A stretch of 64,000 nt of DNA from Bradyrhizobium guangxiense. GTDB lineage: Bacteria; Pseudomonadota; Alphaproteobacteria; Rhizobiales; Xanthobacteraceae. The number at the start of each line of letters is the position of its first letter. Position 1 is the first letter of the stretch. The notes under the pieces were generated by a model. That model saw only the letters and a program-made list of their open reading frames with translations, was not told where the DNA came from and ran no database searches. The DNA is taken from contig NZ_CP022219.1 in assembly GCF_004114915.1 (NCBI RefSeq), positions 3,502,501 through 3,566,500 of the forward strand, given 5' to 3'. This document shows, one piece after another, positions 1 through 64,000 of this stretch. The position numbers and the translations under genes were made by a program.

Positions 1-1
1 C

Positions 2-748
2 GATCTCGCGCTCGCCGCTGGAATGAATCACCCGCACCTGCCCGTCCGCCGCCGTCCGAAGGTCGCGATCCTCGCCACCGGCGATGAGCTGGTGATGCCC
101 GGCACCACGCCCGGCCCCGGCCAGATCGTCTATTCCAACGGTTACGCACTGCATGCGCTCGCCCGCAGCGAGGGCGCCGAGACCATCGACCTCGGTGTCG
201 CCGCGGATACGCTGGAGGCGACCTCCGCCGGAATCCGCCGCGCCCGCGACAGCGGCGCGGACATCCTGATCACCACCGGCGGCGCCTCGGTCGGCGACCA
301 CGACCTGGTCCAGCAGGCGCTCAAGGACGAAGGCATCGCGATGGCGTTCTGGAAGATCGCGATGCGGCCAGGCAAGCCGATGATGCACGGGCGGCTCGGC
401 GCCATGCGCGTGATCGGCCTGCCCGGCAATCCCGTGTCGTCTTACGTGTGCGCGTTCCTGTTCATGGTGCCGCTGATTCGTGCCCTATCGGGCCAAGAGG
501 TGATTCATCATCGCCGCGAACGCGCCGTGCTGGGCCGCGATCTCGGTGCCAACGACCAGCGCGAGGATTACTTGCGCGCGCGTCTGGAGCTGCGCGACGA
601 CGGCACGCAAGTCGCCCTTCCCGTCAGCCATCAGGACTCCTCTCTGCTTGCGAATCTCGCTGCGGCACAGGTACTTCTCGTGCGCGCACCCTTCGCGCAG
701 AAGGCCGAAGCCGGCAGCCCTTGCGAGGTGTTGCGGCTGCCGGTTTGA
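2..748 (+). CDS. moeA: Molybdopterin molybdenumtransferase MoeA, C-terminal part (5' end outside the window)
   Basis: MoeA inserts molybdate into adenylylated molybdopterin in the last step of molybdenum cofactor synthesis, in the cytoplasm. The reading frame is already open at base 2, upstream of the first internal ATG at 23, so the gene enters from the left. The visible 248 codons hold the MoCF-binding fold: TGDELV near the start, the GGASVGDHD loop, and GLPGNPVSS, followed by the small beta-rich C-terminal domain IV. Full MoeA is about 400 residues, so roughly the last 60% is here. The stop is followed by about 175 bp that carry the lexA promoter. MoeA next to lexA is, from memory, a usual rhizobial arrangement. 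Identification is firm. Confidence 0.93.
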   Translation, partial: DLALAAGMNHPHLPVRRRPKVAILATGDELVMPGTTPGPGQIVYSNGYALHALARSEGAETIDLGVAADTLEATSAGIRRARDSGADILITTGGASVGDHDLVQQALKDEGIAMAFWKIAMRPGKPMMHGRLGAMRVIGLPGNPVSSYVCAFLFMVPLIRALSGQEVIHHRRERAVLGRDLGANDQREDYLRARLELRDDGTQVALPVSHQDSSLLANLAAAQVLLVRAPFAQKAEAGSPCEVLRLPV

Positions 749-809
749 GCCGCGCGGCCACACGTATTCCGCGAGGTTCGCTTCGTTCACGGTAAATTAA
801 GCAGTTGCG

Positions 810-824
810 GAACACATATCGAAC
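810..824 (+). promoter_or_regulatory. LexA box (SOS operator) of lexA
   Basis: A perfect GAAC-N7-GAAC, the direct-repeat operator form known for alphaproteobacterial LexA, lies 100 bp before the lexA start. A likely -10, TATAGT, is at 826-831, so bound LexA would cover the promoter. This implies autoregulation. Confidence 0.85.
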
Positions 825-924
825 ATATAGTGTCCGTTCATGATTTGTTTCGAGCATGTAGCGCCCTGTCGCTGAATTCACCGTCTCGGAATCGAACGAC
901 ATCAACCGGGGGACTTTGGTCGAG

Positions 925-1626
925 ATGTTAACGCGCAAACAATACGAGCTTCTGCGGTTCATCAGCGAACGTTTGAAGGAAAGCGGCGTGCCGCCCTCCT
1001 TCGACGAGATGAAGGATGCGCTCGACCTGCGCTCGAAGTCAGGCATCCACCGCCTGATCACCGCACTCGAGGAGCGCGGCTTCATCCGCCGCCTGCCCAA
1101 CCGCGCCCGCGCCATCGAAGTGATCAAGCTGCCGGAGCTCCAGGCGGCCGCCGGCAACCGACGCGGCTTCACGCCAAGCGTCATCGAAGGCAATCTCGGC
1201 AAGGTGCGCGCGAGCACCAGCCCGCCCGCTGACGAGGGCGAGCGGCCCGTGGCGGTGCCAGTGATGGGCCGCATCGCGGCCGGCACGCCGATCGAGGCGC
1301 TACAGACCCGAAGCCACACCATCAGCGTGCCGCCTGACATGCTCGGCTCGGGCGAGCATTACGCACTCGAAGTGCGCGGCGATTCCATGGTCGAGGCCGG
1401 TATCCTCGACGGTGACATGGCGCTGATCCAGCGCAACGAGAGCGCCGACACCGGCGACATCGTTGTGGCGCTGATCGATGACGAGGAGGCCACGCTCAAG
1501 CGCTTCCGCCGCCGCGGCGCCTCAATCGCCCTCGAGCCCGCCAATGCCGCTTATGAAGTACGCATCCTGCCGCCGAACCGCGTGAAGATTCAGGGCAAGC
1601 TGATCGGACTTTACCGGAAGTACTGA
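925..1626 (+). CDS. lexA: LexA repressor / S24 autopeptidase
   Basis: LexA represses SOS genes and cleaves itself when RecA is activated by DNA damage. The 233-residue product begins [10 protein letters not shown], the winged HTH (residues 1-65). It then has the self-cleavage pair A119-G120 in GRIAAGTP, the catalytic serine S154 in RGDSM, and the lysine K192 in ATLKRF. The ATG at 925 was chosen over an in-frame TTG at 916 because the GGGGGAC ribosome site at about 908-914 fits only the later start, and family members begin with MLTRKQ. A GAAC-N7-GAAC box sits upstream. Other LexA-type boxes in this window are at 40194-40226 and 35260-35274. Confidence 0.97.
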
Positions 1627-2187
1627 TTTGCGGACGCACTCGGTACAGGAACATCCGGCGCCTTGCGCGCCTTCGATCGGTACGCCGATCAGATATTGGA
1701 GCGGACGGATGTCCGCTCCGGCTGGATAGTCTTTCTGGTTCTGCACAGATTATCCGGCCCCTCCTCCACGGCCACGTCCTCAGCGGATCGCACGAGACAG
1801 CATCGCGTCACGGCCTCCGCGTTGGAGGGGACAGGCAAGTGCGTATCGCTTGAGTGCCGCTGTGACCGCCGCTGGTCGCACCACCGGCAGGCGGTTGCCG
1901 CGCAACCGCATCGTCATGTCTGCAACGCCCGGCGCAATGCAATTGCGCAGCACCGCAATCGTGCTGGCGATGCAGGCGTCGCGTTTGCCAGCCGTTGACA
2001 CGTGCCGGCCAAATGCGCGGCAGCGGGCTTTGTTCCTAGCGAATCCGGGAAAGTTAATGTGATCGCGGCGCGCAGATCACAGCCGCAGATTCGCCTTCAA
2101 CCAAGCAGAGCTTTGCGTCCTTACTCTGACAGAGGCCTGTGCCTCCAAGAGAGGTGCGGGTCGCTTTCTTCGCATGAGGAGCACCCG
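1627..2187. other. Intergenic stretch without a supported gene
   Basis: The 561 bp between lexA and the next gene hold short open frames on both strands, but none has a convincing ribosome site or recognisable protein. The only clear structure is the hairpin at 1698-1719. A ribosome site (ATGAGGAG) for the downstream gene lies at its right end. Confidence 0.5.
1698..1719 (+). terminator. Hairpin downstream of lexA, possible terminator
   Basis: A perfect 9-bp inverted repeat, GGAGCGGAC / GTCCGCTCC, closes a 4-base loop about 70 bp after the lexA stop. There is no clean T-run behind it, so intrinsic termination is only possible. Confidence 0.4.
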
Positions 2188-2622
2188 ATGTGTGACTATA
2201 GCCTGCATGCCGTCGCGACGCGCCCCGCGGAAGTCGGCGAGACGATCGTCACGACCACGTTCCGCGGCACCTCGACACGCGGCTTCGCCTCCGAAGCCGA
2301 TCTCTCCGTTGCGGTCTGCCTGCTTCCAGGAACGGAGCTCGCCTTCGCCGACAACGTCCGTTACGACAACCGCTGGATCTGGACGCGCACCGTCAATTCC
2401 CGCGTCGGCAAGTTCGGCAAGATCGATCCGCACATTCCCGACCGCCATCACGACGCGATCGAATTCCCTGACGGCAAATACGTGCTGGTGACGCAGCTCG
2501 TCGAAGGCCAGCGTGCGACCGTGCTGCAGCTGCCGGTGACCCAGCCGGTCGGCGAGCGCGAGCACAAGCCGCAGAGCATCGCCGACAGCCGGCCGCCGGT
2601 CACGCGTCTGCCGATCGGCTGA
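2188..2622 (+). CDS. Conserved hypothetical protein, 144 residues
   Basis: I do not recognise a characterised family. The product starts MCDYSLHAVATRPAEVGE. It is soluble, with no signal peptide or membrane segment, and has a C-terminal Pro/Arg-rich tail ending PPVTRLPIG. The start is the ATG at 2188, preceded by a good ribosome site (ATGAGGAG). An earlier in-frame start would add about 60 residues of unlikely composition. It stands alone between lexA and the oppositely oriented comEC. I have seen similar small proteins in Bradyrhizobium genomes, but their function is unknown to me. Confidence 0.7.
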   Translation: MCDYSLHAVATRPAEVGETIVTTTFRGTSTRGFASEADLSVAVCLLPGTELAFADNVRYDNRWIWTRTVNSRVGKFGKIDPHIPDRHHDAIEFPDGKYVLVTQLVEGQRATVLQLPVTQPVGEREHKPQSIADSRPPVTRLPIG

Positions 2623-2745
2623 CGCCGCCCCGGCCGCAAGGTCGAGGCTAAGGAAATGCCGTCGCCGGCCGAGGCCGGCGAGATGGTATGGCTTGCGTCT
2701 CACGGAATCCCATCGGACCGTCCCCCTTTCCCCTCCCCTCCATCC

Positions 2746-5022
2746 TCAATCGTCGGCCTGCAAGTCGGTCTCCGTTGGCGTTGCGTCGCGGTTGCGGGGA
2801 GCCGTCCTCGGCGCAAGACTGCCGTCGAACTCGCCTTCGCCGGCACCGGCCGGCAACCACGGGCGGTTGGTGCCTCTCGCCCTCACCGCCTGGACGGAAA
2901 ATCCGTCACCACGCGGCGTGAGCGCCAGCGCGCCCTGGCGAACCAGCCGCTGCCGATCCACCACCATCGCCGCGCAATCGGGCGGCGCGGGCCGTGACGT
3001 CACCACCAAGGCGGCGCGGCTGCAATCGTCCGCCAACGCATCGATGCGCAAGGCCAGCGCGACCAGCCGCCCGTCGGCGAGCGGCGTGACGCAGCCGGCC
3101 TCGTCGCACGATATACCGTCGGCCAGCGCGCTACTGCCGGCATCGCGCGGATCGGCGTCGGCCGCCAACCACTCCCTCAGCAGGAAATTGTCCTTCCCAG
3201 CCCTGATCAGGTGCAAACGCCCGTCCCCGCCCCGCACCGCGACGCTCGCGCCGTCCCCGGCAATCAGGACATCGGGCTGCCGCACCGAAAGGCCCCAGGC
3301 GATCGAAGCCAGCAGAACCACGGCACCGGCCCAGCGCAAGGGCGTGCGCAACAGGCCCATCACGATGATGCCGAGGCTCGCTCCGACCAGCGGCGCAATA
3401 CTGAACGCGGGGATGTGGCCGACCGCGCCCGGCAAGGCCGCCACCCAGCGCGAGACCGCAACCATCCAGTCGATGCCCAATCCCATCAGCCACCAGAACG
3501 CGCCATCGAGCCCGAACGGCGCAGCCAGCAATCCCAACAGTCCGGCCGGCATCACCAGTGCAGAGACCACCGGCATCGCACCGAGATTGGCGAGCACGCC
3601 GTAAGGCGTGACCCGATGGAAATGGAAGGCGGCGTAGGGCGTGGTCGCAAGCCCCGCGATCAGCGAGGCCAGGAACAACATCGCGATCTCGCGGCCGCCC
3701 CACAGCGCGACGCGCGCTGTCGCCGAATGGTCGGGCGAGGCAAGCAGGTTCGGCATGCCGATCTGCACCAGCGCCACCAGCCCGAGCGTTGCTGCAAACG
3801 ACATCTGGAAGCTCGGATGCACCAGCGCCTCCGGCGCGACCGCGAGCACGATCAGCGCCGCCACGGCCAGCGTACGGAAGGTGATGGCGCGCCGATCGAC
3901 CATGACCGCGATCAGCACCACCGCCGTCATGAAGAACGATCTTTGCGTGGCGACCTCCGCGCCCGAGAGCAGAAGATAGAACGCCGCCGCAACCAGCGCC
4001 GCGGCCGCCGACCATTTCTTGATGGGAAAGCCGACGGCGAGACCCGGGATCAGCGCCAGCAGCGCGCGCACCGCGAAGAACACGACGCCGGCGACGACGG
4101 CCATGTGGTAGCCCGAGATCGAAAGCACGTGGCCGAGCCCCGAGACGAACATGGCATCGTTGACGGGCGTGGAAATCGCATCGCGCCGCCCGGTGAGCAG
4201 CGCTGTCGCGATCGCGCGGTCGTCGCCCTCGAGCGTGGCTCGGATGCGGGCGTCGATCGCATCGCGTAGGCCCTGCATGAAGGCGGCGTAGCGCAGCCGC
4301 AGGCCTCCGGCGTCCGGCGGCACCGCAGCCGTGATCGCGCCCATCACGAAGCCGGAGGCGCCGATGCCCTGAAAGTACATATCGCGCGAAAAGTCGTAGC
4401 TGCCGGGGCGGACCGGCGAGAGCGGCGGCATCAGCCGCGCCCTGAGTTGCACGAAGCTGCCGACCTCCGGCGCGGTGCCCTTACGCACGGACAGGCGGAC
4501 CCGATCGAGCTTGACGTCGCTGCGCTGCGCCTCCATGGCGGTGACGCGCAGCACGAAGCGATCGGTGCGCTCGCGGATGTCGCGCGTCTCGACGAAGCCC
4601 GACAGGGACACTGAATAGAGCGGCTTGGCCAGCACGTTGTGCGCGATGCGCGCGGTCTTCCAGGTCGCCACGGCAACCCCCGCCGCGATCGCCGCGATCA
4701 TGATCGCCGGCGCAAACAGCCGGCTCCGCCGCAACAGGATCGCGCCGAGCAGGGGCGCGCCCGCCGTGGTCGCAACAAGCCACAGCACAGGCTCATGATC
4801 GGCAGCAAAATAGAGCGCAATGCCGCCGCCGAAGGCGACCGGCACCCACGGCAACAGCCGCCCGGGGCCGGCCTCGGCGCGGACCCATTCGCGCAGCGTC
4901 TCGACGATCGCCGGCCAGAGGCCCAAGCCCGCCGGCGCAAAGCCGCCGGCTGGCGCAGCGCGGCCGACCGGCCACGTCCCGGCAACTCCCTGGGAGCGTA
5001 GTGGCCGGCTCGGCTCCGTCAT
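2746..5022 (-). CDS. comEC: ComEC/Rec2-family DNA-uptake membrane protein
   Basis: ComEC forms the inner-membrane channel that brings single-stranded DNA into the cytoplasm during transformation. The 758-residue product has N-terminal membrane segments, a DUF4131-like soluble segment (about 150-210), and the Competence core with LGHVLSISGYHMAVVAG (about 290). Many transmembrane helices follow up to about 570, then a soluble tail. The tail lacks the HxHxDH metal motif of the metallo-beta-lactamase domain found in Gram-positive ComEC, so the nuclease-like domain is absent or degenerate. It is monocistronic here. Presence of comEC alone does not show that the organism is naturally competent. Confidence 0.92.
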   Translation of the reverse strand: MTEPSRPLRSQGVAGTWPVGRAAPAGGFAPAGLGLWPAIVETLREWVRAEAGPGRLLPWVPVAFGGGIALYFAADHEPVLWLVATTAGAPLLGAILLRRSRLFAPAIMIAAIAAGVAVATWKTARIAHNVLAKPLYSVSLSGFVETRDIRERTDRFVLRVTAMEAQRSDVKLDRVRLSVRKGTAPEVGSFVQLRARLMPPLSPVRPGSYDFSRDMYFQGIGASGFVMGAITAAVPPDAGGLRLRYAAFMQGLRDAIDARIRATLEGDDRAIATALLTGRRDAISTPVNDAMFVSGLGHVLSISGYHMAVVAGVVFFAVRALLALIPGLAVGFPIKKWSAAAALVAAAFYLLLSGAEVATQRSFFMTAVVLIAVMVDRRAITFRTLAVAALIVLAVAPEALVHPSFQMSFAATLGLVALVQIGMPNLLASPDHSATARVALWGGREIAMLFLASLIAGLATTPYAAFHFHRVTPYGVLANLGAMPVVSALVMPAGLLGLLAAPFGLDGAFWWLMGLGIDWMVAVSRWVAALPGAVGHIPAFSIAPLVGASLGIIVMGLLRTPLRWAGAVVLLASIAWGLSVRQPDVLIAGDGASVAVRGGDGRLHLIRAGKDNFLLREWLAADADPRDAGSSALADGISCDEAGCVTPLADGRLVALALRIDALADDCSRAALVVTSRPAPPDCAAMVVDRQRLVRQGALALTPRGDGFSVQAVRARGTNRPWLPAGAGEGEFDGSLAPRTAPRNRDATPTETDLQADD

Positions 5023-5117
5023 TCCCCTGCACCTTACGCGACGTGGTCAGCGCCGAGGCTACCGGAACGTGCAGGCAGACGAATAGCGGCACAAATCAGG
5101 AACGAAGAGAGAGCGCT

Positions 5118-5351
5118 CTACTTTTCCTCTTCCATCGTCACGGCAACGTCCGCCTTGGCGGACAGCCGCACCTTGTTGCCTTCGACGTCGGCAACCAGGC
5201 CCTTGTCGATGAAATGATGGTGCCCCTTGTGGCTGCCCTCGCCGCTGTCCTTCTTGGTCAGCTTGATGCGGTTGCCCTCGACGCGATCGACGGTGCCGAC
5301 ATGGACGCCGTCGGCGCCGATGACTTCCATATGCTCTGCGATGTTCTGCAT
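5118..5351 (-). CDS. DUF2171 family small protein
   Basis: A 77-residue soluble protein starting MQNIAEHMEVIGADGVHVG. It has the short beta-rich DUF2171 pattern (GxxVGTVDRVEGNRIKL, then HHHFIDKGLVADVEGNKVRL), related in look to PRC-barrel proteins. Function is unknown; homologs are often single genes. A Shine-Dalgarno-like AGGAAC lies just before the ATG. It is followed after a short gap by comEC on the same strand, but no functional link is evident. Confidence 0.8.
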   Translation of the reverse strand: MQNIAEHMEVIGADGVHVGTVDRVEGNRIKLTKKDSGEGSHKGHHHFIDKGLVADVEGNKVRLSAKADVAVTMEEEK

Positions 5352-5434
5352 GGTGGGTTCCTTGTTGGACCCACTCCAACGCGCAGGAACGAGGTTCGTT
5401 CTCGCCCTCGGGAATGACGATGCCGTGTGCTGCC

Positions 5435-5535
5435 TAAAACGCGATGAGATTTAGATGAATCGTCATCGCGCTTTAGGTTGTTGTTTGCGCATGATCTTTC
5501 CGGAAAACCGCTGCGCACTTTTCCGGATCGTGCTT
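5435..5535. repeat. Intergenic double-palindrome repeat of rhizobial type
   Basis: Two adjacent imperfect palindromes fill the space after the SnoaL-like gene. At 5435-5475, TAAAACGCGATGA pairs with TCATCGCGCTTTA. At 5489-5533, GCATGATCTTTCCGGAAAA pairs with TTTTCCGGATCGTGC. I recognise this sequence type as a common short repeat in Bradyrhizobium and related genomes. A diverged copy of the second palindrome is at 22160-22205. It may also act as a transcript end for the minus-strand gene. Confidence 0.7.
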
Positions 5536-5921
5536 TAGATCAGCGGTGCCTGCGACGAGGCATGATGATTGACGATCTTCCAGTCACCGTCCTCGCGGAT
5601 GATGACCCAGCTCATCTTGACGACGAGATCGTCCCGCTCGCCGGCGAGATCGAATGAGATGGTCGCAGCCATGTTGATCAGATCAGGACCGACCTGCGTT
5701 GCGTTCACCTCGGAGAACACGGCGCTCGGCCTGCGCCAGCGCGGCAGGCCGTTGAAATAGTCGGCGACCCCGTCTCTGTCCCGATAGAGCTTTGGGTTCG
5801 AGCCGAAGAAGAACGCGTTCTTCGCATAGAGCGATGACAGCTCGGCCGCATCGAGCGCAGCAAAGCCGGCGCACCATTTCGCGATGATGGCGGAAACGAT
5901 GGCGTCGGCTTCATTGCTCAT
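5535..5921 (-). CDS. SnoaL-like / SgcJ-EcaC family protein (NTF2 fold)
   Basis: A 128-residue soluble protein with the NTF2/SnoaL pattern: an N-terminal helix (ADAIVSAIIAKWCAGFAALD), LYAKNAFFFGSNP, DGVADYFNGLP, and a closing strand WKIVNHHASSQAP. Such proteins range from steroid-isomerase-like enzymes to binding domains, and the substrate cannot be read from sequence. The ATG at 5921 lies 5 bp after the glnS stop on the same strand, so the two are probably cotranscribed. A longer frame running back into glnS was rejected because only this part has family-like sequence. Confidence 0.82.
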   Translation of the reverse strand: MSNEADAIVSAIIAKWCAGFAALDAAELSSLYAKNAFFFGSNPKLYRDRDGVADYFNGLPRWRRPSAVFSEVNATQVGPDLINMAATISFDLAGERDDLVVKMSWVIIREDGDWKIVNHHASSQAPLI

Positions 5922-5926
5922 GCCCG

Positions 5927-7603
<1,677 letters not shown>

Positions 7604-7770
7604 TACGAAAATCCTGTCGGGAAATCAGCGGTCCTTCTGCCAAATTCGGGAGGCTGAGCCAAGAGCCTAAGCAAGAGCTTGAGCAAGGCCGGGCAGGTCC
7701 GCCGCCGGGCTTTAGTTATGTCCCGTTCCTGCTATACACCACCGCCTCCAATGCATAGGCCCTGCCAAGA

Positions 7771-9198
7771 ATGACCGATTCCGTCGTGACCCGCTTCGCC
7801 CCCTCGCCGACCGGCTTCCTCCATATCGGCGGCGCCCGCACGGCGCTGTTCAACTGGCTCTATGCGAAGAAGCACGGCGGCAAGATGCTGCTGCGGATCG
7901 AGGACACCGACCGGGAGCGCTCCACGGAGGCTGCGATCGGCGCCATCCTCGACGGGCTGAAATGGCTCGAGCTCGGCTGGGACGGCGAGGTCATCTACCA
8001 GTTCGCCCGCGCCGCGCGCCACCGCGAGGTCGCCGAGCAGCTGCTCGCCGACGGCAAGGCCTATCGCTGCTACGCCACCGCCGAGGAGCTCGCCGCCATG
8101 CGCGAGAAGGCGCGCGCAGAGGGCCGCACCCGCCTCTATGACGGCATGTGGCGCGACCGCGATCCCGCGACGGCCCCAAGCGACGTCAAGCCGACCATCC
8201 GCCTGCGCGCGCCGCAGACCGGTGAGACCGTGATCGAGGATCAGGTTCAAGGCCGCGTGGTCTGGCAGAACGAGAACCTCGACGACCTCGTGCTGCTGCG
8301 CGGCGACGGCAACCCGACCTACATGCTCGCCGTGGTGGTCGACGACCACGACATGGGCGTCACCCATGTGATCCGCGGCGACGACCACCTGATCAATGCC
8401 GCCCGCCAGAAGCAGATCTACGACGCGATGGGCTGGACCCTGCCGAGCATGTCCCACATTCCCCTGATCCACGGCCCGGACGGCTCGAAGCTCTCGAAGC
8501 GCCACGGCGCGCTCGGCGTCGATGCCTACCGCGCCATGGGATACCTCCCGGCGGCGCTGCGCAACTACCTCGTCCGGCTCGGCTGGAGCCACGGCGACCA
8601 GGAGATCTTCTCGACCGAGGAGATGATCGCAGCCTTCGACCTCGCCAGCGTCGGCCGCGCCGCCGCCCGCTTCGATTTCGCCAAGCTGGAAACCCTCAAC
8701 GGCCACTACATCCGCCACGCCGACAATCAATCACTCGTGAAGATGTTCGAGGACGTCTTGGATCACGTCGTGCCCAGCCGCGACGAGATTAAGGCCAAAT
8801 TAAACGACACCACGCGCGCTCAGCTTCTCAAGGCCATGCCGGCCCTGAAAGAGCGCGCCAAGACGCTGATCGAGCTGATCGACGGCGCCTATTTCATCTT
8901 CGCCGACCGGCCGCTGCAGCTCGATCCCAAGGCGCAGGCGCTGCTGACGCAGGAGAACCGCAAGCTGATCGGCCAGCTTCATTCCGCGCTGGAGAAAGTC
9001 GAGACGTGGAGCGGCGCCACCACTGAAGCCGCATTGCGCAGTTTTGCCGAGGAAAATAGTCTCAAGCTCGGCGCGGTTGCCCAGCCCTTGCGGGCGGCGC
9101 TGACCGGACGGACGACGTCGCCTGGCATATTTGAGGTTTTGGACGTCCTTGGACGCCAGGAGAGCCTCGGCCGGCTTAAGGATCAGTCTACGACGTAA
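7771..9198 (+). CDS. gltX: Glutamyl-tRNA synthetase
   Basis: GluRS charges tRNA-Glu. The 475-residue class I enzyme opens with [20 protein letters not shown], carrying the HIGH motif, and has the KMSKS-type [12 protein letters not shown] at about 245. An all-alpha anticodon-binding domain forms the C-terminal third. The ATG at 7771 gives the standard N-terminus. It is transcribed away from glnS, so the enzymes for Glu and Gln charging share one promoter region. Confidence 0.97.
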
Positions 9199-9209
9199 GT
9201 CGACCATGC

Positions 9210-9231
9210 GTGCGCTGATCTTGCAGCGCAC
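9210..9231 (+). terminator. Hairpin between gltX and gltA, possible terminator
   Basis: A perfect 8-bp inverted repeat, GTGCGCTG / CAGCGCAC, with a 6-base loop lies 12 bp after the gltX stop. An AT-rich stretch (ATAATATAC) rather than a T-run follows; it could instead be part of the gltA promoter. Confidence 0.4.
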
Positions 9232-9344
9232 ATAGCAATAATATACCCATCTCCCCCGTACCTTCTGGAACATCCGGTCTGCCCCCATTATCCGCCTCGG
9301 GGGCTCCGGCTCCGGCCCGTTTCACCATACATCGGGGACCTCTG

Positions 9345-10649
<1,305 letters not shown>

Positions 10650-10673
10650 GATCTGACGGAAATACTCCAACAG

Positions 10674-10706
10674 AACGGCGCCATCGCAAGATGGCGCCGT
10701 TTTTCT
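10674..10706 (+). terminator. Rho-independent terminator of gltA
   Basis: AACGGCGCCAT and ATGGCGCCGTT form a perfect 11-bp stem with a CGCAAG loop, directly followed by a T-rich tail, 25 bp after the gltA stop. Confidence 0.92.
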
Positions 10707-10719
10707 TTGCGCAAACGCC

Positions 10720-10750
10720 GTAGGGGGGCAAAGCGCAGCGTGCCCACCAC
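10720..10750. repeat. Short GTGGGCAAAG-type intergenic repeat
   Basis: GTAGGGGGGCAAAGCGCAGC followed by GTGCCCACCAC matches a small repeat I recall as common in Bradyrhizobium intergenic DNA. A longer nested copy is at 17059-17181. The two halves are partly self-complementary (GGGGGGCA / TGCCCACC). Confidence 0.55.
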
Positions 10751-10817
10751 CTATCCGCGACACGACACGCTTGCTGCCGCGCACAACAACAAGTCGGCGC
10801 CTCACCCAGCCGAACGC

Positions 10818-10863
10818 TTGACAGCCGAAATGCTCCGCGCGCATTCTTACACTAAGTAAGAAT
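10818..10863 (+). promoter_or_regulatory. Promoter with palindromic operator before the ROK regulator
   Basis: A consensus -35, TTGACA, at 10818-10823 is followed about one promoter spacer later by a perfect palindrome, ATTCTTAC-N5-GTAAGAAT (10843-10863). The palindrome would overlap the -10 and transcription start. This is the expected geometry for autorepression by the ROK protein, but the regulator assignment is inferred. Confidence 0.55.
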
Positions 10864-10879
10864 GACGATAGGGATGGAC

Positions 10880-12052
10880 ATGCCGGAGCAGCCGAGAAGT
10901 CGGCGGCAGACACGCGCTGCCATTTTGACCCATCTGCTTCAGTCGGGCGGCTCGTTTCGTCCACCTCTGGCCAAGGCCGTGCGCCTGTCGGAAGCGAGCC
11001 TGTCGCGCATCCTGTTCGACCTGAAGGCCGAAGGCCTGATCGAGGAGGTGCGGCGCCCTGCCCCTTATGTCGGCGGCCCGACCGGTCTCGTGTCGCTCGA
11101 CGGCGCGGTGGCGCTTGCGGCCTTCGAGCTGACGGCTCAGCATCTCTGCGTCGGCGTCGGCGGGCTGTCGGGACAGTTGCACTATACCGAGCGTGTGCCG
11201 CTGCCGAAGACGCCGAGCGCCGAGACCGTCGGCCGGGCATTTCGCGAAGCCATGACCTTACTGCGCGACTGGGCGCGGCGCCGTCGGATCGCGCTCGCGC
11301 AGATCGGCGTCTCCATTCCCGGCCTCGGCCGCCTGAGCATATCGGCCAATCCGATCATCCCCTGCGACGTCGGCTGCATCGGCGAGATGTTCGCCGAGAT
11401 GTTCGCCGACGTGCCGCTCGAGTTCACCAATTCGGTCGTCGCGCACGCCACCTTTCATCGCTGCCGCACTGAGAATTATCCGTTCAACGACACGCATCTG
11501 TTCGTGCTCGTCAGCCATGGCGTGGCCGGCGCGTGGATGGATGATCCGGCCGAGACCGATGCGCTGCAACCGATCGAGCTCGGCCACATGGTGTTCGGGC
11601 CTGGGGGACCGCGCTGCCGCTGCGGACATCATGGCTGCGTCGAGGCCTACGCGTCGATTCCCGCCCTGGCCGAGCTGCTCGGCGTTTCCGAAACCGAGCT
11701 GCTTCGGCTCGGCAACGAATGGGTGAACACGATCCCGATCTCATCGCGCGTGCGGCAGGAGTTGCGCCGGCGGCTATTCCGGCTTTGCCTTTCGATCGGC
11801 AACACGCTGAACGTGAAGCCGTGTGGTGGCGTTGCGATCAGCGGCTGGCCGTCGCTGCTCGCCGACGATGATCGCAAGGCCATCATCGAAGGAATCGATG
11901 CCTGCCTGCTCGGCGGACGCAAATTGGCGCAAGTGTCCATCGCCTTCGTGCCGTCGTCGACGGGCAACGATCCGCAGGCCGCGCTTGCCTTCGCCGCCTT
12001 TTGTCTCGCCAGCCGTGGCGGCCTGCCAACGGCAACGACGGAGGCTGCCTGA
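10880..12052 (+). CDS. ROK family transcriptional regulator
   Basis: ROK regulators of the NagC/XylR group bind DNA and a sugar ligand. The 390-residue product has an N-terminal winged HTH (about 10-70, LSEASLSRILFDLKAEGLI), a ROK/hexokinase-like fold, and the zinc signature CRCGHHGCVEAYAS. Residues of the sugar-kinase site are not all obvious, so it is a regulator rather than a kinase. The start at 10880 (MPEQPRS) was preferred over an ATG at 10862 because AGGG at 10870-10873 is correctly spaced for it, and because the ATG at 10862 lies inside the palindromic operator. It heads the sugar ABC operon and probably controls it. Confidence 0.88.
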   Translation: MPEQPRSRRQTRAAILTHLLQSGGSFRPPLAKAVRLSEASLSRILFDLKAEGLIEEVRRPAPYVGGPTGLVSLDGAVALAAFELTAQHLCVGVGGLSGQLHYTERVPLPKTPSAETVGRAFREAMTLLRDWARRRRIALAQIGVSIPGLGRLSISANPIIPCDVGCIGEMFAEMFADVPLEFTNSVVAHATFHRCRTENYPFNDTHLFVLVSHGVAGAWMDDPAETDALQPIELGHMVFGPGGPRCRCGHHGCVEAYASIPALAELLGVSETELLRLGNEWVNTIPISSRVRQELRRRLFRLCLSIGNTLNVKPCGGVAISGWPSLLADDDRKAIIEGIDACLLGGRKLAQVSIAFVPSSTGNDPQAALAFAAFCLASRGGLPTATTEAA

Positions 12053-12110
12053 CATGCGCTGAACCAGCACGTCCACACGCGCGAAAGATTTCACACCGGG
12101 AGGAACTGCC

Positions 12111-13397
12111 ATGCCGATCACAATAACAAGGCGTCGTCTGCTCGCTGGATCCGTTGCCACGCTCGCGCTGCCAGCCTTTGCCCGCGCGCAAGGCGCGGTC
12201 AAGCCGCGCCTGACCGCGATCTCGCAATGGTCCGCGGGCAGCGATGGTGCGGCCATCACCGCGCTCGGCAAGAAGTTCGAGGAGAAGGGCGGCGTCTGGC
12301 AGCACTCGCCCGTTCCCGGCTTCACCACCGAGATGATGAACAAGCTGCGCGCCCAGATCATGGCGGGCGATCCACCGGCCTGCTCGCAGCTCAAGGGGCC
12401 CGAGATTGCAGCCTGGTCGAAGATCGCCCCAACCGTCGATCTCGACGCCGTCGTCGCTGCCGCGGGCTACGAGAAGGTCGTCGCGCCGGACCTTGCGAAG
12501 TTGCACAAGCCGGGCGGGAAATGGATTGCACTTCCCTTGCAGATCTACAGCACCAACATGCTGTTCCTGTCCAAACGCGCCATGGACAAGGCCAAGGCCG
12601 ACAAAATTCCGGTCACCTGGGCAGACTTCAACGACCTCGCGGAGAAGATGAAGGCGGGCGGCGTCCCCTATCCCATCGCCAACGGCGGCACCCGCCCGGA
12701 CGACGGGCAGAAATTCGAGGCCGCTCTCGCCGGCATCAGTCCGCTCGCCTATCGGGCCGCCATCATGAACCTTGAGAAGAAGGCGCTGGAGGGTGCCGAG
12801 ATCAAGGCAGCATTCGCGCAGGTGCGCAAGATCGCCGATTGGATGGACCCCAATGTCGGCGCCCAGCACTTCTCGACCAATTTGAAGCGCTTCGTCGACG
12901 GCGATATGGGCATGATGATCATGGGCGGCTGGGCGCAGGGCGTGTTGCGCAACGCCGGCTTCAAGTTCGAGGACTTCACGATCGCGCCGGGCCCCTGCGA
13001 CAACGGCAAGCCGGTCTTCCTGCTCAATGCCGATGCTTTCATCTTCTGGCAGCGCAAGGAGGCTGACCTGCAAGCCGGCCAGACGCTGATGGCCCAGCTG
13101 GTCATGGATCCGGCGATCCAGACTATGTACTCGCAGATCACGGGGTCGATCCCCGTTCGCACCGATGTCGATCTGTCCGGCGAAGGCTGGTCGGACGGTC
13201 AGCGCACCACCGCTAAGGCCCTGAAGGACGCCATTGCCGGCAACCAGGCCGTCCTCAGCATGGCGCACAACATGGCGCAGGAAAACGGCATGACAGCTGC
13301 GATGATCGACGTGATCACCGAGTATGTGAAGAACAAGACGATCAAGCCCGAGCAGGCGGCGACCCGCCTCGCTGAGGCCGTCGAGGGCGCGCGTTGA
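12111..13397 (+). CDS. ABC transporter sugar-binding protein (family 1)
   Basis: This periplasmic solute-binding protein delivers substrate to the permeases encoded next. The 428-residue product begins with a twin-arginine-like signal (TRRRLLAGSVATLALPAFARA, cleaved about residue 26). The mature part looks like the SBP_bac_1 group for sugars, sugar alcohols or glycerol phosphates (SQWSAGSDGAAITALGKKFE, later MMIMGGWAQG). A strong GGGAGGAACT ribosome site precedes the ATG. The substrate cannot be named. Its stop overlaps the next gene, showing an operon. Confidence 0.92.
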   Translation: MPITITRRRLLAGSVATLALPAFARAQGAVKPRLTAISQWSAGSDGAAITALGKKFEEKGGVWQHSPVPGFTTEMMNKLRAQIMAGDPPACSQLKGPEIAAWSKIAPTVDLDAVVAAAGYEKVVAPDLAKLHKPGGKWIALPLQIYSTNMLFLSKRAMDKAKADKIPVTWADFNDLAEKMKAGGVPYPIANGGTRPDDGQKFEAALAGISPLAYRAAIMNLEKKALEGAEIKAAFAQVRKIADWMDPNVGAQHFSTNLKRFVDGDMGMMIMGGWAQGVLRNAGFKFEDFTIAPGPCDNGKPVFLLNADAFIFWQRKEADLQAGQTLMAQLVMDPAIQTMYSQITGSIPVRTDVDLSGEGWSDGQRTTAKALKDAIAGNQAVLSMAHNMAQENGMTAAMIDVITEYVKNKTIKPEQAATRLAEAVEGAR

Positions 13398-14317
13398 GCA
13401 ATGCCGCGGCGATGAGACTGGGCCGGCCGGCGCTTCCTGAATGGGTGCGCCGGCTGCCCGAAGTTCTGATGATCTGGGTGCCGCTGCTGTTGTCCGCGGC
13501 GCACCTTGTGTCGTTCTCGCTGTGGACGATCTGGATCTCGTTCACGCCGTCCACGCTCGTTCCTGTCTCGGGCTGGGTGGGCTTGCGCAATTACACGGCG
13601 GTCACGGCATCGCGGAACTGGCAGATCGCCTTCGACAATCTGTTGCTGTTCGGCTGCGCTTTCGTGGTGTTGAGCGCCGCGACCGGCCTCATCCTTGCGA
13701 TCCTGCTCGATCAGCGCATTCGCGGCGAGAATTTGCTGCGGTCGATCTTCCTTTATCCTCTCGCGGTGTCGTTCGTGGTCACCGGCACGGTCTGGAGCTG
13801 GCTGCTCAACCCCGGCCTCGGGATTCAGAAGCTGGTCCACGATCTCGGCTGGACCTCGTTCAAGTTCGACTGGCTGATCGACCGCGACATGGCGATCTGG
13901 ACCATCGTCGTCGCCGCGATCTGGCAGTCTTCCGGCTTTGCCATGGCGCTCTTTCTTGCCGGCCTTCGCTCCGTCGACGCCGACATCATCAAGGCCGCAC
14001 AGATCGACGGCGCCGGACCGGTCCGGATCTACCGGCGCATCATTCTACCCTCGCTTTGGCCGATCACCGTGACCGTCGTCGTGATCCAGCTGCAGTTCGC
14101 GATTTCGACATTCGATCTCGTCCGCGCCCTCACCAATGGCGGACCTGGAATTGCGACCCAGCTGCCCGCCCTCGTCGTTTACGACCTGATGTTCCAGCGT
14201 AGCCTGCTCGGTCGGGGTGCGGCGGCGGCCGTGCTGATGCTGCTCATTCTTCTGGCGGTGCTGCTGCCCTATGCGGGGTGGCGTTATGTTCAGCGACGGC
14301 GGGCCCTCCATGCGTGA
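13394..14317 (+). CDS. ABC sugar permease, UgpA/MalF type
   Basis: First of two inner-membrane permease subunits. The 307-residue product has six predicted membrane helices and the EAA loop IKAAQIDGAGPVRIYRRIILP (about 200), which contacts the ATPase. The TTG at 13394 overlaps the upstream TGA by TTGA, typical of coupled translation; an ATG at 13412 is an alternative. A long periplasmic loop follows helix 1, as in MalF/UgpA-type subunits. It pairs with the next gene. Confidence 0.92.
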   Translation: MSNAAAMRLGRPALPEWVRRLPEVLMIWVPLLLSAAHLVSFSLWTIWISFTPSTLVPVSGWVGLRNYTAVTASRNWQIAFDNLLLFGCAFVVLSAATGLILAILLDQRIRGENLLRSIFLYPLAVSFVVTGTVWSWLLNPGLGIQKLVHDLGWTSFKFDWLIDRDMAIWTIVVAAIWQSSGFAMALFLAGLRSVDADIIKAAQIDGAGPVRIYRRIILPSLWPITVTVVVIQLQFAISTFDLVRALTNGGPGIATQLPALVVYDLMFQRSLLGRGAAAAVLMLLILLAVLLPYAGWRYVQRRRALHA

Positions 14318-15167
14318 GCGCAGCTTCGCCCCGAGCCGGATCTTCATCTATCTCGCCGTCGCACTGATCGCCGCGGCTTGGCTCGCGCCGCTCGCCGTCG
14401 TCGTGCTGAACTCGCTCCGCACCAATGAGGAGATCGCGCAGGGCTCGATGATCGGGTGGCCGCAACATCTGGCCTGGAGCAACTACGCCGCCGCGTGGAG
14501 CGGCTTCTGCGTTGCCGAAACCTGCGCCGGCATCCGCCCCTATATGCTGAACTCCGCGCTCGTCACGATCCCTGCGACGATCTTCTCGACCTTGCTCGGC
14601 GCGATCGCCGGCTACGCGGTGTCGCTCTGGCGTTTTCGCGGCGACAATTGGATCTACGGAATCGTGACGCTTGGGCTCTTCCTGCCTCAGCAGATGCGCC
14701 TCTTGCCCTGGACCATCGTGCTGCGGGACATCGGTCTCATCAACACGCTGGCCGGCCTCGTGCTGATCCACACCATCCAGGGGCTCTCTTTCACCACCCT
14801 GTTCTGCCGCAACTATTACGTCGCCATCCCCCATGAATTGATCAGGGCCGCGCGGATCGACGGCGCCGGGTTCTTCCGTATTTTCTGGCGCATCATCCTG
14901 CCGCTCTCCGGGCCGATCCTGATCGTCACGGTGATCTGGCAGTTCACGCATATCTGGAACGAATTCCTTTATGGCGTGACGTTCACCACCGGCCAGCAGC
15001 AGCCCGTCACGGCGGCCCTCATCGCGCTATCGGCCGCCGTCGCCGACATCCCGCAGCATGGCGTGCAGAGCGCAGCAGTGATCATCGCCGCGCTCCCGAC
15101 GCTGCTGATCTATCTCCTCGGCGGCAAGTACTTCGTCCGCGGCCTGACTGCCGGGGCCGTGAAATGA
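14286..15167 (+). CDS. ABC sugar permease, UgpE/MalG type
   Basis: Second permease subunit, 293 residues, six membrane helices, with the EAA loop IRAARIDGAGFFRIFWRIILP (about 190). The start at 14286 is preceded by GGGGTGG. It overlaps the first permease by 32 bp, and ATGs at 14271 and 14310 are alternatives. The segment CVAETCAGIRPYML in the first periplasmic loop contains two Cys that could form a disulfide. It ends 10 bp before the ATPase gene. Confidence 0.92.
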   Translation: MFSDGGPSMRERSFAPSRIFIYLAVALIAAAWLAPLAVVVLNSLRTNEEIAQGSMIGWPQHLAWSNYAAAWSGFCVAETCAGIRPYMLNSALVTIPATIFSTLLGAIAGYAVSLWRFRGDNWIYGIVTLGLFLPQQMRLLPWTIVLRDIGLINTLAGLVLIHTIQGLSFTTLFCRNYYVAIPHELIRAARIDGAGFFRIFWRIILPLSGPILIVTVIWQFTHIWNEFLYGVTFTTGQQQPVTAALIALSAAVADIPQHGVQSAAVIIAALPTLLIYLLGGKYFVRGLTAGAVK

Positions 15168-15177
15168 TGGAGTTGTC

Positions 15178-16287
15178 ATGGCAGCACTGAGCATTCGCGC
15201 CCTGTCCAAGCGCTACGCCAATCTGGAGGTGCTGAAGGACATCGCGCTCGACATCGAGAGCGGCGAATTCACCGTATTGGTCGGCCCCTCCGGCTGCGGC
15301 AAGTCCACGCTGCTCAACATCGTCGCCGGCCTCGACCGCCCGAGCGCGGGGACGGTCGAGATCGGCGGGCGCGTCGTCAACGATGTCGCGCCGAAGGACC
15401 GCGACATCGCCATGGTGTTTCAGTCCTACGCGCTTTATCCGTCCATGACGGTGCGTCAGAACATCACCTTCGGCATGGAATGCCGCCACGTGCCCAAGGC
15501 CGAGCAGGACAAGGCGGTCGCGAATGTCGCCAAGTTGCTCCAGATCGAGCCGCTGCTCGGCCGCAAACCTTCGCAATTGTCCGGCGGCCAACGCCAGCGC
15601 GTGGCAATGGGCCGCGCGTTGGTGCGCGATCCCCTGCTCTTCCTGTTCGACGAGCCCCTCTCCAATCTCGACGCCAAGCTGCGGGTGGAGATGCGAATGG
15701 AAATCAAGCGGCTGCACCAGCGCATCGGCGCCACCATCGTCTACGTCACCCACGACCAGATCGAGGCGATGACGATGGCGACACGGATCGCCGTGATGCA
15801 TCAGGGCCGCGTGCAACAATTCGCCGACCCCGATACCGTGTACCGCTATCCGGCCAATCTGTTCGTCGCCCGGTTCATGGGCTCGCCCCCGATGAACACG
15901 ATACCGGCTCGGCTTGAGACCGACAATGACGCCCTGGTGGTCGTGATCGGCGCGGGTCGGCCCGATGAGATCCGTCTGCGCCTGAGAGACTATGACGGCG
16001 CAGGGTCGTTTGTCGGCCGCGACGTGGTGTTCGGGATCAGGCCGGAATGCATTGCCGAAGGCAGCCGCGCGTTTTCAGGAGAGGCGCCTGTCCTCGTCGA
16101 GGCGCGGGTGGAGATGGTCGAGCCGACCGGCGCCGAGACCATGGTGTCGTTGCGGCTCGGGGGCGAGCCAGCAATGGCGCGCGTCTCGCCGGATATCCGC
16201 CCCCACCTCGGCGCGTCCGCCTCTTTCGCGCTCGACACCCGGCGCATCTGCCTGTTCGACCCCGTGACGGAGCGACTGATCGCATGA
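15178..16287 (+). CDS. ABC sugar transporter ATPase, UgpC/MalK type
   Basis: The energising subunit of the carbohydrate importer, 369 residues. It has Walker A GPSGCGKST (about 38), the Q-loop in MVFQSYALYP, the signature LSGGQRQRVAMGRA (about 136), Walker B LFLFDEPLSNLD, and the switch His in YVTHDQ. A C-terminal TOBE/MalK regulatory domain (about 235-369) marks the sugar class. Its stop overlaps the ATG of the SDR gene (ATGA). Confidence 0.95.
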   Translation: MAALSIRALSKRYANLEVLKDIALDIESGEFTVLVGPSGCGKSTLLNIVAGLDRPSAGTVEIGGRVVNDVAPKDRDIAMVFQSYALYPSMTVRQNITFGMECRHVPKAEQDKAVANVAKLLQIEPLLGRKPSQLSGGQRQRVAMGRALVRDPLLFLFDEPLSNLDAKLRVEMRMEIKRLHQRIGATIVYVTHDQIEAMTMATRIAVMHQGRVQQFADPDTVYRYPANLFVARFMGSPPMNTIPARLETDNDALVVVIGAGRPDEIRLRLRDYDGAGSFVGRDVVFGIRPECIAEGSRAFSGEAPVLVEARVEMVEPTGAETMVSLRLGGEPAMARVSPDIRPHLGASASFALDTRRICLFDPVTERLIA

Positions 16288-17051
16288 CCCAGACGAGCTA
16301 TGCCGGCCTCGCGGACCGCGTGGTGCTGATCACCGGTGGCGCCAGCGGCATCGGTGCCGCGTTCGTGCGCGCCTTCGCCGCCCAGCGCGCCCGCGTCGCG
16401 TTCCTCGATATCGACCAGCCGGCCGGCAAGGCGCTGGCCTCGGAGGTCGCGGCCGCATGCGGGACGGCACCGCTTTTCGTGCCGTGCGATCTTCTCGACA
16501 TCGACGCCTTGCGCGCCGCTCTGGCGCAGGTCCAGCGCTCGCTCGGTGACGCCGCGGTGCTCGTCAACAATGCCGCCAACGACCAGCGCCAGGTGCTGGC
16601 GGAGGTAACGCCGGCCGAATTCGACTGGATGACCGGCGTCAACTTCAAGCACGTCTTCTTTGTTGCGCAAGCGGTGGTGCCGCAGATGCAGGCGCGCGGT
16701 GGCGGCTCGATCATCAACATGTCGTCGATCGCCTGGATGCGCGGCGCACCGGCGCTGCCGGTCTACGCCGGGGCGAAGGCGGCCATCGTCGGTTTCACCA
16801 ATTCGCTGGCCCGGCTGGTCGGCCCCGACCGCATCCGCGTCAACGCGATCGCGCCCGGCATGGTCGTCACCGAGCGGCAGCGCCGGCTATGGTATCCAGA
16901 CGAGCAGGTCATCAGCGAGATGCGCTCGCGCCAGGCCGTTCCGGATGCGGTGACGCCCGAGGATATCGCGAATATGGCGCTGTTCCTCGCCTCCGACGAA
17001 AGCCAGCGCATTACCGGCCAGTGTTTTCGGGTGGATGCCGGACTTGCCTGA
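16284..17051 (+). CDS. Short-chain dehydrogenase/reductase
   Basis: A 255-residue classical SDR with nucleotide motif TGGASGIG (about 16), NNAAN (about 92), and the catalytic set S (MSSIAWM), Y-x3-K (YAGAK). An acidic residue in FLDIDQ after beta-2 suggests NAD. Translation is coupled to the ATPase gene by ATGA. As the last gene of a sugar-uptake operon it probably oxidises the imported polyol or sugar, which is inference from position. It ends before a repeat and the oppositely oriented lpxB. Confidence 0.9.
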   Translation: MTQTSYAGLADRVVLITGGASGIGAAFVRAFAAQRARVAFLDIDQPAGKALASEVAAACGTAPLFVPCDLLDIDALRAALAQVQRSLGDAAVLVNNAANDQRQVLAEVTPAEFDWMTGVNFKHVFFVAQAVVPQMQARGGGSIINMSSIAWMRGAPALPVYAGAKAAIVGFTNSLARLVGPDRIRVNAIAPGMVVTERQRRLWYPDEQVISEMRSRQAVPDAVTPEDIANMALFLASDESQRITGQCFRVDAGLA

Positions 17052-17058
17052 TCTCGTA

Positions 17059-17181
17059 AGGTGGGCAAAGGCGCGCCCTTCGCACGCCGTGCTCACGATC
17101 TCTGTCGATTGCAAGAGATGCGTGGGCACGCTTCCGCCGTCGCTCTTCGAGCTATGGCGGACAAGTCGCTTTGCCCACCCT
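17059..17181. repeat. Nested intergenic palindrome, GTGGGCAAAG type
   Basis: AGGTGGGCAAAG at 17059-17070 pairs with CTTTGCCCACCCT at 17169-17181. Inside, CGTGCTCACGATCTCT (17089-17104) pairs imperfectly with AGAGATGCGTGGGCACG (17113-17129). The element fills the convergent gap between the SDR gene and lpxB. Its core is shared with 10720-10750. I recall this as a frequent Bradyrhizobium repeat; a transcript-end role is plausible. Confidence 0.6.
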
Positions 17182-17194
17182 CCGGGACCGTCGC

Positions 17195-18370
17195 TTACCA
17201 CCTGCCCTTGCGCATCGTGGCGAGCACGATGTCGGCGGCGAGCACGCTCGGCGATTTGTTGCCGGTCGACATGATCTGATCAAGCCGGGCAAAGGCCTCG
17301 ACCTGCTGCCGCCGCAACGGGGAGTCCGTCAGCACATCATGAAGCGCGGGTGCCAGCTTCTCCGGCGTGCACTCCTCCTGCAGGAACTCCGGAATCACGT
17401 CCTTACCGATCACGAGATTGGCAAGGATCACCGAGGAGACGCGGATCGCCCGGCGCAGGATGAAGGCCTCGATCGCTCCGACGCGATAGGCCGTCACCAT
17501 CGGAATGCCCGACAGCGCAAGCTCGAGCGTCACCGTGCCGGATTTGGCCAGCGCCGCGCGCGCGATACGGAACGCGGCACGCCTCTCGTTCTCGCCGATC
17601 ACGATTTGCGGCTTCACCGGCCAATCCGCGATGCCTTCGCGGATGGTGGCTTCGAGGTGCGGCATGGTCGGCAGCATCAGGTCGAAGCTGCGGCCTTCCG
17701 CCTGCAAGCGGCCGAGCGTCGCGCCGAATACGTCGAGATGGTGCCTGACCTCGCTGCGGCGGCTGCCGGGCAGCACCAGCAGCACTGGCAGCTCGCGGTC
17801 GCGGCGTGCCTGCTCCTCCGCGTTCGGCCGCAGCGACGACAATTGCTCGATCAGGGGGTGACCGACATAGCTGCAGGGCGGTCCGCCGAGCTTGCGGTAT
17901 TCCTCCGGCTCGAACGGCAGCAGACCGAGAACATGGTCGACATAGCCGAGCATGGTCCGCGCCCGTCCCGGCCGCCACGCCCAGAGCTGCGGCGAGACGT
18001 AGTCGACGACAGGGATCGCGGAATTCTTCGCGCGCACGCGGCGCGCGACGCGGTGGGTGAAATCGGGACTGTCGATGATGACGAGCACGTCCGGCGCGGC
18101 CTCAGCTACAGCCTCCGCGGTATTGCGGATCAATCGCAGGATCTTCGGCAATTGCTGCAGCACCGCGGCGAAGCCGACGATCGACAGCTGCTCGATCGGA
18201 AACAGCGATTCGAGCCCCTCGCGCGCCATGGTGCGACCGCCGACGCCGACGAACTCGACCCCGTCGCCGAGGCGCTGGCGCAGCACCTTCATCAAGGCGC
18301 TGCCGAGCCGGTCGCCGGATTCCTCGGTGGCGATCAGGAAGATCTTGCGCTTGGGATCGCGCGACTGCAT
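17195..18370 (-). CDS. lpxB: Lipid-A-disaccharide synthase
   Basis: LpxB joins UDP-2,3-diacylglucosamine and lipid X to form the lipid A disaccharide, at the inner membrane surface. The 391-residue GT19 enzyme begins with a short leader, then IFLIATEESGDRLG, and has DYVSPQLWAWRPGRA (about 125) and LVLPGSRRSEVRHHL (about 195), all typical. The ATG at 18370 shares a base with the lpxI stop (TGATG); a GTG directly before it is less likely. It is the last gene of the lpx/bam block. Confidence 0.96.
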   Translation of the reverse strand: MQSRDPKRKIFLIATEESGDRLGSALMKVLRQRLGDGVEFVGVGGRTMAREGLESLFPIEQLSIVGFAAVLQQLPKILRLIRNTAEAVAEAAPDVLVIIDSPDFTHRVARRVRAKNSAIPVVDYVSPQLWAWRPGRARTMLGYVDHVLGLLPFEPEEYRKLGGPPCSYVGHPLIEQLSSLRPNAEEQARRDRELPVLLVLPGSRRSEVRHHLDVFGATLGRLQAEGRSFDLMLPTMPHLEATIREGIADWPVKPQIVIGENERRAAFRIARAALAKSGTVTLELALSGIPMVTAYRVGAIEAFILRRAIRVSSVILANLVIGKDVIPEFLQEECTPEKLAPALHDVLTDSPLRRQQVEAFARLDQIMSTGNKSPSVLAADIVLATMRKGRW

Positions 18371-19239
18371 CACGCCGGCAGACCGATGACGAAGAGATAT
18401 TTGGCGTCGGCCAGCGCAATCATCGCCTGGGGCTCGGCGGCGATGGTGTTGCCGGCGATGACGGCGATGCCCGCAAGGCCGGCCGCTGCGACGCCCTCGA
18501 TGGTGCGCGGGCCGATCGTCGGCAGGTCGAAGCGCAGATCCTGGCCGCTCTTCGGCGCTTTCACCAGCACGCCGCGTCCCGCAGCCGCGCGAATCCGCCC
18601 CTCCTCGCGCAACCGCGCGACGCGTGCGAGCAGCGCATCGGTGCCCTCGATGTCCTCGACCGCGACCACATGGCCGTCGATCACCACCGCAGCCTGGCCG
18701 ATGTCGAACGGGCCGAGCGCGGTCAGCACCGCACGGCCGCGCGCGATGTCGGCCTTGGCATTGTCATTCGGCCAGGCCCGACTGATGCAGCCCTCGGGCA
18801 TCAACAAGTCGGGCGCGACGTCCTTGATCCCGACCATGCGAAAGCCGTCCTGCTCGAGGATGCGGCCGACGCCGGACAAGAGATGATCGTCGCCGCCGCG
18901 AAAGGCGCGGATGACGTTTCCGAGCAGGCGCAGCGTCTTGACGTCGAACCGGATCTCCGCGAGCGAGGGCCGCACCAAGGTGCCGATGAAAATCAGGTCG
19001 CGGCAGCCTTCCTCGCGAAACAGCCGCATCGCACGGCCGAGCTGACCAACCGAAATCCAGCGGTGACGGAATTTTTCCACCCGGGCCGGATCGCAGGCGC
19101 CTCGAAGGGGAAACAGCACCGGCGTGATGCCGCGGGCGGCGAGCGAATCCGCGACCGCGAACGGCATTGCGCCGCCGCCGGCGACGATCCCGACCGGCGA
19201 TGAAACTTGCGAAGCCGCCGATGTCATGTCCGCGGCCAT
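18370..19239 (-). CDS. lpxI: UDP-2,3-diacylglucosamine pyrophosphatase LpxI
   Basis: LpxI (DUF1009) hydrolyses UDP-2,3-diacylglucosamine to lipid X and UMP, replacing the unrelated LpxH in alphaproteobacteria. The 289-residue product has the N-terminal GIVAGGGAMPFAVADSL and the C-terminal catalytic domain with DIGQAAVVIDGHVVAVEDIEGTDALLAR, which carries the acidic and polar residues of the family. Its position between lpxA and lpxB matches its place in the pathway. The ATG at 19239 lies 7 bp after the lpxA stop; 19227 is an alternative start. Confidence 0.95.
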   Translation of the reverse strand: MAADMTSAASQVSSPVGIVAGGGAMPFAVADSLAARGITPVLFPLRGACDPARVEKFRHRWISVGQLGRAMRLFREEGCRDLIFIGTLVRPSLAEIRFDVKTLRLLGNVIRAFRGGDDHLLSGVGRILEQDGFRMVGIKDVAPDLLMPEGCISRAWPNDNAKADIARGRAVLTALGPFDIGQAAVVIDGHVVAVEDIEGTDALLARVARLREEGRIRAAAGRGVLVKAPKSGQDLRFDLPTIGPRTIEGVAAAGLAGIAVIAGNTIAAEPQAMIALADAKYLFVIGLPA

Positions 19240-19246
19240 GCCGAGA

Positions 19247-20038
19247 TCACTTCGCGATGGCGGGAAGACAGAGCGGACGCTTGCCCTTGCCGATGAAGTC
19301 GAGGATCTCGGCGATCGCCGGATCTTCGCTGGCAAGCGGCCTCGATGCCTCCAACCGTTCGGCGAAGGTGCCGGGGCCGTGGAAGAGCTTTTGGTAGACC
19401 CCCCGCCCCGTCGCAAGCCGCTGCTTGGTGAACTTGCGGCGCTTCATGCCGATCAGGTTGAGGCTCTCCAGCACGGCGTACTGACCATTGACCAGCCCGT
19501 ACGGGATGACGTCGTCACGCACGCCGCAGACCCCGCCGACCATCACGTATGGGCCGATGCGCGTGAACTGATGCACCGCGGACAGACCGCCGATGTAGAC
19601 GGCGTCGCCGATCTCGCAGTGCCCGCCGAGCGTCGCCGACGTCGCGAAGATCACGTTGTCGCCGACCATGCAGTCATGGCCGACATGGCTATTGTTCATG
19701 AAATAGCCGCCATTGCCGACGCGCGTCAGCCCTCCACCCTTGATGGTGCCGACATTCATCGTCGCACCTTCCCGGATGGTGCAACCCGAGCCGATCTCGA
19801 GCCGGGTCGGCTCACCTTTGTAACTGAGATCCTGCGGGGCGCCGCCGAGCACCGCGAACGGCGAGATCACGCAACCATCGCCTACCGAGGTATGGCCGAT
19901 GACGGTGACCTGTCCGATCAGCTTGCAGTTGGCGCCGATCACTGCATTCGGGCCGATGATGCAATAGGGCCCGATCTCGGTGCCCTCGCCGATCACGGCA
20001 CCGTCCGCGATCCGTGCGGTGGGATCAATCTTGCTCAT
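19247..20038 (-). CDS. lpxA: UDP-N-acetylglucosamine O-acyltransferase LpxA
   Basis: LpxA transfers a 3-hydroxyacyl chain from ACP to UDP-GlcNAc, the first step of lipid A synthesis. The 263-residue product is a left-handed beta helix of hexapeptide repeats, with the catalytic His about residue 121 in HVGHDCMVGD, and a C-terminal helical domain (about 190-263). The ATG at 20038 is used; a TTG one codon earlier is less likely. Unlike in many proteobacteria, fabZ is not directly upstream. A 530-bp stretch with a plus-strand gene intervenes, so lpxA probably has its own promoter. Confidence 0.96.
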   Translation of the reverse strand: MSKIDPTARIADGAVIGEGTEIGPYCIIGPNAVIGANCKLIGQVTVIGHTSVGDGCVISPFAVLGGAPQDLSYKGEPTRLEIGSGCTIREGATMNVGTIKGGGLTRVGNGGYFMNNSHVGHDCMVGDNVIFATSATLGGHCEIGDAVYIGGLSAVHQFTRIGPYVMVGGVCGVRDDVIPYGLVNGQYAVLESLNLIGMKRRKFTKQRLATGRGVYQKLFHGPGTFAERLEASRPLASEDPAIAEILDFIGKGKRPLCLPAIAK

Positions 20039-20067
20039 CAAGCAATCTTACTCGTTAGGAAGGTCTG

Positions 20068-20073
20068 ATTATA
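20068..20073 (-). promoter_or_regulatory. Probable -10 element of an lpxA promoter
   Basis: A perfect TATAAT on the minus strand lies 30 bp before the lpxA ATG. No good -35 is seen at the right distance. It supports separate transcription of lpxA-lpxI-lpxB. Confidence 0.45.
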
Positions 20074-20213
20074 TGTTGAAGTCGCTCGGTTTTCCGGTGG
20101 TTAGCGCGACTATGCCCGATCTGTCCAGTGACGTATCATCTCGCCGTGTTTCAAGTGTCGGATGAGGCGGCCGTCGCGGTCCGGCAGCAAGTTCATGTGG
20201 AGCTTCAGCACTC

Positions 20214-20537
20214 GTGGTCAGGGCCTTGGCACTTCTGCTCGCACAGCTGGCGGCCGCACCGATCGTGTCGGAGACGGTCGAGACCGGTGATCGCCGCCCC
20301 ATCGATCTCGCGACCTTCGAATGCCGCGACATCAGTCGCAGCACGGTGCTTCAGCGTGTCTGTTACGACCGCGCGCAGCACGACCTCGTGGTTGCGACCG
20401 GCGGCTTCTATGCGCGCTATTGCGGCGTCACGGCCAAGACCGTCGACCGCTTTCTGGGCGCGCCGTCCATGGGCCAGTTCTTCAACCGGCATATCAGGCG
20501 CGAGGCCGCCGGCGGCCGCTACGATTGCAGCGCGTGA
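20214..20537 (+). CDS. Small exported KTSC-domain protein inserted in the lpx block
   Basis: A 107-residue protein on the strand opposite to its neighbours. Residues 1-19 (RALALLLAQLAAAPIVS) look like a signal peptide. Residues about 38-95 follow the KTSC domain pattern: SRSTVLQRVCYDRAQHDLVV, GGFYARYCGV, then SMGQFFNRHIR near the end. KTSC domains are named after a lysyl-tRNA synthetase extension and also occur as small free proteins; their function is not established. The start is GTG at 20214 with GGAG 11 bp upstream. Cysteines in CRDISR, VCYD, RYCGV and YDCSA give two possible disulfides. The gene is divergent from lpxA and convergent with fabZ. Confidence 0.72.
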   Translation: MVRALALLLAQLAAAPIVSETVETGDRRPIDLATFECRDISRSTVLQRVCYDRAQHDLVVATGGFYARYCGVTAKTVDRFLGAPSMGQFFNRHIRREAAGGRYDCSA

Positions 20538-20565
20538 GTCCCATCCGTGCGGGGACCGAAGCCGC

Positions 20566-21027
20566 TCAGTCCGTCAGCATGGCGCCGACATCGGCTTCCG
20601 CGACGACCTGCCCGTTGACCTTGGCGTCGCCGTGAAACCACCACATCGCTTTGCGGCGGCCGAGCGAGCGCATGTGGTACTCGATGGTGTCGCCGGGCAG
20701 CACCGGCTTGCGGAACTTGCACTTGTCGATGGTGAGGAAATACACCGCCCGCGGCTTCTCGGTGCCTTCGACCGACTTGATGCCGATCACGCCCGCGGTC
20801 TGCGCCATCGCCTCGATCATCATGACGCCGGGATAGACCGGACGCTCCGGGAAATGCCCCTGGAAGGCCGGCTCGTTGAAGGTGACGTTCTTGATGCCGA
20901 TGCCGCTGTAGTCGGCGCGGATGTTGATCACACGGTCGATCAGCAGCATCGGGAAGCGGTGCGGCAGGGTCTGGAGGATGGCATTGATATCCACCAGCTC
21001 GAACTTAACAGGTGATTCCTCCGTCAT
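20566..21027 (-). CDS. fabZ: 3-hydroxyacyl-ACP dehydratase FabZ
   Basis: FabZ dehydrates 3-hydroxyacyl-ACP in fatty acid elongation and competes with LpxA and LpxD for the same hydroxyacyl-ACP. The 153-residue hot-dog-fold protein has [11 protein letters not shown], the catalytic His58 in [13 protein letters not shown] and Glu72 in MIEAMAQ. The ATG overlaps the lpxD stop (ATGA), so the two are translationally coupled. Confidence 0.96.
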
Positions 21028-22091
21028 TCGCGTCCCTCGTCCTTCGGATCGGCCTTGCTGTCGCGTACCAGGCGCTCCACCGCGATGATCTCCTTGAACC
21101 ACTGCTTGGTCGGCTTGGCGAAATGCCCGCCCCAGCGGCCGCCCGGCGGGATGTCGTCCTTGACGGCACTCATGGCGGTCACCTGAGCCCCGTCGCCGAT
21201 CTTGAGGTGGTTGTTGATGCCAACCTTCGCTCCGAGCGCCACGTTGTCGCCAATGGTCAGGCTGCCGGCGAGGCCGATCTGGGCCGCCAGCAGACAGTGC
21301 CGGCCGATCGTCACATTGTGGCCGACCTGGACCTGATTGTCGATTTTGGTCCCCTCGCCGATCATGGTGTCCCGCAGGCTGCCGCGGTCGATCGTGGTGT
21401 TGGCGCCGACCTCGACGTCGTTCTGGATCAGCACCCGTCCGGTCTGTGGCACCTTCAGATGGCCTTCCGGGCCGAAGAAGATGAAGCCGTAGCCGTCCTG
21501 GCCGATCGAGCAGCCGGGATGGATCAGCACGTTGTTGCCGATCAGGGCGCACTGGATCGCGGTGCGGGCGCCGACATTGCAGTCCCGGCCGATCTTGACC
21601 CCGGGACCGATCACCGCCCCGACGCCGATCACGGTGCCGGTGCCGATCTCCACGTCCGGCCCAATCACCGCCAGCGGATCGACGATCACGCCGTCCTCGA
21701 GGCGAGCCGAGGGGTCGATGATCGCGGACGGGGCTATACCGTCATTGCCGACCCAGGATTGCGGCCGCAGCGCGTCGCCATGCCATTCCCGAGCGATCCT
21801 GACGAAGGCCCGGAACGGCTGCGCCACCCGCAGCACGGCCACATGGGCGGGCACCTGCGCCTCGAAGCGCGGGCTGACCAGGCAGGCGCCGGCCTTGGTC
21901 GCCTTGAGCTCGCCGGCATATTTGAGGTTGTCGAAGAACGCCAGATGCATCGGACCCGCTTCGTCGAGCGAAGCAAGGCCCGTGATGACGTGGCCGCCCC
22001 GGCCGGGATCGACCAGTTCCGCCTTGGCCATCGCGGCGATGTCGGCCAGCGCTGAGGCCGGCGGCTTTGTGAAGAAGATCGGCTGCGCCAT
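21024..22091 (-). CDS. lpxD: UDP-3-O-(3-hydroxyacyl)glucosamine N-acyltransferase LpxD
   Basis: LpxD adds the second hydroxyacyl chain in lipid A synthesis. The 355-residue product has an N-terminal uridine-binding domain ([13 protein letters not shown] to about 100), then a long left-handed beta helix of hexapeptide repeats with the catalytic His in [10 protein letters not shown], and a short C-terminal helix. The start at 22091 (GGGGTGGA before the ATG) was preferred to an ATG 17 codons earlier, because family members begin here. It overlaps fabZ by 4 bp and is separated from bamA by a palindromic repeat. Confidence 0.95.
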
Positions 22092-22159
22092 TCCACCCCG
22101 TCGCGGTCCGGCTTCGGCATGAAGCGGATCAGGCCGCATCATGCCCCATCTCTTGAAAT

Positions 22160-22205
22160 GGCACGATCCCTTTCGGAAACCGGCTCCAGTGATCCGGATC
22201 GTGCC
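22160..22205. repeat. Diverged copy of the 5.4-kb palindromic repeat
   Basis: GGCACGATCC at 22160-22169 pairs perfectly with GGATCGTGCC at 22196-22205, enclosing TTTCGGAAACCGG. Arms and core match the second palindrome at 5489-5533. It lies between the bamA stop and lpxD and could slow or end transcription there. Confidence 0.6.
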
Positions 22206-22217
22206 GTGCTGATCGAA

Positions 22218-24764
22218 CTAGAACGATGTGCCGCCGCCGAACCGGAACTCCTGCACGCGATCGTATTTGCCCTTGCTGAGCGGCACGGCGTAGTCGAAGC
22301 GCAGCGGACCGAACGGCGACTGCCAGATCAGGCCGACACCAACCGATGAGCGGACGACCTTGCTGTCGTCGTAGACCAGGCCGGTACAGGTGCCGGCGCT
22401 CGACGGATTGATCGTCGATGGGATACAGCCCGGCACGTTGACTTCGTTGGTCGCGGTCCAGCTGGTCGGTCCCTTGTAGTCGTAGAGGCCGCCGGCATCG
22501 GCATAGACCGCGCCCTTCAGACCCACTTCCTTCGGCAGGAACCAGAACGGCATCTGCAGTTCGAGCGAAGCACCCCAGTATTTGGTGCCACCGAGCGCGT
22601 CCTGCGTGCCGAACGGATTCAGGTCGCGCGGGCCGATGCCGTTCGGGGCAAAACCGCGGACGAGGTTCGAACCCATCTGGAAGTGGTCGAGCATGCGCAG
22701 ATCGCTGCTCATCTTGTTCAGCATGCCGCCCTGCAGACGGACCAGGCCGACGATGTCGGACACCAGCGGAGTGTAGTACTTCGCATCGATCACCGACTTC
22801 AGGTAGGAGACGTCGCCGCCGACGCCGGCGAAATCCTGACGGAAGTCGACGAGCAGACCGTCGGTGGGGTTCTTGTTGTTGTCGAGCGTGTTGTAGGACA
22901 GCGTGTAGCCAAGCGCCGAGGTCAGAGTCTTGCCGTTGGCGAGCTCCCTGCGCACCGGCAGCGAGGCCTCACCGTCGCTGTAGCAGCCGAGGCCGTTGGT
23001 TCCTCCATTCAGCGGAATGCCAGTCGCAGCCGAGAAAGCCGGGCTCGGATTGAACGCCGGATTGGGCGTCACGCCGTCAGCCAGGAACTGGTTATTGTTA
23101 CAGTTCGCCAGGTAGCTCGGCAGCGTGATTTCCTGCTGGTAGATCGAGTAGCGCAGCTGCAGCGACAGATCTTCGCGCAAGGAGAAACCGAGGCGCGGCG
23201 AGAAGCCGAGCGTCTTGGTGCCGTAGGAGATGTAGCTGTTGGACAGCTGCTGGCGCTGATAGAGGTCGAGGCCGAGCGCGACGCGGTAGTCGAGCAGATA
23301 TGGCTCGACGAACGACAGCGAATAGCCGCGCGCATACTGGCCATAGGTCACCGACGCCTTGGCGAACAGGCCGCGGCCGAGCAGATTGCGCTCGGAGATC
23401 GAGACTTCGGCCAGCGCGCCGTCGGTGGTGGAGTAACCGCCCGAGATCGAGAAGTCGCCGGTCGATTTCTCTTCCATGTCGACGACCAGGATGACGCGGT
23501 CGCTCGACGAGCCGGGCTCGGTCGTGATCTTCACGCTCTTGAAGTAGTCGAGGTTCTTCAGGCGCCGCTCGGCGCGGTCGACCAGGGCGCGGTTGTAGGC
23601 ATCGCCTTCCGAGATGTCGAACTCGCGGCGGATCACGTAGTCGCGCGTGCGGGTGTTGCCGCGCAGGTTGATGCGTTCGATATAGGTGCGCGGGCCTTCG
23701 TCGATGTTGAACACGACGGAGACGGTGTGCGCCTCGAAATTGCGGTCGCCGCCGGGCCGGACCACGGCGAAGGCATAGCCGCGGCGCGAGGCCTCGATCT
23801 GCATCTCCTCGACCGACTTCTCGACCGATTCGACGTTGTAGAGCGAGCCGGCATGGACGCGCGAATAGGTGCGCATCGACGAGGGATCGAAGTTCGGAAT
23901 GCTGGAGCGGAAGTCGACCGCGCCGACCCGGTATTGAGATCCTTCCTCGATCTTGAAGGTGACGTTGAAGCCCTTCTTCTCCGGATCGTATTCGGTGAGC
24001 GCAGCCACCACCTGGACGTCGGCGAAACCGTTCTTGAGGTAGAAGCGGCGGATCAGGTCGCGGTCGGCCTCGACGCGGTCGGGATCGTAGATGTCACCGC
24101 TGGCGAGGAAGCTCAGCAGGTTCGATTCGCGCGTCTTGATGACGTCGCGCAGGCGGTAGGACGAGAACGCATTGTTGCCGACGAACTCGATCGACTTGAC
24201 GCCGGTCTTGGCGCCCTCCTCGATCGTGAAGATCAGGTCGACGCGGTTGTTCGGCTGCTCGATGATCTCAGGCGTGACGCGCACGTCGTAGCGGCCGGAC
24301 CGCCGATAGATTTCGGCGATTCGCAGCGTGTCGGACTGCACCATGGCGCGGGAGAAGGTGCCGCGCGCCTTGGACTGAACCTCGGTGGTGAGCTGCTCGT
24401 CCTTGATCTTCTTGTTGCCCTCGAAGGCGATCCGGCCAATCACCGGGTTTTCCACCACCGAGACGATGATCTGGCCGCCGGCGCCGCGGTTGATCCTGAC
24501 GTCCTGGAACAGGCCGGTCTCGATCAGCGCCTTGAGGCCGTCGTCGACGGCAGCCTGATCGAGGCGGCCGCCCGGACCCGGCTTGAAATAGGAGCGGATC
24601 GTCTCCACCTCGACGCGGCGATTTCCTTCGACAGAAATCGACTGAACGGTCTGAGCGAGCGCAGACGAAGACACCAAAACAGCCCCGACCGGGGCAACCA
24701 CCGGCGCGCCGAACATGATCAGGGTTGCGAGCAAGCCCCCCCGGAGTCGCAGTCCAAACTTCAT
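22218..24764 (-). CDS. bamA: Outer membrane protein assembly factor BamA
   Basis: BamA inserts beta-barrel proteins into the outer membrane. The 848-residue product has a signal peptide (to about residue 38, ALAQ). Five POTRA domains follow, each opened by strands such as VQSISVEGNRRVE, IGRIAFEGNKKIK, VKSIEFVGNNAF and TYIERINLRGN. A 16-strand barrel holds the conserved VRGF motif (NLVRGFAPNGIGPRD), and the chain ends in a terminal Phe (RFGGGTSF). The ATG at 24764 with AAGGG upstream was chosen over a TTG at 24806, because it gives a normal signal peptide. It follows rseP, as in most proteobacteria. Confidence 0.97.
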   Translation of the reverse strand: MKFGLRLRGGLLATLIMFGAPVVAPVGAVLVSSSALAQTVQSISVEGNRRVEVETIRSYFKPGPGGRLDQAAVDDGLKALIETGLFQDVRINRGAGGQIIVSVVENPVIGRIAFEGNKKIKDEQLTTEVQSKARGTFSRAMVQSDTLRIAEIYRRSGRYDVRVTPEIIEQPNNRVDLIFTIEEGAKTGVKSIEFVGNNAFSSYRLRDVIKTRESNLLSFLASGDIYDPDRVEADRDLIRRFYLKNGFADVQVVAALTEYDPEKKGFNVTFKIEEGSQYRVGAVDFRSSIPNFDPSSMRTYSRVHAGSLYNVESVEKSVEEMQIEASRRGYAFAVVRPGGDRNFEAHTVSVVFNIDEGPRTYIERINLRGNTRTRDYVIRREFDISEGDAYNRALVDRAERRLKNLDYFKSVKITTEPGSSSDRVILVVDMEEKSTGDFSISGGYSTTDGALAEVSISERNLLGRGLFAKASVTYGQYARGYSLSFVEPYLLDYRVALGLDLYQRQQLSNSYISYGTKTLGFSPRLGFSLREDLSLQLRYSIYQQEITLPSYLANCNNNQFLADGVTPNPAFNPSPAFSAATGIPLNGGTNGLGCYSDGEASLPVRRELANGKTLTSALGYTLSYNTLDNNKNPTDGLLVDFRQDFAGVGGDVSYLKSVIDAKYYTPLVSDIVGLVRLQGGMLNKMSSDLRMLDHFQMGSNLVRGFAPNGIGPRDLNPFGTQDALGGTKYWGASLELQMPFWFLPKEVGLKGAVYADAGGLYDYKGPTSWTATNEVNVPGCIPSTINPSSAGTCTGLVYDDSKVVRSSVGVGLIWQSPFGPLRFDYAVPLSKGKYDRVQEFRFGGGTSF

Positions 24765-24940
24765 GCGCAACGCGCCCTTATCATTCCGAGCCAGACCCAA
24801 CCCCAACGCCGGTCTGGAAGATTCCCCAAGTCGAGGCCGCTTGTAGCCAATTTCCCCGACGCCGCAAACGGCCGAAAGCGCCGTAATTTCAAATTCATTC
24901 CAAGACGTTGCTCAACAGCAACGCCACAAAAAAGCCTCCA

Positions 24941-26092
24941 TCAAGACGCCGCCATTCGCAGGATGTCGTTGTAGGTCGCAAACACCATCAACATCAGCAC
25001 CAAACCGAGCCCGATTCGGAACCCCATTTCCTGAGTCCGCTCGGACAAGGGCCGGCCACGGACCACCTCCGCCGCATAGAACATAAGGTGGCCGCCATCG
25101 AGCAGCGGGATCGGGAACAGGTTCAACAGGCCGATCGACACCGATAGCACCGCGCACAGATTGATCACGAACTGGAACCCGGCGCTGGCCGCCTGCCCCG
25201 ACATCTTCGCGATTCCCAGGACGCCACTGACCTCGTTGGGGTTGCCTTGCCCCACGAACAGCGACCCCAGGAACTTGAAGGTGCTGGTGATGATGAACCA
25301 GACCTGCTCGACGCCGATCTTGAGCGCCTCGGCGACGCCGACCGGCGCGGTCGAGGCCTCGCCGGCCTGGGCCTTGTGCTCGACGCCGAGCACGCCGAGA
25401 CGATGGCTGTTGCCAAATGGATCCTTGCGCTCGAGCAGCGCCGGCGTTGCCGTCAGCGAGACGATGGCGCCGTCCCGCTTCACCTGGAACGCAAGCGCCG
25501 AACCGGCATTCATCGCAACGATTCGCTGCATGTCGGCAAAGCTCTCGATCGGCTTTCCGTCGATCTGGATGACGACGTCCCCGACCTTGAAGCCCGCCGC
25601 TGCCGCAGCGCCATCGGCCACGACGCCGTCAACGCGCGCGATCGTGCTCGGCTTGCCGTAGTACAGCGCCATGCCCGCGAAGATCAGCGCACCCAGGATG
25701 AAATTGGCGATCGGGCCGGCCGCGACGATGGCGGCGCGCGGGCCCACCTTCTTGTGGTGGAAGCTGCCGGCGCGCTCCTCGGCCGTCATGGCCGCGAGCG
25801 TCTGGGCCGACGGCGTCGAGGCCTCGCTCTCGTCGCCGAAGAACTTGACGTAGCCGCCGAGCGGGATCGCCGAGATCTTCCAGCGCGTGCCATGGCGGTC
25901 GTTGAAGCCGACCAGCTCAGGTCCGAAGCCGAGCGAAAAGGTCAAGACGCGAACGCCCGCCCAGCGCGCGACCAGAAAATGGCCGAGCTCATGGAAGAAC
26001 ACGACGATCGTCAGGACGAACAGGAAGGGGACGGCATAACCCAGGATCCCATGGCTCAACGTATTGAAACTATGGGCGAAAAAGTCGATCAT
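24941..26092 (-). CDS. rseP: Site-2 metalloprotease RseP
   Basis: RseP cleaves membrane-anchored anti-sigma factors and signal peptides within the inner membrane. The 383-residue product has the zinc motif HELGH (H34, E35, H38) in the first helix, a periplasmic PDZ domain (about 130-215, with DVVIQIDGKPIESFADM), and the third-ligand motif NLFPIPLLDGGH (about 316). The ribosome site GAGGGAA fits the ATG. It lies between dxr and bamA in the conserved envelope order. Confidence 0.96.
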   Translation of the reverse strand: MIDFFAHSFNTLSHGILGYAVPFLFVLTIVVFFHELGHFLVARWAGVRVLTFSLGFGPELVGFNDRHGTRWKISAIPLGGYVKFFGDESEASTPSAQTLAAMTAEERAGSFHHKKVGPRAAIVAAGPIANFILGALIFAGMALYYGKPSTIARVDGVVADGAAAAAGFKVGDVVIQIDGKPIESFADMQRIVAMNAGSALAFQVKRDGAIVSLTATPALLERKDPFGNSHRLGVLGVEHKAQAGEASTAPVGVAEALKIGVEQVWFIITSTFKFLGSLFVGQGNPNEVSGVLGIAKMSGQAASAGFQFVINLCAVLSVSIGLLNLFPIPLLDGGHLMFYAAEVVRGRPLSERTQEMGFRIGLGLVLMLMVFATYNDILRMAAS

Positions 26093-26136
26093 CGAATTCC
26101 CTCATCCAGCGCCGCAAGGCCCTGGCCCCGAACCAT

Positions 26137-27360
26137 CTAGGATGCCTTTAAGGCAATTTGAGGCAATAGGGCGGCAGCTCTATTTCGCGCAACATGGTCA
26201 ACAGAGATTGCATCATCGGCGGACGTCAGGGGTGCCTGGTTCCCGCTGCGGATCCAGTCGTCCAGCGTCGCCTCCACCAGCCGGGCAATCGCGCCGAACC
26301 GGATCTTGCCGGCGATGAACGCGGCGACCGCGACCTCGTTGGCGGCGTTGTAGACGGTGGTCGCCCCCTTCCCGGTCCGGAGTGAATCGTAAGCCAGCCG
26401 AAGTCCGGGGAAGCGCTCGAAATCGGGCGCCTCGAAGGTCAGCTGGCCGATCTTGGCAAGGTCCAGCTTGGCCGCCGGCCCCTTAATGCGGTCGGGCCAG
26501 CCGAGGCAATGCGCGATCGGGGTACGCATGTCGGGCGCACCGAGCTGGGCGACCACCGAGCAGTCGGAAAACTCGACCATGCCGTGGATGATCGACTGCG
26601 GATGGACCAGGACGTCGATCTCGTCGGGCGTGAGCGCGAACAGATAGGAGGCCTCGATCACCTCGAGCCCCTTGTTCATCATCGAGGCGGAATCGATCGT
26701 GATCTTCTGGCCCATGCTCCAGTTCGGATGCTTCAGGGCCTGCGCGAGGGTCGCCTGCTCGATGTCCGCGGGCTTCCAGGTGCGGAACGGGCCGCCCGAG
26801 GCGGTGATGATGACGCGGACGAGCTCGTCGCGATTGCCCGAGCTCAGCGCCTGAAACAGCGCGTTGTGCTCGGAATCGGCCGGCAGGATACAGGCGCCCG
26901 CCTTGGCCGCGCGCTGCATGAAGAAATCGCCGGCGCAGACCAGACATTCCTTGTTGGCCAGTGCGACATGCGCGCCGCGATCGACCGCGGCGAGTGCCGG
27001 CTTCAGTCCGGCGGCGCCGCTCACGGCTGCCATCACCCACTCGGCCGGACGCGCGCCGGCTTCGATCACCGCGCTTTCGCCGGCACCACATTCGGTGCTG
27101 GTCCCCGCGAGCGCGGCCTTGAGCTCGGCGAGCTTGGAGGTGTCGGCGATCGCGACGTAACGCGCGGAAAATTCCTTGGCGAGCTTCGCCAGTGCTTCGA
27201 CATTGCCGTTCGCCGTCAGCGCCTCGACGCGGTAGCGCTCGGGCGAGGCGCGCAGCAAATCCATCGTGCTGTCGCCGATCGAGCCGGTGGCGCCGAGAAC
27301 CGTGACGCTGCGGACGTCGGACGCCACAGTCTTGTTGTTTCGCAATGGGACCGCGCTCAT
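26137..27360 (-). CDS. dxr: 1-deoxy-D-xylulose-5-phosphate reductoisomerase
   Basis: Dxr converts DXP to 2-C-methylerythritol 4-phosphate with NADPH, committing carbon to isoprenoids by the MEP pathway. The 407-residue product has the NADPH motif [24 protein letters not shown], and the metal and substrate motif [12 protein letters not shown]. The ATG at 27360, preceded by GAGGAT, lies 4 bp after the cdsA stop. Two genes further upstream, uppS uses the isoprenoid product, so the operon couples isoprenoid and envelope lipid synthesis. Confidence 0.96.
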
Positions 27361-27364
27361 ATCC

Positions 27365-28207
27365 TCACCAAACCATAAGACCGCTTCCGGCGCTATGCAC
27401 ACCATGGCGGAGGAAGCCGATAAACCAGGCCGCCAGGATGGCGGCGATAAATCCGTCCAGGCGGTCCATTAGCCCGCCGTGGCCGGGAATTAAGTGACTG
27501 GAATCCTTGACACCGAAGCGCCGCTTCACCGCGGATTCGAACAGATCGCCCGCCTGCGAGACCACCGACAGGACGGCGCTGACCAGCAGCAGCGGAACCG
27601 CCTTCCCGATCCCGCACGCGGCAAAACCTCCGGCCACCGCAAGGCTCGCCACGAAGCCGCCGAGCGCTCCGGCCCAGGTCTTCTTCGGGCTCACGCGCGG
27701 CCACAGCTTCGGCCCGCCGATGCTGCGGCCGGCAAAATAGCCGCCGATATCCGTCGCCCACACCACGAGCAGCACGAACATCAGTGCGGAGAAGCCGTTA
27801 ACGAGATCCTTCCGGACCAGGATCGAGGCCAGCAGCGCTGCGGCTGCGTAGGCAAATCCCGTGGCCGCCCAGACGAACTTGCCGCGCGCGATCAGCGTCA
27901 CGATCGCGCCGCCGACGAGGCCGACCACGACCGAGGTCTTGAGCCCGCCAAAGGCGATCGCGGCGCCCATCATGGCGATGACGACCGTTCCCGCCCCGGT
28001 CAGCGCGGCGGAGCCTGCGCCGACCACGATCAGCCATTCGGCGAACAGCCCGATCGAGACCAGGGTGACGAGCAGCACCCACAGCCAGCCACCGACGTAG
28101 GCGATCGCAATGGTCAACGGTGCCAGCACCAGCGCTGCGAGCACTCGCATCGCCAGATTGCTCGGGGCAGGCTTGGCGCCCGCCGGTGCGGCGTCTTGTT
28201 CGCTCAC
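27365..28207 (-). CDS. cdsA: Phosphatidate cytidylyltransferase
   Basis: CdsA makes CDP-diacylglycerol for phospholipid synthesis in the inner membrane. The 280-residue product has about eight membrane helices and the full family signature near its C-terminus ([20 protein letters not shown], then GLMDRLD). The start is a GTG overlapping the uppS stop (GTGA); a downstream ATG at MRVLAALV would still leave all helices. Confidence 0.95.
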
Positions 28208-28962
28208 GAGGCGGTTTTCGCGACCAGACCGCCAAAACGGCGCTCGCGCCTGGCGAATTCGGCGATCGCGCTTTCCAGCGCCGCCTTGTCGAAATCGGGC
28301 CAGTGGATCGGCACGAACACGAGTTCGCTATAAGCGCCCTGCCACATCAGGAAATTGGACAGCCGCTGCTCGCCGCTGGTGCGGATGATGAGATCGGGAT
28401 CGGGAATGTCGGGCGCATCGAGATGCGCCCCGAGCGTCTCGGCGTCGATCGTATCGGGGTCGCGCTTGCCTTCCGCAACTTCGCGGGCGAGCTTCTGCGC
28501 CGCCTTCGCGATCTCCTGCCGCGAGCCGTAGTTGAAGGCGACGACCAGCGTGAGGCGCGTGTTGTCGCGCGTCAGCTCCTCCGCCTCGTTCAAAAGCGCG
28601 CAGATGTCGCTCTCGAGCCCCTCGCGCTCGCCAATGATGCGGACCTTGACGCCGTCGCGGTGCAGGCTCGCCAAATCGTTGCGGATGAAGCGGCGCAGCA
28701 GGCCGAAGAGATCGCCGATCTCGCTCGCCGGACGCGACCAGTTCTCCGACGAGAAGGAGAAGATGGTGAGATAGCGGATGCCGAGCTCGTGCGAGGCACG
28801 CACGACGCGGCGCAGCGCCTCGACGCCGCGGCGATGCCCCTCCGCACGCGGCAAACCGCGCGCGGCGGCCCAACGCCCGTTGCCATCCATGATGATGGCG
28901 ACATGCGCAGGCGCGTCGGACCGATCGGATCCTTCCGTTGCAGGCGCGGCGGCGTTGGACAT
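28204..28962 (-). CDS. uppS: Di-trans,poly-cis-undecaprenyl diphosphate synthase
   Basis: UppS condenses isopentenyl units to undecaprenyl diphosphate, the carrier lipid for peptidoglycan and O-antigen. The 252-residue product has the catalytic Asp26 in [22 protein letters not shown], and [15 protein letters not shown] near the C-terminus. An extra Ala/Ser-rich N-terminal tail of about 17 residues is present. The gene overlaps cdsA and lies 10 bp after frr. Confidence 0.96.
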
Positions 28963-28972
28963 GATGGCAGCC

Positions 28973-29536
28973 TTAAACGGTCAGGATTTCTTTTTCCTTG
29001 GCGGCCAGCAGCTGGTCGATCTCGGCGATGGTGCCGTCGGTCGCCTTCTGCACCTCGTCGGCGTGACGCTTCTGATCGTCCTCCGACATCTCGTGATTCT
29101 TCTCGAGCTTCTTGAGGACGTCGAGGCCGTCGCGGCGGACGTGACGCGCGGCGACCTTGGCAGCTTCCGCGTATTTGTGCGCGACCTTCACCAGCTCCTT
29201 GCGCCGCTCCTCGTTGAGCTCGGGGATGCGCAGACGCAGCACCTGGCCCTCGGTCGCGGGAGACAGGCCGAGATTGGAATCGACGATGGCCTTTTCCACC
29301 GCCTTGACCATCGACTTGTCCCAGACCTGCACCGAGATCAGGCGCGGCTCCGGCACGCTGACGGTGGCGAGCTGGTTGAGCGGCATGTGGCTGCCATAGG
29401 CATCGACCTGCACCGGATCGAGCATCGAGGCGGAGGCGCCCCCCGTCCGCAGGCCGCCGAGCTCGTGCTTGAGCGACTGAACGGCGCCCTGCATGCGGCG
29501 CTTCACTTCGTTGAGGTCGAAATTACCCGTGGCCAT
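28973..29536 (-). CDS. frr: Ribosome recycling factor
   Basis: RRF splits post-termination ribosomes together with EF-G. The 187-residue product has the two-domain RRF form: a long three-helix bundle ([38 protein letters not shown]) and a small beta domain. The ATG at 29536 has AGGAG 7 bp upstream; a GTG directly before it is unlikely. Position after pyrH is standard. Confidence 0.96.
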
Positions 29537-29605
29537 CACGTTTCTCCTTCAAAATCCCGGCGACTGCTCCTACGCCCTTCCGTTCAAGGCGCGGCAGCCG
29601 AGCCG

Positions 29606-30322
29606 TCAGCCGGCGACGATGGTTCCGTGGCCGACGCCACGCAGAATCGCACCGATCGAGCCCGGCTCCGCGATCGAGAACACGATGATAGGCAGCGACG
29701 TCTCGCGGGCAAGCGCGAAGGCGGTCGCATCCATCACCTTGTAGCCGCCCTCGATCGCCTGCGAATGCGTCAACCGGTCGAAACGGGTCGCGCCCGGATC
29801 CGTCTTCGGGTCGGCCGAGTAGACGCCATCGACATTGGTCGCCTTCAGGACCGCCTGAGCGCCGATCTCCGCGGCGCGCAGCACCGCGGTCGTATCGGTG
29901 GTGAAGAACGGATTGCCGGTGCCGCCGCCGAGCAGCACGATCCGGCCTTCGGCGAGATATTTGTGCGCCGCAGTGCGGGTGAACAGCTCGGAAATCTCGG
30001 GCATAACGAAGGCCGACAGCGTACGCGCCGGCGTACCCTTGCGCTCGATCGCCGCTTCCAGCGCGAGGCAGTTCATCATGGTGGCGAGCATGCCCATGGT
30101 GTCGCCGGTGGTGCGCGAGACCCCGCGGGAGGAGACCTCGACGCCGCGGACCATGTTGCCGCCGCCGATCACGACCGCAACCTCGGTGCCGAGATGACGG
30201 GCGGCGATCAGATCGTCCGCAACCCGGTCGACGGTCGGCTGATCAATGCCAAACCCCTGCTGTCCCGCGAGATATTCGCCGGACAGCTTGATCACGACGC
30301 GACGATAGACCGGATCAGTCAT
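29606..30322 (-). CDS. pyrH: Uridylate kinase
   Basis: PyrH phosphorylates UMP to UDP and is regulated by GTP and UTP in many bacteria. The 238-residue amino-acid-kinase-fold protein has KLSGEYLAG at the N-terminus, [22 protein letters not shown] and [18 protein letters not shown] precedes the ATG. It lies between tsf and frr, the usual order. Confidence 0.96.
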
Positions 30323-30359
30323 GAGCAATTTCCTTGTCCGGACGCCGCTTCCGGCGGCA

Positions 30360-30381
30360 CGCCGGAAGGAACTTTCCGGCG
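30360..30381 (-). terminator. Hairpin between tsf and pyrH
   Basis: A perfect 8-bp stem CGCCGGAA / TTCCGGCG with a 6-base loop starts 2 bp after the tsf stop. No T-run follows, so it may attenuate or stabilise the upstream message rather than end it. Confidence 0.4.
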
Positions 30382-30382
30382 C

Positions 30383-31306
30383 TTACTTCTTGCCGCTGGC
30401 CGCGGCGACCTCGGCTGCGAAGTCGCTTTCCTGCTTCTCGATTCCCTCACCGAGAGCATAGCGCACAAAGCCAGCGATCTTCACAGCGCCGCCGACCTTG
30501 CCCTCGGCCTCCTTCACCGCCTGCGCCACCGACTTGCCGGTGTCATGGATGAAGGCCTGCTCGAGCAGGCAGACTTCCTTGTAATAGGTCTTGAGGCCGG
30601 ACTCGACGATCTTCTCGATCACGTTCTCGGGCTTGCCCTGCTGGCGATATTTGTCGGCGAGCACGTCCTTCTCGCGCTTGACGACCGCCGGATCGAGGCC
30701 GGACGGATCGAGCGCCAGCGGGTTGGTGGCCGCGACATGCATCGCGATCTGGCGGCCGAGGGTCGCGAGCTCGTCGGCCTTGCCCGGCGATTCCAGCGCC
30801 ACGATCACGCCCATCTTGCCGGCGCCGTCGACGACGGCCCCGTGGATGTAGTGCGCTACGACGCCCTGGCTCACTTCGAGCGAAGCGGCACGGCGCAACG
30901 TCATGTTCTCGCCGATGGTGGCGATCGCGTCGTTGATCGCGGCTTCGACCGTGACGTCACCGACCTTGGCGGCCTTGATCTTCTCGACATCGGCGCCGGT
31001 GTCGAACGCGACCTGGGCGATCATCTTGACCAGGCCCTGGAACTGGCCGTTGCGTGCGACGAAGTCGGTCTCGGAGTTCACCTCGACCACGACGCCCTTG
31101 TTGCCCTTGGTGAGCGCGCCGATCAGACCTTCCGCCGCGACGCGGCCGGACTTCTTGGCGGCCTTGGACAGACCCTTCTTGCGCAGCCAATCCTGCGCCG
31201 CTTCCATGTTGCCGTCGTTCTCGGTCAGCGCGGCCTTGCAGTCCATCATGCCTGCGCCGGTGGACTCGCGCAGATCCTTGACCATCGCAGCTGTGATCGT
31301 TGCCAT
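30383..31306 (-). CDS. tsf: Elongation factor Ts
   Basis: EF-Ts recycles EF-Tu-GDP. The 307-residue product has the N-terminal UBA-like domain ([20 protein letters not shown]), the conserved TDFVARN core that contacts EF-Tu, and the dimerisation and coiled-coil region of the longer bacterial form. The ATG at 31306 has AAGGA upstream; an in-frame start 16 codons earlier lies in the rpsB-tsf spacer and was rejected. Confidence 0.97.
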
Positions 31307-31401
31307 TGTTGAAAATCCTTTGTGCCTGCCGGTTTGCCGCGGCGTGGCATCCAACTGCCCCGCCGCGGTCCATCTCAGGAATTCGCGTCAACTGAAATGG
31401 T

Positions 31402-31420
31402 GGCCGGATCCTATCCGGCC
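31402..31420 (-). terminator. Hairpin between rpsB and tsf, probable attenuator
   Basis: GGCCGGAT and ATCCGGCC form a perfect 8-bp stem with a 3-base loop, 20 bp after the rpsB stop. No U-tract follows. A partial terminator here would lower tsf relative to rpsB. Confidence 0.45.
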
Positions 31421-31439
31421 AACCCATCGCTCTTTTTGA

Positions 31440-32435
31440 CTATTCCGCTTCCGCGGTCAGCGCCTTGGCCTTGGCGACCCAGGCATCCGCGCGGCTCGGA
31501 AGACCGACTTCTTCGCCGATCGTGTGCGCGGTGTCGTGGTCGAGCTCGGCGAGCTGCCAGTAGTGGAAGATGCCGAGGTCGTTGAACTTCTTCTCGATCG
31601 CACCCGACACGCCCGGGAGCTTCTTGAGGTCGTCGGCGGTGCCGCGCGGACCTGCAAGGCCCTGGAAGCCGCTTGACGACGGAGCCGGCAGCTCTTCGGC
31701 GGCCGGACGAACCGAGGCGCCGATGTCGATGCCCGAATCGCCCTGGGCGCGCGAGATGCCGTCGATCGCCGCACGCGCAATCAGGTCGCAGTACAGCGAA
31801 ATGGCGCGGCCGGCGTCGTCATTGCCCGGCACCACATAGGTAATGCCCTTCGGGTCCGAATTGGTGTCGACGATCGCGGCGACCGGGATGTTGAGCCGCT
31901 GAGCCTCCTGGATCGCGATGTCTTCCTTGTTGGTGTCGATCACGAAGATGAGGTCGGGCAGACCGCCCATGTCCTTGATGCCGCCGAGCGAACGGTCGAG
32001 CTTGTCGCGCTCGCGCTGAAGCGTCAGGCGCTCCTTCTTCGTGTAGGAATTGGCTTCGCCGCCCGACAGCACGTCGTCGAGGTGACGCAGGCGCTTGATC
32101 GAGGCCGAGATCGTCTTCCAGTTGGTCAGCGTGCCGCCGAGCCAGCGCGAATTGACGAAATACTGCGCGCAGCGCTTGGCCGCATCGGCAACGCCGTCCT
32201 GCGCCTGGCGCTTGGTGCCGACGAACAGGATGCGACCGCCCTTGGCCACCGTGTCGCTGACGGCCTGGAGGGCCTGGTGCAGCATCGGGACGGTCTGGGC
32301 GAGGTCGACGATGTGGATGTTGTTGCGGGTGCCGAAAATGAACGGAGCCATTTTCGGATTCCAGCGGTGAGACTGGTGACCAAAGTGCACGCCAGCTTCG
32401 AGCAGCTGACGCATGGTGAAATCGGGTAGCGCCAT
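31440..32435 (-). CDS. rpsB: 30S ribosomal protein S2 with C-terminal extension
   Basis: S2 binds late to the 30S head and platform junction and helps recruit S1. Residues 1-225 are ordinary S2 ([33 protein letters not shown]). The protein continues to 331 residues: a low-complexity linker (about 235-260), then a compact domain about 265-325 ([20 protein letters not shown], then [10 protein letters not shown]) resembling the helix-hairpin-helix tails on some alphaproteobacterial ribosomal proteins. E. coli S2 is about 240 residues. The start has GGAG 10 bp upstream. Confidence 0.97.
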
Positions 32436-32439
32436 CGTT

Positions 32440-32526
32440 CTAATTCTCCGGTTGGTTCCTCCGGAAACGTGTGAGCAAAACGGAGCGTTCTCGCCCCGGT
32501 TGCCACCGGACGGCCTTGCGAGCCAT
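32440..32526 (-). CDS. Possible 28-residue leader peptide of rpsB
   Basis: A short frame ([20 protein letters not shown] and eight more residues) ends with TAG only 4 bases before the rpsB ATG, with the rpsB ribosome site inside its end. It is strongly basic, with 8 Arg or Lys, and begins 23 bp downstream of the probable -10. Its own ribosome site is weak (GGAAAC). It could couple rpsB translation to an upstream event, or be chance. Unproven. Confidence 0.3.
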
Positions 32527-32548
32527 GTTTCCGTGTGAGATGGCGCGC

Positions 32549-32576
32549 TCTATAGCGCAATTTCGGCCAGAAGCAA
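32549..32576 (-). promoter_or_regulatory. Probable promoter of the rpsB block
   Basis: TTGCTT (32571-32576) and TATAGA (32549-32554) with a 16-base spacer, reading toward rpsB, give a good housekeeping promoter. The leader to the rpsB ATG would be about 105 bases. Confidence 0.5.
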
Positions 32577-32668
32577 GGAAATAAGGGCCTTTCGGGGGCG
32601 GTTTTCGCCCGCCTGGGCCCCCCTCCGGAGAGCCCCCCGTCAAACCCTGCCGCTGGATTGGAGCCCGG

Positions 32669-35200
32669 CTAGCATCTCGGCTGGTTGGGCGGGCACTTCT
32701 TCGCAGCCGCCGGAGGCGGTGCCGCAGGTCGCGGCGGAGGTGGTGGCGCCGGGCGCGGCGGTGGCGCGACGGCCATCCGCGGCGGAGGCGGCGGTGGTGC
32801 CGGCCGGGCGACCGGCGGGGGCGGCGCGGGCCGCGCCATAGGCGGAGGAGGCGCCGGCCGCGCAGCCGCCACGGGCGGAGCCACCCGTGCCGGCGGAGGC
32901 GGTGCGACACGCGGCGGAGGTGGTGGTGCCGGACGCGCGATGGCCGCGGGCGGCGGCGGAGGTGTTGGTCGCGCCACCGCTTGGGGGCGCGCTGGTGGCG
33001 CGGACGGCCGGGTGGCCTGCGCCGGTGCACCCGGCGGCTGATTCTGCGGCCTGATCGGCTCGCGCGCGGCCGATGGCGGCGGTGGAACGGGCCTTCCCGC
33101 AGCGCCAGGAACGGCACCGGGAACTGTGCCCGGCTTGCCGGCAACTGCCGGCGGCGGCGCGCCAGCCGGCTCGCGGACTGCAGACTTGGCGCGGTCTGCC
33201 GGTGCGGTCCCGGGCGGTGTCTGCGCCGCCGGGAGCTTCGACGGCTGGCCGGTCGCAGCAGCAGGGTTTGTCGCGTTGGGCGCGACGGTCGCCGGCGCGG
33301 CAGCCGTTGGCGTATTGGGACGAGCCGGCGGCGGCGCAGCGGGAGATGCGGTGGTCGGCGCTCCTGGATGGGTCGGCGAGCTCGTGGGAGCAGTCGCTGT
33401 CGGAGCGGGCCTGCCGCCCGGCAGGTTCCCTGCCCCCGGGGCCGGCGTTGGCGGCCCGCCCTGGGCACCGGGGACCGGCAGCGTGTTGGCCTGTGGCAAC
33501 CTGGTCTGTGGCGCGATGGTTGGTGCTGCGGTCGGCGCGACGGCGGTCGGCGTCGTCGGAGGCGTTGCAGTCCTTGCGGTCGGCTGGATCGTCGCGCTCG
33601 GAGGCATCGGTGCCTTGCCCTGCTGGATCAGGGCGGCGCGCTGCGCGACCGCCTGCGGCACGGCCGGAGCTACCGGGTTGGCACGGCCGGCGATCGCCGG
33701 AGCCAGAGCGGCTGGACCGGCCCCCGGCCCGACGCCCGGCGCAGGTGCCGGCGGTTGGTTGATCACGGTGTTGATCACCGTCGTATTGTGGATGTTCTGG
33801 TAGATGATGTTGTTCGGCGGCGGCGCGACGTAGACCGGCGGCCTGACGAACACCGGGATCGGCACGAACACCGGCTGCGGCAGCACGAACAGGCCGACCA
33901 CGGGCAGCGGCGGCGGCAGCACGACGAAATCCGGCGGTGGCGGCGGCAGATAATAGACCGGTGGCGGCGGTGGCGCCGCGAATCCGAAATCGGGATCGCT
34001 GAAATACAGCACCGGACGGTCGACATAGACCACCTCCTCGGGCGGCGGCGGCGGCACGTCGTAGTCGATCATCGCAAAGCTCGGCGGCGGCTCGACCGGC
34101 GCGGTGAGGATCGCGAGGCGCCGGCGCGCATCCGCCGCGTGCGGCCCGCGCGGATAGCGGCGCAGATACGACCAATAGGCCTCCGGCGTATCGGTCCGGT
34201 AGGTCCGCCGCCAGGTGATGGCTTCGCGGCGCGCTGCCACGATCGCCATCACGCGCTTTGCGAGCGGATCATTCGGATAGGCCGCGAGGAATTCCTCATA
34301 GGCCGGCAGTGTGTCACGCTCGAGCGCGGCAGCATAGGCATCCTGCACGCCGAGATCGCGGATCGGCTTGTTGCGGATGGCAGCGACCTGGTCCGGTGCA
34401 GCCGCCGGCGGTGGCGCATCGGGCCCGCGCTCGAAGAACGAGAATGGCGCGGAGATCTTCTGCTCGTTCCAGGGCACCTGCGCGCCCTTGCTGGCTTCGT
34501 TGACGCGTAGGCGGACGCGGTCGAATACCTCGGGCAGCGGCAGGCCGCCGGTGCGGATCATCTCCGCCAGCGATTGCGCATAGATGCCGTACGGCCCCGG
34601 CTCCTCGGGTGCCACGGTGCCGGGCGCCGCGTTGAAGGCGATCAGCATGTTCGGCTCCGGCTCGACCAGCGCCAGACCGCTTGCGATCGGTTGGCCGCCC
34701 TCGATGAATGGCTGCGCGCGGGCCGCGTCGAGCACGACGATGTTGGCCTTGAGTGGAATGGCCGCAAGCTGTCGCACATAGTCGCCGATGCGCAAGGCCT
34801 CGGTCGGAATGTCGGTGTCGCGGGTGATGTTGGAATCGACGGGGATGAAATAGTTCTCGCCGGCAAGCTGCACGCCGTAGCCGGCAAGATAGATCATCGC
34901 AACTGTTCCCGGCCCGGAGGCCTGGGCCTTCTGGATGAAGTCGCGAAAACTCTTGCGCAGCGTGTCGCCGTCGAGATCGCGCGCGCCGACGACATCGAAG
35001 CCGGCCGCTTGCAGCGTCTGCGCGATCAGCCCGGCATCGTTGGCGGTGGTCGCCAGCGGCGACTTGGCATAGGCCCCGTTGCCGACCACGAGCGCGATGC
35101 GCTTTTCCGGCTGCTGGGCGCGAGCTGCGTCCGGCGCGCCGCCGGCAAGCACGACGATCGGCAGGAGAAGGCAGATGAAGACTCTGAACGTCCCACGCAT
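32669..35200 (-). CDS. Exported caspase-fold (C14 p20) protein with dead active site and Pro-rich tail
   Basis: The 843-residue product has a signal peptide (MRGTFRVFICLLLPIVVLAG, cleaved about ARA28). A peptidase C14/metacaspase p20 domain follows (about 33-255: KRIALVVGNGAYAKSPLATT, YFIPVDSNI). The catalytic His of the usual GHG is Tyr108 (AGYGVQLAGENYF), and the catalytic Cys of DxCR is Ala160 (LDAARAQPF). Cysteine protease activity is therefore not expected. Residues about 290-365 are an alpha-helical repeat-like part (YEEFLAAYPNDPLAKR, YWSYLRRYPRGPHA). From about 375 on come a PPPP- and Tyr-rich segment and a 350-residue Pro/Ala tail, ending CPPNQPRC. The start at 35200 gives the signal peptide; 35242 is possible. 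A GAAC-N7-GAAC box lies at 35260-35274. Confidence 0.85.
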   Translation of the reverse strand: MRGTFRVFICLLLPIVVLAGGAPDAARAQQPEKRIALVVGNGAYAKSPLATTANDAGLIAQTLQAAGFDVVGARDLDGDTLRKSFRDFIQKAQASGPGTVAMIYLAGYGVQLAGENYFIPVDSNITRDTDIPTEALRIGDYVRQLAAIPLKANIVVLDAARAQPFIEGGQPIASGLALVEPEPNMLIAFNAAPGTVAPEEPGPYGIYAQSLAEMIRTGGLPLPEVFDRVRLRVNEASKGAQVPWNEQKISAPFSFFERGPDAPPPAAAPDQVAAIRNKPIRDLGVQDAYAAALERDTLPAYEEFLAAYPNDPLAKRVMAIVAARREAITWRRTYRTDTPEAYWSYLRRYPRGPHAADARRRLAILTAPVEPPPSFAMIDYDVPPPPPEEVVYVDRPVLYFSDPDFGFAAPPPPPVYYLPPPPPDFVVLPPPLPVVGLFVLPQPVFVPIPVFVRPPVYVAPPPNNIIYQNIHNTTVINTVINQPPAPAPGVGPGAGPAALAPAIAGRANPVAPAVPQAVAQRAALIQQGKAPMPPSATIQPTARTATPPTTPTAVAPTAAPTIAPQTRLPQANTLPVPGAQGGPPTPAPGAGNLPGGRPAPTATAPTSSPTHPGAPTTASPAAPPPARPNTPTAAAPATVAPNATNPAAATGQPSKLPAAQTPPGTAPADRAKSAVREPAGAPPPAVAGKPGTVPGAVPGAAGRPVPPPPSAAREPIRPQNQPPGAPAQATRPSAPPARPQAVARPTPPPPPAAIARPAPPPPPRVAPPPPARVAPPVAAARPAPPPPMARPAPPPPVARPAPPPPPPRMAVAPPPRPAPPPPPRPAAPPPAAAKKCPPNQPRC

Positions 35201-35259
35201 GGCTTGCTTGCCCGTTATCGTTGTTGAGGTCCCACGACGCATCAGGCGCGCGGCCGCCT

Positions 35260-35274
35260 GAACGGCGGTTGAAC
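35260..35274 (-). promoter_or_regulatory. Possible LexA box upstream of the caspase-fold gene
   Basis: GAAC-N7-GAAC (plus strand; GTTC-N7-GTTC in the gene's sense) lies 60 bp before the chosen start. The spacer GGCGGTT is GC-rich, unlike the AT-rich spacers of good boxes, and about two such matches are expected by chance in 64 kb, so the call is tentative. Confidence 0.35.
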
Positions 35275-35480
35275 GAAAAGCCCGGATTGAGGCGGTGGCG
35301 TGGCCACGCGGCTGCTCGCGTCAGCGCCGGGTCAGCCTCAAAACGGCGTAAGGCTCCTTCAACCCGCGGCCTTATGCGATCCGATCGAGCATCCGTCGTG
35401 CAGCGCACCTATGGCAGCATGTAGCTGGCATCATCGATAGGTTGCAACAACGTCGTGGGACGATTGATGCAAGGTGCAGC

Positions 35481-35513
35481 CCGGGCGTCAGAACTGCTGC
35501 ACATGACGCCCGG
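35481..35513 (-). terminator. Hairpin downstream of the carbonic anhydrase gene
   Basis: CCGGGCGTCA and TGACGCCCGG form a perfect 10-bp stem with a 13-base loop, 17 bp after the stop. There is no T-run; it is a terminator-like structure only. Confidence 0.4.
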
Positions 35514-35529
35514 TGCTCAATGCCGGGCT

Positions 35530-36273
35530 TCAGCCCTGGGCCAGCAACTCGACGGCCCCCGTGCTCAGCCGGTAGATGCCGCCGACCACCTTGAGCTTGC
35601 CCTGCTCGACCGCCGCGTTGAGGATCGGCGCCGCCGACTTCAGCTTGGCAACGTTATCGATCACGTTTTGACGTATGGCGTTGTCGAGCGCATTGCCGCT
35701 TTGCTGGGCCGCCGTCTTCACCGCCGGCGCAATCGCGGAGACCAGCGAGGGGATGTGTCCCGGCAGCGGCTTGTCGTCCTTCAGCGACTTGATCGTCGCA
35801 TCGACCGCGCCGCAATTGTCGTGGCCGAGCACCAGGATTAGCGGCGTGCCGAGCACCGCGACGGTGTACTCCATGCTCGCAATGGTTTCGTCGCCGGCAA
35901 AGTTTCCGGCGACGCGGCACACGAACAGATCGCCGCGTCCGCTGTCGAAGGCATATTCGGGCGCGATCCGTGAATCGGCGCAGCTCAGAACGGCCGCGTA
36001 GGGATTCTGGCCGCCGACCAGAGCCTCGCGCTCATGGGTGAAGTCGTGGCGGCGCGACACGCCCGATACATAGCGCGAATTGCCCTCCATCAGCCGCTTG
36101 AGCGCCGCATCGGGCGACAGCACGTTCTGAGGTTTCGGCGGAGGCTTGGTTTCCTTGGCCACTGCGGCCCCGCCAAACGCCGCGGCCCCGAGTGCGGAGG
36201 CGGCGAGAAGCATCATCGAGCGGCGGGAGGGAGCACGCGGTTGATGCAGATTTTCGGAGCATTTGTCACACAT
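35530..36273 (-). CDS. Exported beta-carbonic anhydrase
   Basis: Interconverts CO2 and bicarbonate. The 247-residue product has the beta-class zinc ligands: C-x-D-x-R in LSCADSRIAPE (about 97) and H-x2-C in LGHDNCGAV (about 150). The N-terminus carries a twin-arginine-like signal (SRRSMMLLAASALGAAAFGG), so the enzyme is probably exported folded to the periplasm, unlike most beta-type enzymes. The first residues, MCDKCSEN, hold a CxxC. AAGGAAG precedes the ATG. It stands between the caspase-fold gene and dnaE without an obvious partner. Confidence 0.92.
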   Translation of the reverse strand: MCDKCSENLHQPRAPSRRSMMLLAASALGAAAFGGAAVAKETKPPPKPQNVLSPDAALKRLMEGNSRYVSGVSRRHDFTHEREALVGGQNPYAAVLSCADSRIAPEYAFDSGRGDLFVCRVAGNFAGDETIASMEYTVAVLGTPLILVLGHDNCGAVDATIKSLKDDKPLPGHIPSLVSAIAPAVKTAAQQSGNALDNAIRQNVIDNVAKLKSAAPILNAAVEQGKLKVVGGIYRLSTGAVELLAQG

Positions 36274-36387
36274 GGTTCTTCTTCCTTGGTTTCGCGCCGG
36301 GCAACAACTGATAGCTGTGCCGGGCAGGCTTCGAAACCATGCGTGAGCTTGTTAGTTAAGCTTTGGTTTGCGGCGGTACGCGCAACG

Positions 36388-39300
36388 CTAGATCTGCTGC
36401 ACGTCCACCACGCCCGCGACCGCCTTGATCGCGCCGGCGATCTGCGGCGAGACCTTGAAGCGGCCGGGCAGCTTCATCTCGACCTCGGTCTCGAGGTCGA
36501 GCATCATCACCAGCGATACCTCGCCGTCGCCATTGGAGCGCGGCGCTATGCCCGGACTGCCGATCTTCGGCGCGGCACCATTCGATGCGGCCATGTCGGG
36601 GCCGGCCAGACGTTTGGCGATCGAGTCCAGCGGCTTGGTGTCGCGCAGGAAGATGCGCAGGCCCTTCTGCGTCTTGGCGGCGGCATCGTCGAGCGGCTCG
36701 GCATGCAGCACGCGGGCGCGGACGTCCTCGCCCTGCAGCTCGGCGCCCAGCTGCAGCAGCACGGCGGCGCCCGGCTCCAGCACGTCGCGATATTGCGCGA
36801 GCCCTTCGGAGAACAGCACCGCCTCGAAATGGCCGGTGGGATCGGAGAGCCCCATGATGCCCATCTTGTTGCCGGTCTTGGTGCGCCGCTCCATGCGCGA
36901 GACCACGGTGGCTGCGACCTTGCCGGCGGTGGCGCCGGTCTTCACCGCGCGCGAGAATTCGGCCCAGCTCTGCACCCGCAGCCGCTTCAGCACGGTGGCA
37001 TAATCGTCGAGCGGATGGCCCGACAGGAAGAAGCCGACGGCGTCGTATTCGCGGCGGAGCTTTTCGGCCGGCAGCCACGGCTCGATCTGCGGCAGCATGA
37101 TGGTCGGCGCATCCGCCGACATGCCGAACATGTCGTTCTGGCCGATGGTCTCGGCCTGATGCGCGCGCTGGCAGGCGGCCAGGATCGAATCCGCGCCGGC
37201 GAAGACGCGGGCGCGGTTCGGCTCGAGCGTGTCGAAGGCGCCGGCGGCGGCGAGACTTTCGATGATGCGCTTGTTGATCGCACGCGGATTGACCCGCGCG
37301 GCGAAGTCGGCGAGCGAGGTGAACAAGCCCCGCTTCGTGCGCTCCTCGATGATCTGCTCGATCGCCTGGATGCCGACGCCCTTCAGCGCGGCGAGCGCAT
37401 AGTAGATCGTCTTCTCGCCGACGTCGAAGGTCGCGCCCGACCGGTTGATGTTCGGCGGCTCGACCTTGATGCCGAGGCGCTGCGCCTCGGAGCGGAATTC
37501 GGACAGCTTGTCGGTGTTGTTGAGATCGAGCGTCATCGACGCCGCGATGAACTCCACCGGATAATGCGCCTTCATGTAGGCGGTGTGGTAGGAGACCAGC
37601 GCATAGGCCGCCGCATGGCTCTTGTTGAAGCCGTAGTCGGCGAATTTCGCCAAGAGCTCGAAGATGGTCTCGGCCTGTGCCTTGGGCACGCCGTTCTTCA
37701 CTGCACCCGCGACGAAGATGTCGCGCTGCTTGTCCATCTCGGCGCGGATCTTCTTGCCCATGGCGCGGCGGAGCAGGTCGGCGTCCCCGAGCGAATAGCC
37801 CGACATCACCTGCGCGATCTGCATCACCTGTTCCTGGTAGATGATGACGCCGAAGGTCTCCTTGAGGATCGGTTCCAGCACGGGATGCAGATATTCGGGC
37901 TCCTCGTCGCCGTGCTTGCGCGCGCAATAGGTCGGGATGTTCGCCATCGGGCCCGGGCGATACAGCGCCACCAGCGCGATGATGTCCTCGAAACGGTCCG
38001 GGCGCATGTCGACCAGCGCGCGCCGCATACCCTGGCTTTCAACCTGGAACACGCCGACCACCTCGCCGCGGGCCAGCATCTGGTAGCTCTCGGCATCGTC
38101 GATCGGCAGCGTGGCGAGATCGACATGGATGTTGCGCGGCTTCAACAGCTTCACCGCGACGTCGAGCACGGTCAGCGTCTTCAGGCCGAGGAAGTCGAAC
38201 TTGACGAGGCCGGCGGGCTCGACCCACTTCATGTTGAACTGGGTCACCGGCATGTCGGATTTGGGATCGCGGTAGAGCGGCACGAGCTCGCTCAGGGGAC
38301 GATCGCCGATCACGATGCCGGCCGCGTGGGTCGAGGCGTGGCGGGTCAGGCCTTCGAGGCGCTGGGCGATGTCGAAGGCGCGCGCCACCACGGGATCTTC
38401 ATCGCGGAACGCCTGCAGCTTCGGCTCGCTCTCGATCGCGGCCGCCAGCGTCACCGGGGCCGCCGGATTCTGCGGCACCAGCTTGGTCAGCTTGTCGACC
38501 TGACCATAGGGCATCTGCAGCACGCGGCCGACGTCGCGCAGCACGCCGCGCGCCTGCAGCGTTCCGAAGGTGATGATCTGCGCGACCTGGTCGCGGCCGT
38601 AGCGCTGCTGCACGTATTGGATCACCTCGCCGCGGCGGTCCTGGCAGAAGTCGATGTCGAAGTCCGGCATCGAGACGCGCTCGGGATTGAGGAAGCGCTC
38701 GAACAGTAGGCCGAACTTGATCGGATCGAGGTCGGTGATGGTCAGCGCCCAGGCGACCAGCGAGCCAGCGCCCGAGCCGCGGCCCGGCCCGACCGGAATG
38801 CCCTGGCTCTTCGCCCATTTAATGAAGTCGGACACGATCAGGAAGTAGCCCGCGTATTTCATGCGGGTGATGACATCGAGCTCGAAGGCGAGCCGCTTGG
38901 CGTAGGTCTCTTCCGTCGTGCCCTGCGACAGGCCGTGGACGCCGAGGCGCCTGGCGAGCCCCTCCTCGGCCTGGCGCTTCAATTCCGCCGCCTCGACTGC
39001 GGCGGCGTCCGAGCTCTGCGCGGCGCCGACGGTGAAGAACGGCAGGATCGGCTTGCGCGTCATCGGGCGGAACGAGCAGCGCTCGGCGATCTCGACCGTC
39101 GAGGCCAGCGCCTCCGGAATGTCGGCGAACAGCACCGCCATCTCGGCGCGGGTCTTGAAGCGATGATCGGGGGTGAGCTGCTCGCGCTCGGTCTCGGCGA
39201 TCAGCCTGCCGCCGGCGATGCAGAGCAGCGCGTCATGCGCCTCGTAATCGTCGGTCGAGGCGAAATACGGCTCGTTGGTCGCGACCAGCGGCAGTCCCTT

Positions 39301-39891
39301 GGCGTAGGCGAGGTCGATCAGGCCGCTTTCGACGCGCCGCTCCTTTTCGGTGTTGTGGCGCTGCAATTCGATGTAGAGGCGATCGCCGAACAGGCCCGCC
39401 AGACGCTCGCAGCGCGTCGCGGCGAGCTCGGCATGCCCCCCGGCCAGCGCCAGCGAGATCGGCCCGTCCGGTCCGCCCGTCAGCGCGATCAGCCCCTCGG
39501 TCTCGCCCTCGAACCAGTCGAACTTGATGAACGGAGCATGGCTGTCCGGCGATTCCAGGAATGCGCGCGAGTTCAGCCGCATCAGGCTGCGATAGCCGGG
39601 CTCCTGCGCCGCCAGCAGCACCACACGCGAGGGTCCCATCGCATTGCGCGCATTCGGATCCTGGTCACCGAAATCGATCGCCAGCTCGCAACCGACGATC
39701 GGCTGGATGCCGGAGCCCGCCATCTTGTCGGAGAACTCCAGCGCGCCGAACAGATTGTCGGTGTCGGTCAGCGCCAGCGCCGGCTGGTGGTCCTTCTTGG
39801 CAAGCTCGGCGAGCTTGCCGATCTTGATCGAGCCCTTGAGCAGCGAATAGGCCGAGTGAACGTGAAGGTGAACAAATCCGGCGCTCGGCAT
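36388..39891 (-). CDS. dnaE: DNA polymerase III alpha subunit DnaE
   Basis: The replicative polymerase subunit, 1167 residues. Domains in order are: PHP (from VHLHVHSAYSLLKGS), the palm with GPGRGSGAGSLVAW (about 368) and the catalytic Asp pair D410 and D412 in MPDFDIDF, the third acidic motif in LVKFDFLGLKTL, fingers with YQEQVMQIAQ and DLLRRAMGKK, a helix-hairpin-helix part, and an OB fold near the C-terminus. The length and full PHP fit the main replicase DnaE1 rather than the SOS-induced DnaE2. A 32-residue SOS-type gene lies 186 bp upstream on the same strand. Confidence 0.97.
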   Translation of the reverse strand: MPSAGFVHLHVHSAYSLLKGSIKIGKLAELAKKDHQPALALTDTDNLFGALEFSDKMAGSGIQPIVGCELAIDFGDQDPNARNAMGPSRVVLLAAQEPGYRSLMRLNSRAFLESPDSHAPFIKFDWFEGETEGLIALTGGPDGPISLALAGGHAELAATRCERLAGLFGDRLYIELQRHNTEKERRVESGLIDLAYAKGLPLVATNEPYFASTDDYEAHDALLCIAGGRLIAETEREQLTPDHRFKTRAEMAVLFADIPEALASTVEIAERCSFRPMTRKPILPFFTVGAAQSSDAAAVEAAELKRQAEEGLARRLGVHGLSQGTTEETYAKRLAFELDVITRMKYAGYFLIVSDFIKWAKSQGIPVGPGRGSGAGSLVAWALTITDLDPIKFGLLFERFLNPERVSMPDFDIDFCQDRRGEVIQYVQQRYGRDQVAQIITFGTLQARGVLRDVGRVLQMPYGQVDKLTKLVPQNPAAPVTLAAAIESEPKLQAFRDEDPVVARAFDIAQRLEGLTRHASTHAAGIVIGDRPLSELVPLYRDPKSDMPVTQFNMKWVEPAGLVKFDFLGLKTLTVLDVAVKLLKPRNIHVDLATLPIDDAESYQMLARGEVVGVFQVESQGMRRALVDMRPDRFEDIIALVALYRPGPMANIPTYCARKHGDEEPEYLHPVLEPILKETFGVIIYQEQVMQIAQVMSGYSLGDADLLRRAMGKKIRAEMDKQRDIFVAGAVKNGVPKAQAETIFELLAKFADYGFNKSHAAAYALVSYHTAYMKAHYPVEFIAASMTLDLNNTDKLSEFRSEAQRLGIKVEPPNINRSGATFDVGEKTIYYALAALKGVGIQAIEQIIEERTKRGLFTSLADFAARVNPRAINKRIIESLAAAGAFDTLEPNRARVFAGADSILAACQRAHQAETIGQNDMFGMSADAPTIMLPQIEPWLPAEKLRREYDAVGFFLSGHPLDDYATVLKRLRVQSWAEFSRAVKTGATAGKVAATVVSRMERRTKTGNKMGIMGLSDPTGHFEAVLFSEGLAQYRDVLEPGAAVLLQLGAELQGEDVRARVLHAEPLDDAAAKTQKGLRIFLRDTKPLDSIAKRLAGPDMAASNGAAPKIGSPGIAPRSNGDGEVSLVMMLDLETEVEMKLPGRFKVSPQIAGAIKAVAGVVDVQQI

Positions 39892-40077
39892 GGTCGCGTG
39901 ATGGCCTTTCGCAGATGGGATGGAGCGGGTGCCGGCTCCTCAAGGCATCATGCGCCTGTCCGGCCGACTCGCAGGCACAATGGTGGGGTGCCGCGCCGCG
40001 AGAGTCCACGCCGGAGCGGCCGCTTCGCCGCGTCGTCCCGCTTTTCCCCAACCAGACACGCTTTGAAGGGCCGGGAC

Positions 40078-40176
40078 TCAGAGCTGGGGTATGACCTGGG
40101 CCCAGATCGCGATCATCCCGACGAACAGCGTGATCGACGCCAGTGCGGCGGCCTCTTCGACGAAAACCCTGAACAT
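40078..40176 (-). CDS. 32-residue membrane microprotein under dual LexA boxes; SidA-like candidate
   Basis: A short gene of 33 codons including stop. The product begins MFRVFVEEAAALASITLF and continues through GMIAIWAQ to a VIPQL end. A short acidic and basic N-terminus is followed by one hydrophobic segment (about residues 9-28), so it should sit in the inner membrane. Evidence that it is real: an ideal ribosome site (AAAGGAGCG, GGAG 7 bases before the ATG), a good promoter, and two perfect LexA boxes between -10 and -50. Size, topology, SOS control and position upstream of dnaE resemble SidA, the SOS-induced division inhibitor of Caulobacter (about 29 residues). Orthology is inferred, not shown. 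It would be missed by most gene callers. Confidence 0.72.
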   Translation of the reverse strand: MFRVFVEEAAALASITLFVGMIAIWAQVIPQL

Positions 40177-40193
40177 GTCTCGCTCCTTTGCTA

Positions 40194-40226
40194 GAACGTA
40201 TGAAGAACATTGTTCTCATTTCGTTC
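40194..40226 (-). promoter_or_regulatory. Pair of LexA boxes
   Basis: GAAC-N7-GAAC at 40194-40208 and GTTC-N7-GTTC at 40212-40226 are two perfect alphaproteobacterial LexA operators, 3 bp apart. They cover the -10 and most of the spacer of the promoter at 40209-40237. Spacers GTATGAA and TCATTTC are AT-rich, as in good boxes. Confidence 0.85.
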
Positions 40227-40237
40227 TCGGGAGTCAA
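40209..40237 (-). promoter_or_regulatory. Promoter of the SOS microprotein
   Basis: TTGACT (40232-40237) and AACAAT (40209-40214) with a 17-base spacer read toward the microprotein. The leader before its ATG is about 25 bases and contains the ribosome site. Both LexA boxes overlap it. Confidence 0.65.
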
Positions 40238-40288
40238 GCGCGTCAGGTGATCTCTAAAGGCAATGGTTAACTCGCTGAATTCACGCAA

Positions 40289-40318
40289 TAAAAAAGCCCC
40301 GGCCGAGGCCGGGGCTTC
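40289..40318 (-). terminator. Rho-independent terminator of the porin gene
   Basis: On the minus strand, AAGCCCCGGCC and GGCCGGGGCTT form an 11-bp stem followed by a run of T, about 30 bp after the porin stop. Confidence 0.93.
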
Positions 40319-40345
40319 GACGAACGCTCGAGAGAGCGATCGATC

Positions 40346-41068
40346 TCAGTAACGGCCGAGGACCGGGCCGCCGAACTTGTAGTTCAGGCGGACGAGGCCC
40401 ATGTCGACGTCCTGCTTGATGCGGTCGGTGCCGGCGAGACCGGCGAAGGTGACGTCCTTGTCCGACAGGAAGATGTGGTTGTACTCGACGCCAACCGACC
40501 AGTTCGGCGCAAAGCCGTACTCGAGGCCAGCACCGACCGTACCGCCCCAACGGGTCTGGTCGTTCGAGGACAGCAACGCACCCGAGGCCGTGCTGAACAC
40601 GTCGTACTTGACGCCGACCACAGCCGCACCGCCCTTGACGTAGAGCAGGACGTTGTTCCAGGCGTAGCCGACCTGACCGGTGATCAGACCGAACGAGTCG
40701 ATCTTCGAGCGATTGCGAGTGGCAAACAGCGCGCTGACATTGTCGCCCGAGAAGTCGGCCCAGTTGCCCTGACCTTCCACGCCGAACACCCACTGGCCGG
40801 ACTGCCAGCGATAGCCGATCTGGCCACCGACCGTGCCGCCGGTCGCATCGTGCGAACCTTCGCGGCCACCACCGACGAGATCCCAGGTGCTGTGAGCGGA
40901 ACCGCCGCCGCCGTTGATACCGATGTAGAAGCCACTCCAGTCGTAGATCGCGGCGACCATCGCAGGCGCCTTGGTGTAGGGCCGTGCTGCGAGGTCAGCA
41001 GCCAGTGCCGGCGCAGTCGCGCTGAGCGCAACAAGGCTCACAGCAGCAAGCAACAAATTCTTCTTCAT
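40346..41068 (-). CDS. Omp25/RopB-like outer membrane beta-barrel protein
   Basis: A 240-residue small barrel protein. It has a signal peptide (KKNLLLAAVSLVALSATAPALA, cleavage after residue 23), then the family start YDWSGFYIGINGGGG. Eight alternating amphipathic strands follow, including VGGQIGYRWQSGQWVFGVEG and WSVGVEYNHIFL, and the C-terminal strand ends near LNYKFGG. Such proteins are abundant structural or adaptive outer membrane proteins in rhizobia. It is monocistronic with a strong terminator. Confidence 0.92.
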   Translation of the reverse strand: MKKNLLLAAVSLVALSATAPALAADLAARPYTKAPAMVAAIYDWSGFYIGINGGGGSAHSTWDLVGGGREGSHDATGGTVGGQIGYRWQSGQWVFGVEGQGNWADFSGDNVSALFATRNRSKIDSFGLITGQVGYAWNNVLLYVKGGAAVVGVKYDVFSTASGALLSSNDQTRWGGTVGAGLEYGFAPNWSVGVEYNHIFLSDKDVTFAGLAGTDRIKQDVDMGLVRLNYKFGGPVLGRY

Positions 41069-41321
41069 TTGAGTCCCGTTCCAGTTTCGTCGTTAGGCCC
41101 CCTGGCCGTGCAGTGGTCATAACAGCGATCGACGGAATTGCTGTAACCTCGACGCAACAGTTCGCTCCAAAGGCCCGCGCTTCATTAATGAAGGTTTATC
41201 AGCGCGCGCGGGAAACCCCTTGAAACAAGTGTTTTCTGTAGTTCCATTGTTGGCGACACGAGATAAATTGCATATGCGCGTAACAACGTCGCGCGCACAT
41301 TCGCGTGATGGAGAATTGAAG

Positions 41322-41642
41322 ATGCCGAAACGAATTGCCCTCCCCATTGTCGCCACATTCTCGCTCGCGCTCGCCACATTTGCACTTCTGTCGAACGCCA
41401 GCACACCGGCGCACGCATTCGGCACGCATCATCCGTTCTGTCTCACCGGCGATGAATGGCCCGGGCTGAGCAATTGCAGGTTTGACACCTACGCGCAGTG
41501 CCAGGCGAGCGCATCGGGACGCGCGCTGACCTGCATCGCGAATCCGTATTTCGCCGGACAGAGCGACGACCCCTACGCCTATCAGAATCGTCCGCGCGCA
41601 CAGACGCCGGGCTATTCGCCCGGCATCTACCTGCCGCGCTGA
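41322..41642 (+). CDS. DUF3551 family exported protein, copy 1
   Basis: A 106-residue small exported protein with a signal peptide (ending ASTPAHA, about 33). The DUF3551 pattern follows: CLTGDEWPGLSNCRFDTYAQ, then CQASASGR and CIANPYF, with conserved cysteines. Function is unknown; the family is expanded in Bradyrhizobium. The ATG at 41322 (GGAGAATTGAAG upstream) was chosen because earlier in-frame codons precede the signal peptide. It is followed one base later by a second, shorter copy. Confidence 0.82.
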   Translation: MPKRIALPIVATFSLALATFALLSNASTPAHAFGTHHPFCLTGDEWPGLSNCRFDTYAQCQASASGRALTCIANPYFAGQSDDPYAYQNRPRAQTPGYSPGIYLPR

Positions 41643-41643
41643 G

Positions 41644-41916
41644 ATGCGCGGCGCCTGTCTCACGCTCGCCGCCATAGGCCTGCTTCTCGCGGACGGACCG
41701 GCACCCGCGCAGACCTACGATCCGGGCTATCCGGTCTGCATGCAGATCTACGGCCCCGTCGGCTATTTCGATTGCCGCTACGGCTCGCTCGAGCAGTGCA
41801 GATATCTCGCCGTCGGACGCTCGGCGAGCTGCACCGTGAATCCATACTATCCGCTGAAAAAGCCTCCTCGCCCATCGCGGTCGGCCAACCCCGGTTCGGC
41901 ACGTGCGGGACGCTGA
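41644..41916 (+). CDS. DUF3551 family exported protein, copy 2
   Basis: A 90-residue paralog of the preceding gene: signal peptide (RGACLTLAAIGLLLADGPAPA), then CMQIYGPVGYFDCRYGSLEQ, CRYLAVGRSASC and VNPYYP, with the same spacing of Cys and NPY. The WPG of copy 1 is GPVGY here. The start lies one base after the stop of copy 1, so translation is probably coupled. The basic, Pro-rich tail is unique to this copy. Function is unknown. Confidence 0.8.
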   Translation: MRGACLTLAAIGLLLADGPAPAQTYDPGYPVCMQIYGPVGYFDCRYGSLEQCRYLAVGRSASCTVNPYYPLKKPPRPSRSANPGSARAGR

Positions 41917-41948
41917 TATGCAGTCGGCTCTCCGCCGGTGCTCTTGTG

Positions 41949-41976
41949 TTGACGCGGGCTGATCGCAGTTTAAGTA
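41949..41976 (+). promoter_or_regulatory. Possible promoter of the MFS gene
   Basis: TTGACG (41949-41954) and TAAGTA (41971-41976) with a 16-base spacer precede the MFS start by about 70 bp. The -10 match is moderate. Confidence 0.35.
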
Positions 41977-42048
41977 CGACAGACAAATCTTGCAAGGGTG
42001 GCGACGTTCGCTGGGCTGGTTCCCGTTGCCGCCACCAATGCAGGACTC

Positions 42049-43353
42049 ATGACGACTTCGTCTCAAGCGGCCTCGCGTCGCGCAAAATCAGCTCCGGCTT
42101 CCGCGCCCCCTCGCCTTGCCATCGTGCTGTTCTCGCTTGCTATGGGCGGCTTTGCGATCGGAACCACCGAATTCGCATCGATGAGCCTGTTGCCGTTCTT
42201 CGCCACCGATCTCGGTATCGACGAGCCGACAGCGGGCCACGCGATCAGTGCCTATGCGCTCGGCGTGGTGCTGGGGGCGCCGCTGATCGCCGTGCTCGGC
42301 GCGCGATTCGCCCGGCGCACGCAGCTGCTGGCACTGATGGCCGTGTTCGCGCTCGGCAATGCGCTCACGGCGCTTGCGCCCGGCTATGGCGCGATGATCG
42401 CGGCCCGTTTTCTCTCCGGATTGCCGCACGGCGCCTATTTCGGCATCGCCGCACTGGTCGCGGCCTCGCTGGTTCCCCAGCATCGTCGCTCGCAGGCGGT
42501 CGGCCAAATTATGCTCGGCCTGACCTCTGCCACCATCATCGGCGTGCCGCTCGCCAATCTGATCGGACAGGCAGCCGGCTGGCGCGCGAGCTTCGGCCTC
42601 GTCTCGGTGCTGGCGTTGCTCACAGTATTGCTCTGCGCCTTGTTCGCGCCGCGCGATCAGGCCGGCAAGTCCGATCCGTTGCGCGAGCTCGGCGCGCTCA
42701 GGAGCGGCCGCGTCTGGATCACGCTCGCGATCGGCGCCATCGGCTTCGGCGGCATGTTCGCGGTCTATACGTATCTTGCGACGACATTGATCGAGGTCAC
42801 CAAGGTCAGCACCGCGGTCATCCCGTTCTTCCTGGCTGTGTTCGGCATCGGCGCGACATTGGGCAACCTGTTCGTACCGCGCTTCGCCGACCGTGCCTTG
42901 ATGCCGACGGCGGGCGTCATCCTGCTGTTTGCCGCAGTCGCGCTGCTGGCATTCCCGCTTGCGGCCGGCAATCCCTGGCTGCTCGCGGCGGACATCTTCG
43001 CCATCGGCGCCAGCGTCTCGCTCGGCGCCATCCTGCAGACGCGGCTGATGGATGTTGCGGGAGATGCACAGGCGCTGGCGGCCGCGCTAAATCATTCGGC
43101 ATTCAATACGGCCAACGCGCTCGGCCCGTTCCTCGGGGGTCTTGCGATCCGCGAGGGACTGGGTTGGACCTCCACCGGCCCTGTCGGCGCAGCGCTGGCG
43201 CTTCTCGGATTCCTGATCTGGATCATCGCCTGGCGCGACACCGGGCCTGCGCCGGCCGGCATCATCGCGCAACGCGAGGCAGCTCCACTTGCGCCCCCGC
43301 TGGCGCCGGACCACCGAAGCCGCTCGGCTTCCGCCTGCGATCCGGTGGCATGA
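42049..43353 (+). CDS. MFS drug/sugar efflux transporter (AraJ/DHA1 type)
   Basis: A 434-residue inner-membrane transporter with 12 predicted helices. Helix 1 holds the DHA1-type sequence GGFAIGTTEFASMSLLPF, and the loop 2-3 motif is LGARFARRTQLL. The first half resembles AraJ or chloramphenicol-export proteins. The last 30 residues are a soluble Pro/Arg-rich tail. The ATG at 42049 was chosen; a GTG at 41998 adds residues without support. Substrate unknown. Confidence 0.9.
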   Translation: MTTSSQAASRRAKSAPASAPPRLAIVLFSLAMGGFAIGTTEFASMSLLPFFATDLGIDEPTAGHAISAYALGVVLGAPLIAVLGARFARRTQLLALMAVFALGNALTALAPGYGAMIAARFLSGLPHGAYFGIAALVAASLVPQHRRSQAVGQIMLGLTSATIIGVPLANLIGQAAGWRASFGLVSVLALLTVLLCALFAPRDQAGKSDPLRELGALRSGRVWITLAIGAIGFGGMFAVYTYLATTLIEVTKVSTAVIPFFLAVFGIGATLGNLFVPRFADRALMPTAGVILLFAAVALLAFPLAAGNPWLLAADIFAIGASVSLGAILQTRLMDVAGDAQALAAALNHSAFNTANALGPFLGGLAIREGLGWTSTGPVGAALALLGFLIWIIAWRDTGPAPAGIIAQREAAPLAPPLAPDHRSRSASACDPVA

Positions 43354-43401
43354 CGTCGGCGCAGGTCAGGCAAGGCATAAGGCGTCCCGGTCCCGGTCGC
43401 C

Positions 43402-44151
43402 TCAGCCCGCCATCGTCACAATCAACGGGCCGTGCTTTGTGGCGACAACAGTGTGCTCGTACTGCACCGTCGGCGCTGCGGGACTGCTGTAGAGCGTCCA
43501 CGGATCATCGCCATTCTCCGCCCACTCCGCGCCCATGGAGAGGAACGGCTCGACGGTGAACACCAGGCCATCGGTCATGATGCGACGTTCGGAGCGATCG
43601 GGCCATGTTGCGATCTCCGTCGGCTCCTCATGGAGCGACAGGCCGACGCCGTGACTGGCGAGATTCCTGACCAGGCTGTAGCCGTGCTTCCGAGCAAAGG
43701 TCCCGATCGCCTGGCCGATGCCGGCCATCGGTTTGCCGGCGCCCCCCTGCCGCAGCCCGGTCCACATCGCCCGCCGGCCGTCGCGGCAGAGCCGTTCGAC
43801 CGCGCGGGTGACGGGCGGAACGGCAAACGAGGCGCCCGTATCGGCAAAGAACCCATTCTTCTCGGCCGACACGTCGATGTTGACGAGGTCGCCGCGCGCG
43901 ATCCGCCGCTCACCGGGGATGCCGTGCGCGATCTCCTCGCTCACGCTGATGCAGGTCGCGCCGGGAAAATCGTAGGCCAGCTCCGGCGCCGAGCGTGCCC
44001 CGGCGACCTCCAGGAGCCTTCGCCCGATCCGGTCGAGCTCGGAGGTGGTCATGCCCGGCTCGAGCGCCTTGCCCATCGCCTCCAGTGTGTTGGCGACGAT
44101 GCGCCCGATCTCCTGCAGGCGCGTCAGGTCGTTGTCGTCGGAGATGGTCAT
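43402..44151 (-). CDS. map: Type I methionine aminopeptidase
   Basis: Removes the initiator methionine from new proteins. The 249-residue pita-bread enzyme has all ligands: His76 (EEIAHGIPG), Asp93 (NIDVSAEKNGFFAD), Asp104, His167 (ASHGVGLSLHEEP), His174, Glu201 (TVEPFLS) and Glu232 (QYEHTVV). It is a stand-alone gene, convergent with the MFS gene, not beside rpsB. It is therefore probably an accessory copy, with the essential one elsewhere; that cannot be checked here. Confidence 0.93.
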   Translation of the reverse strand: MTISDDNDLTRLQEIGRIVANTLEAMGKALEPGMTTSELDRIGRRLLEVAGARSAPELAYDFPGATCISVSEEIAHGIPGERRIARGDLVNIDVSAEKNGFFADTGASFAVPPVTRAVERLCRDGRRAMWTGLRQGGAGKPMAGIGQAIGTFARKHGYSLVRNLASHGVGLSLHEEPTEIATWPDRSERRIMTDGLVFTVEPFLSMGAEWAENGDDPWTLYSSPAAPTVQYEHTVVATKHGPLIVTMAG

Positions 44152-44279
44152 GTGGCGGCTCTTCTCGAAAGCTGCGGCATAGCGCTTGCGAGGACGGCTT
44201 GCAAATGGAGTGTGCCAAGATCGTTCGCGGAGCCGCCTCAGCGTTCCGAGAACGTGGTATAGCCAGCCCCGGGGCGGAC

Positions 44280-45179
44280 CTACATGAAGCCGGGATTACG
44301 CGGGAGATACCTGGCCCAATCGCCGAACTGTCGATCAGACATCAGCAGCATCGGGAATTTCAGATGCATGCCGTGGTCGATCGCCACCTTGAGCGCCGGC
44401 TCGCTCGTACCCGGCACAAAGGCCGAGATGATCGGGACATCGCTCCGTGCCGCGAATGAAAGCGCAGCCGCAAAGGCGGGCCCAACGAGATCGAGCCGGC
44501 GCACGGCGAGCGGGCCAATGTGTCCGTCCGAGATATAGACATACCCTTCGCATTCACGGCCGGCATGAATGGTGAACCCGTTCGTCGTGCTGTCGCCCAG
44601 GAGATATCGGTGATGCTTTGCTCTGGAAACGCCGAGAGCACTGATATCAATGGGCACAAGGTCCTCGAACCGGGGCGCCGGAGCAGCAAGGGGTTCGAGA
44701 TGGAGCCGCGGCCCGGCCAGCCGTGACGCCAGGCGGTCACGAGGCACGCTGACCATGTAGATCGGACAGCGCGGAAACAGTCCATGGCGGATGTAGAGGC
44801 CCTGCGACACGTTGTTGAAGGTGAAGGTGATCAGCGCCTTGAGGGATGTTCCGCGCGCTTCCGCGTGCGCGAATGTCTTGCTGATGAGTTGATTGCCAAT
44901 GCCGTCGCTCTGCCGGTCAGGCGCGACAAACAGCTGCGCCAGAAACCAAAGCTCGCCACATACCCAGCTCCACGCAAAGCCGACGATTTCTCCGTCGTCA
45001 TCGGCGACCCACAGACCGGCGGGATCATCCGCAAGCGAGAAGGCCTGAAAACTCAGCGGCTGAGAGGATGCCATCTTGCCGACCCCCCGCCGTTGCGTGA
45101 GCTCGTTGATGCTCGCGACCACGATCTCGTCGGCTCTGGCCAAATCATCGATGCGAGCAGGTCGGCACACGACAGCCAT
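44280..45179 (-). CDS. GNAT family N-acetyltransferase with C-terminal second domain
   Basis: A 299-residue soluble protein. Residues 1-150 are a GNAT domain: CRPARIDDLARADEIV, the beta-4/acetyl-CoA loop LAQLFVAPDRQSDGIGNQLI, and ALITFTFNNVSQGLYIRHGL. Residues about 165-299 form a second domain like that of YitH-type acetyltransferases (VPGTSEPALKVAIDHGMHLK). The acceptor substrate is unknown. No strong ribosome site is visible before the ATG. Confidence 0.85.
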   Translation of the reverse strand: MAVVCRPARIDDLARADEIVVASINELTQRRGVGKMASSQPLSFQAFSLADDPAGLWVADDDGEIVGFAWSWVCGELWFLAQLFVAPDRQSDGIGNQLISKTFAHAEARGTSLKALITFTFNNVSQGLYIRHGLFPRCPIYMVSVPRDRLASRLAGPRLHLEPLAAPAPRFEDLVPIDISALGVSRAKHHRYLLGDSTTNGFTIHAGRECEGYVYISDGHIGPLAVRRLDLVGPAFAAALSFAARSDVPIISAFVPGTSEPALKVAIDHGMHLKFPMLLMSDRQFGDWARYLPRNPGFM

Positions 45180-45205
45180 GAGGGCAACCAGTCCTCAGTC
45201 GATGA

Positions 45206-46582
45206 TCAGGCGAGCGGCCGGATATTCTGGTTCATACGGAAGAAGTTCGTCGGGTCGTATTTTGCCTTGATCCGCTGCAGGCGCCGGTAGTTCGGTCCAT
45301 AGGCGGCAGCGACAGGATCGCCTGTCTCGTCATCATCGAGATAATTGACATAGCGGCCGGAGGCAAAGAAGGGCCGCATCCTTTCGTGAGTGTCGCGCGC
45401 CCAAGCAATGCAACGGTTCGTATCGCTGGGCTGCGTCCACTGCGCCAGAATCAAGAAGTTATAGCCCTCCTGTCGATGCGGAAATGCGGTGTCTCCCGCA
45501 TCGACACGAGCCACCGCGCCGTGAATATGTTCGAGGAGGAGCTGACCCATGGGGGTCGGACAGCGCGCGAAACATTCGATCATGGTCGCAATCGCGCCAT
45601 CGCTCAACTCCGCGAGGAAGTTCGATTTCCAATAGTTGAAGGCGCCTTTCGGATAATTGGCGTCGAGCATGCGGTTGAGTTCGCAATAGGGTATCGGCCC
45701 GACTGCATCCAGGATCGGAGTCCCGAACTGTTTCAGCGGCCGCACCGCTCGTTCGGCATCCGCCACGGGTCCGCAGTGGCTGGTGACCAGGGCGGCGACC
45801 TCTGTGCCGGATCCGTCTGGCGCATGGGTCAAGGATGCGAACAGCATATGCTCGTCCGCGAGCGATCGCGTGCAGGTCCGGAAAAATTCGAGCACGTCGC
45901 GGGAGCGCTCGATGGGATGTACGATCGGGCCGCCGGTGATGATCGGTCCGACCGAATGAAGATCGTATTCGAGTGCGATGGCAATCCCGAAGTTTCCGCC
46001 GCCGCCGCGAGCGGCCCAGAACAGATCGGGCTCATCTTTCGTGCTGGCCCGCAGTACCTTGCCGTCAGCCGTGACGAGTTCGACGGCCCGCAGATTGTCC
46101 AGGGCGAGACCATGCTTGCCCATGAGCCAGCCGATTCCTCCGCCGAGGGTCAGGCCGGCGATCCCCGTGGTCGAAACCACACCCCCGGTGACCGCAAGCC
46201 CATGAAGCTGCGTCTCGCGATTGAGCTCGCCCCAGGTGACCCCGCCCTGCGCCCAGACGGTCCGACCGACAGGGTCGACCCGCACGCCCTTCATGGGCGA
46301 GAGGTCGATCATGATCCCGCCGTCGATGGTTGCGCGCCCTGCCACATTATGGCCACCGCCGCGAACTGCGACCTCAAGGCCGAGCTTGGTCGCAAGAGCG
46401 ACGGCATCGACGACATCGGCCACGCTGCGGCACCTGGCAATCAATGCCGGCCGTTTGTCGACCAACCCGTTGTGGACCTTTCGCGCCTCCTCGTAGCCCT
46501 GGTCCGCTGGTTTGAGGAGTTGTCCTCCGAAAGAGGCGCTAAGATCAGCGGCAGCGCTGGCGACAGATGCGATGGACGACAT
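45206..46582 (-). CDS. FAD-linked oxidase, berberine-bridge type
   Basis: A 458-residue flavoenzyme. An FAD-binding PCMH domain (about 40-210) contains RGGGHNVAGRA, where the His is the usual covalent flavin site, and GLTLGGGIGWLMGKHGLALD. The second covalent Cys of bicovalent members is not obvious. The C-terminal berberine-bridge segment NYRRLQRIKAKYDPTNFFRM is typical. Such enzymes oxidise sugars or aromatic or alkaloid-like compounds; the substrate is unknown. It is divergent from a LysR regulator that probably controls it. GAGGAG lies before the start. Confidence 0.9.
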   Translation of the reverse strand: MSSIASVASAAADLSASFGGQLLKPADQGYEEARKVHNGLVDKRPALIARCRSVADVVDAVALATKLGLEVAVRGGGHNVAGRATIDGGIMIDLSPMKGVRVDPVGRTVWAQGGVTWGELNRETQLHGLAVTGGVVSTTGIAGLTLGGGIGWLMGKHGLALDNLRAVELVTADGKVLRASTKDEPDLFWAARGGGGNFGIAIALEYDLHSVGPIITGGPIVHPIERSRDVLEFFRTCTRSLADEHMLFASLTHAPDGSGTEVAALVTSHCGPVADAERAVRPLKQFGTPILDAVGPIPYCELNRMLDANYPKGAFNYWKSNFLAELSDGAIATMIECFARCPTPMGQLLLEHIHGAVARVDAGDTAFPHRQEGYNFLILAQWTQPSDTNRCIAWARDTHERMRPFFASGRYVNYLDDDETGDPVAAAYGPNYRRLQRIKAKYDPTNFFRMNQNIRPLA

Positions 46583-46653
46583 GACATGGTCTCCTCAGCT
46601 TGACCCGCCATATCCTCGACCGCGGACTGCCTCGGCGCAAATCCGAAGAATTC

Positions 46654-46678
46654 AGGTGACGATGAATTAATTTCACCT
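46654..46678. promoter_or_regulatory. Probable LysR operator in the divergent region
   Basis: The inverted repeat AGGTGA-N13-TCACCT with an AT-rich centre (GATGAATTAATT) lies between the oxidase and LysR genes, just before the regulator start. It is the expected site type for a LysR regulator, by position. Confidence 0.5.
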
Positions 46679-46690
46679 ACACTGGGAGGC

Positions 46691-47599
46691 ATGCACAAGC
46701 TGCCGCCGCTGATCGAGCTTCGCGCTTTTGAAGCCGCCGCCCGCCATCTCAGCTTCAAGAAGGCTGCAGCAGAACTCGGCGTGACGCCAACGGCGATCAG
46801 CCACCAGATCGGGCTGCTCGAGCAGTATTGCGGTCGCGCTCTGTTCCGCCGCAGGCCACGACCGCTCTCGCTGACTGATGCCGGCGTGCGGCTTTCCCCC
46901 GCCATACGCGGTGGGCTCGAGGTGTTCGCTGCGGCCATCGCAACCGTCAAGCAGGACGGCACGCAACAGCCGCTTCGCGTGACGACGACCAACGCATTCG
47001 CCAGCCGCTGGCTGGTGCCCCGCCTGCCGCTGTGGCGGAAGTTGCATCCCGACGTGCCACTGGACGTCATCGGCACTGACACGGTGCTCGATCTGCAGGC
47101 CGGAGACGGCGATGTTGCCATTCGCTACGCGACCAGCCGGGTGCGGCCGGCAGACGGCATCGTCGAAGATCTCTTCAGCGACACATTCTGGGTCATCTGC
47201 AGTCCGCGCCTGCTTGCAACGAGGCGCCTGAAGCGCCCAGTCGATCTCGCAAATCACGTCCTGATCCACTCCTATTGGTCGCCCGCCGATCGTGACCCGC
47301 CCACCTGGCAGCGCTGGCTCGCCGCGGCTCAGCGCAGATGGCACGAAGTCCCCGCATTCAAGGACCTGCAGCATCTGAGCTTCCGGGAGGAACTGCACGC
47401 CATCGAGGCGGTGATCGCAGGACAAGGAATCGGAGTGTTCAGTGATGTCCTGACGGCACGCGACCTCGCCGCCGGGACGCTCGTGAAGGCGTTCAAGTTG
47501 AGCTTGCCCGGCTACGGCTTCCACGTGGTCAGCAAGCCAGGCCATCCGCGTGCGAGAACGATCCGCGCCTTTTCGGAATGGCTACGGTCAAATCCCTGA
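46691..47599 (+). CDS. LysR family regulator, GcvA-like
   Basis: A 302-residue regulator. The N-terminal winged HTH (about 1-65, LIELRAFEAAARHLSFKKAA, LGVTPTAISHQI) resembles the GcvA/AmpR branch. The LysR substrate-binding domain covers about 92-300 (LRVTTTNAFASRWLVPRLPL). It is transcribed away from the FAD oxidase gene across 108 bp and probably controls it and itself; the co-inducer is unknown. Confidence 0.92.
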   Translation: MHKLPPLIELRAFEAAARHLSFKKAAAELGVTPTAISHQIGLLEQYCGRALFRRRPRPLSLTDAGVRLSPAIRGGLEVFAAAIATVKQDGTQQPLRVTTTNAFASRWLVPRLPLWRKLHPDVPLDVIGTDTVLDLQAGDGDVAIRYATSRVRPADGIVEDLFSDTFWVICSPRLLATRRLKRPVDLANHVLIHSYWSPADRDPPTWQRWLAAAQRRWHEVPAFKDLQHLSFREELHAIEAVIAGQGIGVFSDVLTARDLAAGTLVKAFKLSLPGYGFHVVSKPGHPRARTIRAFSEWLRSNP

Positions 47600-47649
47600 T
47601 CCGTTTGTTGGCGACGATCGTCCGCTGGATGATCGGACCGAACGGAGGA

Positions 47650-50600
47650 TCAAACTTCGTCCAGCAAGGCACGAACTTTGGCGGCCAGGTCTTCGATCGC
47701 GAAGGGCTTGGAGAGCAGGTGCTTGCCGGCGTCGAGCATGCCATTGTGAACGATGGCGTTGCGCGTGTAGCCGGTGGTGAACAGCACCTTCAGATCCGGG
47801 TATCGTTTCGACAGCTTGGCTGCAAGCTCAGCGCCTGTCATCTCGGGCATGACAACATCGGTGAACAGCAGATCCGGAACGAGGCCGTTTTCAATCGTCC
47901 TGATCGCCTCCTTGGCACTCGCGACTTCGACGACGGTATAGCCGAGCTCGCGCAGGCTTTCGGATGAGATGCCACGGACCCGCTCATCGTCCTCGACGAC
48001 CAGGATGGTCTCGCCCTGAAGGCTAGCACCCGGATGTGTCACGCCCTGGGACGACGTCGCGGCTGCCTCCTCGCCGGCGAAGCGTGGAAGATAGACCTTC
48101 ACGGTCGTGCCGACGTCGACTTCCGAATAGATTTTGACGTGGCCGCCCGATTGCCGCACGAACCCGTAGACCTGGCTGAGGCCGAGGCCGGTGCCCTTGC
48201 CCACGGCCTTGGTCGTGAAGAAGGGATCGAACACCTTTCCCAGCGCGTCCGCCGGAATCCCGGTGCCGTTATCGGTTATTGCAATGAGAACATATTGTCC
48301 GGGCGACAATGCGTATTCCCGGGCATATTTTCGGTCGATCGAGGCATTGCTGGTCTCTATCGTCAGCCGGCCGCCCTTGGGCATGGCATCGCGCGCATTG
48401 ACCGCAAGGTTGATGACAGCGCTTTCGAGTTGGGCCGGGTCTGCCTTGACGCGCCAAAGTCCGGCCGCGAGGACCGTTTCGAGGCGAACAAGCTCTCCGA
48501 GCGACCGTTCGAGCAGTTCGCTCATGCCGCCGACCATCTTGTTGATGTCCACCACCTCAGGCGCCAGCGGCTGTTGCCGCGAGAACGCGAGCAGCCTTTG
48601 CGTCAAGGTGGCAGCGCGATTTGCTCCGTCGATCGCGCCCTCGATGAAGCGCTCGATATTGACCTCGCCCTTGCCGAGCCGCCGCTTGGCGAGATTCAAG
48701 CCTCCCAGAATGACGGCCAGCATGTTGTTGAAGTCGTGCGCGATCCCGCCGGTCAGCTGCCCAACGGCCTCCATCTTCTGGGATTGCCGCAATTGCTCTT
48801 CGGCCTTCATGCGTTCGGCAATCTCGTCGGCGACACGCTTCTCGAGTTCGGCATTGAGCGCCTCGAGCCGGGTCAGGAGGCGGGCGTTGTCGATGGCGGT
48901 GGCGGCATGGCCCGCGATGCCGAGCAATGCGCTCTCGTGCTCCGCCTGGAATTGGCCCGTCTCGGCATGGCCGAAGAAGAGCCCGCCGAGAACTTCTCCG
49001 GCGCGCGAGATGACGGGAACAGCGAGGTAGGATCGGACCGGAAGATGTCCCTCGGGCATGCCTTTGCGCGGCGCGTTCTTGCCATAGCGCGGGTCCTGCA
49101 GGATATCGTCGGACCGCACCACGCCCGTGCCCTTGAACGTCGGCTCGAACACCGCGGTGTTGCGCGGCATCGGGAAGTTGTCGAAGGCGGATCGCGGCAC
49201 ACCGGATAGCGAATAGAGCATGTAGCTGCCGCCGTCCGCCGCCAGGACGTTGTAGAAGAACGCTCCGAACTGGGCGCCTGTCAGCTCGACGCCGGCATCG
49301 GTCACGATCTGCACGATCGTTTCGAGGTCGCGCTCGCGGGCGACGGAGGCACCGGTATCGTTCAATATCCTGAGTTGGCGCTCGGTCTTCTTCTGCGCCG
49401 AAATATCCAGCACGGTCCCGATGAAGCGGACGGCTTTGCCCTTGGAAAAGATGGCCTCGCCGGTCGCGGCGATCCAGCGTTCGATACCATCCTCGATGCC
49501 GATGGTTCGGTATTCGATGTTGTAGCTTTGCGGGGAATCCGGCCGGAGAGCGGCGGACACGGCCTCATGAGCGCGCTGCCTGTCATCAGGGTGGATGCCT
49601 TTCAGGAACGACCCCTCGTAGCTCACTGCTGCTTCCGGCGACAAGCCGAACACCTCCTTGCAGCGATTATCCCAGCCAAGGACGTCGTTGACCGGATCGT
49701 AATCCCAGGTGCCGATGCCTGCCGCCTTGTTGGCAAGGCTCAGGCGTTCGGCCGCGTTTCGCGCGGCCTGTTCCGATCGAACGCGCTCGATATGGGCCCA
49801 CGACCGTTCGGTGACCTCCGTGAGCAACGCGAGTTCGCGGGGCGTCCATTGATGGGGGCCGCGATGATGGATGGCCATCAAAGCGGTAAGCTGGCCTGCC
49901 TTCACCAGTGGCATGCAGATCGTCGACCCGATACCGATGCTCTGAAAGGTGGCTGCTTCCTGCGGCGCGATCTCCTTCAGATTGTCGTTGATGACGAGAG
50001 GCCTGCCGGCGCGAAGGTCTCGCACCGCCTTCTCGCCGAAATCAGCCAGACTGTAATGACCGAGGATGTGCATCGCGCCGGGGGCCGCCCAATCCCCGCG
50101 GATGGTGAAGCCGTCCTGATCGGGATCCATGTCGGCATAAGCGCAGTTCGACACTCCGAGATGCTCACCGACCATCCTCGTCGTCACCGCCATCACGCCG
50201 TCGGCATCGCGAGTCTTGGCCGTCTCCCTGCTGAGAGCATCCAGGAACAGCAGGCGGCTCTCGTTCTCCCGCACTGCCGCCTCGGCGCGTCGCCGCTCGA
50301 CTGCGGTGCGCGTGCGCTCCGCGACGTCGTGGATGAGCTCGAGTTCCTCGGGGCTCCATTGCCGCGGTGTTGCGTCGTTGAGATACAGGAGCGCTACGAC
50401 CCCGTCGGGCTCCGAGATGGGCATGTTGACGAGCGCGCGAGCGGATATCGCTTCGAGCGCACGGGCGCGGTCGCCAACGCGAGGATCTTTCTCCGCGTCG
50501 GCACAGATGACGGTTTCGCCTCGCTTCAGGTCTTCAATATAGTCGCCATAGTCGCGGAAGTGCAGCACTCCTGCCAGACTCGAAATGCCCGGCGCGTTCC

Positions 50601-50799
50601 AATCGCGAGCGATGGTGATGGTCTCGGCGGACGTATCGACGGTCCCGTAGCCCGCCCGGCTGACCTTGAGGCTGCGGCCGAGCAACTCTGCCGCCGCATA
50701 GGCGAGATCGTCAGGGTTGGCGATCTCCCGGATGTAGTCCCCAAGGGCAGCCAAGACGGCATTGCGATCGGTCGAGTTCTCCCCGGCCGCCGTTGTCAT
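47650..50799 (-). CDS. Hybrid sensor histidine kinase (GAF-GAF-PAS-GAF-HisKA-HATPase-REC)
   Basis: A 1049-residue soluble sensor kinase. Apparent order: GAF 1 (about 20-170), GAF 2 (about 185-345), PAS (about 355-470, [14 protein letters not shown]), GAF 3 (about 485-640), coiled linker, HisKA with phosphoacceptor His688 in [10 protein letters not shown], HATPase with Asn801 ([10 protein letters not shown]) and [11 protein letters not shown], and receiver with Asp981 ([11 protein letters not shown]). There is no signal peptide or membrane helix, so it senses cytoplasmic or diffusible cues. None of the GAFs shows an obvious bilin Cys in the usual place. No response regulator is adjacent. GGGGGAG precedes the ATG. 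Confidence 0.93.
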
Positions 50800-51086
50800 C
50801 TGACTCCCCCGTCAATTTGTTCACGTCACCGAATGTCGTTTAAGCAATCTGGCGGCATCAGCTTCGAGCCAGCGAGAGATCGGCACCGGCGCTCCTGATA
50901 ACCTCATGAATGAGCTAAGGTTCCGGAAGATCGGATCGCGGCTGACGCGTCCAGCAATTTCGGGGAAAGCAGAATGGCCCATTCTGGCCCAGCCAACAAA
51001 CGAAACTGTAGGCGACTTCAAGTTGTGAAGGCAGCGGCCGTCGTGTAGCGTCAGCGGCCGATATTCACCTCGTGGTCTCACAATTG

Positions 51087-52385
51087 ATGTTCGTCCGAGT
51101 CCTGCTTCTCCTTACGTCCCTATCGATCTCCGGAGCATTGCGTGCAGAAGGATCGTCGGCCGAGAAGAACGGATTTGCGACCAAGCTGACGATCTATCTC
51201 GCCAGGGGCGCTCCCGACACCTGCGGGCCGGGTTGCGACCGCTGGATCGCCATCGAGGGCCAGATCGATCAGGACGCAGCCTCGCGCGTTCGCCGCTTCT
51301 TCGCCGGCGTCAAGGACCCGCAGCGGCCGATCTACCTTCATTCGCCCGGCGGAAACGTGGAGCAGTCCTATGTGATCGCTCGGCTGCTGCGCAGCCGCAA
51401 AGCGATCGCCCGGGTTGGCCGGACGATCGCGACGGCGTGCGCCGCGGGCACGCAGATGGACGCTGCATGCCTCAAGATCAAGAATGCGACCGGCGAGGTC
51501 GAGGCCGAGCTCACCACCTACCATGCGATGTGCAACTCAGCCTGCGGTTACGTGTTTCTCGGAGCGACCTCGCGCGAGGTTGCCCCCGATGCCGCGCTGG
51601 CGGTCCATAATTCCAGGCTGATCCTCCAGCTTCGCGGCAATCCGCCTCCGGAAGTGGTCGCAGAGACGCGGCGGCGCCGGATCGCGAGCGCCGACCGCGA
51701 CCGCGCCGCCTTCATTGCGGCGATGGGCATCAGCCGCGAGCTCGATGCGCTGATCCACAGCGTGAAGTTCGAAAGCCTGCACGTGCTGACGCGGCCCGAG
51801 CTCTACCGGTTCGGAATCGACACGCGACCGCTGGCCGAGACGATGTGGCGACTCGAGAAGGGAACACGGCCGTTCGTCAGCAAGGTCGCTGCGGTGAAGA
51901 AGGAGAGCGACGCCTCGTTCCGGATCATGGAGTGGCGCCTCTACTGCGAAAACAAGAAGCGCGTGCCGCTGTTGTTCGCAGGCGAGATCGACGCATCGGC
52001 CACCGGCAAGAGAACCGTCCTGATGGCGGCCAGCGCCGACACGAGCAAGGAAGCGGGAGGGCCTCCGATGCGGTTCGGAAAGTACGAGGTCTGGAACGGC
52101 GCCGTCGATCCCGACATGGTCAAGGCGGTGCTGGCCTCGCACGCCCTGCAGATTCGCGAAACCGCGCCGGACTCGGAAGGAAAGGCTGACGTCACAAGCT
52201 TCAACATCGACACGACAGGCCTGGCGTCGGTGTGGACGCAGCTTGGAACGTCGTGCACCTCGGCGGCGGCAGGCCCGGCAAAACGATGGCCGGTGAATCC
52301 TCTGCAGCCGACGCCCTGGACGGACAATCCTTGGACGGCAAGTACGAACATCAGCGCAACGCCTTTGCCCGCACCCACACCGTGA
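51087..52385 (+). CDS. Exported ClpP-fold protein of unknown function
   Basis: A 432-residue exported protein with a signal peptide (FVRVLLLLTSLSISGALRA). Residues about 35-200 carry a ClpP/crotonase-like fold of the periplasmic COG3904-type group: IYLHSPGGNVEQSYVIARLL (SPGG about 86), CNSACGYVFLGA with Ser151 at the nucleophile place, and AVHNSRL with His174. The rest (about 200-432) is unrecognised, with Pro-rich ends. The ATG at 51087 gives a good signal peptide; a GTG at 51072 is possible. No clear ribosome site or operon partner is visible. Protease activity is inferred only from residue placement. Confidence 0.75.
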   Translation: MFVRVLLLLTSLSISGALRAEGSSAEKNGFATKLTIYLARGAPDTCGPGCDRWIAIEGQIDQDAASRVRRFFAGVKDPQRPIYLHSPGGNVEQSYVIARLLRSRKAIARVGRTIATACAAGTQMDAACLKIKNATGEVEAELTTYHAMCNSACGYVFLGATSREVAPDAALAVHNSRLILQLRGNPPPEVVAETRRRRIASADRDRAAFIAAMGISRELDALIHSVKFESLHVLTRPELYRFGIDTRPLAETMWRLEKGTRPFVSKVAAVKKESDASFRIMEWRLYCENKKRVPLLFAGEIDASATGKRTVLMAASADTSKEAGGPPMRFGKYEVWNGAVDPDMVKAVLASHALQIRETAPDSEGKADVTSFNIDTTGLASVWTQLGTSCTSAAAGPAKRWPVNPLQPTPWTDNPWTASTNISATPLPAPTP

Positions 52386-52448
52386 CTGCACGGCGAGCGA
52401 TGAGCAGGCTTGCCGGTCAATCTCCGGAAGCTGAAGCCTGCCCGTTCG

Positions 52449-53234
52449 TCAGTCCGCGCCGCCGACCGGCGTGTAGATCACCAGCTTCAGCGCGGGATCG
52501 TCGTTGGCCTGGAAGCTGGTGTGCTCGAACCTGAGCAAGCCCCTGGTCGGATGGTTCATGGTCTTGAGGCCCGAGGTGGTGTTGCGGATATCATGGTCTT
52601 CCCACCATTTGACAAACTCCGGACTGCCCTGGCGCAGCCGCGTCAGCAGCTCCGTGAAAGCGGGATCGCCGGCCCAGACGTCGTGGGTGGCGCGAAACAT
52701 CGCGACCATGCTCCTGGCGACGTCGGTCCAGCTCGCGCCATAGAATTTTCGCGTCTGCTTGTTGGTCAGGACCAGCAGCAGGGTGTTGCGGTCCTGCTCA
52801 GGCAATTTCCCGAAGCCGAAGATCTCCTCGGCCGCCTCGTTCCAGGCCAGCACATCCCAGCGCCGGCCGGTGACGTAGGCCGGCTGATGCAGGCTCGCGA
52901 TCATCCGCCGGATCGGCGGCGGCACAATCTCGCGCGTGAACGCGCCTCTTGCGCCGTCGCGGGCCAGCGCCTTCAGGTGCGCGTGCTCGGTCTTGCTGAG
53001 ACGGAGTGCGCGGGCCAGCGCGTCAATGGTGGTAACGGACGGGCTGACGGTCCGGCCCTGCTCGAGACGGATGTACCAGTCGACGCCGATGCCAGCGAGC
53101 TGCGCGACCTCCTCGCGGCGCAGGCCGGCGGTGCGCCGGCGGCGGCCCGCCGGAAGGCCGACGATCTTCGGCGACAGCTTTTCGCGGCGGGACCTCAGGA
53201 AATCGCCGAATTCGACGCGGCGCGGGTCGGCCAT
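52449..53234 (-). CDS. XRE-family regulator with MmyB ligand-binding domain
   Basis: A 261-residue regulator. The N-terminal HTH (about 8-85, GLRREEVAQLAGIGVDWYIR, LARALRL) and the MmyB-like PAS-fold ligand-binding domain (about 105-255, PAYVTGRRWDVLAWNEAAEE) are typical of this actinobacteria-rich group, which binds lipid-like ligands. AGGAG precedes the ATG at 53234. It is divergent from the MDR dehydrogenase gene and probably controls it. A GTATT direct repeat lies in the gap. Confidence 0.9.
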   Translation of the reverse strand: MADPRRVEFGDFLRSRREKLSPKIVGLPAGRRRRTAGLRREEVAQLAGIGVDWYIRLEQGRTVSPSVTTIDALARALRLSKTEHAHLKALARDGARGAFTREIVPPPIRRMIASLHQPAYVTGRRWDVLAWNEAAEEIFGFGKLPEQDRNTLLLVLTNKQTRKFYGASWTDVARSMVAMFRATHDVWAGDPAFTELLTRLRQGSPEFVKWWEDHDIRNTTSGLKTMNHPTRGLLRFEHTSFQANDDPALKLVIYTPVGGAD

Positions 53235-53340
53235 TACCGTCGCTCCTGCATGGAGGGCCTCTGGAATACTAGGATAATACCAGGCCTTCTTGTCCCCGCC
53301 AAGGCGGCGCATATCGGTTTCACCCGACTTTGAGGTGAAC

Positions 53341-54423
53341 ATGATGAAAGCTGCCGTGCTCAAATCCTTCGGCTCGCCGCTGGTGATCGAAAATGTCCCG
53401 GAACCGGTGCTCGGCACCGGCGAGGTCATTGTCGACGTCGTCGCCACACGCGTGCTGTCCTACATGAACGAGGTCTTCGACGGGACGCGCAATTATGCAC
53501 TCGAGCTGCCGATCATCCCGGGTCCGGGCGGCATCGGCCGCGTCCGTTCGATCGGACCGGACGCAACCAAGCTTGCCATCGGCGAGTGGGTGTTCTGCGA
53601 TCCGACGGTGCGTTCGCGCGACGACGCCGTCGCGCCCGACATCGCGCTGCAGGGCCTGACCGCTGCCGGTGCCGGCGGCATGCGCTTGCAACGGCATTTT
53701 CGCCACGGCTCGTTTGCCGAGCAGATGCGCGTGCCGACCGAGAACGTGAAGCGGCTGGGCGCGATCACGTCCGAGGACGCGACGCAATGGTGTGCGCTGG
53801 GGACGCTGCTGGTGCCTTACGGCGGCTTCCTCGCGGCGAACCTGCACCCCGGCGAGACCGTGCTGGTGAGTGGGGCCACCGGCAATTTCGGCAGCGCAGC
53901 CGTCTCGGTGGCCCTGGCGATGGGCGCCGCCTGCGTCGTCACGCCGGGCCGCAACGAGACCATCCTGGCCGACCTCGTCCGCCGCTTCGGCAGCCGCGTG
54001 AAACCGGTCAGGCTCACCGGCAACGAAGACCACGACCGCGAGGCGATGAAGCGCGCAGCGCCAGGGCCGATCGATTGCGTGTTCGACATCATGCCGCCCT
54101 CGGTGAGCACCACCGTGGTGCGCGCGGCGGTGATGACCGTGCGTCCCTATGGCCGGGTCGTGTTGATGGGCGGCGTCGGCATGGCGGGCGGCGCGGGGCT
54201 CGAGCTGCCCTACCCCTGGATCATGCGCAACTGCATCAGCATTCACGGTGTCTGGATGTACCCGCCCGATGCCGCAAGCCGCCTGATCGCGCTGGTGCGT
54301 GCCGGGCTACTGCGGCTCGAGGAATACGAGACCGCCGCCTTCGACCTCGACCATGCCAACGCGGCGGTGGAGCATGCCGCGGCCAATGGCGGGCCGTTCA
54401 GATTGACGGTGATCCGGCCTTGA
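53341..54423 (+). CDS. Zinc-independent MDR dehydrogenase, quinone-oxidoreductase-like
   Basis: A 360-residue medium-chain dehydrogenase/reductase. The GroES-like N-terminal half (AAVLKSFGSPLVIENVPEPV) lacks the usual GHE zinc motif; it reads IIPGPGGIGRV. The Rossmann half has VSGATGNFGSAAVSVALAMG for NAD(P). Likely a zinc-free alcohol dehydrogenase or quinone oxidoreductase. GAGGTGAAC precedes two ATGs, 53341 and 53344. It is divergent from the XRE/MmyB regulator. Substrate unknown. Confidence 0.88.
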   Translation: MMKAAVLKSFGSPLVIENVPEPVLGTGEVIVDVVATRVLSYMNEVFDGTRNYALELPIIPGPGGIGRVRSIGPDATKLAIGEWVFCDPTVRSRDDAVAPDIALQGLTAAGAGGMRLQRHFRHGSFAEQMRVPTENVKRLGAITSEDATQWCALGTLLVPYGGFLAANLHPGETVLVSGATGNFGSAAVSVALAMGAACVVTPGRNETILADLVRRFGSRVKPVRLTGNEDHDREAMKRAAPGPIDCVFDIMPPSVSTTVVRAAVMTVRPYGRVVLMGGVGMAGGAGLELPYPWIMRNCISIHGVWMYPPDAASRLIALVRAGLLRLEEYETAAFDLDHANAAVEHAAANGGPFRLTVIRP

Positions 54424-54511
54424 GCCTCAGGGGGCGGCGGAGCGCCGATTTTTTTCGCAAGTCCCGCCAGGCACTTGGCTACTGTGCATGGGGTTGTTTT
54501 CGCAAGATTAG

Positions 54512-55216
54512 CTAGTCGAGCTCGATCACCTGGCCGTTCGACAGCGACACGCGCCGGTCCATGCGGCCGGCGAGCTCCATGTTGTGGGTCGCGATCAGCA
54601 TCGACACCTTGGTCGCCTTGACCAGCTGCATCAGGGCCTGGAACACGTGATCGGCGGTGTGCGGGTCGAGGTTGCCGGTCGGCTCGTCGGCGAACAGCAC
54701 CCGTGGTGCGTTGGCGACCGCACGGGCGATCGCGACGCGCTGCTGCTCGCCGCCTGACAGCTCGGCGGGGCGATGCGTAATGCGGTCGCCGAGGCCGAGA
54801 TAGCCGAGGATCTCCTTGGCGCGCTTGACGCTCTCGGACTTCTTCAGGCCGCGGATCAACTGCGGCAGCATGACATTCTCAAGCGCGGAGAACTCCGGCA
54901 GCAACCGGTGCGACTGATAGACGAAGCCGATATCGGTGCGGCGCAGCTGGGTACGCTCGATGTCGGGCAGCTGCGAGGTCGGCGCGCCGTTGACATAGAC
55001 CTCGCCGGAATCGGGCGCCTCCAAGAGCCCTGCGATGTGCAGCAACGTCGACTTGCCCGAACCGGATGGCGCGACCAGCGCGACCGATTGGCCGGCCCAC
55101 AGCGCCAGCTTGGCGCCGTCCAGGATCGTCAGCGGCACCTCGCCCTGCAAGTACTGCCGCTTTATCTCGTGGAGATAAATGACCGGTACATCTTCAGCCC
55201 CCTGCTGCTGCTCCAT
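54512..55216 (-). CDS. lolD: Lipoprotein release ABC ATPase LolD
   Basis: LolD powers transfer of outer-membrane lipoproteins from the inner membrane to LolA. The 234-residue ATPase has Walker [10 protein letters not shown] (about 48), the Q-loop [10 protein letters not shown], the signature [14 protein letters not shown], and Walker [13 protein letters not shown]. It lies 7 bp after lolC/E. The N-terminal 20 residues extend beyond the E. coli form. Confidence 0.95.
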
Positions 55217-55223
55217 CAGCCCC

Positions 55224-56504
55224 TCACTCGTACCGGAGCGCTTCGACCGGATCGAGGCGCGCGGCGCGCCACGACGGATACAGCGTCGCCAGGAACGACA
55301 GCGTCAGCGCCATGATGACCACCGCCGTGGTCTCGCCGATGTCGATCTCGGCGGGCAGTTTCGACAGGAAATAGAGCTCCGGCGAGAACAGCTCGGTCGA
55401 GGTCAGCCAGGATAGGAATTGCCTGATCGATTCGATGTTGAGGCAGATCACGAGGCCGACGAAGAAGCCGACCAGCGTCCCGACCACGCCGATCGAAGCA
55501 CCCGTGATCAGGAAGATCCGCATGATCGATCCTTGCGAGGCGCCCATCGTACGCAGGATCGCGATGTCGCTTCCCTTGTCCTTCACCAGCATGATCAGGC
55601 CCGACACGATGTTCAGCGCCGCGACCAGCACGATCATGGTCAGGATCAGGAACATCACGTTGCGCTCGACCTGGAGCGCGTTGAAGAAGGTCGAGTTGCG
55701 CTGCCGCCAATCGACCAGGAACACCGGCCGGCCGGCGGCCTCCGTCACCGCCTTGCGGAAGGCGTCGATCTTGTCGGGGTTGGTGGTGAACACTTCGATC
55801 GAGGTGACGTCGTTGCTGCGGTTGAAATAGGCCTGCGCTTCGGCAAGCGGCATGAACACGAAGCCGAGATCGTACTCGGACATGCCGATCTCGAACACCG
55901 CGACGATCTTGTACGGTTTGATGCGCGGCGTCGTGCCCATCGGGGTCACCGCGCCCTTCGGCGCCACCAGCGTGATGCTGTCGCCGGCATGCAGCGAGAG
56001 CTGGTCGGCGAGGCGCCGGCCGATCGCGACGCCCTGCCCTTCGTCAAACCCCTCGAGCGAGCCCTGCTTGATGTTCTTGGCGATCGAGGTGAGGTTGTTG
56101 AGGTCGTCGGAGCGGATGCCGCGCACCAGCACGCCGGAGGCGTTCCAGGGCGATGACGCCAGCGCCTGACCGTCCACCCCCGGCGCCGCGAGCCGAATGC
56201 CGTCGACCTGGCTGAGGCGGTCGGCAACGTCCTTCCAGTCGGTCAACGGCGATTCCAGGGGCTGGACCAGGATGTGGCCGTTGAGGCCCAGGATCTTGTC
56301 GAGCAGTTCCTTGCGGAAGCCGTTCATCACGGCCATGACGATGATCAGCGTCGCCACGCCCAGCATGATGCCGAGAAAGGAGAACCCGGCGATAACCGAG
56401 ATGAATCCCTCCTTGCGGCGCGCCCGCAAATAGCGCGCCGACAGCATCCACTCGAATGGCGCAAAAGGCGCGGTCTGCACGGTTTCGGTCATGGTTTCAT
56501 CCAT
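55224..56504 (-). CDS. Lipoprotein release permease LolC/LolE family
   Basis: The membrane subunit of the Lol ABC exporter, 426 residues. It has an N-terminal helix (about 35-60, [20 protein letters not shown]), a large periplasmic domain (about 65-265), three C-terminal helices, and the conserved ending [16 protein letters not shown]. Only one such gene is here beside lolD. Many alphaproteobacteria use a single LolC/E (LolF-type) protein, probably as a homodimer. The start at 56504 has an alternative at 56492. Confidence 0.94.
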
Positions 56505-56594
56505 CGCTCGATAATCCCATGATTCGGGGTCAATTGTGGCCGGATTGGCGGCCGCGATATCGCGCGATGAACAATATTCAGTCGACCAGCCTTA

Positions 56595-57914
56595 TCAGCC
56601 CACAAGTCTTGCGACTGCGTCGGCGGGCGACATGGTCTCGCGGGAGCCGTCGCTTCGCCGCTTGATCTCGACCTTGCCATCGGCGAGGCCTTTCGGGCCG
56701 ATCATGATTTGCCAGGGGATACCGATCAGGTCGGCGGCGGCGAATTTGGCGCCGGCGCGCTGGTCGGTGTCGTCGTAGAGCACGTCGACGCCCTTGGCCG
56801 TGAGCTCGGCATAAAGCTTCTCGCAGGCCGCATCGACGGCCGCATCGCCCTGCTTGAGGTTGAGGATCGACACGCGGAACGGCGCCACCGCCTCCGGCCA
56901 TTTGATGCCGGCATCGTCATGGCAGGCCTCGATGATCGCGCCAAGCAGGCGCGAGACGCCGACGCCGTAGGAGCCGCCATGGATCGGCACGTCAACGCCG
57001 TCAGGTCCCGCCACCAGGGCCTTCATCGGCTCGGAATATTTGGTGCCGAAGTAGAAGATCTGGCCGACCTCGATGCCGCGGGTGTTCACCCGCTTGTCGG
57101 CGGGCACTTCCTGCTCGAAGCGCGCGGCGTCGTGGACGTCTTCGGTCGCTGCATAGAGCGAGGTCCACTGCTTGATGATCGGCGTCAGGTCGTTCTCGTA
57201 ATCCACGTCTTCGCCGGGCACTGGCAGGTCCAGCACGTCGCGATTGATGAAGACGCCGGATTCCCCGGTTTCCGCCAGCACGATGAACTCGTGGCTGAGA
57301 TCGCCGCCGATCGGGCCGGTCTCGGCGCGCATCGGAATCGCCTTCAGCCCCATCCGCGCGAAGGTGCGCAAGTACGCGACGAACATCTTGTTGTAAGCGA
57401 CGCGCGCCGCGGCCTCGTTGAGGTCGAACGAATAGGCGTCCTTCATCAGGAACTCGCGGCCGCGCATCACGCCGAAACGCGGACGCTGCTCGTCGCGGAA
57501 TTTCCATTGGATATGATAGAGATTCAGCGGCAGGTTCTTGTAGGACTTCACATAGGCGCGGAAGATCTCGGTGATCATTTCCTCGTTGGTCGGCCCGTAC
57601 AGGAGCTCGCGCTTGTGGCGATCGGCGATGCGCAGCATCTCCGGGCCATAGGCATCGTAGCGGCCGCTCTCGCGCCAGAGGTCGGCGAGCTGCAAAGTCG
57701 GCATCAAGACCTCGATCGCGCCGGAGCGATCCTGCTCCTCGCGCACGATCTGCTCGATCTTCTTCAGCACGCGAAAGCCGAGCGGCAACCAGGCATAGAT
57801 GCCGGCCGCCTCCTGCCGGATCATGCCGGCACGCAGCATCAGCCGATGCGAGGCGATCTCCGCCTCTTTCGGATTTTCCTTCAGGATGGGCAGAAAGAAC
57901 CGCGACAACCGCAT
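56595..57914 (-). CDS. proS: Prolyl-tRNA synthetase, short bacterial form
   Basis: ProRS charges tRNA-Pro. The 439-residue class II enzyme has motif 2 ([20 protein letters not shown]), [12 protein letters not shown] as motif 3, and a C-terminal anticodon domain ([12 protein letters not shown], then [15 protein letters not shown]). It lacks the about 180-residue editing insertion found in the E. coli enzyme (572 residues). This is the short form common in alphaproteobacteria, so Ala-tRNA-Pro editing must come from a separate protein such as a YbaK- or ProXp-type hydrolase. It lies upstream of lolC/E-lolD on the same strand. Confidence 0.96.
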
Positions 57915-58058
57915 GGCAACACTCTGGGAATCAGTGATCGTCTGCAGTGAAACCGGATTGAGAGCGAAAATACAAGACCGGGAATGAGGAAAAGCCGCTA
58001 AGGCAACGGAATTCCTGTCATTTTTCCGTCGGACTTCAGGTTCAGCTTGAGCTGTGCC

Positions 58059-59621
58059 TTACGGCGACGTGACCTCGAGTTCATCTTCAAGCGTGATTTG
58101 CTCGAAGTCGGTCACCAGCGCGTCGATCCGCACATGCCAGCGGCCGGCAAACGGAAGCTCAACCTTGCGCACGTGCCAGTTGCCGTCCGGGCCAAGCGAG
58201 GCCTTCCGCTCCATCGGCTCGATGCCGCGCTCGGGCAGGCTCAGCGTCAACCTCGCCTCCTTGGCCGCCAGAGGCGTCCCCTCGCCAGTCATGAGCTGGA
58301 GCACGAAATCGTCGATCCCCGCCTTGCCCGGCGAGACCAGAACCTGGAACATCGCCTTGTCGCTGTGGATGTGGATCGCCAAAGGCGTCTCGGGAACCAT
58401 GGTCCGCGGCGGCGGCGTGAAGCGCCAGCCGGCAACCACGGCCAGAATTGCGAGAGCGACGATGATTTCGAGCAAGATCGAGCGCTTGAGGACCGTCGCG
58501 GCCTTGCGAGCTTTTGCGAGCGCCGGCGTCAGTCGATAGCGATTGAGCGCGGCCAGCATCAGCAGCACGAGGACCAGCATGAGCTTGACCACGAGGATGA
58601 GGCCGTAGCGGGTCTCGATCAGCGCGGCTGGCTTTTCGAGCTGAACGATTGCAAGACCAAGCCCGGTCAATGCCAGAACTCCGACCGCCGGCATGGCGCT
58701 GCGGGAAAAGCGGCTCACGATCGGCAACGTCGCCTTCGTCGGCTTCGACACCAGAGCGACAAGCGGGGCCAACGCGCCGATCCAGAAGGCAACACCGAGG
58801 CCATGAAGAAAGATCGCCGGCTGCATCAGCACCCGAGGCGATGCCGTCGCGGCGTGCCCGGTCATGGCGAGCGACGAACTGGCACCGATGAATGCGATCA
58901 ACGCAAGGGCGCGCGCGTGCCATGTGCCACGCAACGCGATCAATGCGGACAGCATCGCCGTGAAGGCAACCAGCAAGGCAGGGCCTGCACTAGTCGCGAA
59001 TGCGACCTTCCAGGGGCCAGCCGTCGCGAGAGCAGCTACGGGCAGCCCGAGCAGATCCAGGCCCAATGCACCAAGGGACGCCACCGCGCTGAGAAGGCCG
59101 AGGGCGAGCGACATGCGCGGGACAGCCGTGCTGATCGTTGACCTCGCGATCCAACGCGCGAAGAACACGCCGCCCACGCCAACGAACAGCCCGATATAGA
59201 GACCGACCCGTGCCAGCCAGATCAACGCGTTCAAGCTGCCGTCCACGGCGGTCGCAGGCTTCGTCGCCGTCGGCATGCCGACCGAAAAGATCCCCGAGCC
59301 GGTGACGGGATGGCCGTCCTGCGAGATCACGCGATAGCTGACGATCGCGGTCCCCTCAGGCAGATCCGCCGGCAACACGATCGAAATGGTCTCGCCCGAC
59401 ACGCTGACATGTGGGTCGTTCCGCGCCCTGCCGGCCCCGTCGATCAGCCGGATCGCGCCCGGCGTGACCGTCTCGTTGAAGCGCAGCTGCACCGCCTTGG
59501 GCGCGCCCGCGAGCATGCTCCCGCTCGCCGGCTCGACCGAGACGAGGGCCGCATGCGCCCACGCCGCGCTCGCAAACCCGGCAGCGAGGAACAGCGTCGC
59601 GAGCGCAGCCAGTCCGCGCAT
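58059..59621 (-). CDS. pcuE: CopC-CopD fusion copper protein (PcuE/YcnJ type)
   Basis: A 520-residue inner-membrane copper protein. After a signal peptide (to AWA22) comes a CopC domain (about 23-118) whose mature N-terminal His23 and the later D102 and H104 (SQDGHPVTG) fit a Cu(II) site. CopD follows with about eight membrane helices (about 130-405), holding His in MTGHAATASP and FLHGLGVAFWIG. The C-terminal soluble domain (about 415-520) resembles YtkA. The gene shares a base with the previous stop (TGATG). By content it matches PcuE of the Bradyrhizobium pcu copper operon, recalled from the literature. Confidence 0.88.
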   Translation of the reverse strand: MRGLAALATLFLAAGFASAAWAHAALVSVEPASGSMLAGAPKAVQLRFNETVTPGAIRLIDGAGRARNDPHVSVSGETISIVLPADLPEGTAIVSYRVISQDGHPVTGSGIFSVGMPTATKPATAVDGSLNALIWLARVGLYIGLFVGVGGVFFARWIARSTISTAVPRMSLALGLLSAVASLGALGLDLLGLPVAALATAGPWKVAFATSAGPALLVAFTAMLSALIALRGTWHARALALIAFIGASSSLAMTGHAATASPRVLMQPAIFLHGLGVAFWIGALAPLVALVSKPTKATLPIVSRFSRSAMPAVGVLALTGLGLAIVQLEKPAALIETRYGLILVVKLMLVLVLLMLAALNRYRLTPALAKARKAATVLKRSILLEIIVALAILAVVAGWRFTPPPRTMVPETPLAIHIHSDKAMFQVLVSPGKAGIDDFVLQLMTGEGTPLAAKEARLTLSLPERGIEPMERKASLGPDGNWHVRKVELPFAGRWHVRIDALVTDFEQITLEDELEVTSP

Positions 59622-60151
59622 CAGGGTTGGGGCAACAGCTTTACGCCCGGCGCAGGCGACTTGCCTTCAGACTTGCCATCATGCGAATGCCCTGCCCCCT
59701 CGACCGGAATTTCGATCCAGCGGCTGACGCCGGTCTCGCATTCCTGGACGACGGGGAAGTACAGGATCGTGTTCGGCTTGAGCTTGTCGGTCAGGACCGT
59801 GTGCATGACGAACTCGTCGTAGTTCTTGTCCGGCAGCTTGCCGCCGGACCACGCCACCTCCTTGACGCCGGAGGAGAGCTTGTTGCCGTGATAGTCGTAT
59901 TCTCCGGCATATTTGCCCTCGACGACATCGACACTCCAGCCCGCCTTCGGCATCGGCTTGACCGCGATCACCCCTTCAGGGATCTGCACCCGGATCTTCA
60001 CCGTCGGCGAGCCCGCGCAGCCATGCGGTACGGTGAAGACGGCCTTGTAGGGCGCGCCAACCGTCGCCTGCTTGGTCTCGAGCGAGACGTGCGCCGCCGC
60101 CGGCGAGGCGGCGAGCGCAGTGATCAGGAACAGGCTGGATCGCTTCGACAT
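59621..60151 (-). CDS. YcnI/DUF1775 periplasmic copper-binding protein
   Basis: A 176-residue exported protein of the YcnI (DUF1775) family. The signal peptide ends ASPAAA20, leaving His21 as the mature N-terminus (HVSLETKQATVGA), the copper-binding position in this family. The core has VPHGCAGSPTVKIRVQIPEG and Trp/Glu-rich strands, with CETGVSRWIEIPV near the C-terminus. A strong GGGAGG ribosome site lies before the ATG at 60151. From position it corresponds to PcuD (periplasmic) of pcuABCDE; that mapping is my inference. Confidence 0.88.
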   Translation of the reverse strand: MSKRSSLFLITALAASPAAAHVSLETKQATVGAPYKAVFTVPHGCAGSPTVKIRVQIPEGVIAVKPMPKAGWSVDVVEGKYAGEYDYHGNKLSSGVKEVAWSGGKLPDKNYDEFVMHTVLTDKLKPNTILYFPVVQECETGVSRWIEIPVEGAGHSHDGKSEGKSPAPGVKLLPQP

Positions 60152-60180
60152 GCTCGGCCTCCCGAGAATTGAGATCAGTC

Positions 60181-60717
60181 TCACTTCATCTTCATTCCCG
60201 AATGGTCCGGCATTTTCTTCATGTCCATATGGCCCGAATGCCCGGCATCGCCGGGCGCCTGCGCACCGACGCCCTGGACGTCGAGGGAGACGCTGACCTT
60301 GCCGGCCTTCTCGAATTGCAGCGTCACCGGCACCTTGTCGCCCTGCTTGAACGGGCCCTTCAGCTCCTGGAGCATCAGATGATTGCCACCGGGCGCGAGC
60401 TTCACCGTCTTGCCCGGATCGACCGCGAGCCCCTTGTCGAGCGGGCGCATTTTCATCACGCCGTTATCCATCGCCATCTCGTGGATCTCGGCCTTCCCGG
60501 CGATATCGGCGGACACGCCGACCAGCCTGTCCGACGCCGTCCCCTTGTTCTCGATGACGAGATAGCCGCCGGCAACTTTTGCGCCGCCGGGCGTCGCGCG
60601 GCTCCACGCCTGCGAGATGACGAGGTCGCCGGCCTTGACGTCGTCGGCGATCGCCGGAGCTGCGCTGATTGCAAGAGCGAACGCAGCCAGCAACACGTTC
60701 TTCGAGATTGTCTTCAT
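60181..60717 (-). CDS. pcuC: PCuAC copper chaperone (PcuC)
   Basis: Periplasmic Cu(I) chaperone for cytochrome oxidase assembly. The 178-residue product has a signal peptide (to AIA24). The DUF461/PCuAC core has ligands His79, Met90, His113 and Met115 (IHEMAMDNGVMKM, GGNHLMLQ), and a Met/His-rich tail, GHSGHMDMKKMPDHSGMKMK, that may bind more copper. The spacing H-x10-M-x22-H-x-M is one residue longer than the usual x21. PcuC is the member of pcuABCDE shown to be needed for oxidase biogenesis in B. japonicum (recalled). Confidence 0.93.
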   Translation of the reverse strand: MKTISKNVLLAAFALAISAAPAIADDVKAGDLVISQAWSRATPGGAKVAGGYLVIENKGTASDRLVGVSADIAGKAEIHEMAMDNGVMKMRPLDKGLAVDPGKTVKLAPGGNHLMLQELKGPFKQGDKVPVTLQFEKAGKVSVSLDVQGVGAQAPGDAGHSGHMDMKKMPDHSGMKMK

Positions 60718-60744
60718 ATCAGTCGTTCCTTTGCAGATTGAGCT

Positions 60745-61242
60745 TCAGTGCTTGGAGAGTTGTTGCGCCGACCACTTTTCGAGGTCGGCAATTTCGGCCG
60801 AGCCTTCGATCGTGGTGATGGTCCCTTCCGGAGAGATGAGCATGGTCCTGGGAATCTCGCCTTGCCACGTGGGGTCGATCTCGAACCGCAAGCGCTCGGC
60901 GAAGCCGTCGTTGAAGACGAAGTTCTCGGTCGACGACAGCCCGGCCTTGTCGAGCATCGACTGCGTGGCGGCCGGCAGGTTCGGCACCAGATCTGCGCTG
61001 ATCGTGACGACATCGATGTCCGGATGGTCTTTTGCAAACCGCCCGAGCAAGGGTAGCTCGACCTTGCAGGGCCCGCAGGTCACGCCCCAGAAGTGCACGA
61101 GCGTCGGGCGCCCTTCATGCCCCTTCAGGACGCTTCGCCAGGTGCCGCGTTCGAACGGTTTGAGGCCCGGCGGCGCTCCGAGCGCCGAGGCCGATGCGAT
61201 CAGGACACCCAGACCCAGAATCACTGCAAGTCGACGTCTCAT
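60745..61242 (-). CDS. TlpA-like periplasmic thioredoxin
   Basis: A 165-residue thioredoxin-fold protein with a signal peptide (to about SALG22) and the redox motif C56-G-P-C59 in FWGVTCGPCKVELPLL. TVTI- and EGTI-type strands and the cis-Pro segment (EIPRTMLISPEG) follow. TlpA proteins reduce the copper site of CoxB and ScoI. Position between a copper uptake gene and pcuC suggests that it keeps the Cys or copper sites reduced. Translation is coupled to the upstream gene (ATGA at 61242). GAGGA precedes the ATG. Confidence 0.87.
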   Translation of the reverse strand: MRRRLAVILGLGVLIASASALGAPPGLKPFERGTWRSVLKGHEGRPTLVHFWGVTCGPCKVELPLLGRFAKDHPDIDVVTISADLVPNLPAATQSMLDKAGLSSTENFVFNDGFAERLRFEIDPTWQGEIPRTMLISPEGTITTIEGSAEIADLEKWSAQQLSKH

Positions 61243-62480
61243 GGTTGGTCCTCGATCGCAATAAGACGATAGCCATCGGCCTTCGTCATCCAAGACAGGT
61301 AGATCTGCCCGCTATTGGAAACGAGCAAGGGGTGGTCGGAGGTGTCGGTCGTGCTCGATACCGCTCGCGGCGACGACCAGGTCTCGCCGTCGTCGCGGGA
61401 AGTCGTGATCTGGACCGACGTCTTCTCGCCATCGAACTCCTTCCAGACCATCGCCGTTCGCGCCGCGCCCGCAAGCACGAAGGGGCGCGTAGGATTGCGA
61501 TCCGGCCGCCCCAGCGCCATCGGCGTCGAGAACGTGCGGCCTTCGTCGCGGGAGTGCGCATAGAACAATCCCTTTCGCGCCTTCCCGTTGGTGTACCAGA
61601 CCGCATGATAGGTCCCGTTCGGCGCGACGCTGAGGCTCGGCCCGTGGTGCGGGCAGGCGTTGATCTGCCAGTCGTCGTTGCTGACCCGACGGATTTCACC
61701 CGGTGTCGAAAGGTCGGCGAAGGTCATGATGGCGTGATCGCGCACGCCGCCGTCGAAGAGGTTCCTGAAGATCACGGCCGGCCGCCCCGGAGCTGCGAAC
61801 GTCAACCCCAATCGGCAGCACTCGCAAGTACCGTCACGCGCAAGAGCAGCCTCCGTGTAGGTGGCCCCGCCATCGCGCGACGAGGCAAAGACAAGCGCCG
61901 CTCCCTCGTACTTCCGCCCTGCCTCTTTCGCAGGGACACGATTGCGCTTGTCGAGCCAGGCCGCGAACACCGTTCCATCCTGATCGAGCGCCAGCGCCTC
62001 AAACCGCTGGCTCTCATTGTCTGAGGTGATCGGCCTCAGCTCGGCAAAGCTCTTCCCGCCGTCGGCCGAGCGCGTGTAGAGCACCTGACCGTTGAAGGAC
62101 TCGTCCCTGAAGGTCGAGAACGCGAGCGCGATGCCGCCCTTGCGATCGACCACGATCTTTGGCCGGGCATCCGGCCCCCAGTCGAGGTTCAGCCGCTTCG
62201 TCGTGACTTGGATGGGTGACGAAAAACTGCGGCCCGCATCCTGCGAGCGTGCGACCGAGACCTGCCCTCCCGCCATCCAGACCAGCCACAGCGTGCCGTC
62301 CGGACCGAATGCAGGCGTCGCCTTTGTCGCACAGCGCAGCGTCGGTTCCTCACACGCCGCTTCGGATGCAGGTGGGGCACGCATCTCCCCGGGCGCCGCG
62401 CCATGCAGGAACACGAGAGCAACGATGCCGAGAAAGCCACTTCGGATCACCGCCCTACTCCCTTCGAGAGCCCGGATCAT
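61239..62480 (-). CDS. BNR/sialidase-like beta-propeller, exported, Cys-rich
   Basis: A 413-residue exported protein (signal-like segment about 14-30). It has five Asp-box (BNR) repeats of the sialidase type: SQDAGRSF 79, SADGGKSF 138, SRDGGATY 201, SRDEGRTF 310, SRDDGETW 361. The chain should form a six-bladed propeller. The sialic-acid arginine triad is not evident, so sialidase activity is unlikely. Instead it carries a C219-x-C221-C222 cluster, C276-P-H278-H279, and C43/C50, which could bind copper. It sits between a TonB receptor and TlpA in a copper operon, ATGA-coupled at both ends. Function is unknown to me. Confidence 0.78.
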   Translation of the reverse strand: MIRALEGSRAVIRSGFLGIVALVFLHGAAPGEMRAPPASEAACEEPTLRCATKATPAFGPDGTLWLVWMAGGQVSVARSQDAGRSFSSPIQVTTKRLNLDWGPDARPKIVVDRKGGIALAFSTFRDESFNGQVLYTRSADGGKSFAELRPITSDNESQRFEALALDQDGTVFAAWLDKRNRVPAKEAGRKYEGAALVFASSRDGGATYTEAALARDGTCECCRLGLTFAAPGRPAVIFRNLFDGGVRDHAIMTFADLSTPGEIRRVSNDDWQINACPHHGPSLSVAPNGTYHAVWYTNGKARKGLFYAHSRDEGRTFSTPMALGRPDRNPTRPFVLAGAARTAMVWKEFDGEKTSVQITTSRDDGETWSSPRAVSSTTDTSDHPLLVSNSGQIYLSWMTKADGYRLIAIEDQP

Positions 62481-64000
62481 TTGAACGCCACCTTCATACC
62501 CGCAACGAATGTGCGCGGCGAGCCCGCGTAGATCGATCCGGTTGTGTTTGCGAGCACACTCGCAGGGTTTTGAAGGCCTGCCCCCGTGACGGTGTTGGCG
62601 ATGTTGTTCGCCGAGGCGACATAGGTGCGGTCCAACACGTTCCTGACCTCGAGAAACAGGTTCAGGGATCTGACGGTGTCGGATACCAGATCGGTCTTGT
62701 AATGAACGTTCACGTTGACCAGCTCATAGCCGGGCGCCTTCAGCAAATTCGCATTGTCCATGTAGAAGGAGTCCTTCCATTGGACCTCGACGAAGCCACC
62801 GAGGCCGGCCAGCGGCCCGACGAACGCGTCATAGCCAATTCGAGCGGTGAGCTCGTTGGGCGAGATCCCGGGAATCTTGTTACCCGCCCGGTTGAAGCTG
62901 AACACGGCGCCATTGGTGATGTTCTCGACATATTCGGTGTAGACCTCGTCGAGATAAGTGTACGCCGCCATGAACCGCCAGCCTGGATAGAACGTCCAGT
63001 CGGCGGCAAGCTCGATACCCCGATGCTCCGATCGCGGTGCGTTGAAGGTGTAGGATATGCCGGAGACCGGTGTTGCCTGACTGACGATCTCGTTGCGGAA
63101 AAACTCGTAAAAGCCGGTCGCGCTCAGCTTGAGCGTCTTGTTCGGAGTCCAGTCGAAACCGAGATCATAGCCCAGATTCTTCTGAGCCTGGAGCTGGGTG
63201 TTGTTGCCCGACAACCCGGTCGGAAGGACAAAGAGATTCGAAACCTGCGGAGTGCCATAGCCCGTGGCGACTCGTCCGCGGAACAGCCATTCGTTGTTGA
63301 GATTGTAGAGCAGCGCTAGTTCTGGCGCAGCGTTCTGAATCTGCCGGTCCGCGGTCGTCAGCGTCGCGGTGGTGATGCCGGTGGGGCCGGCATAGGCATA
63401 CGCCGTGTTGACTCCCTTCAGGAGCGTCGTCTCCCAGCCGATGCCGGCGACCGCCGTCAGTGCATAGGCAAGCTTGAGCTCTTCCCTGGCACGAACCCCA
63501 TAGTTGGTCGTTTCGCTTTGGAGATTGCTCGACAATCGACCGAGCGTCGCGTTTCCTCCCGGCATCACGTTCCGTGTATCGCTCGACGCCGCCAACGTGT
63601 TGTAGAAGGCGCCGAAGAATGTCGTCGACTCCAGCCCGAGGATTTCGCCCCGCCTGGTGACATCGCTCATGAAGTTGTACGATGGAAAATCTCCGATCGC
63701 GCTGGTCGTGCCGGTCGGCTGACTGATGTTCCGGTCGTCGAACACGAACTGGTTGCGCCAGGTTGTGGCGTTGTCGAAATCGTGCTCCCACCGGCCGCCG
63801 ACGATGGTCCGTCGGTCGTTGCGGCCGAGCCCGGCCTGCACGGCCGTCTCGATGTCGGTCCCGCCGGTCGCGTTGAAACCATTGTTGAACAACCTGACTG
63901 TCCCGCACCCCGGCGCAGCTGTGGCTCCGGTCGCACATCCCTGCTGGAAAGGGTTTTGATAATATTGGTGCAGCGACGAGCGGATCGGCAGCCGCGCGCT
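62477..64000 (-). CDS. TonB-dependent outer membrane receptor, C-terminal part (5' end outside the window)
   Basis: The visible 507 residues are the C-terminal barrel of a TonB-dependent receptor: strands such as GYDLGFDWTPNKTLKLSATG and GIELAADWTFYPGWRFMAAY, then LNLFLEVRNVLDRTYVASAN and the ending FVAGMKVAFK. The plug domain and signal peptide lie beyond 64000; the frame is open to the edge. Its stop overlaps the propeller gene (ATGA). As the first visible gene of the copper operon it probably takes up a copper complex across the outer membrane, like PcuB. Confidence 0.9.
   Translation of the reverse strand, partial: SARLPIRSSLHQYYQNPFQQGCATGATAAPGCGTVRLFNNGFNATGGTDIETAVQAGLGRNDRRTIVGGRWEHDFDNATTWRNQFVFDDRNISQPTGTTSAIGDFPSYNFMSDVTRRGEILGLESTTFFGAFYNTLAASSDTRNVMPGGNATLGRLSSNLQSETTNYGVRAREELKLAYALTAVAGIGWETTLLKGVNTAYAYAGPTGITTATLTTADRQIQNAAPELALLYNLNNEWLFRGRVATGYGTPQVSNLFVLPTGLSGNNTQLQAQKNLGYDLGFDWTPNKTLKLSATGFYEFFRNEIVSQATPVSGISYTFNAPRSEHRGIELAADWTFYPGWRFMAAYTYLDEVYTEYVENITNGAVFSFNRAGNKIPGISPNELTARIGYDAFVGPLAGLGGFVEVQWKDSFYMDNANLLKAPGYELVNVNVHYKTDLVSDTVRSLNLFLEVRNVLDRTYVASANNIANTVTGAGLQNPASVLANTTGSIYAGSPRTFVAGMKVAFK

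Follow-up and report, generated by a model that had tools for sequence, protein, structure and literature searches.

A small membrane protein gene behind predicted LexA boxes upstream of dnaE1 in Bradyrhizobium, a probable counterpart of Caulobacter sidA

Introduction

SidA of Caulobacter, an SOS-induced division inhibitor, is a 29-aa inner-membrane protein that acts on FtsW and whose effect is relieved by ftsW mutations (PMC4211646), and the filamentation that follows lexA deletion in Caulobacter depends on sidA (PMC12700426). In C. crescentus sidA is listed as CCNA_02004 (PMC10769358), lexA as CC1902 and dnaE1 as CC1926 (PMC1839093); the numbers of sidA and dnaE1 come from two series and the adjacency of the two genes is stated in neither passage. 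DidA, also a small damage-induced membrane division inhibitor of Caulobacter, differs in being 71 aa long, SOS-independent and directed at FtsN (PMC4211646), so that of the two targets that a first-pass annotation of the locus described here had ascribed to SidA, FtsW holds and FtsN belongs to DidA instead. Other small membrane division inhibitors induced by the SOS response or by damage are YneA (B. subtilis), SosA (S. aureus) and ChiZ, of which YneA and ChiZ carry a LysM domain and SosA an extended helix; the membrane helix of YneA binds FtsW, and SidA has been placed on FtsW helix 7 in models of limited confidence (PMC13396833). SOS-induced membrane micro-proteins are also known from E. coli (DinQ, under LexA, and TisB; PMC3567139). 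In the order to which Bradyrhizobium belongs, ribosome profiling and proteogenomics placed a small frame, sORF25, in the dnaE1 5' UTR of S. meliloti (PMC10117765). In the open-access literature we found neither a report of a SidA-type division inhibitor in rhizobia nor one joining SidA, FtsW and Agrobacterium. Here we describe a candidate SidA-type gene, lying outside the published family model, in a 64,000-nt stretch of the Bradyrhizobium guangxiense genome (hereafter the window, positions counted from its first letter).

Materials and methods

The small protein was searched in genomes of the same genus, family, order (Hyphomicrobiales) and class, either as a single sequence or as a profile (A1) made from a 34-sequence alignment. 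Loci of the family and order in which LexA boxes were read were picked by hand to span the match rankings, and the substitution analysis used the gene of the window together with 20 loci spread down the genus ranking below the best 30. Loss of the gene was followed in 43 genomes without a convincing match, namely 23 from the family, made up of 20 of the 49 matchless genomes and three with weak matches, and 20 from the order, drawn from the 173 without an A1 profile match.

For a class-wide survey, DnaE1 was matched in 128 of 142 alphaproteobacterial genomes, 90 upstream regions were read and 89 were usable. Within 500 nt upstream of dnaE1, we looked for a perfect LexA box ending 10–90 nt before a hydrophobic frame of 24–50 residues with a ribosome site. 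The Caulobacter sample consisted of four genomes, half of them isolates and half metagenome bins (C. crescentus was not included), that were located via the S-layer gene and then searched for DnaE1.

Results and discussion

The small gene lies on the reverse strand (40176..40078, −), where a 99-bp frame encodes the 32-residue peptide MFRVFVEEAAALASITLFVGMIAIWAQVIPQL. Its one hydrophobic segment reaches a maximal hydropathy of 2.13 in a 17-residue window, compared with 2.10 for SidA, and is predicted from this to form a single membrane helix. An AAAGGAG ribosome-binding site (40183..40189, −) stands 6 nt ahead of the ATG, and a promoter, TTGACT-17-AACAAT (40237..40209, −), agrees with the consensus at 9 of 12 positions and is the sole promoter-like site on either strand between 39850 and 40350 (50 shuffles averaged 0.0). 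The frame with its membrane segment 5' of dnaE, the ideal ribosome site and the promoter had all been proposed in the first-pass annotation and were recovered, and, as judged from its sequence, 40176..40078 is a real gene. The ORF upstream is an outer-membrane-type gene (40346..41068), followed on its 3' side by a terminator-like hairpin (40293..40318, −); if this hairpin ends the upstream gene, the promoter of the small gene would be isolated. The next gene 3' of the small gene is dnaE1, coding for the replicative polymerase alpha subunit (36388..39891, −). No terminator-like site was found in the 186-bp gap between the two (39892–40077), so damage may increase dnaE1 transcription by read-through.

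Two predicted LexA boxes lie over the promoter and the start of transcription. Box 1, GAACGAAATGAGAAC (40212..40226), reads GTTC-N7-GTTC on the forward strand and overlaps the −10 element by its end, and box 2, GTTCTTCATACGTTC (40194..40208, −), has the same GTTC-N7-GTTC form and lies at the expected transcription start, so that bound LexA should block initiation. They face in opposite directions, and both are perfect and separated by 3 bp, as had been claimed earlier; the palindromic GAAC form then given to them was not borne out, each being a direct repeat of the type typical of Alphaproteobacteria. The GAAC-N7-GTTC reading has a single match in the window, at 5387, and none at the small gene. 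A lone direct-repeat site carries little information: the 64 kb hold four of them against 1.89 expected, a number reached by 10 of 100 shuffles, and the whole genome has 174 single sites against 223 for the reversed motif, that is, without enrichment. As single sites are this common, one box proves nothing and the evidence lies in the pair and its conservation. The window also contains lexA itself (925..1626, +; TIGR00498, 185.2 bits, cut-off 110.95) behind a perfect LexA box of its own (810..824, −), through which it is expected to be autoregulated, and its product should be the repressor that acts on the boxes of the small gene. The lexA gene and its box are about 35 kb from dnaE1; given the CC1902/CC1926 numbering in C. 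crescentus, this neighbourhood may be conserved.

In the genus, the small gene was matched in all 146 genomes searched (own included), 145 of them at E 9e−11 or better, which answers the call for a genus-wide search for the frame. The peptide is under purifying selection (pS 0.418, pN 0.066, Jukes–Cantor-corrected dN/dS 0.113 in 21 genes), as the first-pass annotation had expected of a true gene. For the same DNA read in the other five frames the pS/pN values were 0.118/0.156, 0.030/0.194, 0.156/0.152, 0.325/0.098 and 0.029/0.182, and only that with 0.325/0.098, on the opposite strand, had pN well under pS, less strongly than the small gene. The pair of boxes is without mismatch in 52 of 53 genus loci (30/30 of the best, own included, L031, L032 and 20/20 of those picked). 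The dnaE start motif follows in 31 of the 32 loci L001–L032, the contig of L021 ending before it could appear, and in 19/20 of the picked loci, at 167 to 249 nt from the stop of the small gene. The exception to the paired boxes is L033, with no box and no dnaE in its flank, which belongs to G100, the lone genome with a weak match (E 0.044). The weak relative found there reads MFISLLEEVASLAAIFLFVTTLAFWSNFLSTI; the assembly is 81% complete, so the true small gene may be absent from it.

Beyond the genus, the single-sequence search at E ≤ 1 matched 149/198 family genomes (11 of them congeneric), leaving 49 without a match, and 81/297 order genomes, many of them weakly. At E ≤ 0.01, profile A1 matched 124/297 order genomes in 52 of 122 genera, 24 of these 124 having themselves supplied rows to the alignment; F18 and W25 are invariant across its 34 sequences. 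Two perfect boxes are present in 25 of the 27 family loci (L034–L060), and at least one within 160 nt in 24 of the 29 order loci (L062–L090), that of L088 standing as far out as −153. Among the five order loci lacking such a box, L075 and L077 were set aside as likely chance matches, L077 lying inside the frame of a larger membrane protein. A dnaE motif was found in the short flank of 38 of these 56 family and order loci, and among the 18 others, L069, L070 and L082 show a dnaE start in their translations. The gene offers a testable object with a constant location across the genus and much of the order.

Among the genomes without a convincing match, the profile search of the 23 from the family gave ten matches at E ≤ 1, the best at 0.116. 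The dnaE1 gene was found in 39 of the 43; 30 loci were read and 26 of them contained the dnaE1 start. In 24 of these 26 upstream regions there is no perfect box within up to 600 nt (L316 offered 223 nt), and in the other two, L297 and L299, paired boxes precede a frame that has diverged, encoding MRAAASDLMRALTSASLLAGTLVVWAKLLAVL in one case and a nearly identical peptide in the other. Boxes without a frame were found in none of the 26, and the loss of the frame with boxes remaining, which had been named as the outcome that would speak against the gene, thus never occurred among them. Of the boxless regions, L320 retains a 32-aa membrane frame, MLDFVKDLAAFVTLGAFTIGSLTWMDIITHIV, while L303 and L315 have hydrophobic frames of unlike appearance. 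In L297 and L299, which belong to the same family (genus g10), the operator is conserved better than the peptide.

One lineage, f44/g115, keeps a frame of 27–31 residues at dnaE1 (L073, L086, L087, L088 and L334), and L327 encodes a peptide identical to that of L334 with dnaE absent from the flank. A perfect box is absent from five of these six loci over the fetched DNA or 250 nt, the sixth being L088, whose box stands at −153. With one mismatch allowed, a box is present in L087, and none lies within 140 nt in L073, L086 or L088. Ahead of the frame, loci of this lineage repeatedly show a GAACAAAACAAATAC-like half site over promoter-like sequence. Since the frame mostly stands there without perfect boxes, SOS control is not universal in the family. 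Further copies were seen in the same lineage at L328–L331 (e.g., MIIRDILALGSLLTFMTMLGVWASILF), with no perfect box and no dnaE in the flanks; they are possibly paralogs under other control.

The comparison with Caulobacter sets the locus beside sidA itself. In all four Caulobacter genomes a 29-residue frame lies behind a perfect LexA box just 5' of dnaE1 and on the same strand, and the three peptides that were scanned all match the SidA model NF033228, at 74, 73.7 and 73.4 bits (cut-off 35), the L164 peptide being the same as that of L163. The two loci therefore share a LexA box upstream, dnaE1 directly downstream on the same strand, a product of 29–32 aa with one membrane segment, and a weak profile similarity. 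They differ in that the window has two opposed perfect boxes, whereas SidA has one perfect and two one-mismatch boxes, and in the gap to dnaE1 (186 bp in the window, 36 bp in L163). They also differ in the protein: W25 is absent from SidA, whose one tryptophan is at position 19, and aligns to a valine if the hhalign alignment is extended ungapped, and the window protein has no match to NF033228 even at E 10. Pfam and NCBIfam returned nothing for the window peptide, nor did BLASTP against SidA. In view of the missed model, the window protein would be a diverged positional counterpart of SidA. One sequence may bridge the two types, namely L242 (MARWVREMLSLASCGGFVWMAWQAALLAY), which stands before dnaE1 behind a LexA box and scores 20.5 bits against NF033228 (E 3.5e−4), below the cut-off. 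Alignment of A1 with three SidA sequences and L242 by hhalign gave a probability of 69% (P 4.3e−5). The SidA of L163 scores 14.8 bits against A1, and those of L163, L164 and L166 lie above all 3000 shuffles and that of L165 above 998 of 1000; among natural hydrophobic 32-mers taken from membrane segments, 39 of 2522 reach the score of SidA against the profile. The sequence comparison suggests common descent without proving it, and the case for the link is carried by position, control, size and topology.

We therefore consider the small gene to be the Bradyrhizobium counterpart, and probable ortholog, of Caulobacter sidA, with a probability of about 0.75. The rhizobial SidA equivalent proposed in the first-pass annotation is in this way supported by the occurrence of SidA at the same place in Caulobacter, even if the family model does not recognize the protein. 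Taking the gene, its boxes, its conservation and its position from the sequence, and LexA binding, induction, membrane insertion, the FtsW target and the division block from SidA, a mechanism can be outlined. LexA on the two opposed boxes would cover the −10 element and the transcription start; after DNA damage, RecA would trigger LexA cleavage and the small protein would be made. It would enter the inner membrane as one helix, with the N-terminus probably inside because of R3, and would hold the FtsW–FtsI septal wall synthase inactive, whereupon constriction would stop until repair is done. We know of no common descent of the window protein with YneA, SosA or ChiZ.

Three other explanations were weighed against this one. 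The protein could be a TisB- or DinQ-like SOS-induced peptide, directed not at the divisome but at the membrane, whose depolarisation would slow growth or give rise to persisters. DinQ is indeed alike in size class and control, being LexA-controlled, with one membrane segment, membrane-depolarising, and expressed from a promoter that overlaps two LexA operators (PMC3567139). DinQ and TisB are, however, paired with antisense RNAs (AgrB and IstR), none of which was detected at the window locus: there is no antisense promoter-like site in 39850–40350, which leaves room for an antisense RNA of a new kind, and none of the 13 Rfam matches at E 1 or better reaches its gathering threshold, istR among them with 18.7 bits (gathering 45), over the upstream terminator. 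The position of the locus is that of SidA, and presence in all genus genomes searched would be unlike mobile toxin loci, so that we regard this explanation as improbable. Just below it we rank a regulatory leader (uORF): translation of the frame would adjust dnaE1 expression, and the peptide that it yields would be incidental. Such a role would fit the place of the small gene ahead of dnaE1 and has a parallel in S. meliloti, where sORF25 in the dnaE1 5' UTR is one of the novel small frames, and for eleven of these the authors suggest that they might partly function as uORFs (PMC10117765); sORF25 is likened to the window family by position only. Its difficulty is that the amino-acid sequence does not drift freely (dN/dS about 0.11) and keeps F18 and W25 in 34 sequences, that the distance to the dnaE motif varies over the 167 to 249 nt seen in the genus, and that the motif is missing from the short flank of the 18 family and order loci mentioned above, three of which show the start by eye.

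The least probable of the three, in our estimate a slim chance, is that the gene descends from the same ancestor as sidA and is LexA-controlled, with a target that has changed in rhizobia, for instance to another envelope or respiratory complex. The miss of the SidA model, the invariant W25 absent from SidA and the lineage largely without perfect boxes would agree with a changed target, while the retention of size, position and box in many lineages of the order speaks against it, as does the presence of FtsW in nearly all walled bacteria. 

If the small gene is the counterpart of sidA, as we favour, the sidA–dnaE1 locus would extend beyond Caulobacter, a function could be offered for the small frame ahead of S. 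meliloti dnaE1, and tiny regulators would be findable by position and operator where sequence drift defeats family models.

Across the class, a LexA box followed by a membrane frame of 29–47 residues was found in 17 of the 89 dnaE1 upstream regions, the own genome and one other of the own order (L176) included, and not in the remaining 72. Among 11 permuted motifs used as controls, ten gave none and one gave a single case, and the reverse strand gave one. Besides L242, six of these box-and-frame peptides were scanned (L176, L187, L193, L220, L210 and L211), and no match to NF033228 was obtained for them, nor for L196, which has no perfect box. With these data we lean, if only slightly, towards SidA being no peculiarity of Caulobacter but one extreme of an ancient module of the Alphaproteobacteria, a LexA-controlled division-inhibitor gene ahead of dnaE1 that evolves too fast for sequence searches to find it. 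In this module the SOS promoter may also read into dnaE1; if it does, the division stop would be coupled to more replicative polymerase. The class-wide profile search at E ≤ 1 gave matches in 178 of 385 genomes, many of which cover short stretches within longer frames and seem accidental; the sole one that was placed, in G758, adjoins dnaE1.
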